Shown piece after piece: positions 1 to 64,000 of a DNA stretch of 64,000 nucleotides. Position 1 is the first letter of the stretch; the number at the start of each line of letters is the position of its first letter. Where the stretch lies: assembly GCF_030758775.1 (NCBI RefSeq), contig NZ_CP132384.1, positions 1,364,001 to 1,428,000 of the forward strand, written 5' to 3'. A program made the translations under genes and the position numbers. The notes under the pieces are model-generated. The model was not told the origin of the DNA, ran no database searches, and saw nothing but the letters and a program-made list of their open reading frames with translations. Origin of the DNA: Bifidobacterium asteroides (GTDB lineage Bacteria; Actinomycetota; Actinomycetes; Actinomycetales; Bifidobacteriaceae).

Positions 1-1
1 C

Positions 2-2461
2 CAGTCGACCATCACCCCCGAGGACACCGATTCCGCCGACCCTGTGCAGGAAGACCAGGTCGTCATTCGGGATACCCCACCCCAGCGGGTTCATGATGCC
101 GAAGACCTGCTTCGAGCCCTGGCAGCACTGATCCTGGGAATCCTGGTCACTCTGGCAGCTGTCTATCTGAAGGGCATAGCCGCCGGGGTCGAGTCGGACA
201 TGCGCCAGGCCGGCAATGCCATGGACTGGCTCATGGACGTGCCCACGGCCTTCCTTCAGCAAGCAGTGACCGTGACCGTGGTCCTGGCGGTGCTTGTCCA
301 TCTGCTGGTCAACAGGGAATGGATCCAGGCCATCACTGCCCCCTTGGCCATGTTCCTGGGCTTCGGGCTGGTCATGCTGACCTCCAACCTGATCCTGAAG
401 GCGGGCAACCCGACCCTGATCGCCTCATTCAGCTCCCAGAACGCCATAGGGTCTCCCGTCCTGCTGCCTGACTTCTATGCCGGTCTGGCTGCCTTCCTGA
501 GTGCAGCAGGACCCCGTCGCCTGCGCAGCTCGGTCAAGTGGGGATGGAACGCTCTATACGTCGTGGCCATCATCATGGTCGCCATATCCTCCAATTCGGC
601 CAGCGGGGTTCTGGTCTCGCTGATCCTTGGCCGAATCATGGGCATGGTCGTCCGATACCTGGCGGGCACGCAGAACAAGGGCGCTTGGGGGCAGGGCGTG
701 GTGCAGGCCATAGCCTCCATCGGCATCCATGCCGCCAGCCTGGAGCGTCAGGATCCCAGTCTAGACAACGATGGCCAGCCCCTGCCCGCCCTCGACGACG
801 ATCTTATCGAAGCCTCCCGCATCTACAGGGCCCGTGACAGGGATGGCCGCACCTACACGGTTTCGGTCATGGACGGCCAGCTGCACACCATGGGCTATCT
901 GATGCAGCTCTGGCAGTGGATCAAACTGTCCGGAGTCTCCATGCGCCGGGACCGGTCGGTCAGAAACTCCATGCAACACCATATGGCCATGCTGACTGAA
1001 TTGCGGGACCTGGGACTGACCGCCCTGCACCCCTATGGTCTGGCGGAGAGCGCCGAATCCTCAATTCTGGTCCTTGAGGATGATATCCATCTTGGGCCCT
1101 TGGAACCTGAGAACCTGGACGCCGACAGGGCCAAGCAGCTGATGGACTACCTTCGCCGGGCCAACGAGCGCGGCTTCACACACCGCCGCATCCGCCCAGA
1201 GACTCTGGCCGTGGATCAGTCAGGCTCCGCGGTCATCGCCGGCTGGGAGAACGGCGACAGCGCCAGCTCCCAGGCCAACATCGCCCTGGACCGGGTCCAG
1301 CTTCTCGCCCTGATCGCCGCGATGATCGGCGTGGACCAAGCCATCACGGCCGCCCGCGCCTCCTGGGGGGTCAAGACCCTGGCGGGGCTATCGCCATTCT
1401 GCCAGATGGTGGCCATTCCCTCGCAGACCCAGGCCTTGCCTGGCTGGGATCGACAGATTCTGACTGATCTGCGCAAACAGCTGCAGACCTTGGCTCCTCC
1501 TGAGTCGGTGGCTGAGACCAGCCAGGTAACCCTCTCACGTTTCAGTCTGCGCAGCTTCGTGGCCCTGGCCTTGCTGGTAGTAGCTGTCGCCGTCATCGTC
1601 ACCCAGTTCAATCTGCCCCAGGTCATCAGCGCCGTCCGCAATGCCAACCCTTGGATGGCTGGCCTCTCCTTCCTGCTGGGATCACTGTCCTGGGTGGGTT
1701 GCGCCATTACCCTAGGAGTCTTCATCGACCCGGCCAAGCGCGATTTCAAGGGCATTTTCCTATCCCAGGTGGCCTCCTCGTTCACCTCGGTCTCCATGCC
1801 CGCCGGGGTGGGGCCGGCCTTCGTCAACCTGCAGTTCCTGAGGCGGAACGGTTATGACAACACCATGGCCACGGCCATCATGAGCGCCGTGGTGGCCGTC
1901 CAGTTCGCGACCACCTTCTGTCTGCTGATCGGCATCGGGCTGTTCACCGGGCGCAACACCCTATCCGGGATGATCCCCACCAACACCCTGGTCATCGTCA
2001 TCGGGACAGTGGCCATCATCGCAGCCCTGATCATGGCCGTGCCTTACACACGGCGACTGGTCATGGAACGCCTGATGCCCATCGTGGCCTCTTACGCCCG
2101 CCACCTTATAGAGATTCTGACTCAGCCCAGGCAGCTGGTGGTGGCCGTGCTTGGGGCTGTGATGCAGTCAGCCGCCCTGGGCATGAGTTTCTGGGCCGCC
2201 CTGATGGCCTTCGGCTGCCGGACCAACGTTTTCGAGACTACCTTCGTCTTCCTCCTGGCCAATACGCTGGGTTCGGCTGTCCCCACACCCGGCGGCCTGG
2301 GAGCCATAGAGGCGGTGCTCTTCTCCGCCTTCCGCCTGGCAGGCGTTCCCTCGGGCGTAGCCATCTCGGCCACTCTGGTCTTCCGGGTGGCCACCTATTG
2401 GCTGCGCATCCCCTTGGGAGCCTTGGCCATGCGCTGGCTGAGCAACCATAATCGCATCTAA
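2..2461 (+). CDS. Large membrane protein with kinase-like domain and UPF0104/LPG-synthase-type membrane domain (5' end outside window)
   Basis: The frame is open back to the window edge, so the true start lies upstream; a GTG at 44 is only the first internal start. An N-terminal block of hydrophobic segments (about residues 22-225, counted from 44) is followed by a soluble part (about 240-430) and a second multi-spanning block (about 505-800) that resembles the UPF0104/YbhN family, related to the flippase part of lysyl-phosphatidylglycerol synthases. The soluble part looks like a protein-kinase fold but reads HRRIRPETLAVD at about 380-391, where an active kinase has HRD, and AGWE where DFG is expected, so it is probably catalytically dead. 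The substrate is unknown; lipid or lipid-linked sugar transport is an inference from the family. Confidence 0.75.
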   Translation, partial: QSTITPEDTDSADPVQEDQVVIRDTPPQRVHDAEDLLRALAALILGILVTLAAVYLKGIAAGVESDMRQAGNAMDWLMDVPTAFLQQAVTVTVVLAVLVHLLVNREWIQAITAPLAMFLGFGLVMLTSNLILKAGNPTLIASFSSQNAIGSPVLLPDFYAGLAAFLSAAGPRRLRSSVKWGWNALYVVAIIMVAISSNSASGVLVSLILGRIMGMVVRYLAGTQNKGAWGQGVVQAIASIGIHAASLERQDPSLDNDGQPLPALDDDLIEASRIYRARDRDGRTYTVSVMDGQLHTMGYLMQLWQWIKLSGVSMRRDRSVRNSMQHHMAMLTELRDLGLTALHPYGLAESAESSILVLEDDIHLGPLEPENLDADRAKQLMDYLRRANERGFTHRRIRPETLAVDQSGSAVIAGWENGDSASSQANIALDRVQLLALIAAMIGVDQAITAARASWGVKTLAGLSPFCQMVAIPSQTQALPGWDRQILTDLRKQLQTLAPPESVAETSQVTLSRFSLRSFVALALLVVAVAVIVTQFNLPQVISAVRNANPWMAGLSFLLGSLSWVGCAITLGVFIDPAKRDFKGIFLSQVASSFTSVSMPAGVGPAFVNLQFLRRNGYDNTMATAIMSAVVAVQFATTFCLLIGIGLFTGRNTLSGMIPTNTLVIVIGTVAIIAALIMAVPYTRRLVMERLMPIVASYARHLIEILTQPRQLVVAVLGAVMQSAALGMSFWAALMAFGCRTNVFETTFVFLLANTLGSAVPTPGGLGAIEAVLFSAFRLAGVPSGVAISATLVFRVATYWLRIPLGALAMRWLSNHNRI

Positions 2462-2630
2462 AGAGCCCCTCGGACACTTTCATTCCCAAGGGCCTCAAAA
2501 ATCGCTTGATGAAATGTCGGAAACCCCCGGAAAATGCGGTGTTTGGGCCTAATCTGCGGTAATATCAGTCATTGACCGTTGGGCTTTCCCCAAATCAAGC
2601 AATGGGAGGCCCCCGAAAGAAGGATGTTCT

Positions 2631-2919
2631 ATGGCATACAACAAGTCGGATCTCGTTTCGAAGATTGCGCAGAAGTCCAACCTGACCAAGGCTCAGGCGG
2701 AAGCTGCTGTCAACGCCGTTCCAGGATGTCTTCGTCGAGGCCATGAAGTCCGGCGAGGGTCTGAAGCTGACCGGTCTGTTCTCAGCTGAGCGCGTCAAGC
2801 GCGCCGCCCGCACCGGCCGCAACCCCCGCACCGGTGAGACCATCAAGATTCCGGCCAGCTATGGCGTGCGTATCTCTGCCGGCTCGCTGCTGAAGAAGGC
2901 CGTCACCAACAAAAAGTGA
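2631..2919 (+). pseudogene. hup: HU family DNA-binding protein, interrupted by a 1-base frameshift
   Basis: The gene starts MAYNKSDLVSKIAQKSNLTK and ends in the HU tail (GVRISAGSLLKKAVTNKK), but the halves are in different frames. The shift falls at 2718: GCC-G-TTC-CAG should read GCC-TTC-CAG, restoring NAFQDVFVEAMKSGEGLK. Removing one base gives about 95 residues, the normal HU length. HU is an abundant nucleoid protein that bends DNA and is usually the only HU copy in bifidobacteria. The site is not in a long homopolymer. Either the base is a sequence error or the strain really lacks full-length HU from this locus; the former seems more likely. The start is an ATG about 10 bases after a GAAAGAAGG-like ribosome site. 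A strong hairpin follows the stop. Confidence 0.85.
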
Positions 2920-2936
2920 AACAAGCCTTTCTGCAA

Positions 2937-2978
2937 GGGCCCTGACATCCATCCACGGATGCCAGGGCCCTTCTTGTT
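2937..2978 (+). terminator. Rho-independent terminator after hup
   Basis: Arms of 14 bases (2937-2950 and 2957-2970) pair with one mismatch around a 6-base loop, then TTCTTGTT follows. It lies 17 bases after the hup stop. Confidence 0.75.
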
Positions 2979-3019
2979 GGAACAGACCTCATTGAAGTCC
3001 CGCAGCGCAAACCGGGCTT

Positions 3020-4448
3020 CTAGGCACCAGGCTCTGCGGCACTCTTCAGAAAATCCATCAGGGAGCGGTATCGGGGCGGGCCCAGATGGTCGAAGGGGTC
3101 AGGCAGGTTTACCTCGACTCGGCGGGAACCCCCTAGGACCAGCTGGCTCCAGTCGCATGACCATGTGCGTGTTCCCCGGTCTGCAGCACGAACGAAGTCG
3201 CCACGCAAACGAGCCCGGGTATCCTGCGGGGGCTGATCCATGGCGCGCTGCACCTCGGAATCGTCGACCGGCGAGCGCATGAGTCCATGACTGATCAGGC
3301 CAGGGAAGGCACCTTCCCGCGCTCAGATCGTGATAGTCCAGGTCCAGGGCCTCGTCCAGATCACGTCCGGCGCCTCGTCGACTCAGCCCTTGGAGCAGCC
3401 GCAACTTGGCAGCCCAATCCACCCAGTCAGCCAGATCCTGCCAACGCCCCGCGTCCAGCGCATCCAAGGCCGCTCTCCAAAGTCGCAGGGCACGCAGAGC
3501 CTGAGGCCGGTCGATGCCTATATCCTCCTGCTGGTCCACCAAGGCCTTACAGGCCGACCAATAGGCCTCTTGCAGACCCAGAGCGCTGATGCTGCCGGTC
3601 TTCGTGGAAGCCTGCAGCTCGAGGGTTACCCGGCCGGTCCGATCCCGGCTGACGGCTCGGACCGCTGCACCGGGATCAGCCAAGGCCCAGTCGGCCAGCT
3701 CTGGCCGGCGGCCCCGGCAGCAGGCCTGCTCGATCAAGTTCAGGACCAGGTGGGTGCTGGCCATCTTGAACCAGGTGGCCAGCGGCGACCGGTTGGTATC
3801 ACCCACGATCACATGCAGACGCCGCCATCGTTCGGGATCAGCCAGAGGCTCGTCACGGGTGTTGACCATAGGACGGGCACGGGTTGTGGCCGAGGAGACC
3901 CCTTCGTCCAGAAAATCGGCCCGCTGGCTGAGCTGGAACCCGTCTGGGCTCAGACGACCCGCCCCGGTGATCAGCTGTCGGGTGACCAGAAAGGGGACCA
4001 GGCAGGCTCCGATCATGTCCAGGGGGACTCGCCGGTCCAGCAAATAGTTCTCATGGCAGCCGAAGGCATGGCCTTGGGCATCCACATTGTTGGCAAAGAG
4101 GTGAACCTTCACCGGCCTGCCCAGGTCCTCCGCCAGGCCTTTCCCGGCGCGCTCCGCAAGGTCGGTCACGGTCCGCTCACCGGCCAGCACCTGGGTCAGG
4201 GCCGTCAGCGGATCGCGGGCCTCCGCCGTGGCATACTCCGGGTGGGAGCCCACGTCCAGGTAGAGTCGGGCGCCATTGGGCAGATAGATGTTGGTTGACC
4301 CGTGCTTCTCAATCAGAGGGCGGAACATGGCCATGGCAACCCGGCCGGCAGCGTAGGGTCCACTGGCGCCGGTCAGGCTCAGTCCGTATTCGGTCTCGAT
4401 GCCGAATATCCTGCGAAAGTCCGATTCAGCCCCCTGCCCGTCCGCCAT
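3020..4448 (-). pseudogene. pafA: Pup-protein ligase PafA, C-terminus displaced by a 1-base frameshift
   Basis: PafA joins the C-terminal glutamate of deamidated Pup to lysines of target proteins using ATP. The N-terminal IFGIETEYG (E18 corresponds to the conserved catalytic glutamate) and NGARLYLD with D65 fit the PafA/Dop glutamine-synthetase-like fold. From about 3320 downward the frame is lost: reading CTG-AGC-(G)-CGG-GAA-GGT with one base removed restores SREGAFPGLISHGLMRSP and the family tail QPPQDTRARLRGDFVR, ending at a TAG at 3020. Uncorrected, translation runs on in another frame to 3099 with a nonsense tail. pafA starts 3 bases after the pup stop (TGA-TCC-ATG), so the two are translationally coupled. 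The extra base may be a sequence error, because Pup, Dop and ARC are all intact. Confidence 0.85.
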
Positions 4449-4451
4449 GGA

Positions 4452-4655
4452 TCACTGGCCGCCCTTCTGGACAAAGCCCTGCACATACTCCTTGGCGTTG
4501 GTCTCCAGGGTGGTCTCGATGTCATCAAGGACCGCATCCAGGTCGGACTCAGCCGTCTGACCCTGTTTACGCGCCCCGGTCTGCGGCAGATTCTCTTCCT
4601 GCTCCTGCTGCTGCCCGGCTGCCACATGCCGTCCCTGCTGGGATGCCTCAGCCAT
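4452..4655 (-). CDS. pup: Prokaryotic ubiquitin-like protein Pup
   Basis: The protein is 67 residues, hydrophilic, rich in Gln and Glu, with a predicted helical C-terminal half ([20 protein letters not shown]) and the diagnostic end GFVQKGGQ. Because it ends in Gln rather than Glu, Dop must first deamidate it to allow ligation by PafA. The AAAGGAGGG ribosome site sits a few bases before the ATG. It lies between the inositol-monophosphatase-like gene and pafA on the same strand. In mycobacteria the proteasome genes prcB and prcA stand between pup and pafA; here the spacing is 3 bases and no such genes are present. Confidence 0.96.
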
Positions 4656-4679
4656 GGTCGCCCTCCTTTCCGGCGCGGA

Positions 4680-5516
4680 TCAGCGCCCGCTCAGATACGT
4701 GTTCAAATCCTCGGCGATAAGCCCGTTGGTGGCCACCACGTCGTTGCTGCCCTCCCAGCGCACGTGCCCGCCGTCCCAGCGCCAGAGGGTACCCTTGGCC
4801 TCCCGGACCACGACAGCCGCCGCAGAGACCGCAGGGATGTCCCAGGAGTGCAGGGCCGGTTCGAAGTAGGCATCGTAGCTGCCGTCCGCCACCCGGCACA
4901 GATCCAGCGAGACCGGACCCACGCGCTTGATGTCAGCAGGCTTGCCGGCCATGCGCGAGACGATCTGCAGGACCTTTTCGGACTCGTTGGGGAAGTAGGA
5001 CATGCCGAAGCTGATCACTGACCCGTTCAGGGTGGTCATCGTGGAAGGAATGATCTTCTCCCGCTTGTCGCCCACAATGGTCCGTCGGATCCTGATGGCG
5101 CCCTGGCCCTTGGCGGCCAGATAGGTCAGGCCCAGGACCGGCGCGTGCACGATGCCCAGGACCGGTGAAGCGTGCCCCTTCTCGTCCACGGCGAAGAGGG
5201 AGATGGTCAGCGTCCATTCGGCCATGTTGCGCACATAGTTGACCGGACCGTCGATGTGGCCCAGGCACCAGTAACGGCCGCCTGGACGGCGATTGCCGGC
5301 CTCCTCCTCCCAGAAGCCGTCCATAGGATCCAGGGCAGCGATCTTGGTCCGGCAGTAACGGATCAGGCGCGTGTCAATGCCCGGCGAGAACTGGGTGCCC
5401 TGGCCGATGGCCGAGGTGGAGCGGGGGTCGTGGGGGTTGATCTGGTCCTGGAGGGCATGACGGCCAGCCTCCACAGCAATAGTGGCGGCCTGCATGGCCA
5501 AATCGCGCAATTCCAT
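4680..5516 (-). CDS. Inositol monophosphatase family protein with altered metal-site motif
   Basis: The fold is recognisable from the EEEAG acidic motif, an IDG motif and HSWDIPA near the C-terminus, matching metal-binding motifs of inositol monophosphatase/histidinol phosphatase enzymes. The central motif is unusual: the family has DPIDGT, while this protein reads GHIDGPVNY, so the first Asp ligand and the Thr are missing. Activity is therefore uncertain; members in actinobacteria may act on histidinol phosphate or sugar phosphates. An upstream in-frame ATG at 5534 is possible, but MELRDLAM at 5516 is preceded by an AGAGAAG stretch and matches the usual family start better. It sits inside the pupylation run, between dop and pup, so it is probably co-transcribed with them. 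No link to pupylation is shown by the sequence. Confidence 0.8.
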   Translation of the reverse strand: MELRDLAMQAATIAVEAGRHALQDQINPHDPRSTSAIGQGTQFSPGIDTRLIRYCRTKIAALDPMDGFWEEEAGNRRPGGRYWCLGHIDGPVNYVRNMAEWTLTISLFAVDEKGHASPVLGIVHAPVLGLTYLAAKGQGAIRIRRTIVGDKREKIIPSTMTTLNGSVISFGMSYFPNESEKVLQIVSRMAGKPADIKRVGPVSLDLCRVADGSYDAYFEPALHSWDIPAVSAAAVVVREAKGTLWRWDGGHVRWEGSNDVVATNGLIAEDLNTYLSGR

Positions 5517-5606
5517 ACTTCTCTTCTCTTTCAAACGGGTGGTCGAGACATTGCCGACCGTGATCCACCGGTGGTCGTCCGGTCGGATATCGGACTGTTT
5601 TCTGCG

Positions 5607-7115
5607 CTACCTGCAGTATATGTCGCGGTCATCCCGGCAGGAAGACCTTGTATGACCCAGCGGATCGGACAGATCCACGATCCTGGTTTGAGGCTCCCCC
5701 TCCGGTCCCTGCCCCTCAAGAATGACACGACTCCAGGAGACGGCTTTGACCGCATCAGGGCAGCGGTGCAGCAGCTGGGAACGGCACCAGGCACGAGTCT
5801 GCTCCGGCCCCTGGTCCATGGCCCTGGTGATCTGATCGGGATCAGCTAGTCGCTGGATAGATCCTTGCAGTCGCCATGGCAGGTCACGGCCGGGGTCCAC
5901 CCGTGCCCAGGCCAGATCCAGCGCCGCCAGACGGGGATCCGACCAGTCGGGCATGGCACGGCGGCGGCGCAGTCGCTCCAAGAGCTGCCACTTGAGCAGC
6001 CATTCCAACCTGCCTGCCTGATCGTGCATGGCCAGACGAGCCTCCTCGTCGCCAGAACGCACGGCAGCCAGATCCGCGAGCACCTGGTCCCAGAGGTTCA
6101 GAACCCGGTCGTCGGCACAACCTGGCCGGTCGATACCCCTTCTGGCCTGGCGGGCCGCATCCAGCAATGCCTTTTGGATGGTCAGCGCATCGGCGAACCC
6201 CCCGTTTGCCAAGGCCAGCGGCTTGGTCAGAGCGACATCACGGGAAACCGTGTGCAGGGCTGACACCGGGTCATCCAGCGTCCAGCGATCCAGCAGTTCA
6301 TCGACCTGACTGGTCGAATCATCCTCGGACTCCAAAAGCCCGAGCAGCAGATCGGTGGTCCCCAGCTTGAGAACCAGGGGCGCATCCAGCCGGTTGGCAT
6401 CACCCACGATCACGTGGAGGCGGCGGCTGCCCGGCCCAGCATGGGACTCGTCCCGGGTATTGATGATCGGCCGCCCGAAGGTGGTCTGCAGTCCAATCCG
6501 GCTGGTCAGATAGTCGGCGCGCTGGCTGAGCTGGAAGCCGGCCTCCTCGCTCCTGGGCCCCAGGCCCACTCTGCCCGAGCCGGTGTAGATCTGGCGGGTG
6601 ACGAAATGAATGGTCATCAGGGCCGCCACCCTGGCGAAGGGCACCGCCCTGTCCATCAGATAGTTCTCATGGGATCCCCAGGCGGCGCCCTTGCCGTCCA
6701 CGTTGTTCTTGTAGAGAGCCAGACCTCCAGCCTTTTCCGCGGCCTGGGCCATCATCCGGTCACCCGCACGATCCTGCACCAGCGCATCGAAGGCATCCAC
6801 CGTTTCCGCCGAAGCATACTCGGGGTGGGCATGATCCACGTAAATCCGAGCGCCGTTGGGAGCTGCCACATCGATCAGCCGGGCGCCGGGCGCATCAGTG
6901 AGCATGCTCGGAGCAGCAACGGAACGCGGCAGCCGACCTCCCCTGGCATCATTGACCGGATCCTCGCTCCCGTAGTCCCAGCGGATGTGCGCCAAGGCCG
7001 GCTGAGCAGCGGCCCTTACCAGACGCAGGGCCAGAGTGCGTGGATCAGCGCCGGGATCCTGGGGATCGGCAATGGCATACTCCGTCTCAGTGCCCATGAC
7101 CCGCCCGGCATTCAT
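5607..7115 (-). CDS. dop: Pup deamidase/depupylase Dop
   Basis: Dop converts the C-terminal Gln of Pup to Glu and also removes Pup from tagged proteins. The 502-residue length, GTETEY at 8-13 (E10) and NGARIYVD with D94 match the Dop active site, where the Asp is proposed to be the nucleophile; HPEYASAET, NNVDGKGAAWGSHENYL-type residues and QLSQRADYLTS follow as in the family. It differs from PafA by the longer N-terminal insertion (about 35-80). Its ATG overlaps the arc stop (ATGA, 7112-7115), showing an operon with arc upstream. A small inositol-phosphatase-like gene separates it from pup. The protein appears intact. Confidence 0.94.
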   Translation of the reverse strand: MNAGRVMGTETEYAIADPQDPGADPRTLALRLVRAAAQPALAHIRWDYGSEDPVNDARGGRLPRSVAAPSMLTDAPGARLIDVAAPNGARIYVDHAHPEYASAETVDAFDALVQDRAGDRMMAQAAEKAGGLALYKNNVDGKGAAWGSHENYLMDRAVPFARVAALMTIHFVTRQIYTGSGRVGLGPRSEEAGFQLSQRADYLTSRIGLQTTFGRPIINTRDESHAGPGSRRLHVIVGDANRLDAPLVLKLGTTDLLLGLLESEDDSTSQVDELLDRWTLDDPVSALHTVSRDVALTKPLALANGGFADALTIQKALLDAARQARRGIDRPGCADDRVLNLWDQVLADLAAVRSGDEEARLAMHDQAGRLEWLLKWQLLERLRRRRAMPDWSDPRLAALDLAWARVDPGRDLPWRLQGSIQRLADPDQITRAMDQGPEQTRAWCRSQLLHRCPDAVKAVSWSRVILEGQGPEGEPQTRIVDLSDPLGHTRSSCRDDRDIYCR

Positions 7116-8689
7116 GACCGCTCCCCTTGCCCGTCGACCGGGCGAACCTCCTGGACCTGCCCTGGGCGCAGTCCTGCCAGATCTGCCCAGCGGTCCGGGT
7201 CCTGGCCGCGGAGCTCCTCCAGAGTGTCCTCATACTGCCCACGGACCGCCCTGGTGCAGAGCTCGCGGTCCAGGCCCACCTGCCGGCCCTGTTCGATGGA
7301 GGCCTTGACCGCCATGGTCTTGACCCGATCAACCAGGTTATGCAGCATGGCGCCGGAGACCACAGACTCCAGGTAGAGCGGCTGCCAGCGGCCGGAGGCA
7401 TCCATGACCCTGCCCAGCAAGTGGTCATCATCCCGAGCGAAGAGTCCATCGACCAGCACCTGGATCAGCTCCTCCGGCCCGGCATCATCCTCCATGGGCA
7501 TATCGGAGCCCAGGTACTTGCCCAGAATGGCGGCCGACCTGGCCCTGTCGGGGCGATCGATGCGGATCTTGACATCGAGTCTCCCCGGGCGCAGAACCGC
7601 CGGGTCGATCATGTCGATGCGGTTGGAGGCGCCGATGACCATGACCTGGTCCAGGGACTCGACACCGTCCAGCTCGGTCAGGAACTGGGGGACAATGGTG
7701 GTCTCCACATCCGATGAGATGCCCGATCCCCGGGTGCGGAGCAGGGCATCCATCTCGTCGATGAAGACCACCACTGGTCCACCCTGGCCTGCAAGGCTGC
7801 GGGCCCGGGCGAACAGGCGGCGGATCAGCCGTTCCGACTCGCCCACGAACTTGTTGAGCACCTCGGGGCCCTTGACCGACAGGAAGACCCCGTGACCGTC
7901 GCTCTCCTGGGCCAGGGCGCGGGCCAAGGCCTTGGCGATCATGGTCTTGCCATTGCCGGGCGGACCGTAGAGCAGGACACCCTTGGGGGCCTGGAGCCCA
8001 TAACGACGCATCAGATCGGCATGCTGGAAGGGCAGCTGGACCGCATCCCGGATCCGCTCGATCTGCCTGTCCAGGCCGCCAATATCCGAGAAGTCCACGT
8101 CAGGAGTCTCCTCCAGCAGCATGTCGGACTGATCCGACTCAGGCAGAACAGCCAGGGCCAGCGAACAGCTTTCATCCATGAGCAAGGCGCTGCCCGCCTC
8201 GATGGGCTGATCCTGCAGAGAGCCTGCACGCGCAGCGACGCGAGTCTGCCCGGAGGGGTCTTCCACCAACAGGGCACCGGATTCCAAGGTCTCCCGCAGC
8301 GTGCGGACCTGCCCAGTCACCGGCTGATCGCCCACACGCACCACCACCATATCGGCGTTGAGCAGAACCTCCTGGCCGGCCCTGATCCGTTCGGCGCGGA
8401 TATTGGGCGCCAGGGGCACCACCATCCGACGCGAACCGTTCAGGATCAGCAGGCGGGCCTGCTGCACCCCCTGGCTGTCATAGGCGACGGAATCCACGCC
8501 CAAGGCCAGGGCAGCCGTCAAGGGCGGCTGAGCCAACTGGGCCAACTGGCTCTTGGCCTTGGACAGCTCTTTCGCAGCCCTGGTCAGCGCCGCAGCCAGG
8601 GCACGGTTGCGCCGATCCCCGGCCAGATCCTGGGCATTTGCATCCTCGGCCTGCTCCTTGTCGGCCTGGTCAGCATCATCAGACTGCAT
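7112..8689 (-). CDS. arc: AAA ATPase forming ring-shaped complexes (ARC, Mpa homologue)
   Basis: The 525-residue protein has an N-terminal coiled coil (about 25-55) that binds Pup in the family, two OB-type segments (about 65-185), and one AAA module with Walker A GPPGNGKT at 242-249, Walker B FIDEMD at 309-314 and the pore-loop region KGPEVLNKFVGE at about 273-284. In proteasome-containing actinobacteria Mpa ends in GQYL, whose Tyr docks in the 20S core. This protein ends PVDGQGERS without a penultimate Tyr. That suits an ARC acting as an unfoldase without a proteasome, as reported for Corynebacterium. An AGGAGGAAAGCC ribosome site precedes the ATG. fmt lies 65 bases upstream on the same strand. 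Confidence 0.94.
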   Translation of the reverse strand: MQSDDADQADKEQAEDANAQDLAGDRRNRALAAALTRAAKELSKAKSQLAQLAQPPLTAALALGVDSVAYDSQGVQQARLLILNGSRRMVVPLAPNIRAERIRAGQEVLLNADMVVVRVGDQPVTGQVRTLRETLESGALLVEDPSGQTRVAARAGSLQDQPIEAGSALLMDESCSLALAVLPESDQSDMLLEETPDVDFSDIGGLDRQIERIRDAVQLPFQHADLMRRYGLQAPKGVLLYGPPGNGKTMIAKALARALAQESDGHGVFLSVKGPEVLNKFVGESERLIRRLFARARSLAGQGGPVVVFIDEMDALLRTRGSGISSDVETTIVPQFLTELDGVESLDQVMVIGASNRIDMIDPAVLRPGRLDVKIRIDRPDRARSAAILGKYLGSDMPMEDDAGPEELIQVLVDGLFARDDDHLLGRVMDASGRWQPLYLESVVSGAMLHNLVDRVKTMAVKASIEQGRQVGLDRELCTRAVRGQYEDTLEELRGQDPDRWADLAGLRPGQVQEVRPVDGQGERS

Positions 8690-8754
8690 GGCTTTCCTCC
8701 TTCATTCGCCCCTGGAATCCCCGCATGGCCTGGACAGCCAGCCGGTGGAAGAAT

Positions 8755-9729
8755 TCAGCTGCAGCGGGCCCCGTCTTCCAAGCGAGCGCCACGGGCCCAG
8801 TCCATGGCCTTCATGGCGCGCTTGCCGGCAGCCTTGACCATCTGCAGCTCCAGGGGCAGGGTCTTGGTGCCCACCCAGAGGTGGCGACGGTCCATGGCCA
8901 GCCGACCCGGTTCCAGGTGCCCCGGAAGACCTGGCTCATCCCCTCGGGCCGGTGCCGCCCTGAGCACGGTCAGTCCTGTCTGCTCGTCCTGCGGGTCATC
9001 GCCCCGCCGGTACAGACACCAGGCTCCCGGTTCCGGGCTGCAGGCCCGAACCTGCCGATCCAGGGCAAAGACGGGCACATCGAAACGCATGTGGGCATCC
9101 TGATGGGTGATTTTGGCGGCCACCTGATAGGCGCCCCGCGTCTGCTCCTTGGGTTGAATCCGACCCTCCGCAAGGGCCTCCAGGCTGGAAGCCAGCAGGT
9201 GGGATCCGTCCTCGGCCAGGCGATCCAGCAGCTCGCCCGATGTCTCGTGCGGCCCGATTTCCACCGTTGACTGGGCCAGGACGGGCCCCTCATCCATGCC
9301 GGCCGTCAGCCTGAAGACCGTGGCGCCAGTGATGGTATCCCCGGCCCAGATGGCCCGTTGGACCGGAGCTGCCCCCCGCCACTGCGGCAGCAGGGAAAAG
9401 TGCAGGTTGTACCATCCACCATCAAAGGCGTCCAGGACCGGCTGACGCAGGATCCGTCCGTAGGCCACGACGGCCGCACAGCTGGCGCCTGTATCCTGCA
9501 GCCGCGCCGGAAAATCCGGATCGGATGGATTGTTCTCAAGAACGGGGATCCCCAGCCTGAGGGCCTCGGCCTTGACCGGACTGGGATGCAGATGCCTTCC
9601 ACGCCCCTGGGGGGCGTCGGGTCTGGTGAGCACGGCAGCAACCCGGAAATGCTCCTGATCGGCCGCCAGCAGTCTCAGCGATGGCAAGGCGACCTGGGGT
9701 GTGCCTGCAAACAGCAATGTCATGGCCAT
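8755..9729 (-). CDS. fmt: Methionyl-tRNA formyltransferase
   Basis: Fmt adds a formyl group from 10-formyltetrahydrofolate to initiator Met-tRNA. It shows the N-terminal LLFAGTPQVALPSL, the catalytic N108-x-H110 in NLHFSLLPQWRGAAPVQ and the conserved D146 in AGMDEGPVL, followed by a C-terminal OB-type tRNA-binding domain. Length (324) is normal. An in-frame ATG two codons in (9723) is an alternative start. It is upstream of arc in the same direction and downstream of a HAD hydrolase by 45 bases. In many actinobacteria fmt follows priA, as here with one gene between. Confidence 0.93.
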   Translation of the reverse strand: MAMTLLFAGTPQVALPSLRLLAADQEHFRVAAVLTRPDAPQGRGRHLHPSPVKAEALRLGIPVLENNPSDPDFPARLQDTGASCAAVVAYGRILRQPVLDAFDGGWYNLHFSLLPQWRGAAPVQRAIWAGDTITGATVFRLTAGMDEGPVLAQSTVEIGPHETSGELLDRLAEDGSHLLASSLEALAEGRIQPKEQTRGAYQVAAKITHQDAHMRFDVPVFALDRQVRACSPEPGAWCLYRRGDDPQDEQTGLTVLRAAPARGDEPGLPGHLEPGRLAMDRRHLWVGTKTLPLELQMVKAAGKRAMKAMDWARGARLEDGARCS

Positions 9730-9774
9730 ATCGGCAATCTCCTTTTCATCTGACGGCTTCGGACCTCTGCACGT

Positions 9775-10479
9775 TCACTGCACCTGAGGAATGTTCACCC
9801 CGGCCTCGATCAGGGCGGTGCGCAGCCCGTAGGGGTCGCTGAATCGCAGGCTGCGGATGCCGGCCTTGTTGGCGCCGACTACATTCATACCCTTGTCATC
9901 CACGAAGAGGGTCCTGCCAGCCTGGATTCCGAACCGATCCAGGGCGTACCGGTAGATGGCCGGGTCAGGCTTGCGCATGTGGATGGGCCCGGAGACCACC
10001 ACCCCGTCCAGCCTATGCAGGAAGGAGTCGCCGTCCCAGGCGTGATGGAAGAGCTCGGCACCCCAGTTGGTCAACCCCCAGACACCCAGGCCTGCCGCCT
10101 TCAGATCCTCCACCAGCATGCGGGCACCAGGCACCGGGCCGGCCAGCGAATCGACGAAGTGGTCACAGTAGTAGGCGAACATGGCATCCCAGGGGGATCC
10201 GCAGTTGGCGGCCACCCAGTCACGGGCCTGGGCGCAGGTGGCTCCGCCGTCCATCATGTCGTTGGCCCGGTAAAAGCCGGAACGGCTGTCATCCAGCATG
10301 GATTCGATGCTCTTGCGCCCGTACCGGGCCACCATGGCCATCTCGGGCTGCCAACGAATCAGGACGTTGCCGAAGTCGAAGATGACCTGTTCAATGGGCT
10401 GACCCTGGCACTGAGCTGCTTCCTGCTCAGACTGGATCACATCTGCTTCAATCTGGACTTCGCCCGGCCAGCCCTTCAT
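9775..10479 (-). CDS. HAD-superfamily hydrolase, subfamily IA
   Basis: Motif I is FDFGNVLI at about 34-41, motif II is the LTNWG segment, a Lys lies in RKPDPAIY, and motif III/IV is LFVDDKG, all in the normal HAD order with a helical cap between. The second Asp of motif I is replaced by Asn-Val (DFGNV), a variant common in the YihX-like branch of sugar-phosphate phosphatases, so the protein is likely still a phosphatase; the substrate is unknown. The first about 30 residues before the fold are rich in Glu and Gln and may be a leader or an over-long start, although a GGAAAGGCGGAG stretch precedes this ATG. It lies between priA and fmt. Confidence 0.82.
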   Translation of the reverse strand: MKGWPGEVQIEADVIQSEQEAAQCQGQPIEQVIFDFGNVLIRWQPEMAMVARYGRKSIESMLDDSRSGFYRANDMMDGGATCAQARDWVAANCGSPWDAMFAYYCDHFVDSLAGPVPGARMLVEDLKAAGLGVWGLTNWGAELFHHAWDGDSFLHRLDGVVVSGPIHMRKPDPAIYRYALDRFGIQAGRTLFVDDKGMNVVGANKAGIRSLRFSDPYGLRTALIEAGVNIPQVQ

Positions 10480-10580
10480 GGCTCTCCGCCTTTCCCGAAT
10501 TCGTTCATCTGCGCCTCTGCCTGCGCCCCCTCATGAAACCACGCCGCATAGACCCTGCAGATATTTGCTTGGAGCGACAA

Positions 10581-12884
10581 TCAGGTCAGATCCTTGGGAT
10601 CCATCCGGAAGCGCAACTCCCCTCGCCCGCGGCCGGCCACGTACCTGGCCTGAGCCTGCTTGAGATCGTCAGCCAGCTTATCCCTGGAGCTGATGGGTAC
10701 CCGAACCAGAGCTTGGACCCTATCCTGGGTTCCCTCCAAATAGCCGGCTTTCAGTGTGGATGGCGCCGGTATGGGCACAGGCCCAAGCAGGGCAGGAACA
10801 GACTCAGGACCGGCATCGGTTACTGCCTCCTGACCCGGTGCAATCCCGACGGCGTCCAGCATCGAGACGACGGCCTCCCTTTCACCCCATATTGCAGCCA
10901 TACCGACCGCAGGGGGCATGGCCGTCAGCCGACGATCCTGCAGATCGGCAGCGGCCAGTACCGGCCCCTGCCAGGTCATCAGCGCCTGGGCCAGCTGGGG
11001 ATCGCATTCCCCCAGCAGGAGCACCTGACCTCCCTGGGCCCGGGAGCGGCAGAAGGAGGCCACGCGCATCCAGGCTCCCAGGGTGTCCATACGCGCATCG
11101 ACGCCAGGGGCATACAGGCTGGTCCAGGCGTCCAGAATGGCCACGGCCCGGTATCCCCGTGACAGCCGGGGCAGATCCGAATCGCCAGTGTCCTTATTGC
11201 TGCCATCCATGCTCGAGGCGACCACTCTGGGCTCGGCGCCTGGTGTGGCGATGACCAGACTGGGGCGATCCTGTACACGCTCGACCACCCCGCGAGGCTG
11301 GCTGGGCGAAGAGATGACGATGGGCACATTCCTGAAGAGCATGCGCAGCTCCTGGGCCGTCCCAGCGGCGCCTACCCTGACCACCCGAAGCCGTGAACCC
11401 CCGCAATCCGGACAGAACCAGTCCGTAGCCGCTGCCCCGCACCAGGCGCATCGGGGCGCACCAGGCCGCCGTGCCCGCAGGGGCCCAGTGCAGCGGGGGC
11501 AACGAGCCTGATGATGACAGCGAGCGCAACTCAGGCTTTCGAAGATGCCGTCCTGCGGTATGGACAGCAGAACCGGACCACGCTCCAAGGCCTTGTTGAT
11601 AACGGCGACTGCGGTATGGGGAACCCGGGCGCCGATGGTCGGGTCGGCCAGATGGCTCAGCTCCTCCCGGTTCAGCCAGCGGATCCAAGGCAGCAGAGTG
11701 GTCACCACAGGCCGGTCAAGCGTCAGGGCAGTGCCTGGACCGGTCACGCCAGAGTCCGCTTCGGTGGCCTCGGGCAGACTCTCCCAGTGGGAACGCACAC
11801 TTCTGGCACGGGCCATGGCCAGGAAGACGCCGCCGTGGGCACGCGCCCGCAGCCTCAGCACTCCGCGGGCGTTGGCGTAGGGCATCATCCCATCGGCGTA
11901 CTGGTAGCTGGCATCGTCCATCAGAGCGAAGAGGGCAGGACCCTCCACCGGGGCGTACATGGCAGCCCGCAGCCCGATGGCGCAGCGGACTTGACCGGAG
12001 GCCAGCGCAAGGTAGGCCCTGTAGCGCTCGGCAGGAGCCATGCCGCTGTCCAGAATGGCGAAATCACCAGACCAGCCGTGAGCCTCCTGTTGACCAGGAC
12101 CGGCGGCGACAGATGGGCCGAAGGGGCGCAACCCCAGCTGCTGAAGGACTGCGGACAGGTGGGTCACCTGACGGGTGCCCGGCAACACCATAACCGCCGA
12201 CCGGCCGGCCAGCAGGGCGCCTATCAGCACCCTGGCAGCCAGCAGGGCGGCCTGGTCCATGCCGGGCAGAATGTCGGTCAAAAAGGAGCCGAAGTCATCA
12301 TCTTCCAGGGAGTTATCCAGTTTCTCCAACCCCCGATAGCCCGGATCAAGCCTCTGTTTCAGATCCTTCTGCCGCTGGGCCAGCCCGGCCACCCAGGCGG
12401 GGTCGGACGCCAATCGAGGCTGACCGGGAACCAGCTGCTGCTCCTTGTCGATACGGGCCACGCGAGGGGGCAGGGCCAGCCGCAGAATGTTGGCCTCAGT
12501 GCCCCCATAGGCTCTGGCAATGGCAGTGATATCCGCGCGCAGGGAAGATGAGATCAGGCTGCGATCCAGCACCACCCGTTCCAGGTAGCGCAAGGAGGCG
12601 CGGGGAACCTGGCTGTCTGCCACGCGTTCCCAGATGATGCCGTTGACCCTGCGCGCCCCAAACCGGACGCGAACCAGACATCCCGGCTGTGCATGTTCGT
12701 CCTGGTCGGCATCCACCAGATAATCGAAGGTCCCACCCAGGTGAGTGGCCTGCACGTCCAGCACCACCCGTGCCACAGGGAGTTCATCGGCCGGTCTGCG
12801 GGGAGGTTTCTTTCGACTGCTGCTCGAACGACGGCGCGGAGCAAGACCTTCCAGGGCGGGCTGACTGACGTCCTGCGAATCCAT
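10581..12884 (-). CDS. priA: Primosomal protein N' (PriA), actinobacterial type lacking helicase motifs
   Basis: PriA restarts stalled replication forks. The N-terminal DNA-binding domain (LDVQATHLGGTFDYLV) and the eight-Cys zinc cluster in the middle (CARCHHQARCPRC and CAWC/CPDC) are present. The helicase core is degenerate: a Walker A site is missing (VLPGTRQVTHL at that place) and DEEH is replaced by DDASY, as is typical of actinobacterial PriA, so it probably acts as a loading scaffold. The ATG at 12884 is chosen, after a GGGGAGG stretch. A start at 12920 would lie inside the metK terminator hairpin. The gene is followed 101 bases later by the HAD hydrolase. Confidence 0.88.
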   Translation of the reverse strand: MDSQDVSQPALEGLAPRRRSSSSRKKPPRRPADELPVARVVLDVQATHLGGTFDYLVDADQDEHAQPGCLVRVRFGARRVNGIIWERVADSQVPRASLRYLERVVLDRSLISSSLRADITAIARAYGGTEANILRLALPPRVARIDKEQQLVPGQPRLASDPAWVAGLAQRQKDLKQRLDPGYRGLEKLDNSLEDDDFGSFLTDILPGMDQAALLAARVLIGALLAGRSAVMVLPGTRQVTHLSAVLQQLGLRPFGPSVAAGPGQQEAHGWSGDFAILDSGMAPAERYRAYLALASGQVRCAIGLRAAMYAPVEGPALFALMDDASYQYADGMMPYANARGVLRLRARAHGGVFLAMARARSVRSHWESLPEATEADSGVTGPGTALTLDRPVVTTLLPWIRWLNREELSHLADPTIGARVPHTAVAVINKALERGPVLLSIPQDGIFESLSCARCHHQARCPRCTGPLRARRPGAPRCAWCGAAATDWFCPDCGGSRLRVVRVGAAGTAQELRMLFRNVPIVISSPSQPRGVVERVQDRPSLVIATPGAEPRVVASSMDGSNKDTGDSDLPRLSRGYRAVAILDAWTSLYAPGVDARMDTLGAWMRVASFCRSRAQGGQVLLLGECDPQLAQALMTWQGPVLAAADLQDRRLTAMPPAVGMAAIWGEREAVVSMLDAVGIAPGQEAVTDAGPESVPALLGPVPIPAPSTLKAGYLEGTQDRVQALVRVPISSRDKLADDLKQAQARYVAGRGRGELRFRMDPKDLT

Positions 12885-12912
12885 GGCTCCTCCCCTCGCT
12901 TTCACAATTAAG

Positions 12913-12963
12913 AGAGCCACGGCGGATTCCCCAGTCGATGACCCGGGAATCCGCCGTGGCTCT
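12913..12963 (-). terminator. Terminator hairpin between metK and priA
   Basis: A perfect 19-base inverted repeat (12913-12931 and 12945-12963) with a 13-base loop follows the metK stop. Only a short T-rich stretch follows on the minus strand. It separates rpoZ-metK from priA and rules out the longest priA start. Confidence 0.75.
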
Positions 12964-12976
12964 TGATGAACAGCTG

Positions 12977-14206
12977 CTACCTGGTCATGCCGATGGCGGC
13001 CTTGAGCTCGCCCACCTTGTCCACCTGCTCCCAGGTGAAGTCGGGATCCTCCCGGCCGAAGTGCCCATAGGCTGCAGTCTTGGCGTAAATGGGCCTCAAC
13101 AGGTCCAGCTCATCGATGATGGCAGCAGGCCGCAGGTCGAAGACCTCGCGCACAGCCTCTTGGATCTGCTCCCGGCTGACCCCCTGCTCGGTGCCGTAGG
13201 TCTCCACGTTGACGCTGACCGGTTCGGCCACGCCAATGGCATAGGCCACCTGGACCTCGACCTTGTGCGCCAGTCCAGCGGCCACGATGTTCTTGGCTAC
13301 CCAACGCGCGGCGTAGGCGGCGGACCGGTCGACCTTGCTGGGATCCTTGCCGGAGAAGGCGCCGCCTCCATGATGGGCCGCACCTCCGTAGGTGTCCACG
13401 ATGATCTTGCGCCCGGTCAGTCCTGCGTCAGCCGCAGGGCCGCCCAGAACAAAGGAGCCGGTCGGATTGACCAGCACCCGGTAGCCCTGGTGCTCGACGG
13501 CCTGGCCGCAGACGCGATCCAGCACAGGCGTGATGACGTGCTCCATCAACTGCTCCTGCAGCCAGTCATGCCCCACCTCGGGATCGTGCTGGGTGGAGAT
13601 GAGGACCGTGTCCACCCGGCGGGGCCGGTCATCCTGATCGTATTCGATGGTGACCTGGGTCTTGCCGTCGGGGCGCAGGTGGGGGATGATCCCCTCCTTG
13701 CGGACCTGTGCCAGCCGGAAGGCCAGCTGGTGGGCCAGATAGATGGGCAGGGGCATGAGCGTGTCGGTCTCATCGCAGGCGTACCCGAACATGACTCCCT
13801 GGTCGCCGGCCCCCTGGGACTGGTAACGCTCCTCGCGGGTGGCGGCGCTCTCCTGGCTGGCCGACAGCCGTTCCACGCCCTGGTTGATCTCCTTGCTCTG
13901 CTCGCTCAGAGCCACGGTCACGCCGCAGGAATCCGCATCCAGCCCGATTTCGGATGAGGTGTAGCCGATCCTGCGCAGCACCGACCGGACCTGTGACTGA
14001 ATGTCCGTGTAGCCCTGGGACGAGACCTCTCCGAAGACGAAGAAGAGGCCAGTGGCCGCCGAGGTCTCCACAGCCACATGGGAGTGCGGATCCTGGGCGA
14101 TCAGATCGTCCAGAATGGCATCGGAAATCTGGTCGCAGACCTTGTCTGGATGGCCCTCGGTCACTGATTCAGCCGAAATCAGCCGTCGCTCTGTCATTTC
14201 ATTCAC
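12977..14206 (-). CDS. metK: S-adenosylmethionine synthetase
   Basis: MetK makes S-adenosylmethionine from methionine and ATP in the cytoplasm. It contains [20 protein letters not shown] at the N-terminus, [16 protein letters not shown], and the phosphate-binding [19 protein letters not shown]. Length (409) is normal. It lies 52 bases downstream of rpoZ on the same strand and is followed by a strong hairpin. It is intact. Confidence 0.97.
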
Positions 14207-14258
14207 CTTTGTCTAGAAACCGTCACCGTCCGAGGACCCTGCACTGAGAGTCGAAAGC

Positions 14259-14543
14259 TCAGTTGCCTTCGCTCAGATCGTCCTCGCCCAGGGTCTCTTC
14301 AAGCAGGCCCTCGTTGATCTCCCGGAAGGCGATGGACAGGGGCTTCTCCTGGTTCTGGTACTCAACCAGCGGGCCGACGTTCTGCAACAGGCCCTCATTG
14401 AGCTGTGTGAAATAGGAATTGATCTGGCGGGCCCTCTTGGCCGCGAAGATAGAGAGCGCATACTTCGAATCGGCGTGCTTCATGAGGTCGTCAATAGGAG
14501 GATTCGCAAATCCCTGCGGATGGGGCTCGGTACCGAATGCCAT
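14259..14543 (-). CDS. rpoZ: RNA polymerase omega subunit
   Basis: Omega helps assemble the RNA polymerase beta' subunit. The signature is [20 protein letters not shown] followed by [11 protein letters not shown], with an acidic C-terminus. The start [11 protein letters not shown] at 14543 is preferred over 14576 because a GGAG lies 9 bases before it and the extra residues upstream do not match the family. It is the first gene of the run leading into metK and is divergent from ilvD; the 14544-14721 gap should carry promoters for both. Confidence 0.9.
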
Positions 14544-14721
14544 AAGATGTTTCTCCAATTCAACTGGATGAACCATTCATTCAATCTGAATGATTTTACC
14601 GCCCGGGCTCGATTTTAGCCTCGCAGGCTTCTCTGCCGGAAAAAGCGGGGCGAAAAGGCCGAAAATTCCAGCATGTGGTCATGTTCAAACCGCTGATGCC
14701 CACGTTCACTTGAATAAAACT

Positions 14722-16582
14722 ATGCAGATGCGATCAGCCAAATTGATGAAGGAACGAGAGTTCGCGGGCGCCCGTGCTCTCTATCGTGCCGCTGGCGTCA
14801 AGGGTGAGGACTTCGGCAAGCCCATCGTGGCCATCGCCAATTCCTTCTCCGAGTTCGTGCCCGGCCACGTCCACCTGAACAAGGTGGGGCGCCTAGTCTC
14901 CAAGGCCGTCAAGGAAGCGGGCGGCATCCCCCGCGAGTTCAACACCATAGCCGTGGACGACGGCATCGCCATGGGCCATACAGGCATGCTTTACTCTCTG
15001 CCCAGCCGTGACCTGATTGCAGACGCTGTGGAGTACTCGGTCAACGCCCACTGCGCCGATGCCCTGATCTGCATTTCCAACTGCGACAAGATCACCCCCG
15101 GCATGCTCATGGCCGCTCTGCGTCTGAACATTCCCACGGTCTTCGTCTCCGGCGGCCCCATGGAGGCTGGACGTACGGTCATGCCCGACGGGACAGTCCA
15201 GGAGAGCACGGATCTGATCGACGTCATGTACGCTTCAGCGGATGACAGCATCGACGATGCGGGTCTGCTGGCCCTGGAGAAAACGGTCTGCCCCACCTGC
15301 GGTTCCTGCGCCGGCATGTTCACCGCCAACTCCATGAACTGCCTGACCGAGGCCATGGGTCTGGCCCTGCCCGGCAACGGCACCACCTTGGCCTCGCACA
15401 CAGCCCGGAAGATGCTCTTCGAGCGGGCCGGCAAGCTGGTCGTCGAGATCGCCAACCGGTACTACCAGGATGACGACGACTCAGTCCTGCCGCGTTCCAT
15501 CGCCACCAAGAAGGCCTTCCGAAAACGCCATGACCATGGATGTGGCCATGGGCGGATCAACCAACACCGTCCTGCACATCCTGGCCGCTGCACAGTCGGC
15601 GGATGTGGACTTCACCCTGGACGACATCGAGCGCATCTCCCACACAGTCCCCTGCATCTGCAAGGCCTCCCCCTCCGGAGACTGGGAGATATCCGACGTC
15701 CACCGTGCAGGCGGCATCTGCGGCATCCTGGGCGAGCTGGACCGTGGCGGAGTGCTGCACAAGGACACGCATTCCATCGACTACCCGGATCTGGAGTCCA
15801 AGCTCAACGACTGGGACATCATGCGTCCCACCTGCCTGGACCAGGCCAAGGAACTCTACCATGCAGCGCCCGGGCACATCACCTCCCCCGAGCCTTTCAA
15901 CCAGTCCAAGGAATGGAAGGATCTGGACACCGACCGCGTCAACGGTGCCATCCATGACCTGGATCACCCGGCCGTCTCCGAAGGTGGCCTGGCCATACTG
16001 CGCGGCAATCTGGCCCCCGATGGCTGCGTGGTCAAGACCGCCGGCGTGCCCAAGGAAATCTGGAACTTCCGCGGACCGGCCCTGGTGGTCGAATCGCAGG
16101 AACAGGCCGTGGAGGTCATTCTCAATGGCACCCTGCACAAGGGTCAGGCCCTGGTCATCCGTTACGAGGGACCCAAGGGCGGCCCGGGCATGCAAGAGAT
16201 GCTCTACCCCACCTCATTCGTCAAGGGCAAGGGCATCGGCAAGGACGTGGCCCTGCTGACCGACGGCCGCTACTCCGGCGGCTCATCAGGTCTGGCCATC
16301 GGCCATATCGCTCCTGAAGCAGCCAACAAGGGCCCCATCGCCCTGATCCGCAACGGCGACATGATCCGCATTGATATCCCCAACCGGCGTGTAGACGTCG
16401 AGCTGAGCGATGAGGAACTCGCCCAGCGCCGCGCTGAACTGGAGGCCGGCGAGGGCTATGTGGCCCACAGGGACCGCAAGGTCTCCCTGGCACTGAAGGC
16501 CTACGCTGCTTTCGCCCGCTCAGCAGACAAGGGCGCCACCCGCGACCCCGACCTGATCAACCGACTGTCGGGGCTGGACTGA
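14722..16582 (+). pseudogene. ilvD: Dihydroxy-acid dehydratase, interrupted by a 1-base frameshift
   Basis: IlvD dehydrates dihydroxy acids in valine, leucine and isoleucine synthesis. The first part ([32 protein letters not shown] and [18 protein letters not shown], the iron-sulfur cysteines) ends at KKAF. The rest continues in another frame with [20 protein letters not shown], and a late GRYSGGSSG motif. The junction is TTC-C-GAA-AAC at about 15520: removal of one C gives [16 protein letters not shown] and a 619-residue protein, the normal length. Two independent proteins are unlikely because neither half holds the whole active site. The C is part of a two-base CC, not a long homopolymer. 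The site may be a sequence error or real valine/isoleucine auxotrophy. Confidence 0.9.
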
Positions 16583-16587
16583 CAGAC

Positions 16588-16631
16588 AAAAATCCCCCAA
16601 TCGGGCTCTCACTCGATTGGGGGATTTTTTT
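16588..16631. terminator. Bidirectional terminator between ilvD and gmk
   Basis: AAAAATCCCCCAATCG and CGATTGGGGGATTTTT form a 16-base perfect stem, with A-run on one side and T-run on the other, so it can stop transcription from both convergent genes. Confidence 0.92.
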
Positions 16632-16658
16632 GAATCTTCTGGAGTAAAGGGCAGGTGC

Positions 16659-17312
16659 TCAGAGACCGTATTCCTTGGCGATTACCGACCAGAGCGCCTG
16701 AGCGGCTTTATCCACACTGTCGTTGACTATGACCTGATCGAACTGATCCTCTGAGGCCAGCTCCACCTTGGCGGTCTCCAGCCTTCGGGCTCGCTGCTCC
16801 TCATTCTCGGTTCCCCGCATGTTCAGCCTGGTGACCAGGTCCTGGAATGACGGCGGCGCCAGGAAGACGTAAAACACTTCCAGCCCCAGCTCTCCCGCCC
16901 GTTGGCGGACACGATGCGCCCCCTGCAGGTCGATCTCCAGAATGGTGGGCACCCCTGCTGCCAGATGATCCAGGACCGGCTGCAGCGGGGTGCCATAGTG
17001 GGACATGCCATGGACCAGGGCGGTCTCCAGAAAATCTCCGGCTGCCTCCCTGCGGGCAAACTCCTGCTCGTCCATGAACCAGTAGGTGATGCCGTTCTTT
17101 TCGCCCGGACGCGGAGCGCGGGTGGTGGCCGAGACGGAGACCCAGACCTCCGGATGGGCATGACGCAGGGCCGCCTCCACAGTGCCCTTGCCAACTGCCG
17201 TGGGACCCGTCAACACAATCAACCGGCCGCCCGTCTCCCCCGGCCCCCCGGTCTGTGCTCCCGAAGAGTCCTGACTCGACATGTCGGCACCGTTGATCGC
17301 TGACACGGCCAC
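16659..17312 (-). CDS. gmk: Guanylate kinase
   Basis: Gmk phosphorylates GMP to GDP. The P-loop GPTAVGKGT lies at 36-44, followed by SVSATTRAPRPGEKNGITYW and the EIDLQGAHRV segment. The first about 28 residues before the fold (Ser, Gly and Gln rich) are longer than usual; an internal ATG at 17282 is an alternative. It follows carB by 68 bases on the same strand, so it is probably the last gene of a carA-carB-gmk transcript. Confidence 0.93.
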   Translation of the reverse strand: MAVSAINGADMSSQDSSGAQTGGPGETGGRLIVLTGPTAVGKGTVEAALRHAHPEVWVSVSATTRAPRPGEKNGITYWFMDEQEFARREAAGDFLETALVHGMSHYGTPLQPVLDHLAAGVPTILEIDLQGAHRVRQRAGELGLEVFYVFLAPPSFQDLVTRLNMRGTENEEQRARRLETAKVELASEDQFDQVIVNDSVDKAAQALWSVIAKEYGL

Positions 17313-17380
17313 TTCCTTTCCTTAAAGGTCATCCTCCGGCCTAGCTGGACCGGAACATGGGTCAATCATATAGCGAGCAC

Positions 17381-20747
<3,367 letters not shown>

Positions 20748-20755
<8 letters not shown>

Positions 20756-22028
20756 GTGCCTTCCCTTCCCTGGCGTCCTGCATCAAAGTGACGAACCTGT
20801 CAAACAGATAGGAGGCATCGTGCGGACCAGCCGCCGCCTCCGGATGGTACTGAACGGAAAAGGCCGGAATGTCCAGACACTCCAGACCCTCGACCACGCC
20901 GTCGTTGAGATCGACATGAGACACCCGGACACGGCCATATCGGCCTTCACCATACGGTGAGGGCACTGGGTCTCCCTTGGGTGCCTTGACTGCGAATCCG
21001 TGATTATGGGCGGTGATCTCAACCTTGCCAGTGCTGAGATCCATGACCGGCTGATTGATGCCGCGATGACCGAATTTCAGCTTATAGGTCTCGAAGCCCA
21101 GGGCACGGCCCAGAAGCTGGTTGCCCAGGCAGATGCCGAAGAATGGCAGTCCGGCATCCAAAACTTGCCTGAGGAGCGACACCTCCTCGTCTGCGGTCGA
21201 TGGGTCGCCTGGACCGTTGGAGAAGAAAACCCCGTCAGGCCGCAGGGCCTTTATCTGCTCGATGGTGGTGTCAACGGGAAGTACGTGGACCCTGCACCCG
21301 CGCTCAGCCAGCCTGTGAGGGGTCATGGACTTGATTCCCAAATCCACCGCCGCCACCGTGCAGACAGGCTCTTTCGCCTGACGGTCTCCGACTGGTTCGA
21401 CGATATAGGACCTGTGCGTGCTGACCTCGCCGGTCAGATGGGACCCGCTCATCTTGGGGGCCGAACGGACCTGGTCAAGGAGTTCCTGCATGGTCCTGGG
21501 CCTGCCGCCGTCATTGAGCATTGGGTCCGGGCCTGAAAAAATACCGGCCCGCATGACACCTGCAGAACGCAAGTGTCGCACGAGCCGGCGGGTGTCTATG
21601 TGACTGATACCGACGATGCCCTGATCGACCAGCTGGTCATGGAGACTGCCCCGGGCCCGCCAGTTACTGACGTTGGGGCTGGGTTCCCGGACTACATACC
21701 CTGCCACCCAGATTCTGTCTGACTCCCCGTCCTGGTCATTGACGCCGGTATTACCGATGTGGGGGAAGGTCTGCACAACGATCTGCCGAGCATAGCTGGG
21801 ATCCGTCAGGGTTTCTTGATACCCAGTCATTCCGGTCGAGAAAACAATTTCACCTATGGTAGTGCCCACCGCTCCGAAGGCTCTCCCCACATACACTTCC
21901 CCATCCTCAAGGATGAGCAAGGCACGATTGGAGAAACGGCTATCGGAGGTGATGGTGTTGGTGTCTTTCAGGTTCACCGAACCCCCTTGATTACCGCGGA
22001 TATTCGCACCCATATTAATGACCCCCAT
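20748..22028 (-). CDS. carA: Carbamoyl-phosphate synthase small (glutaminase) subunit
   Basis: CarA releases ammonia from glutamine and passes it to CarB. It has an N-terminal small-subunit domain ([36 protein letters not shown]) and a class I amidotransferase domain with the nucleophile Cys in [12 protein letters not shown]. The N-terminus is uncertain: ATG at 22028 and 22013 and a GTG at VNLKDTNT (preceded by AAGGGGG) are all possible. A terminator separates it from nusB upstream, so it probably has its own promoter in 22029-22110. Confidence 0.95.
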
Positions 22029-22112
22029 GGATTATGCCGGCAGACCCAGCCAAAAAATGGTTGGTCAAATCTTGCAGGATAGACCGCTGGTCAACCAGTC
22101 TGAACATGGCAA

Positions 22113-22158
22113 AAGGCCGACCTGATGCCCTGATAGTTAGCGGGCATCGGTCGGCCTT
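22113..22158 (-). terminator. Terminator after nusB
   Basis: AAGGCCGACCTGATGCCC (22113-22130) pairs with GGGCATCGGTCGGCCTT (22142-22158) with one bulged base. It lies just past the nusB stop on the minus strand. Confidence 0.75.
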
Positions 22159-22173
22159 CATCCGAATCATTGC

Positions 22174-22878
22174 TCAGTTGCCTGAAGGACGATCCGCATC
22201 GGAGGTCAGTTCCTCCGGCAGGGTCGGTTTCAGCTGGTCCAAGCTGGGGGCCGACTGATTGACAGTAAGGTCGGGAACCTGATCGGAGTCCCCTCTTTCA
22301 GATCCACTCGCTGCCGGTTCCGAATCGCTGTCAGCATGGGCATCCTCGGAGGAAACGGGCTTGGATGCTATGATCTCTGCTTTTGATTTATCGAATTCAT
22401 CATCCGAAACATCTGTATCGGCCTCGGCTTCAGCCAGGGCAGCGATTCGATCGGCTTGCTCACGACGAGCCTGATGCTCATCCTTCTCCTGCTCCAGGGC
22501 GCTGAGAACACCGTGGATGAAGGAGGGAGCATCGGCATCCGAAAGTGTCTTGGCCAAGGACAGGGCCTCATCGATGGCCACCTTGTCAGGAACCTCGGGG
22601 TTGTAGAGCATCTCCCAGGCGGCGATACGCAATATGTTGCGGTCGATGGCATGCATGCGGCTCAGCGGCCACCGGGTGGAATGGGTTTGCAAAGCCTCAT
22701 CGATATCTCGACGGTGCTTTGCCACACCCTCAACGATGGTCACGGCATAGGCGGGTAGAGGTGTCTGCGCCCCCGGCCTAGCCTTGCGCTCCTCCAGCAG
22801 GGAGAGGAAATCCTGACTCTTCTCATCGGCCTCATACAGGGTGTTCAAGGCCCGCTTGCGGGCTGTGGAACGTGCCAT
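22174..22878 (-). CDS. nusB: Transcription antitermination factor NusB with acidic C-terminal extension
   Basis: NusB joins the rRNA antitermination complex. The core reads MARSTARKRALNTLYEADEK with the later VAIDEALSLAKTLSDADAPS and FIHGVLSAL. The core would end near residue 150. About 85 extra residues follow, rich in Asp, Glu and Ser, and are not part of the usual domain. The start at 22878 is chosen because it matches the family N-terminus; a longer frame to 22956 has no recognisable extra domain. It lies 22 bases after efp on the same strand and is followed by a hairpin. Confidence 0.9.
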   Translation of the reverse strand: MARSTARKRALNTLYEADEKSQDFLSLLEERKARPGAQTPLPAYAVTIVEGVAKHRRDIDEALQTHSTRWPLSRMHAIDRNILRIAAWEMLYNPEVPDKVAIDEALSLAKTLSDADAPSFIHGVLSALEQEKDEHQARREQADRIAALAEAEADTDVSDDEFDKSKAEIIASKPVSSEDAHADSDSEPAASGSERGDSDQVPDLTVNQSAPSLDQLKPTLPEELTSDADRPSGN

Positions 22879-22900
22879 GGATGTGTGGTTTCCGCCTGAC

Positions 22901-23464
22901 TCAGTTCTCGCGGCCCAGGTAGGAGCCGTCGCGGGTGTCCACCTTGACCTTCTCACCCTCGCCTACGAAGAGGGGGACCTGAATCTCGGCCCCGGTCTCC
23001 ACAGTAGCAGGCTTGGTGCCGGCATTGGAGCGGTTGCCCTGCACGCCGGGCTCGGTTGCCGTCACGGTCAGCACCACGGATGCAGGCAGTTCAACTGACA
23101 GGGGGTTGCCGTCATGGAAGCTGATGATGCAGTCGGTGCCCTCCAGCAGGTAGCGCTCCTGATCGCCGACCAAGGCCTCGGGGATGTTGACCTGCTCGTA
23201 GGTGTTCATGTCCATGAACACGAAGGAGTCGCCGTCCCGGTAGGAGTACTGCATGGTCCGGTTGTCGACGGTCTCGAAGTCCATTTTCATGCCCGCGTTG
23301 AAAGTGCGGTCCACGATCTTGCCTGAGAGGACGTCCTTGATGGTCGTGCGCACAAAGGCCGGCCCCTTGCCCGGCTTGACGTGCTGGAACTTGATGACGG
23401 TCCAAAGCTTGCCGTCCAGGTTGATGACCGATCCGTTCTTGATGTCGTTGGAAGTCTGTGCCAC
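22901..23464 (-). CDS. efp: Translation elongation factor P
   Basis: EF-P relieves ribosome stalling at polyproline. All 187 residues fit, with three beta domains. The tip loop reads [10 protein letters not shown], placing K33 at the position modified in some bacteria; this PGKGPAF form is the actinobacterial type. The start codon is GTG, preceded by GAGGTGG. Upstream is the tuf terminator region, downstream nusB. Confidence 0.96.
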
Positions 23465-23633
23465 CTTGATACCACCTCATTCTGATGAACGTTCCTTCGG
23501 AGGGCTCCTGGCCATCTGCCGAAAGCACCGGGCCACACAGGATCCGGCCCGCTCGCAATAAATCCTCGCCTATTATGCCACGGCGCATGAACACCGCACT
23601 CGGCCCAGTGGCGAATCTGGCCGGATATGGGCA

Positions 23634-23665
23634 GGGCCCGGAATCGCATGATGGATTCCGGGCCC
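23634..23665 (-). terminator. Hairpin downstream of tuf
   Basis: GGGCCCGGAATC (23634-23645) and GATTCCGGGCCC (23654-23665) form a perfect 12-base stem with an 8-base loop, 36 bases past the tuf stop. A clear T-run is missing, so termination strength is uncertain. Confidence 0.65.
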
Positions 23666-23700
23666 CGTCATTGGATCGCGTCGACAAGCGACAGGCAATC

Positions 23701-24900
23701 CTACTCGATGATCTTGGTGACTCGACCTGAGCCGACCGTGTGGCCGCCTTCACGAACAGCGAAGGTCAGACCCTCCTCCATGGCGACGGGCTGGATCAGC
23801 TCGACGGAGAAGGTGGCGTGATCGCCGGGCTGAACCATCTCCACGCCCTCGGGCAGGGTGATGACGCCGGTGACGTCGGTGGTCCGGAAGTAGAACTGCG
23901 GACGGTAGTTGGAGAAGAACGGCGAGTGGCGTCCGCCCTCGTCCTTGGTCAGCACGTAGACTTCGCCCTCGAACTTGTGGTGAGGGGTCACGGTGCCGGG
24001 AGCAGCCACGACCTGGCCGCGCTCGACGTCCTCACGGCCGATGCCGCGCAGCAGCAGACCGGTGTTGTCGCCAGCCTCGGCCTCGTCCATCTGCTTGTGG
24101 AAGGTCTCGATGGAGGTGACGGTGGTGGACTGGGTGTCGCGCAGGCCGACGATCTCCACGTTGGTGTTCACGGGCAGCTTGCCGCGCTCGACACGGCCGG
24201 TCACCACGGTGCCGCGGCCGGAGATGGTGAAGACATCCTCGATGGGCATCAGGAAGGGCTTGTCCAGGTCGTGGACCGGGGTGGGGATGTAGTCGTCGAC
24301 GGCATCCATGAGGTCCTTGATGGTCTGGACCCACTTGTCGTGGTCAGGGGCATCGTCGTGCAGGGCGCCGTAGGCGGAGGTGCGGATGACGGGGCAGTCG
24401 CGGTCGAAGCCGTTCTCGTCCAGCAGATCGCGGACTTCCTCCTCGACCAGCTCGATCAGCTCTTCGTCGTCGACCATGTCGCACTTGTTCAGGGCGACCA
24501 GGATCTTCGGCACGCCGACCTGGCGGGCCAGCAGAACGTGCTCGCGGGTCTGGGCCATGGGGCCGTCGGTGGCGGCGACCACCAGGATGGCGCCATCCAT
24601 CTGAGCAGCGCCGGTGATCATGTTCTTGACGAAGTCGGCGTGCCCGGGGCAGTCCACGTGGGCGTAATGGCGCTTGGCGGTCTGGTACTCGATGTGCGCG
24701 ATGTTGATGGTGATGCCGCGCTCCTTCTCCTCAGGAGCAGCGTCGATCTGAGCGAAATCGTACTCGGGGTTGACGTCCGGGTACTCCTCATGCAGCACCT
24801 TGGAGATGGCCGCGGTCAGGGTGGTCTTGCCGTGATCGACGTGGCCGATGGTGCCAATGTTAACGTGCGGCTTGGTCCGCTCGTACTTTTCCTTTGCCAT
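23701..24900 (-). CDS. tuf: Elongation factor Tu
   Basis: EF-Tu delivers aminoacyl-tRNA to the ribosome. The 399 residues start [20 protein letters not shown] with the GTPase P-loop [16 protein letters not shown] and NKCDMVDD. A longer frame to 24951 exists, but the ATG at 24900 matches the family start. It is the last gene of the str operon order rpsL-rpsG-fusA-tuf, with a 195-base gap after fusA that could hold a second promoter. Confidence 0.98.
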
Positions 24901-25095
24901 TGTGTTTTGTCCTCCTGGACGTCTCGTAGGTTGCCTGCGCGAACCACGCACAGAGCACTCGCTACATATTACTGGGTTATCGGGTTCTTTGCCACTTTTG
25001 CCCTCCGCCCAGTCAGCGCTACAAGAGTGTAACGCCGACTTGTGACAGAAGAGCCTTTTGGCGGCGGCCCGCCATGGCGGCGGACTGGACCGGCA

Positions 25096-27222
25096 TTACT
25101 CGCCTCGCTGGGCCTTGATGATCTCGTCGCTGACAGCCTTGGGAACCTCAGCGTAGGAGTCCATCTGCATGGTGAACATAGCGCGCCCCTGGGTCTTGGA
25201 CCGGAGGTCGCCGATGTAGCCGAACATCTCCGACAGGGGCACCTTGGCGTCGATGACCTTGACGCCGGTGGCGTCGGTCATGGACTGGATGGAGCCACGA
25301 CGGGAGTTGATGTCGCCCATGACGTCGCCCATGTACTCCTCGGGAGTACGGACCTCGACAGCCATGATGGGCTCGAGGATCACGGGCTTGGCCTTGGGAG
25401 CGGCCTCCTTGAAGCACATGGAGCCGGCGATCTTGAAGGCCATCTCCGAAGAGTCGACCTCGTGGATCTGGCCATCGGTCAGGGTCGCCTTGACGCCCAC
25501 GACCGGGAAGCCTGCCAGCACGCCGGACTCCATGGCCTCCTGCACGCCAGCATCGACCGAGGGGATGAACTCCTTGGTGATGTGGCCGCCGGTGACCTTG
25601 TTCTCGAAGATGTAGGACTCGCCCTCGGAAGTGTCCAGGGGCTCGAAGTTCATGAGCACCTTGGCGAACTGGCCGGAACCGCCGGTCTGCTTCTTGTGGG
25701 TGTACTCCTGGTTCATGACGGGCTTGCGGATGGTCTCGCGGTAAGCCACCTGGGGCTTGCCCACGTTGCATTCCACATGGAACTCGCGGCGCATGCGGTC
25801 CACCAGGATGTCCAGCTGGAGCTCGCCCATGCCGGAAATCAGAGTCTGGCCCGACTCCTCGTCGGTCTTGACCTGGAAGGTGGGATCCTCCTCGGAGAGC
25901 TTCTGCAGGGCGATGCCCATCTTCTCCTGGTCGGCCTTGGTCTTGGGCTCCACGGCCACCTCAATCACAGGATCGGGGAAGGTCATGGATTCCAGCACCA
26001 GCGGTGCCTTCTCGTCGCACAGGGTGTCACCAGTGGTGACGTTCTTGAGCCCGACGAAGGCGTAGATATTGCCGGCGATGGCCTCGTCGACCGGATTCTC
26101 CTTGTTGGAGTGCATCTGGAAGAGCTTGCCGACGCGCTCCTTCTTGTCCTTGGTGGAGTCCAGAACCGTTTCGCCCTGGGCCACCTTGCCGGAGTAGACA
26201 CGCACGTAGATCAGCTTGCCGTAGAAGGGGTGTGTGGCCACCTTGAAAGCCAGAGCCGAGAAAGGCTCGTCCACGGTGGGCTTGCGATCGATCTCGACGG
26301 ACTCGTCGCCGATCTTGTAGCCCTTGATGGCCGGCACATCCTCGGGGCTGGGCAGGTAGTCCACAACCGCATCCAGCATGGGCTGCACGCCCTTGTCCTT
26401 GAAGGCGGAACCGCAGAAGACCGGGAAGGCCGACTGCTCGATGGTCATCTTGCGCACCGCGGTGCGGATCTCCTGCTGGGAGATCTCCTCGCCGCCCAGG
26501 TACTTCTCAAGCAGGTCCTCGTCCGACTCGGCCACAGCCTCAAGCAGTTCGGTGTGGTACTGCTCGGCCTTGTCCTTGAGATCATCGGGGATGTCGATGG
26601 TCTCGTACTTGGCGCCCAGGTCGGCCTCGTCCTTCCAGTAGTAGGCGACCATGCGAACCAGGTCGACCACGCCGTGGAAGTCGCTCTCAGCGCCGATGGG
26701 CAGCTGCATGACCAGCGGCTTGACGCCCAGCTTGTCCTTGATGGTGTCCACCGAGTAGTAGAAGTCGGCGCCCAGCTTGTCCATCTTGTTGATGAAGCAG
26801 ATGCGGGGCACGCCATACTTGTCGGCCTGACGCCAGACGGTCTCGGACTGGGGCTCCACGCCCTCCTTGCCGTCGAACACCGCCACAGCGCCATCGAGCA
26901 CACGCAGGGAGCGCTCCACCTCGGCAGTGAAGTCCACGTGGCCGGGGGTGTCGATGATGTTGATCTGGTAACGGTCCTCAGGATCGTGGGACTGGCGGTT
27001 CCAGAAGGCTGTAATGGCGGCGGAGGTGATCGTGATGCCACGTTCCTTCTCCTGGTCCATCCAGTCCATGGTGGAGGCGCCGTCGTGGGTCTCGCCGATC
27101 TTGTAGTTGACGCCGGTGTAGTAGAGGATACGCTCGGTCGTCGTTGTCTTGCCGGCATCGATGTGGGCCATGATGCCGATGTTGCGGACCTTGGTCAGGT
27201 CCGTGAGCACGTCTTGTGCCAT
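25096..27222 (-). CDS. fusA: Elongation factor G
   Basis: EF-G drives ribosomal translocation with GTP. It is 708 residues with [20 protein letters not shown] (P-loop), [11 protein letters not shown] and [13 protein letters not shown], then domains II-V. It lies 26 bases after rpsG. Confidence 0.98.
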
Positions 27223-27248
27223 AATTCCTTGTTCTCGCTCTCTTGGGA

Positions 27249-27719
27249 TTACCAGCGATAGTGGGCGAACGCCTTGTTGGCCTCGGCCATCTTGTGGGTG
27301 TCCTCGCGGCGCTTGACCGCGGCACCCAGGCCGTTGGAGGCATCAAGGATCTCGTTGGCCAGCCGCTCCGACATGGTCTTCTCACGACGGGCGCGGCTGT
27401 AATCGGTCAGCCACCGCAACGAGAGCGTATTGGCGCGGTTCGGCTTGACCTCGACGGGAACCTGGTAGGTGGCGCCACCGACACGACGGCTGCGGACCTC
27501 CAGGCTGGGACGAATATTGTCCAGGGCGCGCTTGAGCACGGCCACAGGCTCCTGGTCGGTCTTCTCCTTGACCTGCTCCAGAGCGGTGTAGACGATGTTC
27601 TCGGCGATGGACTTCTTGCCGTCCAGCAGGATCTTGTTGATCAGCTGGGCCACCACGGTGGAACCGTAGATGGGATCGGGCAGGAGCTGGTGCTTTTTAG
27701 CTGGTCCTTTGCGTGACAT
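27249..27719 (-). CDS. rpsG: 30S ribosomal protein S7
   Basis: The 156 residues start [20 protein letters not shown] and include [20 protein letters not shown] and [16 protein letters not shown], all standard S7. It lies 3 bases after rpsL. Confidence 0.98.
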
Positions 27720-27722
27720 GTG

Positions 27723-28094
27723 TTACTTGGCCTTCTTTGCTCCGTACAGGGAACGGCCCTGCTTGCGATCCTTGACTCCCTGGGTATCCAGCGCACCGCG
27801 CACGATGTGGTAGCGCACGCCGGGCAGATCCTTGACACGTCCGCCGCGCACCAGCACGATGGAGTGCTCCTGCAGGTTGTGGCCCTCGCCGGGGATGTAG
27901 GCGGAAACCTCGATGCCGGAGCTCAGACGGACACGGGCAACCTTACGCAGAGCCGAATTCGGCTTCTTGGGTGTGGTGGTGTAGACACGGGTGCACACAC
28001 CGCGACGCAGCGGGCTGCCCTTGAGTGCCAAAGTCTTCGACTTGCGAGGCTTGGCCTTGCGCCCTTTGCGGACGAGCTGTTCAATTGTTGGCAA
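27723..28094 (-). CDS. rpsL: 30S ribosomal protein S12 (TTG start)
   Basis: The frame is open further upstream, but S12 always starts with [11 protein letters not shown], here preceded by TTG (28094-28092). A GGAGAGAG ribosome site lies about 8 bases before it, so TTG is the likely start and the protein has 123 residues. The streptomycin-contact segments are wild-type in type: [13 protein letters not shown] keeps both lysines, and [20 protein letters not shown] is normal. It heads the str operon. Confidence 0.95.
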
Positions 28095-28542
28095 CTGACT
28101 CTCTCCGATTCCTTCGATGAACTTGTCTTCGTTTGCACTGCGAGACCGCCGCACCGCAGCCGCAGTCGCTCCCAGGAGGAGAGATCAGCCACTGTCCACC
28201 GGCCCGATGGCCCCTGATCCTCCTGCCGGGCATTGCTGCCTGCATTCTTCGGATTCGGGGATATCCCGACAAGCTCACCTGTAACATAAGGCATGCTGTC
28301 GGCACACACGATGGAAAGTATATCACCGGGGCAGACACGGCCACGTCTAGCACTCTGAAGTATGCTCTGAGCTTTGCTCACTGTGATGCCGCACTGGAAC
28401 CGTTTATAAGAAGCCCCCTGCAACAGACCTTATATTTACAGATACCTATAACGGCGTCCTACATGCATAGATATATAGATAGGTATCAGAAGTACGTATT
28501 TGGATCAGTAAATAGAGATGCAGGAATCATCAATGCGAGTGT
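28095..28542. promoter_or_regulatory. Intergenic region with str operon leader
   Basis: No credible gene is seen in these 448 bases. They lie between the start of rpsL and the end of the DUF488 gene, so the str promoter must be here; a minus-strand TATACT (28317-28322) is a weak -10 candidate. A 9-base inverted repeat, GATACCTAT (28441-28449) and ATAGGTATC (28479-28487), frames an AT-rich stretch. It is unlike a GC-rich terminator and its role is unknown. Confidence 0.4.
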
Positions 28543-28914
28543 CTACTTACCTTCCTTTTCAAGAGCCTGGCGAATGTAGTCGCGCAGGATCAGGGCATGG
28601 TTGACGGCCGGATCCTTGGCCGCATAGACCAGTGTCGTCCGATCGTGTTCGCGCACAATGCTCAGCAGATCCCCCAGGGCGGGATTGTCATCCAGCTCGG
28701 TACGGTAGCGGCGGGCGAAATCCTCGAAACGGTCCGGATCATGGTGCCACCAGCGCCGCAGGTCCGGACTGGGAGCGACGTCTTTGAGCCAGCCGGACAG
28801 GGCTGCCCGCTCCTTGCTGACACCGCGCGGCCAGAGCCTGTCGACCAGGATGCGGATCCCGTCCTCGTCAGCGGCCTGCTCGTATACGCGCTTGATATCC
28901 ACCTGACCCATCAT
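28543..28914 (-). CDS. DUF488 family protein
   Basis: The 123 residues show the DUF488 pattern: an early KRVYEQ, ILVDRLWPRGVSKERA, DVAPSPDLRRWW and the RYRTELDD segment. The family function is not known. The start may be the first or second Met (28914 or 28911). It is divergent from the YwiC-like gene. Confidence 0.88.
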   Translation of the reverse strand: MMGQVDIKRVYEQAADEDGIRILVDRLWPRGVSKERAALSGWLKDVAPSPDLRRWWHHDPDRFEDFARRYRTELDDNPALGDLLSIVREHDRTTLVYAAKDPAVNHALILRDYIRQALEKEGK

Positions 28915-29023
28915 CTGCCTCCTGAAACCAGGGACCCGAGTGATTCATGTCTCCTTGAACCATGATATTGACGGAATCGGCATTACGGAAGAGACAGCGA
29001 CTGCCATACCGGGGCGTAGGCTG

Positions 29024-30022
29024 ATGAGTATGCTTACAGACGCAGACAAGGGCAAGGCGGCCGGATCAAACGGCAGCAGACCAAGCCCTCAAGCCCGCAA
29101 TTCGGCAAAATCGACCGGACCAGGATCCAAGGGACGGCAGTGGCGGCGCCTATGGATACCCGACCAGATAGGCGGCTGGGCCATGGCCTTGATGCCGGGC
29201 TTGGCTGGGCTGCTGGTCGGAGGCCCGACCTGGAGGAGCCTGCTGCTCATGGTCGCCTGGGCTTTCTGCTACTGCTTTGAGTTCACTGGCTCGAGATGGA
29301 TGGTCTCGCATCGGGCTGCCAGATTCGCGCCGCCAGCTCTGGGTTACGCCCTGCTCACGGCCGTGACCGGTCTGATCCTGTTGATCGGCACCCCCGGGCT
29401 CCTGCGATGGGCCCCGCTCTACCTGGTGCTGGGCGTGCTGAACTTCGCTGCCGCCTGGATGCGCACGGAACGCTCCTGGTGGAACGATGCTGTGGCCGTG
29501 ATTGCGGCCTGCACGCTCTGTCTGATCGCCGTCTCCCTTGGGTCGCGATTCCAGCAGTCGGGACCAGGAATGGAAGGTGGCAACGCCGGCTACTTTGGAT
29601 GCCAGCCGAATCCCCCTGTGGACTGCTTCGCCAGCGGATTTTTCCCTAGCGCCGCCCTGCCATCGATCGGAGTGGTCAGTGCAGCTGTCTTCGCTGTGAC
29701 CCAGTTCGGTTCGGTCATCTTCGTCAAGACCATGATCCGCGAGCGCGGCAAGACCTGGTGCTACCTGCTTTCCCTGGCCTGGAACCTGGCCCTCTGCCTG
29801 ATCGGGATCGCCATGGTGCGCAACGCAGGGTGGTGGCCTCTGTTGACCGCCCTGGTTCTGCTGGTTCGCGCGGCCCTGCTGCCCGCAATCTCCCGTCGGC
29901 GCCGCATCCCCATTCTGTATGTGGGATTGGTCGAATGCGCAACCAGCTTGCTGGTCTTCATTCTGGTGATCGCTCAGGCTGACGTGATGACTGCGGCTCT
30001 GACAAGCCTGCTCGGCGCATGA
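29024..30022 (+). CDS. YwiC-like integral membrane protein
   Basis: About 330 residues with an N-terminal soluble tail of about 40 residues (Ser, Gly and Lys rich) and about nine hydrophobic segments. The WIPDQIGGWAMALMPGLAGL start of the membrane part matches the YwiC-like family (DUF), whose function is unknown. A start at 28940 is possible, but the residues it would add look unlike coding sequence. Its stop overlaps the start of the DNA glycosylase gene (ATGA), so both are in one transcript. Confidence 0.75.
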   Translation: MSMLTDADKGKAAGSNGSRPSPQARNSAKSTGPGSKGRQWRRLWIPDQIGGWAMALMPGLAGLLVGGPTWRSLLLMVAWAFCYCFEFTGSRWMVSHRAARFAPPALGYALLTAVTGLILLIGTPGLLRWAPLYLVLGVLNFAAAWMRTERSWWNDAVAVIAACTLCLIAVSLGSRFQQSGPGMEGGNAGYFGCQPNPPVDCFASGFFPSAALPSIGVVSAAVFAVTQFGSVIFVKTMIRERGKTWCYLLSLAWNLALCLIGIAMVRNAGWWPLLTALVLLVRAALLPAISRRRRIPILYVGLVECATSLLVFILVIAQADVMTAALTSLLGA

Positions 30023-30588
30023 CTGCAGGTTCGTCCTCACACGTCACTCATGAGTTCGGGCCTGTCTGGAATGACCGCTCCCGTGTGCTGATCCTGGGAT
30101 CCATTCCCAGCCCGAGTTCGCGTGAGGCTGGCTTCTACTACATGTTTCCGCGCAACCGCTTCTGGCCCGTGCTGGCCGCGCTCTTCGACCAGCCTGTTCC
30201 GGAGCCTGATCCGGCTGTCCGCGCACGGTTCGCTCTCAATCACCGCATAGCACTATGGGATGTCATCCAAGAATCCGACATCCACGGCGCCTCCGATGCT
30301 TCTATCACCAATGTCGTTCCTGCCGACATCGCCGGCCTGCTGGACCGTGCGCCTATCGACACCATATTCACTACAGGACGCAAGGCAGGCCAGCTTTACC
30401 GTCGGTACTGCCTGCCGAGCCTGCAGGAGAAGGGGTATCGACCGATGATGATCAACCTGCCATCCACCAGCCCCGCCAACGCCGCTATGAGCCTGACCGA
30501 TCTGATCAAGGCCTATCAACCCATAAGAAAAGCGCTCGACGAAGCAGAGCCGAGAAAGCCAGGCAATCGCTCCGACTACGGCAAATAG
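30019..30588 (+). CDS. Uracil-DNA glycosylase superfamily protein, probable hypoxanthine-DNA glycosylase
   Basis: The segment LILGSIPSPSSREAGFYYM with PRNRFWPVLAAL fits the family 6 (deoxyinosine) branch of the UDG superfamily, which removes hypoxanthine from DNA. A later PSTSPANAA matches the C-terminal loop motif. Length 189. It overlaps the YwiC-like gene by 4 bases. Whether uracil is also a substrate cannot be told from sequence. Confidence 0.83.
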   Translation: MTAGSSSHVTHEFGPVWNDRSRVLILGSIPSPSSREAGFYYMFPRNRFWPVLAALFDQPVPEPDPAVRARFALNHRIALWDVIQESDIHGASDASITNVVPADIAGLLDRAPIDTIFTTGRKAGQLYRRYCLPSLQEKGYRPMMINLPSTSPANAAMSLTDLIKAYQPIRKALDEAEPRKPGNRSDYGK

Positions 30589-30599
30589 ACAGATATCGA

Positions 30600-31036
30600 C
30601 AGTCAAAGCCCAGGATGTTGCGAATCTTCCCAAGGATGAATTCGCCTTCCCTGATCCAAAACGTGACCATCTGGCGGAAGCGGTCCTGGATGGGTGCAAA
30701 ACTGCTACGACAAGCCTGATGGCAGAATTCATCACCGTTCATGAACCACTTCCCTCCTCCGGCCGATGAACGGTTCTGGTGGGCTCGGATGACCAGCCTG
30801 TTGCCGTCCTCAGATATGCCTCGCTAAGCGTGACACAACTAGGCTTGGTCACATGGCAGCATCTTCTGAACAAGGGAGAAGGCTATAAAAGCCCGACAGA
30901 TTGGCGCGAGGCGCATGACTCCTTCTGGGCCTCAGAGAACGTGCGACCGGCACTGGAAAATCCGGACTTCACGGTCAATAATCAGACCCTGGTAGTGCTG
31001 GAGGCTTTTTATGCAGAGGCCATGGTCGTGAGCTGA
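30600..31036 (+). pseudogene. ASCH domain protein remnant, in-frame stop and no start
   Basis: A continuous frame reads FAFPDPKRDHLAEAVLDG and TATTSL, then SSGR-stop, then TVLVGSDDQPVAVLRY and the ASCH C-terminus (WREAHDSFW, LVVLEAF). ASCH domains are small RNA-binding-like folds, some of which hydrolyse modified nucleosides. The TGA at 30767-30769 can be explained by a single CGA to TGA change. No ATG, GTG or TTG opens the N-terminal part before homology starts near 30600. A GTG or TTG in the second half could express only the C-terminal part. It is likely inactive. Confidence 0.7.
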
Positions 31037-31156
31037 AAGTTCAAAGACGAAGCACGACCTTTGCCATATGAGCCGCATTTCACCGGCGTGCCATGTCATG
31101 CCATCGTGTATAGTTTCATCTGTTGCATTGATCCGCGATGCGGGTCGATACACCAT

Positions 31157-31230
31157 GGTGGCTATAGCTCAGTCGGTAGAGCACCTGATTGTGGTTCAGG
31201 AGGTCGCGCGTTCGAGCCGCGTTAGCCACC
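31157..31230 (+). tRNA. tRNA-His (anticodon GTG)
   Basis: The acceptor arms GTGGCTA (31158-31164) and TAGCCAC (31223-31229) pair, with G at 31157 as the extra -1 base that tRNA-His needs. The D arm, an anticodon loop with GTG in CTGATTGTGGTTCAG, and the TTCGAGC T-loop are all present. The CCA end is not encoded; CCCC follows. Confidence 0.95.
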
Positions 31231-31872
31231 CCGCTAGATGTTTGTATTATTTTTAACTTTAGATGCGCCTTGTTTCAATAGGACTTTGAGCTGCTTTTAC
31301 CTGGACCAATCAAATCTCTCTAATTTCTGTAACAATCTCAGGCCTCATTCTGGTTCTCCTTAATTTTGCTTCCATGAGCCGCTTTTGATCTCGCCGAAGC
31401 TGTGAATGCTAAATTGCTGCTTTTTGCCACGTTGCTAGCTTTGGATTTGCTAAATATATGATAGTGCAGTATTTCTGGCATCCTTGATCAGATTCTTATT
31501 TTTCTGACACGACCATATAGTGCCAAGACATGACATTTCGAGATCAAGACCTTTACCGCTCGAGAGACGACATTAGCTACAAACAACTGGTGAATTAGAT
31601 ACCGGGAATTGTCCATTATTTCTGAATCTGAAGATGCGTTTTAAATAATAGTCACGAAATAAGTCGAACACGGTCTTTCGATAGAACCATTGGTTAGCGG
31701 TTATCTGTTATTTGTACAAGGGATTTGATTAATCCTGCCCGTGTCAAGAGAAAAAGTCTTTCCTGATTTTTACTTTTAAATGGTAAATAATTCCGAATTA
31801 CAATTCAATTCGAAAATCAGATATGTGTAAACTGAATATGAGCTAAAATAGTATCTGTAAAAAGGAAATCAA
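31231..31872. other. AT-rich non-coding stretch between tRNA-His and the restriction gene
   Basis: About 640 bases with markedly lower GC than the core and no credible gene. Some short minus-strand frames near 31310-31412 contain an Arg/Lys-rich stretch ending EIVTEIREI but have no clear start or family. The end carries an AAAAAGGAAATC ribosome site for the next gene. Confidence 0.5.
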
Positions 31873-33060
31873 ATGATGAAACACAAAGCGGCGTATACAA
31901 TGTCATTTACTTCTTCTAATGCTGGTGGGGTTCGGTGGTTTGATCAAAAGGTAACATATGATAATTTGGCCCAAATAGCAGACGCCGCACACTACACTGC
32001 ACCTACTCATACTGTTTTCTCTCGGTTCGATATACAAAAGTGCCTCTCGCTAAACAGTGCTCTTACCAGGCAGTATGGCAAACCGCCTTTGAGTGACAAA
32101 AAAGCAAACGATGAGTATGACAAATTCATTGCCCAGAACCTAAATGTCCTAGCTTACTCAGGCGTTTTGAGTTCTTCACTGCAAGATAGGAAAAGAATAT
32201 ACTCGGTACAAAATTCTGGAGTGCTTCAACGCATAGCCGGTGATGAAAATCAATGTAGAGTTTTTCTAATTCAATACATCGAGTGGGTGCTAAAAAAATT
32301 TAATTGGTGGCAATATATCACGACATATGCAGACAGTCAGCATAAACAAGAAGACATGGATAACTTGAAAAAGCAATTCACGAACCTCTTAATAAATACC
32401 ATGTCATTAGGCAGCAAAGGTAGCGCACATCCCGAAGTTGAGGCAGGACGAATTTTTCCAAAGGTAATTAATCTAACAGCTTATGCATTACTGATTCCAG
32501 GAATCAAGAGAGGTCGTGTAATGGATTGTCCACCAACAAACATAGACCTCATCTATAACAAACCAAATTGGAGAGATATTGCTTCGAAGAAACCCAAACA
32601 AATGACTCGCCAAGAGTATATTCAACAATCAAAGAGCGGCGCAGAATATGAATTGCACAGGCATCTCACAGACGCTGTAATGCTTAAAGTCAAGACATAC
32701 CAGAGACAAATTTCGGAAATTCCTGATTCTTCCTTGGGGAAAGCTACGCATATCCACCACATTTTCCCAGTCCATTCTTACCCTACTTTAGCTGAAATAC
32801 CCGAAAATATGATTGCACTCACACCTGGCCAGCATCTTGGGCAAGCTCATCCTGATGGAAATACACATAAGATTGATTTATCCTTTCAGCGTGTTTGCTT
32901 ATCACAAAAACTGGAAACCATCAAAAAGAGTGTTCTTGAAAGAGATGGAATGTACACTTATAGTGGTTTCGTAAAGGTCCTTGAAGCTGGTTGGGGTCTA
33001 CAAGATCTTAAGCCGACGTATAAGTCTCTGCGAGACGCAATAATCAATCATGTGGACTAA
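31873..33060 (+). CDS. Putative HNH-type type II restriction endonuclease
   Basis: This AT-rich 395-residue gene has no strong match that can be named with certainty, but its C-terminal part reads ATHIHHIFPVHSYP (H293, H295, H296), then N312 and LTPGQHLGQAHP (H321, H326). That spacing fits an HNH (beta-beta-alpha metal) nuclease. The N-terminal about 280 residues would be for DNA recognition. It ends 2 bases before the stop of the convergent methyltransferase gene, the usual pairing of a restriction enzyme with its methylase. HNH nucleases occur in the Alw26I/Eco31I/Esp3I group of type IIS enzymes, and the partner methylase type fits them, but this protein is shorter than Eco31I, so the placement is inference. 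The start may be 31873 or 31876. Confidence 0.65.
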   Translation: MMKHKAAYTMSFTSSNAGGVRWFDQKVTYDNLAQIADAAHYTAPTHTVFSRFDIQKCLSLNSALTRQYGKPPLSDKKANDEYDKFIAQNLNVLAYSGVLSSSLQDRKRIYSVQNSGVLQRIAGDENQCRVFLIQYIEWVLKKFNWWQYITTYADSQHKQEDMDNLKKQFTNLLINTMSLGSKGSAHPEVEAGRIFPKVINLTAYALLIPGIKRGRVMDCPPTNIDLIYNKPNWRDIASKKPKQMTRQEYIQQSKSGAEYELHRHLTDAVMLKVKTYQRQISEIPDSSLGKATHIHHIFPVHSYPTLAEIPENMIALTPGQHLGQAHPDGNTHKIDLSFQRVCLSQKLETIKKSVLERDGMYTYSGFVKVLEAGWGLQDLKPTYKSLRDAIINHVD

Positions 33061-33061
33061 A

Positions 33062-35521
33062 TTAGTGTATTTTTTCCGGGTTTTTGGGCACTCCCCACCA
33101 ATAAACTAAACAAGAGTCTATATTGATAGATCTCGTAGAATAATTACAAGCTATCCTATAAAAAGATTGGAATTGCTTGCTGTCTGCGAATGATAAGAAA
33201 GTTCGAGAAGACTCGGGGTTCAAATCTCCATACAGGACCGCACAACTCCCATCAGGGACTGCACTTTTGCCACTTTCGAACTCTATAACCCGAGGGTTAT
33301 ACGACAGATTAGGAGCCAAGAATTTGCTGTTTCCAGGTAATCTTGCTATAGATGACGAAACACTGTCTGCAGTAGATTTCGAAACTTTGTAGTCTCTTGA
33401 ATCGTGCTCTAAGTGACCGTTCATTCCGATGTTTCTCCCGCGTAGTACTCTTATCCCGCTAGATACAGCAAGTCGTCGGCTAATCTTCCTATCTCTCCAT
33501 GCTCTAAATACACCTAACTTTAATAACTGAACAGTTTTGTCAAATTGGCTATTCCGATAAATGATCCATGTTGGGAATCGGCAATCTAGATAATATTCAG
33601 ATGGTCCTGCCGCCATACACTCTTGCGGCCATGATTTAATTTTTAAGAGATTTTTCCCTTTTCTATAATCGCTTACCACTTCTATGACTAAACCTATTGT
33701 TTCAATTTTAGCATCATGAAATGTGAATTCACCGAAATCTAATATATGTCGTACATCAGTCATAGATGCAATTGTGTTACGTATATCTTGGTAATAGGCT
33801 GCGTGTAAAAATGCTTTGGGTAATACGAAAGCTACTCTCTCGGCTAACGAGACCGCTTTCCTTAAGAACCTAACAGACAGCTCCGAGTCTTTTCCCCAAG
33901 CACTGTTCTTATCCAACTTCCTGCGCCCAAAAGGAGGATTCCCAATTATTAAATCGAAATCATGAATCATCTCGCTGCAATCTTTGAGAAAATCTTTTCG
34001 ACATATCGTCAAATTAATAAAGTTATTTGAGGTTTGGAATCGTTTTTTCACTTGTTTTATGACTTCTACATCGATATCTAAGCAATCCAAATCTATCGGG
34101 TAAAACTCAGCAAACTGATTCAGTATCTGAATAAACACGCCGCTTCCGCAAGAAGGCTCCAGAATCTTAATCGCTTTATTTCGATTCTCCTTATATTCTG
34201 CTAACGATCGCTTAACGACTGAAAAGGCGATCAAGGGTTCTGTATAATAAGCAGACAAACTTTTTTTGCGCAATTCTGAAACTTCGACGTAAGCACATTT
34301 TTGTGCTTCACTTGCCCAGTTAGAAACATGTGCGCGTCTAGGTCGTTGTGACGAAAACCTGAGAAATGGTGTAAGAGCTTTACTGATGTGGCGTGCTATC
34401 GATTGCGTCACAGGCACTGGTATGGCTTCGCCGAGACACTGTCTAATATTTAATGCGTGATTTTTTAATTCGCTCATACAAGCGCATGAACCTGCATCCG
34501 TCTGCGAATCGAACCAATGATAATCATCACGAACGCCCATCATTCTCATTAATTCTCGGATACTGAAAACCCGATCATCTTCTGGGTGAATCGTATTCTG
34601 GCTTGCCAGGATATCATTCCGCGTATGCACGCACGGAGCCACAGCATCCCAAGGAACACGTCTATACTTGTCACCATTTTTCTGCACATTCTGAATAACT
34701 TTGCCATTAACTACTCTATGTGGCCTCTTAAGTGGGTCCTTATTTTCAAAAGCAGAATGTCCTTCTTTTAAATCATGAATCCATGACCGCATCTCTTTGT
34801 TATACGGTCTGAAAGAATGTAGCACATCCCCCTCTGAGCTTTGCCCCATTTCCGTCAGTCGGGGAAGATCTCCGATTAGATCACGCAGCGTAGGCGCACT
34901 TTTCTTACTCGGGAACAAATCCAAAGGAGTTACCCATGTGATATCGTTGCGCACTCCAATGGTAAGAGATCGGGTACGGCTTGACGGAGAACCATAGTTG
35001 CTCAGCTGCAACACATGCGAATAAAATTCATAAGTAGCACCCAAGTCTGATTCGATTTCATCCTTAATCGGACGATTAATTCCATCTTGGCCAGTACAAA
35101 TAGTCTTCATAAACGCCGGAACATTTTCAAATATGAAAACTAGAGGCTTAACCTTTTGAATAAGTTCTATCGACCGTACCACAAGCGAATTTCTTTTCAG
35201 CTCATCGCCCTTTTTATGGTTCGCAACAGACATCCCCTGACATGGAGGAGTAGCAATTACAGCGGTAATAGGCTGCTGTTTCTCTTCCATATAGTTCTCT
35301 GCGAGAGATAACACAGTTTCGAATGGACCTGGTAACAGTAAATCGCCACATATCAATCTATTGTCATCTGCAATGTGATTGATTCTTTGTATTTCGATTC
35401 GTTTAGATAACAATTCAGCTGAAGCTATGCAGAAGAAATGCTCATCATGAAAGCCAATGTCGCCAATACCTCCCGAGCTGAATAGGCTAATATATGAGTT
35501 TTCCGCTTTAACTGAATTCAT
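33062..35521 (-). CDS. Fused C5-cytosine / N6-adenine DNA methyltransferase
   Basis: Two methyltransferase domains lie in one 819-residue protein. N-terminal: motif I SLFSSGGIGDIGF, motif IV TPPCQGMS (PCQ at 93-95, Cys94), motif VI FENVP (ENV at 132-134), motif VIII SSRTRSLTIGV and a motif X GEAIPVPVTQSIARHI near 364. C-terminal: ILEPSCGSGVFI (455-461 core) and NPPFG (528-532), the SAM and catalytic motifs of a gamma-type N6-adenine enzyme, preceded by YYTEP. Such a fusion would modify a cytosine in one strand and an adenine in the other of an asymmetric site. The last about 200 residues may be a recognition domain. Its GC content is low, unlike the core. No ribosome site is visible before the ATG, so it may be leaderless. 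It converges with the putative HNH nuclease. Confidence 0.88.
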   Translation of the reverse strand: MNSVKAENSYISLFSSGGIGDIGFHDEHFFCIASAELLSKRIEIQRINHIADDNRLICGDLLLPGPFETVLSLAENYMEEKQQPITAVIATPPCQGMSVANHKKGDELKRNSLVVRSIELIQKVKPLVFIFENVPAFMKTICTGQDGINRPIKDEIESDLGATYEFYSHVLQLSNYGSPSSRTRSLTIGVRNDITWVTPLDLFPSKKSAPTLRDLIGDLPRLTEMGQSSEGDVLHSFRPYNKEMRSWIHDLKEGHSAFENKDPLKRPHRVVNGKVIQNVQKNGDKYRRVPWDAVAPCVHTRNDILASQNTIHPEDDRVFSIRELMRMMGVRDDYHWFDSQTDAGSCACMSELKNHALNIRQCLGEAIPVPVTQSIARHISKALTPFLRFSSQRPRRAHVSNWASEAQKCAYVEVSELRKKSLSAYYTEPLIAFSVVKRSLAEYKENRNKAIKILEPSCGSGVFIQILNQFAEFYPIDLDCLDIDVEVIKQVKKRFQTSNNFINLTICRKDFLKDCSEMIHDFDLIIGNPPFGRRKLDKNSAWGKDSELSVRFLRKAVSLAERVAFVLPKAFLHAAYYQDIRNTIASMTDVRHILDFGEFTFHDAKIETIGLVIEVVSDYRKGKNLLKIKSWPQECMAAGPSEYYLDCRFPTWIIYRNSQFDKTVQLLKLGVFRAWRDRKISRRLAVSSGIRVLRGRNIGMNGHLEHDSRDYKVSKSTADSVSSSIARLPGNSKFLAPNLSYNPRVIEFESGKSAVPDGSCAVLYGDLNPESSRTFLSFADSKQFQSFYRIACNYSTRSINIDSCLVYWWGVPKNPEKIH

Positions 35522-35672
35522 AGGTCAACAATACAGCATAAGAAGGAAATTTACATCAGCGTTTTGCTTTTTGTCCTTCATCTCTTTATTCACTCACACT
35601 ATGTGAAATTATGCCTTTCCACGGCATTTTGGAGCAGGAGTTTACATGAATTAGAGTCGCCGTCGTTCGAGG

Positions 35673-35704
35673 AAACCACTTAGGTTATTTAAACAAAGTG
35701 GTTT
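35673..35704. terminator. Weak hairpin in front of the LysR gene
   Basis: AAACCACT (35673-35680) and AGTGGTTT (35697-35704) form an 8-base stem with T-rich sequence after it. It may end a transcript from the cassette or mark the boundary; support is limited. Confidence 0.35.
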
Positions 35705-35749
35705 TATACTACGTTTATCATCATATCAAATTGCATAGTTGAATACAGA

Positions 35750-36670
35750 ATGTATTTACGGGTGCTGAGGTATTTCCTGGCCATCGTTGAAGAGGGAAGC
35801 ATCACTGGGGCAGCTGAGTACCTGAACATATCCCAGCCATCCCTGTCCAGGCAGATAAAAGATCTGGAAGAGCATCTAGAGCACAAACTCTTTGACCGCG
35901 GAAGCCGCACAATCACGCTGACCCCGGCCGGGGAACTGTTGCGCGACCGGGCACGCGAGATCGTGCTCATGGCCGACCGTGCCGAGGCCGAGCTCACAAG
36001 CATGGACAAGCCAATCAACGGCAACGTCTACATCGGGGCAGGGGAAACAGAAGCCGTGCGCTTCCTGGCCAGGGCCGCAGAGTGCATGCTGCAGCAGTAT
36101 CCTCAGGTAAAGTTCCACATTTTCAGCGGCAATGGTCAGGCCGTAACAGATCAATTAGAATCAGGACTTCTGGATTTTGGCCTGCTTTTTGAGCCCTCGG
36201 ACAACACCAAATACTCCTATATCAGCTTGCCTACAGCCGACAGATGGGGATTGCTCATACGCAAGGACTCCACGTTGGCCAGCCATGATGGCATCCGCCA
36301 GGAAGATCTTGAACAGATACCCCTCCTGCTCTCACGGCAGGTCAGGTTCGACAGAGAATTCAGCGGATGGAGTTCCTTCTCAGAGCACGAACTGCATGTT
36401 GTAGGAACCTACAATCTGCTCTTCAACGTGTCACTATTCGTCAGCGAAGGATGTGGTTACGCGCTCTGCCTGGACCGCATCATCAATCTGACCGAGGGCT
36501 CAAATCTGGTCTTCAAACCTCTGGTGCCTGAATTTAGAACAAGAGTGAACCTGGTTTGGAAGAGCAATAGGCATTTTTCATCGGCGGCGAGTCAGTATCT
36601 GGAAATATTACGAAGACAGATTGGAACAGAAAACGCCTGCAAATCTACAGAAGCCAGGAAAACGCTATGA
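35750..36670 (+). CDS. LysR family transcriptional regulator
   Basis: The winged-helix domain (about 1-60) reads YFLAIVEEGSITGAAEYLN with ISQPSLSRQIKDLEEHL, the LysR signature, followed by a periplasmic-binding-like effector domain. Length 306. The ligand is unknown. It stands between the restriction-modification cassette and a group of small redox genes that it may control, of which the nearest, a VOC protein, is convergent. It is intact. Confidence 0.88.
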   Translation: MYLRVLRYFLAIVEEGSITGAAEYLNISQPSLSRQIKDLEEHLEHKLFDRGSRTITLTPAGELLRDRAREIVLMADRAEAELTSMDKPINGNVYIGAGETEAVRFLARAAECMLQQYPQVKFHIFSGNGQAVTDQLESGLLDFGLLFEPSDNTKYSYISLPTADRWGLLIRKDSTLASHDGIRQEDLEQIPLLLSRQVRFDREFSGWSSFSEHELHVVGTYNLLFNVSLFVSEGCGYALCLDRIINLTEGSNLVFKPLVPEFRTRVNLVWKSNRHFSSAASQYLEILRRQIGTENACKSTEARKTL

Positions 36671-36720
36671 TGCGACTCGAGATGTAAGCAGACCCACGAA
36701 ACCCAACCTGCACTAATTGA

Positions 36721-36750
36721 CCTCCCGGCTCAAAGAATTAAGCCGGGAGG
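36721..36750. terminator. Hairpin between LysR and VOC genes
   Basis: CCTCCCGGCT (36721-36730) and AGCCGGGAGG (36741-36750) form a perfect 10-base stem with a 10-base loop between the ends of two convergent genes. Confidence 0.75.
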
Positions 36751-36785
36751 GTGCATGTACTGACGTATCCGGTTCATATTCCATA

Positions 36786-37169
36786 TCAGTCCTGGTCGTA
36801 TCTGGAAAGCTCGATCAGGTTCCTATCGGGATCCCTGACGTACACCGAGGTGATGGCCCCTTGCGCGCCAGTCCGATTTACCGGACCCATATAATCGATA
36901 TGATGCTCATGAAGCGCGGCAACCACATCATCCAGCGAATCCTCCACGAGCAAACATAAATCAGCCGAGCCTGGCGTAGGCTTGTCCGCCTTGGGGTCAA
37001 TCTCGTGGCCGGCCTCGTGAATGTTGATCTTCTGCTGGCCGAATTTCAGCGCCAAACGCCCATCGCCGAACGTCTGTACCTGCATGCCCAGCACATCATG
37101 GTAAAACGCGCAGGTCGCATCGACATCCTGCACTGTGATGACCAGATGATCCAAACCAGTGATTCTCAT
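36786..37169 (-). CDS. VOC (glyoxalase/dioxygenase) family protein
   Basis: Two beta-alpha-beta-beta-beta modules of the VOC fold: ITGLDHLVITVQDVDATCAF, YHDVLGMQV, then VYVRDPDRNLIELSRYD. Metal ligands are likely the His in DHL and the Glu in NLIE. The exact reaction cannot be told. The start at 37169 has a GGGAG about 9 bases before it; an upstream Met at 37184 lacks this. It is convergent with the LysR gene. Confidence 0.8.
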   Translation of the reverse strand: MRITGLDHLVITVQDVDATCAFYHDVLGMQVQTFGDGRLALKFGQQKINIHEAGHEIDPKADKPTPGSADLCLLVEDSLDDVVAALHEHHIDYMGPVNRTGAQGAITSVYVRDPDRNLIELSRYDQD

Positions 37170-37472
37170 GAGCTCAACTCCCATCGCCTAGTAACCCAAA
37201 AGACAGCCTAAGCGGGCGCATTCGAAAAACTGGCATTGGGACCAGCAGAGAAGGCGACCCATAGTCACAACAGACAAGACTCCTGCCAGAGTCAAGAAGA
37301 AACCAATCGGATGAAAGCTCGGCAACGCACCCATGCAAAAACGAATACCAACATATAAGCAAATGGCATTATACATACCGTTTCGAGGGCCATAAACTAT
37401 TGCCGTTCACATCCAAGACGGCAGCGAACCTGTGTCTTGGGAGATCATACAGTCAGCGAGGAAGGGAACGTC
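37170..37472. promoter_or_regulatory. Divergent promoter region between VOC and carboxymuconolactone decarboxylase-like genes
   Basis: A minus-strand TATAAT (ATTATA at 37368-37373 on the plus strand) is a good -10 candidate, with TTTATG 17 bases before it as a poor -35. A 62-codon hydrophobic minus-strand frame (37188-37376) ends 18 bases before the VOC start but has no visible ribosome site and may not be a gene. Confidence 0.35.
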
Positions 37473-37799
37473 ATGGCCACAAAACAAACAGCAGGAAGAG
37501 AGCAGTTGGGCGAATTCGCGCCTCAGTTCGCAGCTCTGAATGACGATGTTCTATTCGGTGAAGTCTGGGCTGATGAACAAGCACTGTCCGCGCACGACAG
37601 AAGCATGATCACCATAGCCGCATTGATTGCCATGGGCAGCACAGAACAGCTCGACGCTCATCTGAACATGGGAAAAAAGAACGGCATCACCAAGGACGAG
37701 ATAGCAGCAGAAATTACCCATCTGGCTTTCTACGCAGGCTGTCCGAAGGCCTGGTCGGCTTTCAACCGCGCCAAGCAAATCTGGCAAAATGACGACTGA
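37473..37799 (+). CDS. Carboxymuconolactone decarboxylase family protein
   Basis: The protein is 108 residues from ATG 37473, which has GGAAGGGAACGTC in front of it. It has the short helical CMD/AhpD-like fold with AHDRSMITIAALIAMG, LDAHLNMGKKNGITKDEI and the LAFYAGCPKAWSAF end. No CxxC pair for AhpD peroxidase activity is visible, so it belongs to the CMD branch rather than AhpD proper. It is the first gene of a short transcript with the broken flavodoxin-fold gene 13 bases later. Confidence 0.82.
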   Translation: MATKQTAGREQLGEFAPQFAALNDDVLFGEVWADEQALSAHDRSMITIAALIAMGSTEQLDAHLNMGKKNGITKDEIAAEITHLAFYAGCPKAWSAFNRAKQIWQNDD

Positions 37800-37812
37800 A
37801 GGAGAATAAGGC

Positions 37813-38366
37813 ATGAAGCAAAACGCCAAGACGGCAGTCCTGGTCTTCCACCCCCATATGGAAGCCTCACGGATCAATGCCCGCCTGATGCGGAAAGCCA
37901 AGGGACATGAGGATAAAGGTATCCTGGTCCGGGACGAATATGCTGCCTTGCGCTCAAATCAGATCGACATCCCTAGTGAGCAAGCATTCCTCAAAGGCTG
38001 CGACCGTCTGGTATGGCAGTTTCCCATGTATTGGTACAGCTGTCCTCCGCTGCTCAAGGAGTGGGAAGACCTGGTACTAACCTACGGATGGGCCTACGGT
38101 ACCCACGGCGATGCCCTGAAAGGCAAGGAACTCATGCTCGCCGTCTCGGTCGGCTCTGCCGGAGAGAACTATCACCATGAGGGCGAATTCGGCTATACGG
38201 TGGACGAGCTCCTGGCTCCGTTCAAAGCTACCAGCAATCTCATTGGAACCTCTATCGGAAGCCCTTTATTCTGACCGGCGTTAGCTCAGGTATGAGCGAT
38301 CAGAGCCTGGAAAAGGCAGCCAAAGATTACTTGAGCTGTCTGCAAGGCGACTGGCCGGCACAATAG
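37813..38366 (+). pseudogene. NAD(P)H dehydrogenase (quinone)-type flavodoxin-fold protein, C-terminus frameshifted
   Basis: The protein starts TAVLVFHPHMEASRINARLM and has the flavin and substrate segment WQFPMYWYSCPPLLKEWED with LTYGWAYG. As read it stops at 38274 after NLIGTSIGSPLF. Adding one base near 38251-38254 gives GTSYRKPFILTGVSSGMSDQ and continues to SLEKAAKDYLSCL, the family C-terminus, with a TAG at 38364-38366. The lost base truncates about 30 residues. Such enzymes reduce quinones with NAD(P)H; the truncated form may lack part of the fold. Confidence 0.72.
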
Positions 38367-38407
38367 GCGCAGGCGCATGAAGAGCCTCAGCAAGAATCCC
38401 TAATATC

Positions 38408-38457
38408 AAGACGAGGGCATCCACACAGGAATCTTAAAGTGCGGGCGCCCTCGTCTT
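38408..38457. terminator. Hairpin between convergent reductase genes
   Basis: AAGACGAGGGC (38408-38418) and GCCCTCGTCTT (38447-38457) form a perfect 11-base stem with a 28-base loop, between the two converging gene ends. Confidence 0.6.
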
Positions 38458-38477
38458 ATCAGCTCAGCGGACCTCAG

Positions 38478-39330
38478 TCACTGTGTATAAGATAACCCAT
38501 GCAGACGTGTGGTCTCCTCAGGCGTATCCACATTAAGAAATAGGCGACCTCCTGTATCCATGGCTCTGATGTCATGCATATCGTCATCATCAAGACTGAA
38601 ATCTGCAATATTGTGGTTCTCGCGAATCCGTTCCTCATGCGCGGATTTCGGGATGGCGCATATCCCCTGCTGGGTCAGCCAGCGCAATACTATCTGGGCC
38701 GGTGTCTTGCCGTAGCGCTGGCCGATACGCATGAGGACAGGATTGTCGAAAATTCCCCGACGACCTTTAGCCAGAGGCGCCCAGGCCATGGGTGCAACCC
38801 CCTGCTCGTCCATGACCTTTCGAAGTGCGATCTGCTGGGTGAAGGGATGCAACTCAATCTGATTGACCATAGGCGCGATTCTGCTGGAAAGGATCAAATC
38901 AATTAGCCGGTCAGGCAGGAAATTGCAGACTCCGATGGCACGAACGCGGCCTTGGTCATACAGGTCTTCCATAGCTCTCCACGACCCATGATAATCGCCA
39001 TAAGGTATATGGATAAGGTACAGATCCAGGTAGTCCGTCTGCAGGTTGATCAGGGTCTTTTCAAAGGACTGCATCGTCCCCTCGTAACCATTTTGCTGAA
39101 TCCAGACCTTTGAGGAAAGGCTCACTTCCTCTCGAGGAATAGCAGATTCCCTCAGCGCATCCCCCACTGCTCTCTCGTTGCCATCAGAAGGCGGCTGTAT
39201 CGATAAGGCGGTAGTCCCAATCGAGGGCCGATGCCACACCACGTCTGCATTCATCCAGATCACCTATCTGGTAGACTCCGAATCCCAATATGGGAAGCTC
39301 GAAGCCATCGCTCAGCTGCAGTTTTTCCAT
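38478..39330 (-). pseudogene. Aldo/keto reductase, frameshifted at the catalytic tyrosine
   Basis: The ATG at 39330 opens MEKLQLSDGFELPILGFGVY and RLIDTAA, after which the frame hits a TGA. One base too many (within 39183-39190) shifts the frame; removing it restores GNERAVGDALRE and the rest, with HIPYGDYHGSWRAMEDL and the NADPH-binding IPKSAHEERI. In an active enzyme the motif is DTAxxYGNE. Here the six bases that would code Ser-Tyr are changed so that, even after frame repair, the Tyr codon reads GAT (Asp). The catalytic Tyr is therefore lost, which suggests real decay and not just a sequence error. Confidence 0.75.
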
Positions 39331-39465
39331 GCGCTATCGTCTCTTGGTGATGCCCTCCGGCAATCTAACAAAGCGTAGGATGATAGTACGTTACCCGTTA
39401 CTTTTGGCTAAATATTCATCCTCTGCTTATGCGTATGTGCACCGGACCTTCGATCCCTGCCAGTA

Positions 39466-39837
39466 ATGCTACTGCGACTTCCAGAAGCATCCCTTCCCCG
39501 GACGAGACGCACCGTACCCGGATTGACGGCGACGCTCAACAGGTCACTTGTGGAAGGAGTGGTTGATCTGTTCCTAATGGCTCAACTTATTGGATCTCTG
39601 TTTCTACTCATGGCCTTTGCTTCGATGCTGCCGCTACGACTGCCCAGCGGCAGCCGGGTCAACATTGTTTTGAACCTTATCGGCGCATGCTTGCTGGCCG
39701 TCTATGCTCTGACTAATCGTAGGTGGGCCTTTTGCCTCGAATGCGTATGGGCCCTAGTTGCGCTATACGCTATCATCCGTTCATATTTAAAAAGCGAGTC
39801 ACTGGCGACCAAAAATTGCAGCCCGGCGACAGGGTAA
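39466..39837 (+). CDS. CBU_0592-like small membrane protein
   Basis: The core reads LIGSLFLLMAFASMLPL, then VNIVLNLIGACLLAVYAL and WAFCLECVWALVALYAIIRS, three hydrophobic segments in the pattern of CBU_0592 family membrane proteins, whose function is unknown. The start is unclear: 39466 has no ribosome site, and an internal ATG at 39577 gives the bare domain. A GTG right after its stop would begin the broken ACT gene. Confidence 0.6.
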   Translation: MLLRLPEASLPRTRRTVPGLTATLNRSLVEGVVDLFLMAQLIGSLFLLMAFASMLPLRLPSGSRVNIVLNLIGACLLAVYALTNRRWAFCLECVWALVALYAIIRSYLKSESLATKNCSPATG

Positions 39838-40211
39838 GTGCAGGGCAAATGTATCCAGCCCATAGAAGCGGAACTGACTGTCTGCAAGATTGCTGATTAT
39901 ACAGAGATTGATCTAAACTCACCTTTTGTATTTTCAGGTCGAACCGACTAAGAGACTTCATTGGCCTGTCCAGCCGAGATGGCTCCCAGCCAGCACCTGG
40001 AACGCAGCGACAAATGGCGGGCCTTCTGCATCCAAGGCATACTTGATTTTTCACTTATCGGCATCCTGGCGCCGATTTCCACCATTCTGGCTCACAAGTG
40101 CATAAGCATTTCGCTGTCTCGACCTACAACATGGACTATGTCCTTACCAAGGCTGAGGACTTCCCTGCCGCCCTGGATGCCCTCGACAAGTCAAGATATA
40201 CAATCTTCTGA
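39838..40211 (+). pseudogene. ACT domain protein, nonsense and frameshift mutations
   Basis: The frame begins after a GTG at 39838 with IEAELTVCKIADYTE and FVFSGRTD, stops at a TAA, continues in the same frame with WRAFCIQGILDFSLIGIL and SLIGILAPISTILAHKCISI, then needs one added base to read FAVSTYNMDYVLTKAEDFPA up to a TGA at 40209-40211. Together this matches the small ACT-domain family (Pfam ACT_7 type) that binds amino acids. Two independent defects in one gene make true decay more likely than a sequence error. Confidence 0.65.
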
Positions 40212-40584
40212 CTGATCGCGGCAACGTAGCAGCACAGAATATATCTTTTGCATAAGGAATGGGCAGAGGATTAAAAGGACACAAGAGCACACAATCAGTA
40301 TCAATCATGACCGCCGATACTGTCCATTCATAAAACCAGCATCCTTCGTCGTTGAATTTATTGCAACGAATCCAACGCTTTTGCAGGCCCTTCCTCTTAA
40401 CTAACTTTCTGTGCTTCACCTGCACTTGGTCAATATCGAAATGATGCCGACCTAGTGCCAGTCAATGCCGCTTTTACGAGTAAATGACACATAAACTGGC
40501 CTCAACGGAGGTTGCTTCCTGAAAATAGGCAGGCTACCAGATGACCTGCCACAAGTGACGGGAAGTACAAGCCTGGAGGATCAG
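40212..40584. other. Non-coding gap before the membrane protein gene
   Basis: These 373 bases hold no gene I can support. A minus-strand frame of 93 codons (40144-40425) has no ribosome site or recognisable family. The end contains a GGAGGATCAG ribosome site. Confidence 0.4.
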
Positions 40585-41457
40585 ATGAGCAACAATCGAA
40601 ACGAACGTGCGAATAAGAACCAAGGCAGGCATGAGGGCAACTCCTCGCGGAGCGACGACACACGGGAAAGTTCCCAACAAACAACCATAAACGACAAGAA
40701 CCACATGCCAAAACCAGTGGAAACTGCGAACGCCAGAAAGGAAAGCCAAGCAGAAGACGCCCCCAAGCCGAAGCCTGCACCAGAACAAACAGGCGAGAAG
40801 GAAGGCAGGGACTCATCTAGCAAGGACGCTGATCCTGGCAGACCTGAAGCACGAAATAAACAGGAACAAGCCGGCCACGTAGACAGAGAGCATGATGGCC
40901 CCTCTTATGACGACAAGCCGAGTCAACCCAATAAGTCTGCCGCAAAGGATGCGCCCGTACCTGTCGAGAAGCCATCTCAGCCAACTAGGGAAAGTAAACC
41001 TGCCAAACCGCCCAAGGCGAAAAACCATGACTCCTTCTATCTGGGCCTGGCCTCTGCAGTCTTGGTCGCAGCTCTGGGCCTCAGCCTGAGCACCATGCCG
41101 ATCTTCTTCTCCCTGCCTCTTGCCGCAGTCTTATTCGGAATCGGTATCTGGCTCCTCTCCTATGCCAGCTTCAAGTCTCCCGGCAAGCCGGAGGGAGAGG
41201 GAACGGAGACGGACAGGCATACCAGGACGGTAGTCGTGGCGACGGTCCTTCTGGTGCTGCAGACCTTCATCATGGATGTCTTCATCTTCACCCGAATGGG
41301 AACAGTCGGCAAACACCAGAACGCCATCGTGATCACCTGGATCATCGCCAGCATGATCGAGACCCTGGCTGCCTTCGCCCTCATCTACCATCACAATCCC
41401 CTGCAGTCCAAGCCCAAGGATTCCGCGGCAAACGACAAGCACGAGGGAAATGAATAA
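40585..41457 (+). CDS. Hypothetical membrane protein with long charged N-terminus
   Basis: The protein is 290 residues from ATG 40585, chosen because GGAGGATCAG precedes it. The first about 145 residues are low-complexity, rich in Lys, Glu, Asp, Asn, Pro and Ser, and should be disordered and cytoplasmic. About four hydrophobic segments follow (SFYLGLASAVLVAALGLSLS, then an LAAVLFGIGIWLLSYA segment, TVVVATVLLVLQTFIMDVF, ITWIIASMIETLAAFALIY). No family is recognised. It stands alone between non-coding gaps. Confidence 0.7.
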   Translation: MSNNRNERANKNQGRHEGNSSRSDDTRESSQQTTINDKNHMPKPVETANARKESQAEDAPKPKPAPEQTGEKEGRDSSSKDADPGRPEARNKQEQAGHVDREHDGPSYDDKPSQPNKSAAKDAPVPVEKPSQPTRESKPAKPPKAKNHDSFYLGLASAVLVAALGLSLSTMPIFFSLPLAAVLFGIGIWLLSYASFKSPGKPEGEGTETDRHTRTVVVATVLLVLQTFIMDVFIFTRMGTVGKHQNAIVITWIIASMIETLAAFALIYHHNPLQSKPKDSAANDKHEGNE

Positions 41458-42014
41458 GGCGCCACAGCGCACATAGATCAGAGACGACACAGAAGTCCAG
41501 AAGGGCAGGCTGACCGTCAATGTGAGACCGCCACAGCAGACGAACAAATCAGCTCGCCTAGCTGTTCTGTTCGCCAAGGTCTCGTGCTCACTGAGATTTT
41601 GCGTCTCAGGGTGCCACGTATCATTCTTGAAGACGCGCGGCACCCTTACATGATCAACCCACATACCGTAGTTGGTCATAGCTGGAAAGCATCGGATGGA
41701 CAGGGCTACGATGCTATGCGTTACGTCGACCGGCCCTCAGAAAATTCGGTGACAAAACTGTGAGTCCATTCCTCGGACGTTACAACTTTACAGATATTGC
41801 ATAGATCGCGGGGGTGCAACTATGCGGGCACAGCTTCATGCTCCTTCTATTTCTCGTCCACATTCGGAAAATACCTTGGGTTCGGTCCCTTCTCGACTGA
41901 TACTTATACAGCGCAAGCACATACAGGCTGCACTAACCTCCCAACAGCAGGGTGCAGCAACTAGAATCAATGGTGCAATTGCTCACACACAGCTGTGTTT
42001 GAAAAAGGAAAGAC
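41458..42014. other. Non-coding gap upstream of pntAA
   Basis: These 557 bases hold no gene I can support. A plus-strand frame without stops runs from 41458 to 41762 but has no clear start or family. The region should carry the pnt promoter; an AAAGGAAAGAC ribosome site is present at its end. Confidence 0.4.
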
Positions 42015-43205
42015 ATGAGTGGACCAGAACAATCTCCCGTAACCTTCGGGGTCCTCAAAGAGACAAACGAGGAAGAGTCTCGTGTGGCCCTAACGCCAGA
42101 CATCGCGACCCGGCTGACCAGGCAAGGCATCACCTGCCTATTGGAGTCCGGGGCCGGGGCTCGAGCCGGCTTCCGGGATGAGGACTACCAGCGGACGGGA
42201 GCCACAGTCACCGACAGGGATACCGTCCTATCCAAATCAGAAGTCCTGGGTTTCGTCAACAGACCGGATAGTTCCTTGCTGAAGAGGATTCCAGCCGGAA
42301 CATGGATCATCGGCATGCTGGGGTCCTTGAGCGACAGGGACTACATCAAATCCCTGGAAGCGGCCGGGCTTACGGGAATCGCCATGGAGCGGCTCCCCCG
42401 ACAGCTCAGCTCGGCCCAGTCCATGGATGAGATGACCTCGCAGAACTCGGTCATGGGATACAAGGCGGCTCTGGTGGCTGCCGATGCCTATGGATCCTTC
42501 TTCCCCATGATGACCACTGCGGCGGGGACCATCCGACCAGCCAAGGTCCTGGTCCTGGGCGCGGGGATTGCAGGCCTGCAGGCCATCGGGACCGCAAAAC
42601 GTCTGGGAGCCGTGGTTACTGCCTATGATGTCAGGCCCGCTTCCAGGCAGGAGGTGGAATCCTTGGGAGCCAAGTTCCTCGACTTGGGGCTGGACTTCTC
42701 CAAGGGACAGGGCCAGGGCGGCTATGCACGGCAGCTGACCGACCAGGAACAGGCCCAGCAGCAGGCTGCGGTGGATGCCAAAGCGGCAGGCTTCGATGTG
42801 GTCATCACCACGGCCAAGGTTCCAGGCGGAAAGCCTCCTCGCCTCCTGAGCGCCAAGGGTGTGGCCAATCTGCACCCCGGAGCAGTGATCGTGGACTGCG
42901 CTGCCAGTGACCTGGGCGGCAACGTCGAAGGATCACAGGTGGGAACCAGGACCACCGACAAGGGGGTCATCATGATCGGGGCACCATACCTGGCCAGCGG
43001 TGTAGCCACGACGGCATCCAACCTGCTGTCCAGAAATGTGGCGGACGTGCTGGTGCATTTCCTTCGTGATGGCGCGCTCAGCATCAAAGCGGACGACAAG
43101 ATTGATCAGGCACTGGTGGCAACAGGAGCAGCCGAATCCGGCACGGGCGAAAGCGCGGATGCTCCAGATGCCGAAGAGACCGAAGAGAAAGGTCAGAAGC
43201 AATGA
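42015..43205 (+). CDS. pntAA: NAD(P) transhydrogenase subunit alpha, part 1
   Basis: The alpha-1 subunit is the soluble NAD(H)-binding part of the proton-pumping transhydrogenase, which couples NADPH formation to the membrane proton gradient. It reads GVLKETNEEESRVALTP and the nucleotide-binding GAGIAGLQAIGTAKRLG, then TTAKVPGGKPPRLL. Length 396. Its stop overlaps the start of the next gene (ATGA). It is intact. Confidence 0.95.
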   Translation: MSGPEQSPVTFGVLKETNEEESRVALTPDIATRLTRQGITCLLESGAGARAGFRDEDYQRTGATVTDRDTVLSKSEVLGFVNRPDSSLLKRIPAGTWIIGMLGSLSDRDYIKSLEAAGLTGIAMERLPRQLSSAQSMDEMTSQNSVMGYKAALVAADAYGSFFPMMTTAAGTIRPAKVLVLGAGIAGLQAIGTAKRLGAVVTAYDVRPASRQEVESLGAKFLDLGLDFSKGQGQGGYARQLTDQEQAQQQAAVDAKAAGFDVVITTAKVPGGKPPRLLSAKGVANLHPGAVIVDCAASDLGGNVEGSQVGTRTTDKGVIMIGAPYLASGVATTASNLLSRNVADVLVHFLRDGALSIKADDKIDQALVATGAAESGTGESADAPDAEETEEKGQKQ

Positions 43206-43570
43206 ATTCTGTGGTCATAGCAATTACGCTTTTCATTCTGGCCCTGCTGATCGGCGTGGAGGTGATCGGCAAGGTTCCGGCCACGCTTCACACACCACTC
43301 ATGTCAGGCGCCAACTCCATTCATGGCATTGTGATCGTCGGAGTGGTCATCATCGCGGCGGAGGCCCATTCCCCGCTTTCCTATGTACTCATATTCCTGG
43401 CTGCCGTCCTCGGCGCCATGAATGTGGTGGGCGGCTACGTGGTGACCGACAGGATGCTGGAGATGTTCAAGTCCTCCAAACCCGACAAGGGAAAGGATAA
43501 GGCAGGCCAGGATGAACAGGCTTCGTCCGCCCCGACCGAGACCGCTAAGAACGAGGGAGCCGACAAATGA
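43202..43570 (+). CDS. pntAB: NAD(P) transhydrogenase subunit alpha, part 2 (membrane)
   Basis: The 122-residue protein has three hydrophobic helices (VVIAITLFILALLIGVEV, then SIHGIVIVGVVIIAAEA and YVLIFLAAVLGAMNVVGGYV) and a hydrophilic tail. It belongs to the alpha-2 membrane subunit. It overlaps pntAA and pntB by 4 bases each. Confidence 0.93.
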   Translation: MNSVVIAITLFILALLIGVEVIGKVPATLHTPLMSGANSIHGIVIVGVVIIAAEAHSPLSYVLIFLAAVLGAMNVVGGYVVTDRMLEMFKSSKPDKGKDKAGQDEQASSAPTETAKNEGADK

Positions 43571-44976
43571 ACACCCTCGACATCATCACCTGGTTCGTCT
43601 ACCTCCTTTCCTCGGTCATGTTCGTCATGGGCCTGCACTACATGAATTCCCCCAAGACGGCCCGTACAGGTAACCGAATTTCGGCAGCAGGCATGGTCAT
43701 CGCCGTGGCCATGGCCTTCATCCACCTGTTCGCCACCGGTTTCACCTCCTCCCTGGCCATCGTTCTGCTTGTGCTTGGCATCCTGATCGGATCCGCAGCA
43801 GGGGTCTACTCGGCCAAGAAGGTCAAAATGACGGACATGCCTCAGCTGGTTTCCGTCTTCAACACGGTTGGCGGTGGCGCAGCTGCCTTGGTCGCCCTGA
43901 ATGACATATTGACTTCTGAGGGCACCCCGACTCTGGTAGTGCTGATCACCGCCGGTCTGGGTGTGGTCATCGGTTCCATCACCTTCACCGGCTCCCTGAT
44001 AGCTGCCGGCAAGCTCCAGGGCATCAGCATGATCAAAAACCTGAAGCTGCCGGCCAAGGCTGTCTGGAATGTGCTCTTCGCCCTGTTGACGGTTCTCAGC
44101 CTGGTCATGCTCTGCCTGAATCCGGGCAATCGGACCCTATGGGCCCTCCTGACGGCTATTTTCGCCCTGGGCTACGGACTGGTCTTCGTCATCCCCATCG
44201 GGGGCGCCGACATGCCCGTGGTCATCTCCGTCTTGAACGCCTGCACCGGCACAGCTGTGGCCATGAACGGCCTGGCCATCGACAACGTCGCTCTGATCGT
44301 GGCAGGCGCTTTGGTCGGTGCAGCCGGTGCCACCCTATCCGTCCTGATGGCCCAGGCCATGAACAGGCCGCTCCTGAGCGTTCTGGCCGGCGGGTTCGGC
44401 GGCTCCTCGACCAATGCTGCCCAGGACGCGAGCACCCAAGGGACCATGAAAGAGACCACGCCCGACGATGTGGCCGTCCAGCTGGTCTATGCGGACAAGG
44501 TCATCTTCGTCCCCGGCTTCGGTCTGGCGCAGGCCCAGGCCCAGCGCGAACTGGCCGACCTGGGCGAGCTGCTCAAGGGGCGAGGCGTGGAGGTCTCCTA
44601 TGCCATCCATCCTGTGGCTGGACGTATGCCCGGACACATGAACGTCCTCTTGGCCGAGGCCAACGTCCCCTATGAGGAATTGATCGACCTTGATGACATC
44701 AACCCCCAGTTCCCCTCAGCCAACGTCGCCTTGGTAGTGGGCGCCAATGACGTGACCAACCCGGCTGCACGCCGACCAGGGACCGCGGTCTCCGGTATGC
44801 CCATCCTGGATGTCGACAAGGCCCAGCACGTTGTCGTCCTCAAGAGAGGCAGGGGCAAGGGGTACGCCGGCATCGAGAATGAGCTCTACTTCAACCCGAA
44901 CACACAGATGCTCTTCAACGACGCCAAGGTCAGCCTTCAGGCGATCATTGCATCCGTCAAGGAGCTCATCGCCTGA
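43567..44976 (+). CDS. pntB: NAD(P) transhydrogenase subunit beta
   Basis: The 469 residues have multiple membrane helices in the first half, with GGADMPVVISVLNACTGTAV, and a soluble NADP(H)-binding C-terminal domain with VIFVPGFGLAQAQAQRELAD, HPVAGRMPGHMNVLLAEA and VGANDVTNPAARR. It completes a three-gene pnt operon. Confidence 0.96.
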   Translation: MNTLDIITWFVYLLSSVMFVMGLHYMNSPKTARTGNRISAAGMVIAVAMAFIHLFATGFTSSLAIVLLVLGILIGSAAGVYSAKKVKMTDMPQLVSVFNTVGGGAAALVALNDILTSEGTPTLVVLITAGLGVVIGSITFTGSLIAAGKLQGISMIKNLKLPAKAVWNVLFALLTVLSLVMLCLNPGNRTLWALLTAIFALGYGLVFVIPIGGADMPVVISVLNACTGTAVAMNGLAIDNVALIVAGALVGAAGATLSVLMAQAMNRPLLSVLAGGFGGSSTNAAQDASTQGTMKETTPDDVAVQLVYADKVIFVPGFGLAQAQAQRELADLGELLKGRGVEVSYAIHPVAGRMPGHMNVLLAEANVPYEELIDLDDINPQFPSANVALVVGANDVTNPAARRPGTAVSGMPILDVDKAQHVVVLKRGRGKGYAGIENELYFNPNTQMLFNDAKVSLQAIIASVKELIA

Positions 44977-44998
44977 GCATATGCTGTAGTCACAGCTA

Positions 44999-45031
44999 TG
45001 GCTCCGGATCGGCTTGGCTGGTCCGGAGCCA
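44999..45031 (+). terminator. Hairpin after pntB
   Basis: TGGCTCCGGA (44999-45008) and TCCGGAGCCA (45022-45031) form a perfect 10-base stem. There is no clear T-run after it, so it may be a weak terminator or leader structure for the next gene. Confidence 0.5.
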
Positions 45032-45057
45032 ATTATCGTCAAACAGGAAGGACCCAC

Positions 45058-46083
45058 ATGCTGTCATTTGTCAACGACTATTCCGAGGGCGCCCACCCCG
45101 AAGTCCTGCAGCGGCTGATCGACACCAACATGGAGCATCTTCCCGGCTATGGCAAGGATCGGTACTGCTCCTCCGCCGCTCAGAAGATCGCTCAGGCCTG
45201 CGACTGCCCCCAGGCTCAGGTCTATTTCATGGCCGGCGGGACCCAGACCAACCAGGTCGTCACCTCCTGCCTGCTGAAGCCTTACCAGGGAGTGGTCGCT
45301 GCGGATACGGGCCATGTCAACGTCCACGAGGCCGGCGCCATTGAAGCCGTAGGCCACAAGGTTCTGACCATCCCCGGCGAACAGGGAAAGATTCGTGCAG
45401 AGGACCTTAAGGCCTTTTTGGAAGGCTTCTACGCCGACGCAAACCATGAGCAGATGGTCTTCCCCGGAATGGTCTACATCTCCCATCCCACAGAGTATGG
45501 AACCCTCTATGCCCGCCAGGAGCTGGAAGACCTTTCGCAAATTTGTCGGGAACACAAGATTCCGCTCTACCTGGACGGGGCCAGGCTTGGGTACGGGCTG
45601 GTGGCCCCCGGAACCGACGTCGATCTGACGGACATAGCCCGTCTCTGCGACGTTTTCTACATCGGCGGGACCAAGGTCGGCGCACTCTGTGGGGAAGCGG
45701 TGGTCTTCCCCAGGGGGAACGCTCCCGAGCATTTCAGCACCATGATCAAAAGAAGAGGCGCCCTCCTGGCCAAGGGAAGACTCCTGGGAGTGCAGTTCGA
45801 CGCCCTCTTTACCGACGGCCTCTACTCGCGAATCAGCCGGAACGCCATCCAGACGGCGGCGATGATCAAGAAGGCTCTGCATGAGAAAGGGTATCAGATT
45901 GTCATGGACTCCCCCACCAACCAGACCTTTGTCCGCCTGGACAACGAGCGCATGGAGAAGCTGTCCAAGCAGGTCGCCTTCGACTTCTGGGAACGCAGCG
46001 ATGCCACCCACACCGTGATCCGACTGGCCACGTCCTGGGCGACGACAGTCGAGGACACCCAGGCTCTGATCAGTCTGCTGTAA
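45058..46083 (+). CDS. Low-specificity L-threonine aldolase (PLP-dependent beta-eliminating lyase family)
   Basis: Threonine aldolases split L-threonine to glycine and acetaldehyde. The protein is 341 residues. It reads MLSFVNDYSEGAHPEVLQRL, then MAGGTQTNQVV, LDGARLGYGL and the PLP-lysine site YIGGTKVGALCGEA. The start at 45058 has AAGGA six bases before it; the longer frame to 44998 would include the upstream hairpin. It may be regulated separately from pnt. Confidence 0.9.
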   Translation: MLSFVNDYSEGAHPEVLQRLIDTNMEHLPGYGKDRYCSSAAQKIAQACDCPQAQVYFMAGGTQTNQVVTSCLLKPYQGVVAADTGHVNVHEAGAIEAVGHKVLTIPGEQGKIRAEDLKAFLEGFYADANHEQMVFPGMVYISHPTEYGTLYARQELEDLSQICREHKIPLYLDGARLGYGLVAPGTDVDLTDIARLCDVFYIGGTKVGALCGEAVVFPRGNAPEHFSTMIKRRGALLAKGRLLGVQFDALFTDGLYSRISRNAIQTAAMIKKALHEKGYQIVMDSPTNQTFVRLDNERMEKLSKQVAFDFWERSDATHTVIRLATSWATTVEDTQALISLL

Positions 46084-46149
46084 AAGGCGCTCACACTCAT
46101 CCTGGCAAGCTTTAGATCATTTTGTCCCCTCCCCTCCCAGTTCGCCTTA

Positions 46150-46160
46150 GGGGGGGGGGG
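46150..46160 (+). repeat. G11 homopolymer tract
   Basis: Eleven consecutive G residues, followed by CATATATATG, lie about 180 bases before the alcohol dehydrogenase start and 66 bases after the threonine aldolase stop. Long G tracts slip during replication. Confidence 0.9.
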
Positions 46161-46342
46161 CATATATATGGCTTTTCGACCCGACCTATAGGCATGGCAA
46201 ATCCTGCATTGTTGGACATCTCACACTCTTTCGGGTGAGTGCAAATCTGACGTTCAGTAAAATTTTTATTGCAACGATGCTGATGCAGACACTCCCGCCC
46301 TGAACGCAAGGGCAGAAATGCTTCAACGATGAAAGGAAACTT

Positions 46343-47392
46343 ATGAAAGCCGTTGTTTTCGAGCAATTCAACACCTTCCCCACCCTCAAGGAAGTGCCGG
46401 AGCCGACTCCCGGGAGCGGCGAGGTTCTCCTCAAGGTGGCCGGTGCAGGCTGCTGCCATTCCGACGTCTCCGTCTTCCAGGACTACACCCCCGAAACAGG
46501 CAGCCGCACCAAGCCGCCGTTCATTCTGGGACATGAGACCACCGGCTGGGTGGAAGAGGTAGGACCCGATGTCACGGGCTTCAAGAAGGGCGATGCCTAC
46601 ATCGTCTACGGGCCCACCGGATGCGGCCACTGCCCTCACTGCGTAGCCGGCCAGGAAAACTACTGCTCCAGCGCCGCAACCAACAAGTCGCTGGCTCTGG
46701 GTCTGGGGCGCGACGGCGGCATGGCCGAATACATGACCGTCCCGGCCCGCAACCTGGTGCCCCTGGGCGATGCGGATCCAATCGCGGCTGCACCCCTGGC
46801 TGACGCTGCCCTGACTCCCTACCACGCCATCCGGGCTGCCATGCCCCACCTGAACGGCGGCGGGAAGTATGCTCTGGTCATTGGCCTGGGCGGACTGGGG
46901 CAGATCGCTATTCAGATTCTGCACGCCCTGACCGGCGCCACTGTGATCGCCACTGACACCAAGCCGGAGGCTCTGGCCAAGGCTGAGGCCAAGGGTGCCA
47001 TCCCCGTTATGAGCGACGAGCACCAGGTGGAGAACATCAGGAAGATCACCCATGGCGAGGGCGTGGATGCTGCCTTCGATTTCGTGGGTGTGGCCCCGAC
47101 CATTGCTGCCGCACAGGCTTCGGGCGGCCCGGGATCCCGGGTGACCGTGGTCGGCATCGCCGGCGGCAAGGCGGAATACGACTGGTACTCTAAGCCCTGG
47201 GAGCAGGAGCTGTTGGGCGTGTACTGGGGCTCCATTCCTGAGCTCTACGATGTGGCCAACATGTATCGCCACGGCCAGATCCAGACCGAGATCGAAACCT
47301 ACTCGCTGGACAACGCCTTGGATGCCTACCACAAGCTGGTCGACAACAAGCTCTCAGCCAGGGCCGTCATAGTCCCCCACACCAAGGCCTGA
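46343..47392 (+). CDS. Zinc-dependent alcohol dehydrogenase
   Basis: The 349-residue medium-chain dehydrogenase has catalytic-zinc C38 in GAGCCHSDV, H64 with E65 in GHETTGWVEEVG, structural-zinc Cys at 94, 97, 100 and 108 (CGHCPHC then C) and a Rossmann GLGGLGQIAIQIL. It reduces or oxidises alcohols with NAD(P); the substrate is not clear. A GAAAGGAAAC-like ribosome site precedes ATG 46343. The G11 tract is in its upstream region. Confidence 0.9.
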   Translation: MKAVVFEQFNTFPTLKEVPEPTPGSGEVLLKVAGAGCCHSDVSVFQDYTPETGSRTKPPFILGHETTGWVEEVGPDVTGFKKGDAYIVYGPTGCGHCPHCVAGQENYCSSAATNKSLALGLGRDGGMAEYMTVPARNLVPLGDADPIAAAPLADAALTPYHAIRAAMPHLNGGGKYALVIGLGGLGQIAIQILHALTGATVIATDTKPEALAKAEAKGAIPVMSDEHQVENIRKITHGEGVDAAFDFVGVAPTIAAAQASGGPGSRVTVVGIAGGKAEYDWYSKPWEQELLGVYWGSIPELYDVANMYRHGQIQTEIETYSLDNALDAYHKLVDNKLSARAVIVPHTKA

Positions 47393-47510
47393 TTTCCCTT
47401 GATCCTAGACGGAGAAGCGGCTCATTCATCGATTGGATTGAAGCACGATCGGATTTAAACACAATCGGATTGATGTGCTGACACCATTTCTCCGCCTACA
47501 TACACTCGGT

Positions 47511-47548
47511 GGCCTGTCGCGGCCTTGTCATAAAGGCCGCGACAGGCC
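47511..47548. terminator. Bidirectional terminator between alcohol dehydrogenase and histidine kinase genes
   Basis: GGCCTGTCGCGGCCTT (47511-47526) and AAGGCCGCGACAGGCC (47533-47548) form a perfect 16-base stem with a 6-base loop between two convergent genes. Confidence 0.85.
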
Positions 47549-47584
47549 ACAGCATCTTAACAAGCGACCTTAAACCCGCATTGT

Positions 47585-48490
47585 TTATGATTGGCTTGAT
47601 TGGGGAGCATCACTCAGCAGCAAGTGGACCAAGAAAATACCATTGGCGGATTCCAGCCTCATGGAGCCGCCGAGCGAATCCACCAGGGAGTCGACGATGC
47701 TCAGACCCAGGCCTGTGCTTCTGATCTTGGTCCGTGATTGGTCATCGGTCTGGAACCGTTCCATGAGCCTGTCCACATCGACGGCTCCGCCCTTGGTTTT
47801 GTTGCCGAAGTCCAGATGAATTCGCCCATCTTCACTCTTGTGCAGGTCCACCCAGGCTGATTCCTCCGCATACTTGAGCCAGTTGCCAATCAGGTTCTGA
47901 ATTATTCGACTCATCATGATCTGATCCGTCGTAATTTCCACACCAGTTTGAATTCTGGGCTCCACCGTAACGGACCGCGCGGTCAAAGAATCGAAAGCGT
48001 TGAAAAGCTCCTGCTGAACCAGGTCCGATAGGTCCACCCTGGTCAGATCCAGGCTCACGCTCTTCTCCTGTATCAGATTGAAATCCATCAGGTAATGAAG
48101 ATAGTGATCCACTGACTGCAGATTGTTGAGAATCTTGCTCAATTGCTCCTGATCAGCCGATCCCTCCTTGAGCAGCTGGGCATATCCCCTGGCCACGGTC
48201 AAAGGGGTCTTGATGTCATGGGTTAGGTTGGTCAGCATCTGCCGGACTTGCTTGTTCTGCTCAGCCTGGATAATCTGCAGCCGTCTAGTCCTGTTCAGAA
48301 CGGCGTTGATCCTATCCGCCAGAGTGCGGATGAGCCCGATATTGGACCCAGTGGTTACCAAGGCATTGGTGTCGGCATGGTTGATGAAGTCCAGATCATC
48401 ACTGATCCGTTTGAGGTCGGTAGTCAGCATCATCAGGCCAATCGCTAAGGCGAGGGCGACAAGACCCAGAACAAGTGCAACCACCTTCAC
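47585..48490 (-). CDS. Two-component sensor histidine kinase
   Basis: The 301-residue kinase has a single N-terminal membrane anchor (about 3-24), no large sensor domain, and the phospho-accepting H91 in LTNLTHDIKTPLT. Then come the N box NLIGNWLKYA and the G box GLGLSIVDS. The kinase with little extracellular part and the neighbouring ABC exporter fit antibiotic- or lantibiotic-stress systems in which the transporter takes part in sensing. It lies 50 bases after the response regulator. Confidence 0.88.
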   Translation of the reverse strand: MKVVALVLGLVALALAIGLMMLTTDLKRISDDLDFINHADTNALVTTGSNIGLIRTLADRINAVLNRTRRLQIIQAEQNKQVRQMLTNLTHDIKTPLTVARGYAQLLKEGSADQEQLSKILNNLQSVDHYLHYLMDFNLIQEKSVSLDLTRVDLSDLVQQELFNAFDSLTARSVTVEPRIQTGVEITTDQIMMSRIIQNLIGNWLKYAEESAWVDLHKSEDGRIHLDFGNKTKGGAVDVDRLMERFQTDDQSRTKIRSTGLGLSIVDSLVDSLGGSMRLESANGIFLVHLLLSDAPQSSQS

Positions 48491-48540
48491 GGATTCACCT
48501 CCGGCGACCCCTTATTCATCGTTCTTCCTTCCGTGTGAAT

Positions 48541-49233
48541 TCAAACCAGGCGAACCCCGATGCCCCAGACCGACACGATGTAGCGCTGGCTGCCGGCGTA
48601 TCTGTTCAGGCTGGTCCGCAAGGTGCTCAGGTGCACATTGAGAGTGTTCTCGGCATTGATGTAGGGCTGGTTCCAAACCTGCCGATAGAGGTCTTCCTTC
48701 TCGAAAACCCGATGTGGATGGTCCATCAGAAGCTCAAGGATGGCGAATTCCTTGCGTGCCAGTTCGACCCTGTGCCCATCAACGCTGACCGTGTGCTCCA
48801 TCCGGTCCAGCTCGATCCCCTGAAAACAAATCTTGGCGTCGGATTCACCTGCTGCATCCGCATCGGCTTTCAGTGCCCCGGATTGGCGCAGCTGGACCTG
48901 GACACGAGCGCGGAGCTCGTCAATGTCGAAAGGCTTGGTCACATAATCATTGGCGCCCTGCTCCAGGAGGCTGACGGTTCTGGTCTTATCCTGAATGGCC
49001 GTGAGGATGATGACCGGCACCGACGACATATGCCGAATGGCCTTGAGGACGCTGTCCCCGGTAACTACAGGGAGCATCAGATCCAGAAGGATCAGGTCGG
49101 GTTCCTCCTGCTGAAAGCGGGCCAAGGCCTGGGCGCCCGTCGTCGCCTGGATAATCCTGTAGGTCTCGCCCAGCACATCCTTGAGCAGGGACTGGATGTC
49201 CTCCTGATCCTCCACGACCAGAATCGTCGGCAT
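48541..49233 (-). CDS. OmpR family response regulator
   Basis: The receiver domain (1-115) has D9/D11-type acidic residues, phospho-acceptor D51 in LILLDLMLP, and the conserved Lys in VTKPFD. The C-terminal winged-helix domain (about 135-230) has LARKEFAILELLMDHP and TLNVHLSTLRTSLN. It is upstream of the kinase and divergent from the ABC exporter, whose promoter it probably controls. Confidence 0.92.
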   Translation of the reverse strand: MPTILVVEDQEDIQSLLKDVLGETYRIIQATTGAQALARFQQEEPDLILLDLMLPVVTGDSVLKAIRHMSSVPVIILTAIQDKTRTVSLLEQGANDYVTKPFDIDELRARVQVQLRQSGALKADADAAGESDAKICFQGIELDRMEHTVSVDGHRVELARKEFAILELLMDHPHRVFEKEDLYRQVWNQPYINAENTLNVHLSTLRTSLNRYAGSQRYIVSVWGIGVRLV

Positions 49234-49307
49234 ACTGTCTTCCTTTCGCAGGTCACTCTCATGTTACTGAAGCCACCTAACGAGGCCGGTCTCGCCCAAG
49301 CGGATTT

Positions 49308-49344
49308 ATGCAATTCTTAATGATTTCTTAGCCATGCAATTAAG
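49308..49344. promoter_or_regulatory. Repeated elements between the regulator and ABC exporter genes
   Basis: ATGCAATT occurs at 49308-49315 and 49334-49341. CTTAAT (49316-49321) and ATTAAG (49339-49344) are inverted to each other. The region is AT-rich in an otherwise GC-rich intergenic space. It is a candidate operator for the OmpR-type regulator; not tested. Confidence 0.45.
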
Positions 49345-49390
49345 AAAGGCACTTTAGATTCTCTGATAGCGACGTAGAGAAAGGAACCCC

Positions 49391-50323
49391 ATGGACGATA
49401 CCATTCTGGATATTAGCCATGCCAGCAAACGGTTCGGACGCTTTCAGGCACTGGACGATGTCAGCCTTTCCATAAACAAGGGCGAGGTCTACGGGCTGAT
49501 TGGTGAGAACGGCGCCGGCAAAACCACTCTGATGCGTCTGATCACCGGGCTCTCCCCCATCCAGGAGGGAACCATAAGGCTGATGGGGCACACAATTGGC
49601 AAGGACAGCCGCATACTGAGCAGAATAGGCTCGATCATTGAGGCACCAGCCGCCTTCAAAAAATTGACCGTCAGCCAGAACATGAAGCTGACAGCCATCC
49701 AGCACGGGCTGACCGACGACAAGGCCATCGATCAGACCATCGACTTCGTTGGTCTGCGCGAGAAGGCCAAGACTCGGGCCGGTCACCTCTCTCTTGGCCA
49801 GCGTCAGCGCCTGGGGTTGGCCATGGCCATCCTCACACGGCCTGATTTCCTGATTCTGGACGAGCCCATCAACGGCCTGGACCCGGCAGGAATTATGGAA
49901 TTCAGAACACTCCTGGACAGGCTCAACAAGGAACGCCAGACGACCATACTCATCTCCAGTCACATTCTGAGCGAACTCTATTTGGTCTCCTCTCGGTTCG
50001 GCTTCATCAGCCACGGCCGCCTGATCAAGGAGGTCAACAAGGATGAACTGGACCGGATCAATCAAAATGGACTTTTGATCGACGTGGACCAGAGCTCCAG
50101 GGCCGCCATGATCCTGGATCGCCAGGGAATCGGCCCCTTCCAAGTCCTTGGCGACCATCAGATTCTGATCAGGCAGGGGAATCTGGAACCGGGACCCATC
50201 AACAGTCTTCTTGTTCAGGAAGGCATCCTGGTCAATCAAATCAGTCAGCAGAAGGGATCGCTGGAGGAATATTTCGCGGATCTGCTGAACAAGGACCCTC
50301 AAGAGTCTAGGAGGCAACAATGA
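49391..50323 (+). CDS. ABC transporter ATP-binding protein (BcrA-like)
   Basis: The 310-residue protein has the Walker A GENGAGKTT in its first 50 residues, ABC signature LSLGQRQRLGLAMA and Walker B FLILDEPINGLDP. The C-terminal extension is typical of drug and lantibiotic-immunity exporter ATPases. AAAGGAACCCC precedes the ATG. Its stop overlaps the start of the permease by 4 bases. Confidence 0.93.
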   Translation: MDDTILDISHASKRFGRFQALDDVSLSINKGEVYGLIGENGAGKTTLMRLITGLSPIQEGTIRLMGHTIGKDSRILSRIGSIIEAPAAFKKLTVSQNMKLTAIQHGLTDDKAIDQTIDFVGLREKAKTRAGHLSLGQRQRLGLAMAILTRPDFLILDEPINGLDPAGIMEFRTLLDRLNKERQTTILISSHILSELYLVSSRFGFISHGRLIKEVNKDELDRINQNGLLIDVDQSSRAAMILDRQGIGPFQVLGDHQILIRQGNLEPGPINSLLVQEGILVNQISQQKGSLEEYFADLLNKDPQESRRQQ

Positions 50324-51096
50324 TTAACCAGATCAGGGCCGACTTTTACAGGCAGCGGCGATCCATCGGCATGCTGATTCTGCTGATTGCCACTGTGGCC
50401 CTCGGCATAGTGACCACATGGAGCAAGACGACAATAGGAATAAGCACTGGAGGCGAAGACTACGATCATAAACTGATGGAAATCCAAGGCCAAAGCTGGA
50501 CCATCAGGACCGGCCTGCAAGTGGGTGCCGCCTCCGCCTCGTCCCTGGTTTACTTTTACATCGCGGTCTTCGTTATCGTCATTGGTTCGGAATACAGCCA
50601 GCACACTTTGAAGAACACGTTGACATCAGGCATCTCACGAATACAGTTCATCCTAGGCAAGTACGTGACCATCCTGATTGACATCATCCTCCTGACCCTG
50701 TGCTACTTCATCACCATCCTGATCACCGGTCTGGCTCTAGGAAGGAAGCCGGGGGCCGACTGGGGCGTCTTGGGCAAGGATGTGGCCGTCATGACCCTAC
50801 TGGTGAGCTTCTGCATTTCCGTCATCATCAGTCTGGGCATTGTCCTCTTGATCATTGCCAAATCCCTGGTCATCCCAGCGGTGGTGATCGTGATATGGCC
50901 CGTGCTGATCGGCCTCGTAGAGTTGACAGCAAAATGGCAGTGGCTGAAATACTTCGACTTCGTCGGGTTCGGCGAACAGATAGTTCTGAACACTCTGAAG
51001 GCCGATCAGGCCTGGATCTATGCCGGAGCATCCGTGGGTGTGGTCCTGGCGGCCATCATCGGATCGGCTCTGATCATATCCAAGCAGGAGATCTAA
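50320..51096 (+). CDS. ABC-2 type permease
   Basis: Six hydrophobic segments are visible, including SIGMLILLIATVALGIVTTW, LVYFYIAVFVIVIGSEYS, and a YVTILIDIILLTLCYFITIL type stretch. It forms the membrane part of the exporter with the preceding ATPase. The substrate is unknown; antimicrobial peptide or bacitracin-type compounds are an inference from gene context. It converges on the glycosyltransferase gene with a 6-base gap. Confidence 0.85.
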   Translation: MINQIRADFYRQRRSIGMLILLIATVALGIVTTWSKTTIGISTGGEDYDHKLMEIQGQSWTIRTGLQVGAASASSLVYFYIAVFVIVIGSEYSQHTLKNTLTSGISRIQFILGKYVTILIDIILLTLCYFITILITGLALGRKPGADWGVLGKDVAVMTLLVSFCISVIISLGIVLLIIAKSLVIPAVVIVIWPVLIGLVELTAKWQWLKYFDFVGFGEQIVLNTLKADQAWIYAGASVGVVLAAIIGSALIISKQEI

Positions 51097-51102
51097 GCCA
51101 GG

Positions 51103-52281
51103 TCAGGCTATACCTGCTCCGGCTCTTTGATCGCTGACGGCCTGCATGGCCATATGGGCAAAGGCCTTGACGGAGGCATCCAGGGAATAATGTTCCTTGG
51201 CATGTTCGGCGTAGCGTCCGGACCAGACTGCAAGGACATCAGGATGGTCTATCCACCAGTCGATTTGCTCAGCCAGCGCCCAGGCCTTGCCAACCGGGAA
51301 GAGCGAATGCTGCGTCAGGGCGAAGTGTCCTGCGGCGCTCAGGTCGGATCGGGCAATGATCGGGACTGCGCCACAGGCCATCCCCTCCAGGACGCTGACC
51401 GATTCCAGATCCGCGATTGAGGGGTGGATAAGAAGATCGGCCCGCCTGAGCAGGTCGGGCATGGTCGCGTTCTGGTGGAATCCAATCGAGACCTGCATGC
51501 CGTCCAGCTGCCTGTCGGCTTCCGCCCTCAGTCGGCGCTCCATAGGCCCTGTGCCTGCTATGGTCAGGCTGATCCTGCGCCTGTTCCTGCACAGAGCCAA
51601 GGCTCGGATCAGGGTCAGATGGTCCTTTTCCCGGGCCAGCCTGCCGGAGGCCACGACTTGGATCAGCCGGTCTGATCGCTGACGCTCGTATCGGTCACGC
51701 TCATATCGGTTCCCGGGGTTGAACCTAGGCTGGTACCCGTTGGATATGACATGCAGGCGGGCCTTGTACCCATGCGAGCGCAGCAGGTCGGCCGTCAGCT
51801 GGGTGGGAACGTGGATGTGCCCGACATGATCGTAGAGCCAGAACCGAAAGAGCCGGTAGACGGCCGAGTCCACTCCGGGCAGCCAGCGCAATGGGCCTGC
51901 GGAATAGGTGATGTTCTCAGGCTGAATGTGAAACCCAGCAGTCACCGGTATGCCCATAGACCTGGCCTGTGCCAGGGCGGCGCGGCCGAAGGCGAATGGT
52001 TCGTAGATATGGACCAGATCCACACCGGCAAAGGCCCTTCGGAAGAGTTCCGGATCGGCACGAGCGAAGCTCATCTGCTGCCTGGCCGCCACACGGGAAA
52101 CCAGAGGAATTCGATGCACCCGCGCCGGATAGTCTGTCGAGCCCACCCCCACCAGCCGGACCCGGTGCCCCAGCGCCTCCAGACCCTGGGCGTATTGGAT
52201 GGCGGAATTGGAGGTCCCGTTGCCCCTGTTGCCGAAGGAATCCAGAACCAGGGCCAGCGTCAGGCGATCACGATCCCTCAT
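51103..52281 (-). CDS. Glycosyltransferase family 4 protein
   Basis: The 392-residue protein has two Rossmann halves, with DSFGNRGNGTSNSAIQYAQ near the start and the GT4 EX7E motif in DLESVSVLEGMACGAVPI. The central ASGRLAREKDHLTLIRAL is the nucleotide-sugar binding site. A stretch of repeated Tyr/Arg (YERDRYERQR) lies in the linker. It is likely to transfer a sugar to a lipid or cell-wall acceptor; donor and acceptor are unknown. Confidence 0.85.
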   Translation of the reverse strand: MRDRDRLTLALVLDSFGNRGNGTSNSAIQYAQGLEALGHRVRLVGVGSTDYPARVHRIPLVSRVAARQQMSFARADPELFRRAFAGVDLVHIYEPFAFGRAALAQARSMGIPVTAGFHIQPENITYSAGPLRWLPGVDSAVYRLFRFWLYDHVGHIHVPTQLTADLLRSHGYKARLHVISNGYQPRFNPGNRYERDRYERQRSDRLIQVVASGRLAREKDHLTLIRALALCRNRRRISLTIAGTGPMERRLRAEADRQLDGMQVSIGFHQNATMPDLLRRADLLIHPSIADLESVSVLEGMACGAVPIIARSDLSAAGHFALTQHSLFPVGKAWALAEQIDWWIDHPDVLAVWSGRYAEHAKEHYSLDASVKAFAHMAMQAVSDQRAGAGIA

Positions 52282-52358
52282 CAGCCTTCCCTCCGCTGTT
52301 CATCATTAGCAGACTTGGGCCGGATTAAGACAGGTAGACGACCCGATTGCACCCACTA

Positions 52359-53222
52359 TTAGTAGGAGAAGGCCGGGACTGCCGCCCCACGGTAGTAGCG
52401 GTTGATGGCATCAGCCACATAGCGGCTGTGATAGGCAGAGACCAGGGCCTTGTATGCGGCATCATTTTTGTCGGCCTGCCTGGCCACGATGATGTTGACA
52501 TAGGGGTGATTGGCTGGCGATTTGAGATCGCCGGGCACCTGGTAGATGGCATCCTGGATCTTCATGCCGGCATCAAGGATGAAATTGGTGTTGGTAATGC
52601 CGGCCGCATAGTCGGGCAGGACCTTGACGATTCCCGGTGGATCGACCTGGTCCAGGACCAGCCCACGCGGATTGTCAACGATGTCTTCGGGAACCGGCGT
52701 GGTGGCCTTGGGGTCTCGCAGACCGATCAGCCCGGCGCTGGCAAGCACCTTCAGGGAGCGGCCCAGGTCGATGGGATCGCTGGGAATGGCCAGCCGCTCG
52801 CCATGCCCTATCTGGTCAACGCTCCGGTACTTCTTGGAGTACAGGTTGAGCGGTGAAATGTAGGTGTCGCCGATGGCGGCGAAGCGATACCCATGCTGCT
52901 TGGACTCCTGCTCCAGAAAGGCATAGTGTTGAAAAGCGTTCAGGTCGATCTCCCCGTTGGCCAGCGCCTGATTGGCGTAGCGCCCGTATTGGAAGGACCG
53001 AAGCTTGATTTTTATGCCGGCCCGGCGCTGGTCCAACTCGTGCTGAACAGCCTTCCAAATCTCTTCATCGGCATCGCCCACCAGGCCGATGCTGATCTCC
53101 CGCTGGCCGCGTTCAGGCTGGTTGACCTTGACATAGGCCACGCCCATCAGGACGGCGACCACCAGGATGACGACCGAAACAGCCGCCAGCTCTCGCTTGG
53201 CCCTGGTTCTTCTGGTGCTCAT
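52359..53222 (-). CDS. metQ: MetQ/NlpA-type substrate-binding protein, first copy
   Basis: The 287-residue protein has a membrane anchor (AAVSVVILVVAVLMGVAYV) followed by a periplasmic-type binding fold with ISIGLVGDADEEIW, FQHYAFLEQESKQHGYRF and YISPLNLYSKKYRSVDQIGH. No Cys follows the anchor, so it cannot be a classical lipoprotein. D-amino acid or methionine binding is inferred from neighbouring metI and metN. It and the second copy share the same pattern throughout, indicating tandem duplication. Confidence 0.88.
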   Translation of the reverse strand: MSTRRTRAKRELAAVSVVILVVAVLMGVAYVKVNQPERGQREISIGLVGDADEEIWKAVQHELDQRRAGIKIKLRSFQYGRYANQALANGEIDLNAFQHYAFLEQESKQHGYRFAAIGDTYISPLNLYSKKYRSVDQIGHGERLAIPSDPIDLGRSLKVLASAGLIGLRDPKATTPVPEDIVDNPRGLVLDQVDPPGIVKVLPDYAAGITNTNFILDAGMKIQDAIYQVPGDLKSPANHPYVNIIVARQADKNDAAYKALVSAYHSRYVADAINRYYRGAAVPAFSY

Positions 53223-53255
53223 ATCCGTCCTCCTTCATCGATGGAACCTATCGCA

Positions 53256-54137
53256 TCAGGAAACCTTGAAAGCCGGCAGGCAGGCGCCCTTGTAGACACG
53301 GACGATGGTGTCGGCCACAGGCTTGGAATGATAGGCGCGCACCACTGCGGCGTAGGTGGGGTTGTCCCGCTGATCCTTGGTGGTGACGATGATGTTGATG
53401 TAAGGCTTATTGGCCGGGTTTTGCAGATCGTAAGGAACCTCGTGGATGGCATCGTGCACGCTTCGTCCACCATCGACCACGAAGTTGGCATTGGTGACCC
53501 CGCCTGCATAGTCAGGCAGCAGGTTGAGGATGCCGGCCGGATCCACCTGCTCGATGCGCAGATGCTTGGGATTGTCCACCACATCCTCGGGCAGCGGGTT
53601 GGTGGCCTTGGGGTCGCGCAGCCCGATCAGCTTGGCATCGGCCAGGACCTTCAAGGCCCGGCCCATGTTGGTGGCGTTGTTGGGAATGGCCACTCGGTCG
53701 CCGTCCTGAAACTGCGATGGCTTGGCATAGCGCTGCGAGTAGAGGTTCATGGGCGAGATGTAGGTATTGCCAAGCACGGCGAGCTGGTAATGGTTGGTCT
53801 TGACATCGTCCTCAAGGTAGGCATAGTGCTGGGCTGCGTTGAAATCCACCTCGCGGTTGGACGTGGCCTGGTTGACGTAGATGGCATCCTGGAAGGGCTT
53901 GAGTTCGATCCTGATGTGCTCACCACGCCGATCCAGCTCTGCCTGGACGGCCTTCCAGATCTGATCGTCCGAGCTGCCGATGACGCCGACCTTGACGACC
54001 TTGACATCGGCACCCACCTGGTTCAGACGGACATCGGTGCCGACCACCAACGCCAGCAGGAGGACGATGACCAGGCTGAGCGCCGCCAGTTGGATCTTGG
54101 CTTTGTTCTTTTTGCCGACGCGACTACGACCGACCAC
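53256..54137 (-). CDS. metQ: MetQ/NlpA-type substrate-binding protein, second copy
   Basis: The 293-residue paralogue has the anchor LAALSLVIVLLLALVVG and then KVVKVGVIGSSDDQIWKAV, FNAAQHYAYLED and YISPMNLYSQRYAKP. As in the neighbouring copy, no lipobox Cys follows the anchor. It lies 25 bases after the permease gene. Confidence 0.9.
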   Translation of the reverse strand: MVGRSRVGKKNKAKIQLAALSLVIVLLLALVVGTDVRLNQVGADVKVVKVGVIGSSDDQIWKAVQAELDRRGEHIRIELKPFQDAIYVNQATSNREVDFNAAQHYAYLEDDVKTNHYQLAVLGNTYISPMNLYSQRYAKPSQFQDGDRVAIPNNATNMGRALKVLADAKLIGLRDPKATNPLPEDVVDNPKHLRIEQVDPAGILNLLPDYAGGVTNANFVVDGGRSVHDAIHEVPYDLQNPANKPYINIIVTTKDQRDNPTYAAVVRAYHSKPVADTIVRVYKGACLPAFKVS

Positions 54138-54162
54138 GATAATCTGACCTTTCCCGGGTTGC

Positions 54163-54843
54163 TCAGTGTTCGACGACCTCGGCCAGAAGCCGGCCGAACA
54201 GTTCGATCAGGGCGATGAAGATGACCAGCACGATGATGGTGGCGATGGTCACGTCATTCATGGACCGCTGGTAGCCCAGACGGATGGCGAAGTCGCCCAG
54301 ACCTCCGCCGCCCACGATGCCCACGGTGGCGGTCTCGCCCACCAGACTGACGATGGTGATGGTGGTCACCCGGATGATGGAGGGGATGCCCTCACGCAGG
54401 TAGACATGCCAGATGATCTGCCAGGTGGTCATGCCCATGGACTCCGCCGCCTCGACATACCCAGGATCCAGACCGGCAAGGGCCGACTCGATCTGTCGGG
54501 AGAAGAAAGGCGTGATGCCCACGACCAGGGGGAAGATCGCCCCCTTGGGCCCGATGGCCGTGCCCATGAGCATCCTGGTCACCGGCACCAGGGCCGCCGC
54601 CAGAATGATGAAGGGGATGGAGCGGAAAAGGTCGATCAGCTTGTCCAGGATAGTGAAGACCAGGCCGTTGTGGCGGATGCCGTCACGTCGGCTGATGATC
54701 AGCCCCACCCCGATGACCAGGGCCAGCAGGAAGGAGATCACCCCGGAGACGCCGACCATGACCAGGGTCTGAACCATGCTGCTGAAAAACTCCGGCAGCC
54801 GGCTCATGACGTTGGGGAACCAGGTGGTAAGCAGGGACGTCAT
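54163..54843 (-). CDS. metI: Methionine ABC transporter permease
   Basis: The 226-residue protein has five or six membrane helices and the EAA-type loop EAAESMGMTTWQIIWHVYL followed by the GGGGLGDFAIRLGY end of the MetI family. Its start overlaps the metN stop by 4 bases. Confidence 0.93.
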   Translation of the reverse strand: MTSLLTTWFPNVMSRLPEFFSSMVQTLVMVGVSGVISFLLALVIGVGLIISRRDGIRHNGLVFTILDKLIDLFRSIPFIILAAALVPVTRMLMGTAIGPKGAIFPLVVGITPFFSRQIESALAGLDPGYVEAAESMGMTTWQIIWHVYLREGIPSIIRVTTITIVSLVGETATVGIVGGGGLGDFAIRLGYQRSMNDVTIATIIVLVIFIALIELFGRLLAEVVEH

Positions 54844-55892
54844 GACTTGAGAACCTCGATTCCGATGTTGCGCGAGCGCAGGTATTCCATGGCCTGGCGG
54901 ATGTTTTCAGCGTCGCCGCCCACTCTGACCACCAGACCGCCCAGGGGCGCACCCTCCACCACATCGATGTCGCCGAAGATGATGTTGACGTCCAGGTTGT
55001 AGCGACGGCTGATGGTGGAGACCAGGGCTTCGGAGACCTCCTTGGAGACATAGGACATGCGCATGAGGATCTGCCCGGGCTCCAGGGCCACCAGGGGCGA
55101 ATCGGCGGCCATCAGATCCTTGACCTTGTCCAGGTTGGAGGTGGTGGCCACGAAGGATTTGGTCAGCTGGGCCTTGGGGTCTGCAAAGACATCGAAGACC
55201 CTGCCCTGCTCCACGATGACCCCCTGGTCGATGACCGCCACCCGGTTGCAGATCTGCCGGATGACCGACATCTCATGGGTGATCATGACCACGGTGATGC
55301 CCAGCTGGTCGTGCAGGTCGCGGAGCAGCTGAAGAATGGAGCGCGTGGTGGTCGGATCCAGTGCGCTGGTGGCCTCGTCGCTGAGCAGGATATCCGGTTC
55401 GTTGGCCAGGGCTCGGGCGATGGCCACCCGCTGCTGCTGGCCGCCGGAGAGCTCGGCGGGATAGTGGTCGGCCAGCTCGGTCAGCCCTACCAGTTCCAGA
55501 AGCTCGGACACCCGGGCCCGTCGAGATGCACGGTCGCGGCCGCTCCCCCGCAGAGGCAGGCCCACATTGTCGGCCACCGTTCTGGAGGGCATCAGGTTGA
55601 AATGCTGGAAGATCATGCCGGTACGACGCCTCAGGTCCCTCAGCTCGGCCGGAGCCAGATCCTTGACCTCGCGGCCGCGGACCTTGACGCTGCCCGAGTC
55701 GTAATCCTCCAGCCCGTTGATGCAGCGGACCAGCGTGGACTTGCCCGCCCCGCTCAGACCAATGATGCCAAAAATATCCCCAGTCTCGACGGTCAGATCA
55801 ATGTCGGCCAGTGCCGTCTTGTCTTCGTCGTCGTCGCTGTGATAGGTCTTGGTCAGGTGCTCCATCCGCACCGCCGGTGTCCGCTCGCTCAC
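54840..55892 (-). CDS. metN: Methionine ABC transporter ATP-binding protein
   Basis: The 350-residue protein has Walker [10 protein letters not shown], signature [15 protein letters not shown], and Walker [14 protein letters not shown], followed by the C-terminal NIL regulatory domain (about 270-350) that binds methionine in the family. The GTG at 55892 is preferred: GGAAGG lies 8 bases before it, and the extra residues from ATG 55973 look like leader sequence, with TATAAAT near that ATG fitting a promoter. Order is metN-metI-metQ-metQ. Confidence 0.93.
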
Positions 55893-56033
55893 GTTCCCGC
55901 CTTCCCTGGTCGACTGCCTGACATGGTAATCGTCCCGACGGCCAGTGGACAAGAAGGCCTCTATAGATGTCATTTATAGGCATGTATCGATAACCCGCCT
56001 GCTTGGTCGATGGGTCGGTGGCAGAATATGGGT

Positions 56034-57335
56034 ATGAGCGCATCCGGTCAGCAGCGGATTATCAACACCATCAATCCCGGGGAGCGACCGTTCGGCTCTC
56101 CTCTGGGGCCAAGACCTACACGAGTCCTTCTCCTAGGAGCCGGCGAACTCGGCCGCGAGATAGCCATCAGTCTGATGCGGCTGGGTGCCTGGGTTGGCGC
56201 GGCGGACTCCTACCCTGGCGCACCGGCCACCCAGGTGGCCCATGCCGGCTACCAGGTGAAAATGAGCGATCCCCAGGCTTTGGAGGACCTGATCGACAAG
56301 GTCCACCCAGATTTGATCGTGCCTGAAGTGGAGGCCATCGCCACAGACCGCCTGGTCGGTGCCGCGGCCCGGGGCATCCAGGTAGTGCCTGCCGCCCCCC
56401 TGGCGGCCATGTGTATGGATCGCAGGGCCCTGCGCGTCTTCGCCCACGAACAGGTAGGCCTGCCCACTACCCCCTACCGATTCGCCGACTCCCCCGAAGA
56501 GCTGGCCAGCGCGGCGGACCAGGTGGGCTACCCCTGCATGGTCAAACCCCTGATGAGCTCCTCCGGCCACGGACAGACTCTGGTGCGAAGCAGGGAGGGC
56601 TTGTCTCAAGCCTGGAATTCGGCACTGACCCAAGGCCGGGCAGCCACCAGGCACCAGGGCAAGGCCGAGGTCATCGTGGAAGCCCTGGCCCCCCTGGCCC
56701 ATGAGCTGACGGTTCTGACCGTGGCCTCCTGCGCCGGCGTGGCCACCTGCACGCCCATCGGCCAGCGTCAGGAGGACGGGGACTACCGCCTCTCCTGGCA
56801 ACCGGCGGATCTGAATCCTGACATCCTACAGCAGGCCCGGAGCATGGCCACCCGACTGGTTGAGGCCATGACCTCCCTGGCCCGCCAGAGCGGCGAGACC
56901 GGTTGGGGGATCTACGGTGTGGAGATCTTCGTCCTGCGCGACGGCTCCCTGCTCTTCAACGAGGTGGCGCCGCGCCCCCATGACACCGGCATGGTGACCA
57001 TGATCTCCCAACGGCTGAGCGAGTTCGACCTTCACGCCCGGGCCATCCTGGGCATTCCCGTCCACCAGGAGGATCTGGCCCTGAGTCTGCCGGAAGGCGC
57101 ATGCGCGGTCAGCCGGCCCATCCTGGTCAGGGGCCAGGGGCCGGTCAGCTTCCAAGGCTTGCCGCAGGCCCTGGACCACCCAGGCACTGATCTGCGCATC
57201 TTCTCCAAGCCGGAAGTGCATGGCCTGCGCCGCATGGGCGTGGCCCTGGCCTTGGGGCCGGATCTGCAGACCGCCACCGAACGCGCTGAAGCCGTGGCCA
57301 GCGATCTGAAACCGCGGGTGGGCACGGGGATGTAA
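56034..57335 (+). CDS. purT: Formate-dependent phosphoribosylglycinamide formyltransferase PurT
   Basis: PurT makes formyl-GAR from GAR, ATP and formate, replacing the folate-dependent PurN. The ATP-grasp enzyme shows [48 protein letters not shown] and [14 protein letters not shown]. Length about 433. No ribosome site stands before the possible ATGs at 56010, 56028 and 56034; the last matches the family start best. A leaderless message is possible. It is divergent from metN. Confidence 0.9.
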
Positions 57336-57412
57336 CCCGGGCTTGCTATGGTGGTCGTGTCCCAAGCAGTGCAGAAGTTTCCAATTCGCAACAAACTCGA
57401 GGAAGGCGAACA

Positions 57413-58165
57413 GTGGAAAAGTTGGGAATGCGCTATCAAGGCAAGGCCAAGAAACTGTACGAGACGGATGACCCGGACATACTCTGGGTTGAGTACACTG
57501 ACCAGGCCACCGCGGGGAACGGGGCCAAGAAGGCCAATATCGAAGGCAAGGCCAGACTGAACAACAGGATCACTACCGTGATATTCTCCCTGCTGGCCCG
57601 TCGGGGGATCCCCAGCCACTTCGTACGCAGCATCTCGGATACCGAACAGCTCAACCGCCGGCTGGACATGTTCCCGCTGGAGATCGTCATGCGCAACCGG
57701 GCCGCAGGCTCCTTCGCCCAGCGGTACGGGGTTGAGGAAGGCACGGCCTTGAAGCAGCCGGTGCTGGAGTTCTTCTACAAGTCCGATCCCCTGGATGATC
57801 CGTTTATCAACCGGGACGACATCCTGGCCCTGGGACTGGCCACTGAGCAGGATCTGGACATCATCGCCGCGAAGACCCGGGAAATCAACGGGGCCCTGAC
57901 CAGCATCTTCCGCGCCATCAACGTGGAGCTGGTGGACTTCAAGATCGAAATGGGCAAGACCGGCTCGGGCATCATCCTTCTCGGCGACGAGATCACCCCC
58001 GACACCTGCCGGCTCTGGGCGATCGGCAACAATAATGACGGCCAGGTCACCCACCTGGACAAGGACATCTTCCGCAGGGACCTGGGCAGCATCATTCCGG
58101 CTTATCAAACCATTCTGGATGGGCTGACCGAATTGGAGGAGCGCGAAAGCCAATCGAACAGCTGA
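57413..58165 (+). CDS. purC: Phosphoribosylaminoimidazole-succinocarboxamide synthase
   Basis: PurC joins aspartate to CAIR. It reads [38 protein letters not shown], and [11 protein letters not shown]. The start is GTG with GGAAGG in front. Length 250. A terminator-like hairpin follows before purL. Confidence 0.95.
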
Positions 58166-58173
58166 ATCGGTCG

Positions 58174-58206
58174 ACCCGGAAGCGAGCATATCGCCTCCGG
58201 GTTTTT
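58174..58206 (+). terminator. Terminator or attenuator hairpin between purC and purL
   Basis: ACCCGG (58174-58179) pairs with CCGGGT (58197-58202), with inner pairing of AGCGA and TCGCC-type arms, followed by a T-run (TTTTT). It sits in the gap before purL and may end most purC transcripts. Confidence 0.7.
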
Positions 58207-58244
58207 CATTGGTCCCCAACCAGTCCATCGCGAAAGGATCCATT

Positions 58245-61200
58245 GTGCTCTTCCGTGTCTATACCGAGAAAAAGCGGGGCTTCGACCAGGCCGCCGACAG
58301 GCTTGCCGAACAGCTGCGCACCCTGCCGGGCGTGCAAGGGCTGACCGGCCTGCGCATGTTCAACCGCTACGATCTGGAAGGCATCGACGAAGACCTCTTC
58401 AAACGCTGCCTGCCCACGGTCTTCGCCCAGCCCCAGACCGACCTGGTAGCCACCCGACTGGAGGAAGCCCTGCGCATGAAGGGCGATGGGGACCTGCCGC
58501 CGCTGGACTCCCCCATGCTCTTCGCCGTGGCCCCCCTGCCCGGCCAGTTCGATCAGCGAGCCGACTCCGCAGCCCAGTGTGTCCAGCTGATCGGCCAGGG
58601 CGCCCGCCCCTTGGTGGCCACAGCCACTGTCTACCTGCTCCAGGGCGACCTGGATGCCAAGCAAATAGAGGCCATCCGCAATTACCTGGTCAATCCGGTC
58701 GACTCACGGGTGGTAGGGCTGGAGCAGCCCAAGACCCTGGCCATGCCCGACGACGATCCGGATCCAGTGCCCGTATTGGACGGGTTCCGCGATCTGGATG
58801 ATCCTGGACTGGAAGCATTGATCGACAAGCTGGACCTGGCCATGGATCTGCCGGATGCCCGCTTCTGCCGGGATCACTACCGCCAGGAAAAGCGCGACCC
58901 GACCCTGACCGAGCTCAAGGTGATCGACACCTATTGGTCGGACCACTGCCGGCACACCACCTTCAATACCAGGCTGGAGCGGATCGAGGCGGACAACCCC
59001 CGAGTACGGACCACGCTGGAACGGTATCGGGCAATCCGAGGAGAGCTGGGCCGTCAGGACCGACCTGAATGCCTGATGGACATGGCCACCATCGGAGCCA
59101 AGTACCTGCAGAAGCGCGGCATCCTGAACGACGTGGACCAGTCCGAGGAGGTCAACGCCTGCACTATCCGGACCAAGGTCGACGTGGACGGCCAGGATCA
59201 GGACTGGCTCTTCCTGTTCAAAAACGAGACCCATAACCATCCCACCGAGATCGAGCCCTTCGGTGGTGCAGCCACCTGCATCGGCGGAGCCATCCGCGAT
59301 CCCCTGTCCGGAAGGGGCTACGTCTACCAGGCCATGAGGGTCAGCGGGGCAGCAGATCCCCGTCAACCGCTGGATCAGACCCTGCCCGGCAAGCTGCCCC
59401 AGGGCCGGATCGTCCGTCAGGCAGCCGATGGCTACTCCTCCTATGGCAACCAGATCGGGCTGGCCACCGGGCAGGTCCGGGAAATCTACCACCCAGGCTA
59501 TGCGGCCAAGCGGATGGAGGTGGGCGCTGTGGTGGCCGCCACACCGGCCGACCATGTGATCCGCCGCCGGCCTGCACCCGGCGATCTGATCATCCTGGTG
59601 GGCGGCAGGACCGGCCGCGACGGAATCGGCGGCGCCACCGGAGCCTCCAAGTCCCAGAATGAAGAAAGTCTGGAACGTTGCGGAGCCGAGGTGCAGAAGG
59701 GCGATGCCCCTGAGGAGCGCAAGCTCCAGCGCCTCTTCCGCCGTCAGGAGGCGGCCAGGCTGATTGAGCGCTGCAATGACTTCGGAGCCGGCGGCGTTGC
59801 CGTGGCCGTGGGCGAACTGGCGGACGGGCTGAACGTGGACCTGGACCGGGTGCCGCTCAAGTACCAGGGGCTGGACGGTACCGAAATCGCCATTTCCGAG
59901 AGCCAGGAGCGCATGGCCGTGGCCCTGGCTGCCGAAGACGCGCCCGCCTTCATCGAGTACGCCCAGCAGGAGGACCTCGAGGCCACCGTCATCGCCGAGG
60001 TCACCGAAGAACCCCGGCTGCGGATGACCTGGCGATCAGAGACCATCGTGGACATCCCCCGATCCTTCCTGGCCTCCAACGGCGCCCCTCATAAGGCCGA
60101 TGCCCAGGTAGCGGTCCCTGCTCCCTACCATGCCCCCTTCGAGGTCCAAGGCAACCTGGACGCGCGCATGAAGGCCCTGCTTGCAGATATCAACGTCTGC
60201 TCCCAGCAGGGTCTGGCCGAACAGTTCGACTCCACCATCGGCGCAGGCACCGTCCTCATGCCCTTCGGCGGAGCCCGACAGCTGACTCCGGCCCAGGCCA
60301 TGGTGGCCAAGCTGCCCGTGGATGGGCACACTACCACCGCCTCGGCCATGGCCTGGGGATTCAACCCCTGGATCAGCAGCCAGGACCCATACACTGGCGC
60401 CTACCTGGCCGTGGTCGAGAGCCTGGCCAAGCTGGTGGCCTCTGGCTTCAGCCGTTCCCATGCCCACTTGAGCCTGCAGGAGTACTACCCCAAGCCCGGC
60501 GGCGACCCCCGGCGATGGGGCCTGCCAGTGGCTGGCGTCCTTGGCGCCCTCCAGGCCCAACTGGACCTGGCGGTGGGGGCCATAGGCGGCAAGGACTCCA
60601 TGTCCGGCAGCTTCGAGGACCTGGATGTGCCGCCCACACTGATCAGCTTTGCTGTGGCCCTGGGGCAGGCCAAGGATGCAGTCTCCCCCGAATTCAAGGC
60701 GGCTGACCGTCAGGTCTATCTCTTGGCGCCCGAATACCAAGAGGACGGTTTACTGCCCGATCCGGAGAGCCTGCGGACCGTCATGGACCAGGTGGAATCG
60801 ATGATCAGCCAGGGCCTGGTGGATGCTGCAGCCACTCCGGGCTACGGATGCATGGCACAGTCCCTGATGGAAATGTGCATAGGCAACAGGATCGGGCTGG
60901 ATCTGGCATCAGACACTGCTATATCTGCGCTCTTCCGCCCCGCCTATGGAAGCTTCATCCTGGAGACCTCGGGTCCGGAACCCCTGTTCATTCAGAATTC
61001 CGGCCTGCATTTGCGCCTCCTCGGACACACTCGCGAGGATTATCATCTGCGCTGCGGCAGCGAGGATCTGGATCTGGCTGAGCTTGAGGAAATCCGTGCC
61101 AGGGGATTGGAAGGCATCTTCCCGTACCGGGGCCAAGGCGGCCAGGTGCCGACCATCGGCCGCACCGACCGTGAGCCCGGCAGGCCAGCGGCGCGCAGAA

Positions 61201-62024
61201 CCAGGAGGGCTGCAAAGACTGCACGCCCCATGGTGGTCATGCCCGTCTTCCCCGGCACCAACTGCGAGTTCGACTCCGCACGGGCCTTCCAGGACGCTGG
61301 AGCCCAGGTGGATACCGTGGTCATCCGCAACCTGAATGCCGAGGACGTGACCGAAAGCTCCAGCCGCCTGGCCCGGGCCATTCGCAGCAGCCAGATACTG
61401 ATGCTGCCCGGAGGCTTCTCCGGCGGCGATGAGCCAGACGGTTCGGCCAAACTGGTGGCATCCTTCCTGCGTTCCAACCAGGTAGCCGACGCTCTCCAGG
61501 AGCTTTTGCAGGACCGGGACGGGCTGGTTCTGGGCATCTGCAACGGCTTCCAGGCGCTGATCAAGCTGGGCCTGGTTCCCTACGGCAAAATCGTCACCGG
61601 CTCATCTGAGGATCCCACCCTGGCTGTCAACGCCATCGGCCGCCATCAGAGCCGTCTGGTCCACACCCGGATCAGCTCCACACGCTCCCCCTGGCTGAGC
61701 GCCTGCCGGGTGGGCGACATCCACACCATGCCCATCAGCCACGGGGAAGGGCGGTTCGTGGCCGAGCCCGGCCTCCTGCGCACCCTGATCGACCGAGGAC
61801 AGGTGGCCGCCCAGTACGTGGACGAGCAGGGCCGTCCATCCATGGATCCGCTGGTCAACCCCAATGGATCCGACATGGCCGTCGAGGCCATCACCAGCCC
61901 GGACGGCCGGGTGCTGGGCAAGATGGGCCACACGGAGCGCAGCGGCCCCGACCTGTATCTCAACGTGCCCGGAAACCGCACGCAGCCGCTCTTCCAGTCG
62001 GGAGTGGACTACTTTGCCGCCTAG
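58245..62024 (+). CDS. purL: Phosphoribosylformylglycinamidine synthase, large fused form
   Basis: This enzyme makes FGAM from FGAR, ATP and glutamine. The 1259 residues include an N-terminal PurS-like part, the SYWSDHCRHTTF-type catalytic segment with HNHPTEIEPFGGAATC, two ATP/AIRS halves, and a C-terminal glutaminase with Cys in LGICNGFQALIKLG and SHGEGRF. GTG 58245 with AAAGGA is chosen; the family starts VLFRVYTEKKRGFDQ. The fused architecture replaces separate purS, purL and purQ. Confidence 0.93.
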   Translation: MLFRVYTEKKRGFDQAADRLAEQLRTLPGVQGLTGLRMFNRYDLEGIDEDLFKRCLPTVFAQPQTDLVATRLEEALRMKGDGDLPPLDSPMLFAVAPLPGQFDQRADSAAQCVQLIGQGARPLVATATVYLLQGDLDAKQIEAIRNYLVNPVDSRVVGLEQPKTLAMPDDDPDPVPVLDGFRDLDDPGLEALIDKLDLAMDLPDARFCRDHYRQEKRDPTLTELKVIDTYWSDHCRHTTFNTRLERIEADNPRVRTTLERYRAIRGELGRQDRPECLMDMATIGAKYLQKRGILNDVDQSEEVNACTIRTKVDVDGQDQDWLFLFKNETHNHPTEIEPFGGAATCIGGAIRDPLSGRGYVYQAMRVSGAADPRQPLDQTLPGKLPQGRIVRQAADGYSSYGNQIGLATGQVREIYHPGYAAKRMEVGAVVAATPADHVIRRRPAPGDLIILVGGRTGRDGIGGATGASKSQNEESLERCGAEVQKGDAPEERKLQRLFRRQEAARLIERCNDFGAGGVAVAVGELADGLNVDLDRVPLKYQGLDGTEIAISESQERMAVALAAEDAPAFIEYAQQEDLEATVIAEVTEEPRLRMTWRSETIVDIPRSFLASNGAPHKADAQVAVPAPYHAPFEVQGNLDARMKALLADINVCSQQGLAEQFDSTIGAGTVLMPFGGARQLTPAQAMVAKLPVDGHTTTASAMAWGFNPWISSQDPYTGAYLAVVESLAKLVASGFSRSHAHLSLQEYYPKPGGDPRRWGLPVAGVLGALQAQLDLAVGAIGGKDSMSGSFEDLDVPPTLISFAVALGQAKDAVSPEFKAADRQVYLLAPEYQEDGLLPDPESLRTVMDQVESMISQGLVDAAATPGYGCMAQSLMEMCIGNRIGLDLASDTAISALFRPAYGSFILETSGPEPLFIQNSGLHLRLLGHTREDYHLRCGSEDLDLAELEEIRARGLEGIFPYRGQGGQVPTIGRTDREPGRPAARRTRRAAKTARPMVVMPVFPGTNCEFDSARAFQDAGAQVDTVVIRNLNAEDVTESSSRLARAIRSSQILMLPGGFSGGDEPDGSAKLVASFLRSNQVADALQELLQDRDGLVLGICNGFQALIKLGLVPYGKIVTGSSEDPTLAVNAIGRHQSRLVHTRISSTRSPWLSACRVGDIHTMPISHGEGRFVAEPGLLRTLIDRGQVAAQYVDEQGRPSMDPLVNPNGSDMAVEAITSPDGRVLGKMGHTERSGPDLYLNVPGNRTQPLFQSGVDYFAA

Positions 62025-62041
62025 GGGAAAGGACATAGACC

Positions 62042-63547
62042 ATGTCGTTGGAGCTTGAAGGCATCCACGAGGAGTGCGGGATTTTCGGCGTCTGGGGGCA
62101 CCCCGACGCTGCCCGGCTGACCTACTTCGGCCTGCATGCCCTGCAGCACCGTGGCCAGGAGGGCGCCGGCATCGTTTCCAACGACCAGGGGCACCTGATA
62201 GGACAGCGGGGCCTGGGCCTGCTGACTCAGGTCTTCCCGGACGAGTCCAGCCTGGCACCGCTGACCGGTGACCGGGCCATCGGCCACGTTCGTTACGCCA
62301 CAACCGGCTCAGGGTCCATCGAGAACATCCAGCCCTTCGTCTTCCGCTTCCATGACGGGGACATAGCCCTGGCTCACAACGGCAACCTGACCAACTGCAA
62401 CAGCCTCAAGGCGCAGCTGGAGGATCAGGGGGCCATCTTCCACTCCAACTCCGACACCGAGGTGCTCATGCACCTGATTCGGCGCAGCCCTGAAAAGGAC
62501 TTCATGGCGGCGCTCAAACAGGCCTTGCGCCAGGTCCATGGCGGCTTCGCCTACCTGCTCATGACCGAGGATGCCATGATCGGAGCCATGGACCCCAACG
62601 GCTTCCGTCCCCTTTCCCTGGGCCAGCTGCCAGGAGGGGCCTATGTCCTGGCCTCGGAGACCTGCGCATTGGACCTGGTCGGCGCCAGGCTGGTGCGGGA
62701 CATCGGTCCCGGCGAAATCGTCCGGGTGGACGACACGGGCTACAGCATCGAGAGCTATACCGATCAGACCTGCCTGTCCATCTGCTCCATGGAGTTCATC
62801 TACTTCGCCAGGCCCGACTCCAATATTTATGGGGTCAACGTCCATTCGGCCCGCAAGAGAATGGGCGCGAGGCTGGCCCGTGAGGCCCCGGTGGACGCCG
62901 ACATGGTCATCGGGGTGCCCAACTCCTCCCTGTCCGCCGCTTCAGGCTATGCCGAGGCGGCCGGGCTGCCCAACGAGATGGGGCTGATCAAGAACCAGTA
63001 TGTGGCCCGCACCTTCATCCAGCCCAGCCAGGCCATGCGCGAGCAGGGCGTCAGGATGAAACTGGCCGCTGTGCGCGGCGTTGTAGCCGGCAAACGAGTG
63101 GTGGTCATCGACGATTCCATCGTCCGAGGCACCACCTCGCGCAGAATCGTCCGCCTGCTCCGGGAGGCTGGGGCCAGCGAGGTGCACATGCGCATCGCCT
63201 CCCCTCCCCTGCGCTACCCCTGCTACTACGGCATCGACATCCAACGGACCTCCGAACTGATTGCCGCCAAGAAGTCCGTGGAGCAGATCAGAGAAGCCAT
63301 CGAGGCCGATTCCCTGGCCTACCTGAGTCTGGATGGTCTGGTGGATTCCATCGGCCTGGGTCGTGATGCACCCTACCAGGGACTCTGCGTGGCCTACTTC
63401 AACGGAGACTACCCAACGCGGCTTGACGACTACGAGCAGGGCTTCCTGGCCTCGCTGACCCCAGAGGACCGGGCCCGGCTGGAAGCCTCCAAGGGATCCT
63501 ACGGGCTTGACATGCCTGCGGGGTCGGGGCAGAAGACAGACCAATGA
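62042..63547 (+). CDS. purF: Amidophosphoribosyltransferase
   Basis: PurF makes phosphoribosylamine from PRPP and glutamine. CGIFGVWGH holds the glutaminase Cys (processed N-terminus expected), HALQHRGQEGAGIV and the PRPP motif VVVIDDSIVRGTTSR are present. Length 501. It follows purL by 17 bases. Confidence 0.96.
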   Translation: MSLELEGIHEECGIFGVWGHPDAARLTYFGLHALQHRGQEGAGIVSNDQGHLIGQRGLGLLTQVFPDESSLAPLTGDRAIGHVRYATTGSGSIENIQPFVFRFHDGDIALAHNGNLTNCNSLKAQLEDQGAIFHSNSDTEVLMHLIRRSPEKDFMAALKQALRQVHGGFAYLLMTEDAMIGAMDPNGFRPLSLGQLPGGAYVLASETCALDLVGARLVRDIGPGEIVRVDDTGYSIESYTDQTCLSICSMEFIYFARPDSNIYGVNVHSARKRMGARLAREAPVDADMVIGVPNSSLSAASGYAEAAGLPNEMGLIKNQYVARTFIQPSQAMREQGVRMKLAAVRGVVAGKRVVVIDDSIVRGTTSRRIVRLLREAGASEVHMRIASPPLRYPCYYGIDIQRTSELIAAKKSVEQIREAIEADSLAYLSLDGLVDSIGLGRDAPYQGLCVAYFNGDYPTRLDDYEQGFLASLTPEDRARLEASKGSYGLDMPAGSGQKTDQ

Positions 63548-63592
63548 GCACTAGCGAAGAGCAGAACAGACAGCGCAGAGAAAGGGGCATCC

Positions 63593-64000
63593 ATGCCGAA
63601 GGCATATGAGCAGGCTGGGGTATCGGTGGAGGCCGGATACGAATTGATCGACAGGATCCGCTCCCACACGGCCAGGACCCGCAGGCCGGGCGCCGGCGAC
63701 ATCGGCGGCTTCGGCGGCGACTTCGATCTGTCTGCGCTCAATTACCGCCACCCAGTCCTGGTCTCGGGCACTGACGGCGTGGGCACCAAGCTGATGGTGG
63801 CCCGGGAAGCCGGCCGCCATGACACTATCGGCCAGGACTGCGTGGCCATGTGCGTCAATGACATCATCGCCCAGGGGGCCGAGCCGCTGATCTTCCTGGA
63901 CTACATCGCCTGCGGACACAATGACCCGGCTCTGCTGGAGCAGGTGGTCAAGGGTGTGGCCGACGGCTGCGTCCAGGCCGGGGCCGCCCTGGTAGGCGGC
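63593..64000 (+). CDS. purM: Phosphoribosylformylglycinamidine cyclo-ligase PurM (3' end outside window)
   Basis: Reading from ATG 63593 gives [30 protein letters not shown] and [14 protein letters not shown], the AIR synthetase N-terminus. AAAGGGG lies about 6 bases before the ATG. The frame is open to the window end after about 136 residues. An ATG at 63544 is in another frame and opens only a 21-codon frame. Confidence 0.93.

Follow-up and report, generated by a model that had tools for sequence, protein, structure and literature searches.

A gene pair in Bifidobacterium asteroides, called R and M below, is a divergent new member of the known HpyAV/Hin4II family of type IIS restriction-modification systems, and not a new kind of system. 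Judged by its sequence, the closest known system is HpyAV/Hin4II (CCTTC, cut 6/5) rather than Alw26I/Eco31I/Esp3I, and the pair stands out from its relatives by its divergence. We consider the family assignment, taken jointly with the mechanism proposed below, very likely. The analysis establishes the intact ORFs, their domains and catalytic residues, the family and the insertion context. The pair probably forms a complete and functional type IIS system, whose activity, target, cleavage distance and defence role we infer. A fused methylase accompanied by an HNH nuclease is an established arrangement, not a novel one.

The convergent gene pair

Positions are those of the window, the whole stretch of 64,000 nucleotides that was analysed.

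31873..33060, plus strand: R, putative HNH type IIS restriction endonuclease (HpyAV/Hin4II family), 395 aa, intact ORF
32755..32835, plus strand: putative HNH catalytic segment of R (codons H295 to H321), HH-x15-N-x8-H with HpyAV spacing
33062..35521, minus strand: M, fused C5-cytosine (about residues 9-385) and N6-adenine (about residues 421-813) DNA methyltransferase, 819 aa, from the ORF, PDLC03277, PF00145, PF07669 and the structural model
34592..34927, minus strand: putative target-recognition zone in the C5 half of M (residues 199-310 as delimited by the analyst), from column conservation

The stop codons of R and M face each other tail to tail, with the single base 33061 between them. 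When the region is shuffled 200 times by mononucleotide, no stop-free run is longer than 209 codons, so the two ORFs are not due to chance. The stretch has a single match in the 2.08-Mb genome, in which a Pfam search finds one other C5-methylase gene, and no match in the E. coli genomes searched with the same DNA. Scans for promoters (11 sites, 11.2 in shuffles) and terminators (4 sites, 3.6 in shuffles) show no excess beyond noise.

M matches DNA_methylase (PF00145, 9.8e-35) over residues 10-381 and the Eco57I N6-adenine methylase (PF07669, 2.9e-11) over residues 488-598, and its translation includes the motifs PPCQ (92-95), ENV (132-134) and NPPF (528-531). Among the PADLOC type II models, PDLC03277 covers residues 9-811 of 819 (2.4e-167), and PDLC03370 and PDLC03382 match the two halves. 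The predicted structure of M (pLDDT 83.3) has its longest low-confidence stretch at residues 394-420, between the C5 and N6-adenine domains, and resembles solved N6-adenine (CamA, M.BseCI) and C5 (M.HaeIII, DNMT1) enzymes.

R is matched by the PADLOC model REase_II PDLC03488 (2.8e-60) over residues 17-373 of 395, and has no match in Pfam, in NCBIfam (E up to 1) or among PDB sequences. It comprises a winged-helix-like N-terminal part (about residues 1-130) and an HNH core (about 286-335) with H295, H296, N312 and H321. The arrangement HH-x15-N-x8-H at 295-321 arises in only 18 of 20,000 shuffles of R. In a confident structural model, the site lies in a strand-strand-helix element (strands 293-296 and 313-316, helix 318-325). 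Because Foldseek alone finds no structure match for the predicted structure at E 0.001, the HNH (beta-beta-alpha-metal) fold predicted for the C-terminus of R is based on VIA-align, the motif and the modelled secondary structure.

The first-pass annotation had described an 819-residue protein carrying both a cytosine-C5 (PCQ, ENV) and an adenine-N6 (NPPF) methylase, converging, one base apart, with a gene whose C-terminus has an HNH-like His/Asn/His arrangement. Both ORFs lie where it placed them, the Pfam domains and motifs bear out the double methylase, and the nuclease motif recurs in all relatives described below.

Relatives of the pair

A search of genome contigs with the single sequence of M found no relative; a search with an R profile succeeded. 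We used the best 80 of its 172 relatives together with 4 more from viral contigs and 3 from plasmids, giving 87 loci. The search relies on exact matches to short peptides and may have missed closer relatives. The HH-x15-N-x8-H motif is present in the nucleases of 87/87 loci, in one case (L049) within a fragment of an interrupted reading frame. The methylases are encoded by one ORF spanning both types at 63 loci and are split or partial at 22, while 2 loci have none in the available DNA; the fused methylase is thus the majority form in the family. R and M homologs lie on the same strand at 82 loci and on opposite strands at three (L003, L074, L085), so that the convergent layout observed here is rare but not unique. 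Two systems that deviate from the usual gene order are also mentioned in the excerpted text of PMC2816704. One relative comes from a Coriobacteriia MAG (L018), relatives of R occur in two phage-collection records, and an M profile finds 52 viral-contig loci.

Some loci show other architectures. In a Bacteroidales MAG (L022:5989-8748, JAOZVK010000008.1), a 919-aa ORF joins an HpyAV-type HNH nuclease to a downstream MACPF/perforin domain (PF01823, 3.7e-12, residues 455-622), with a fused methylase adjoining. Such a nuclease-perforin fusion beside a fused methylase, seen in this one MAG, would be unusual, and no report of one was found by title in the literature searched. A 1247-aa ORF in a Lachnospiraceae MAG (L077:3418-7161) unites C5 methylase, N6-adenine methylase and HNH nuclease, and a viral contig (L094:3151-4371 and 5016-6260) has two same-strand HpyAV-type nuclease ORFs adjoining a single fused methylase.

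M is matched best by three PADLOC models, PDLC03277, 03370 and 03382, whose 823, 387 and 445 positions equal the lengths of M.HpyAV (823), M1.Hin4II (387) and M2.Hin4II (445) given in the excerpted text of PMC2816704. A Helicobacter bilis pair scores 583 bits with the R model PDLC03488 and 1264 bits with the M model; among the 14 genomes of its genus searched for HpyAV, that relative alone matched. The link to HpyAV rests on these equal lengths and on the H. bilis scores, the PADLOC label reading only 'type II' and the HpyAV sequence lying outside the alignment.

Divergence and putative target site

R shares at most 34% identity with its 86 aligned relatives (36% in the best tblastn segment). 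No other row falls below 44% (R) or 53% (M) identity to its nearest neighbour. In a quick tree of 87 rows, the branch of R (3.64) is by far the longest, the next longest being 1.36 and the median 0.27. The branch of M (1.85, median 0.25) is also the longest in its tree of 78 rows, made with a simpler model and with the composition of this M flagged as odd. Of the conserved columns, R keeps 64/83 (19 lost) and M 176/213 (37 lost), the lowest share of all rows for both proteins.

These losses are uneven. The target-recognition zone of the C5 half keeps 37/37 conserved columns and the rest of M 139/176, with a Fisher p of 0.0006 that is indicative, since the zone boundaries were set after the list of conserved columns was seen. 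The C-terminal half of the N6-adenine methylase keeps 33/41. In R, 24/24 columns are kept from residue 286 on and 40/59 before, with all 19 losses before residue 286. Given this pattern, and in particular the fully kept C5 zone, CCTTC/GAAGG is favoured as the exact target, and we find it reasonably likely to be the site read by this pair. Across the window, CCTTC occurs 205 times against 237 expected (70th lowest of 512 pentamers), and is not clearly avoided.

To our knowledge, proven sites in the family exist only for HpyAV and Hin4II, which leaves room for target drift. Indeed, the lost conserved columns and the very long branch of R suggest that the specificity may differ from CCTTC, and since R and the adenine half have diverged strongly, the pair might keep the family and mechanism but read another site, for instance one base different. 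The long branches in both trees and the losses in the N-terminal part of R and in the adenine half are consistent with this, as is the excerpted text of PMC2816704, in which the site of two distant relatives may be CCTTC or may differ from it by one base. Nevertheless, drift would have to be joint, since R and both halves of M must read one site, and the intact C5 zone argues against it; we therefore regard a drifted target as rather unlikely. It is also conceivable, if doubtful, that this pair alone among the sampled systems represents a separate and deep lineage, with the nuclease and the adenine half at a different asymmetric site, which would be a new type IIS specificity.

The same divergence could indicate decay, with M still protecting the genome and R inactive, given that R is the most divergent row and that its 19 changed positions are all before residue 286. 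Against this, the 395-codon ORF of R has no stop or frameshift, all catalytic columns are kept, and the structural model is confident, which makes decay improbable.

For the preferred reading, an active HpyAV/Hin4II-type system, we propose that M would mark both strands of a short asymmetric site, its C5 half a cytosine on one strand and its N6-adenine half an adenine on the other. With both strands marked, every daughter duplex would retain a mark after replication. R would read the same site when unmarked and cut a few bases to one side, presumably with its single HNH (beta-beta-alpha-metal) site, and would in this way destroy unmarked incoming DNA such as that of a phage or plasmid. From the pair one can predict the mark that would let a laboratory plasmid survive in this host, and as a divergent member it would be well suited to testing the stability of the CCTTC specificity.

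Genomic setting

The pair lies in a low-GC insert between a tRNA gene and a LysR-type gene.

31158..31232, plus strand: tRNA-His(GTG), bounding the variable slot on the left (ARAGORN)
31233..35749, no strand assigned: low-GC insert from tRNA-His to the LysR-type gene, about 4.5 kb, GC 0.401 (window 0.596)
starts at 35750: LysR-type gene, right border of the slot

Left-flank synteny stops at the 3' end of tRNA-His in six of seven fetched sister regions, with different DNA beyond, and the seventh (L114) lacks the left flank; synteny resumes at the start of the LysR-type gene in three of the seven. R is absent from all 98 other genomes searched (26 of the same genus) and from all 295 other genomes sampled across the phylum, and M gives partial methylase matches only, in 19 of the same 98. 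In a sister species (G013), the same slot holds a C5 methylase and a HATPase-type restriction endonuclease (L109:11280-14407; PDLC03419, 5.4e-258). Five ORFs tested from the slots of four other sister regions (L110, L112, L113, L115) have no PADLOC match at 1e-5. With R and M here and another system there, at least two species carry restriction-modification cargo in the tRNA-His slot, which marks it as an exchange slot, and the pair was probably gained by horizontal transfer into it.

Downstream of the pair, the window contains no att-like copy of the tRNA-His 3' end, which leaves an integrase mechanism unsupported. In a further sister species, a 44-base stretch lying about 2.1 kb downstream of tRNA-His (L111:9871-9914) repeats the 3' end of that tRNA with 89% identity and looks like an attachment-site remnant.

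A phosphoketolase XFP_N match, along with genome size and GC content, points to a bifidobacterial host. Among the open-licence PubMed Central papers listed in our searches, we found no published record of the HpyAV/Hin4II family in bifidobacteria, and the restriction-modification systems named in the excerpted text of PMC3990576, on Bifidobacterium animalis, are others.

Comparison with known systems

The first-pass annotation had read the pair as a type IIS restriction-modification system for an asymmetric site, with a fused C5/N6-adenine methylase and an HNH nuclease, which stands, and had likened it to the Alw26I/Eco31I/Esp3I group, a kinship that is not supported. That group is also type IIS and places C5 and N6-adenine marks on opposite strands, and NCBIfam contains a model of its nuclease. 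M does match TIGR02987, the model of the Alw26I-family methylase, but at 53.4 bits, far below the curated cut-off of 353.5 bits. R has no NCBIfam match at E up to 1, and the 25 families listed for the 73 members of A3 include no model of this group. Even though Eco31I is called an HNH enzyme in the excerpted text of PMC2816704, and the marks are of the same two kinds, membership in this group is extremely improbable, HpyAV-type models instead matching over nearly the full length.

MhoVII of Mycoplasma hominis likewise joins two methylases in one fused type II enzyme. As a precedent for M it was set aside; the excerpted text of PMC12898733 reports 6mA marks at GATG/CATC and assigns its methylases to other branches (YhdJ and MTaseD12).

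Hin4II of Haemophilus influenzae RFL4, an isoschizomer of HpyAV, shares its methylase types and nuclease family with the pair, but encodes its two methylases separately (387 and 445 aa) instead of in one fused gene (PMC2816704, excerpted text).

HpyAV of Helicobacter pylori 26695 (hp0053/hp0054) differs in its layout, with M followed by R in one direction whereas the pair described here converges; this comparison is made with HpyAV itself unaligned and with a putative site for R and M. In the excerpted text of PMC2816704 (2010), HpyAV consists of an HNH nuclease and a fused C5 and N6-adenine methylase and recognizes CCTTC (6/5). The 2013 methylome (PMC3936762, excerpted text) assigns to M.HpyAV (hp0054) m5C at CCTTC in 1198/1304 sites and m6A on the opposite strand in 1252/1304. 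Both systems combine a fused methylase of about 820 aa with an HNH nuclease of about 400 aa, and H295, H296, N312 and H321 of R are spaced exactly as H294, H295, N311 and H320, the HNH residues of HpyAV that were tested by mutation (PMC2816704).
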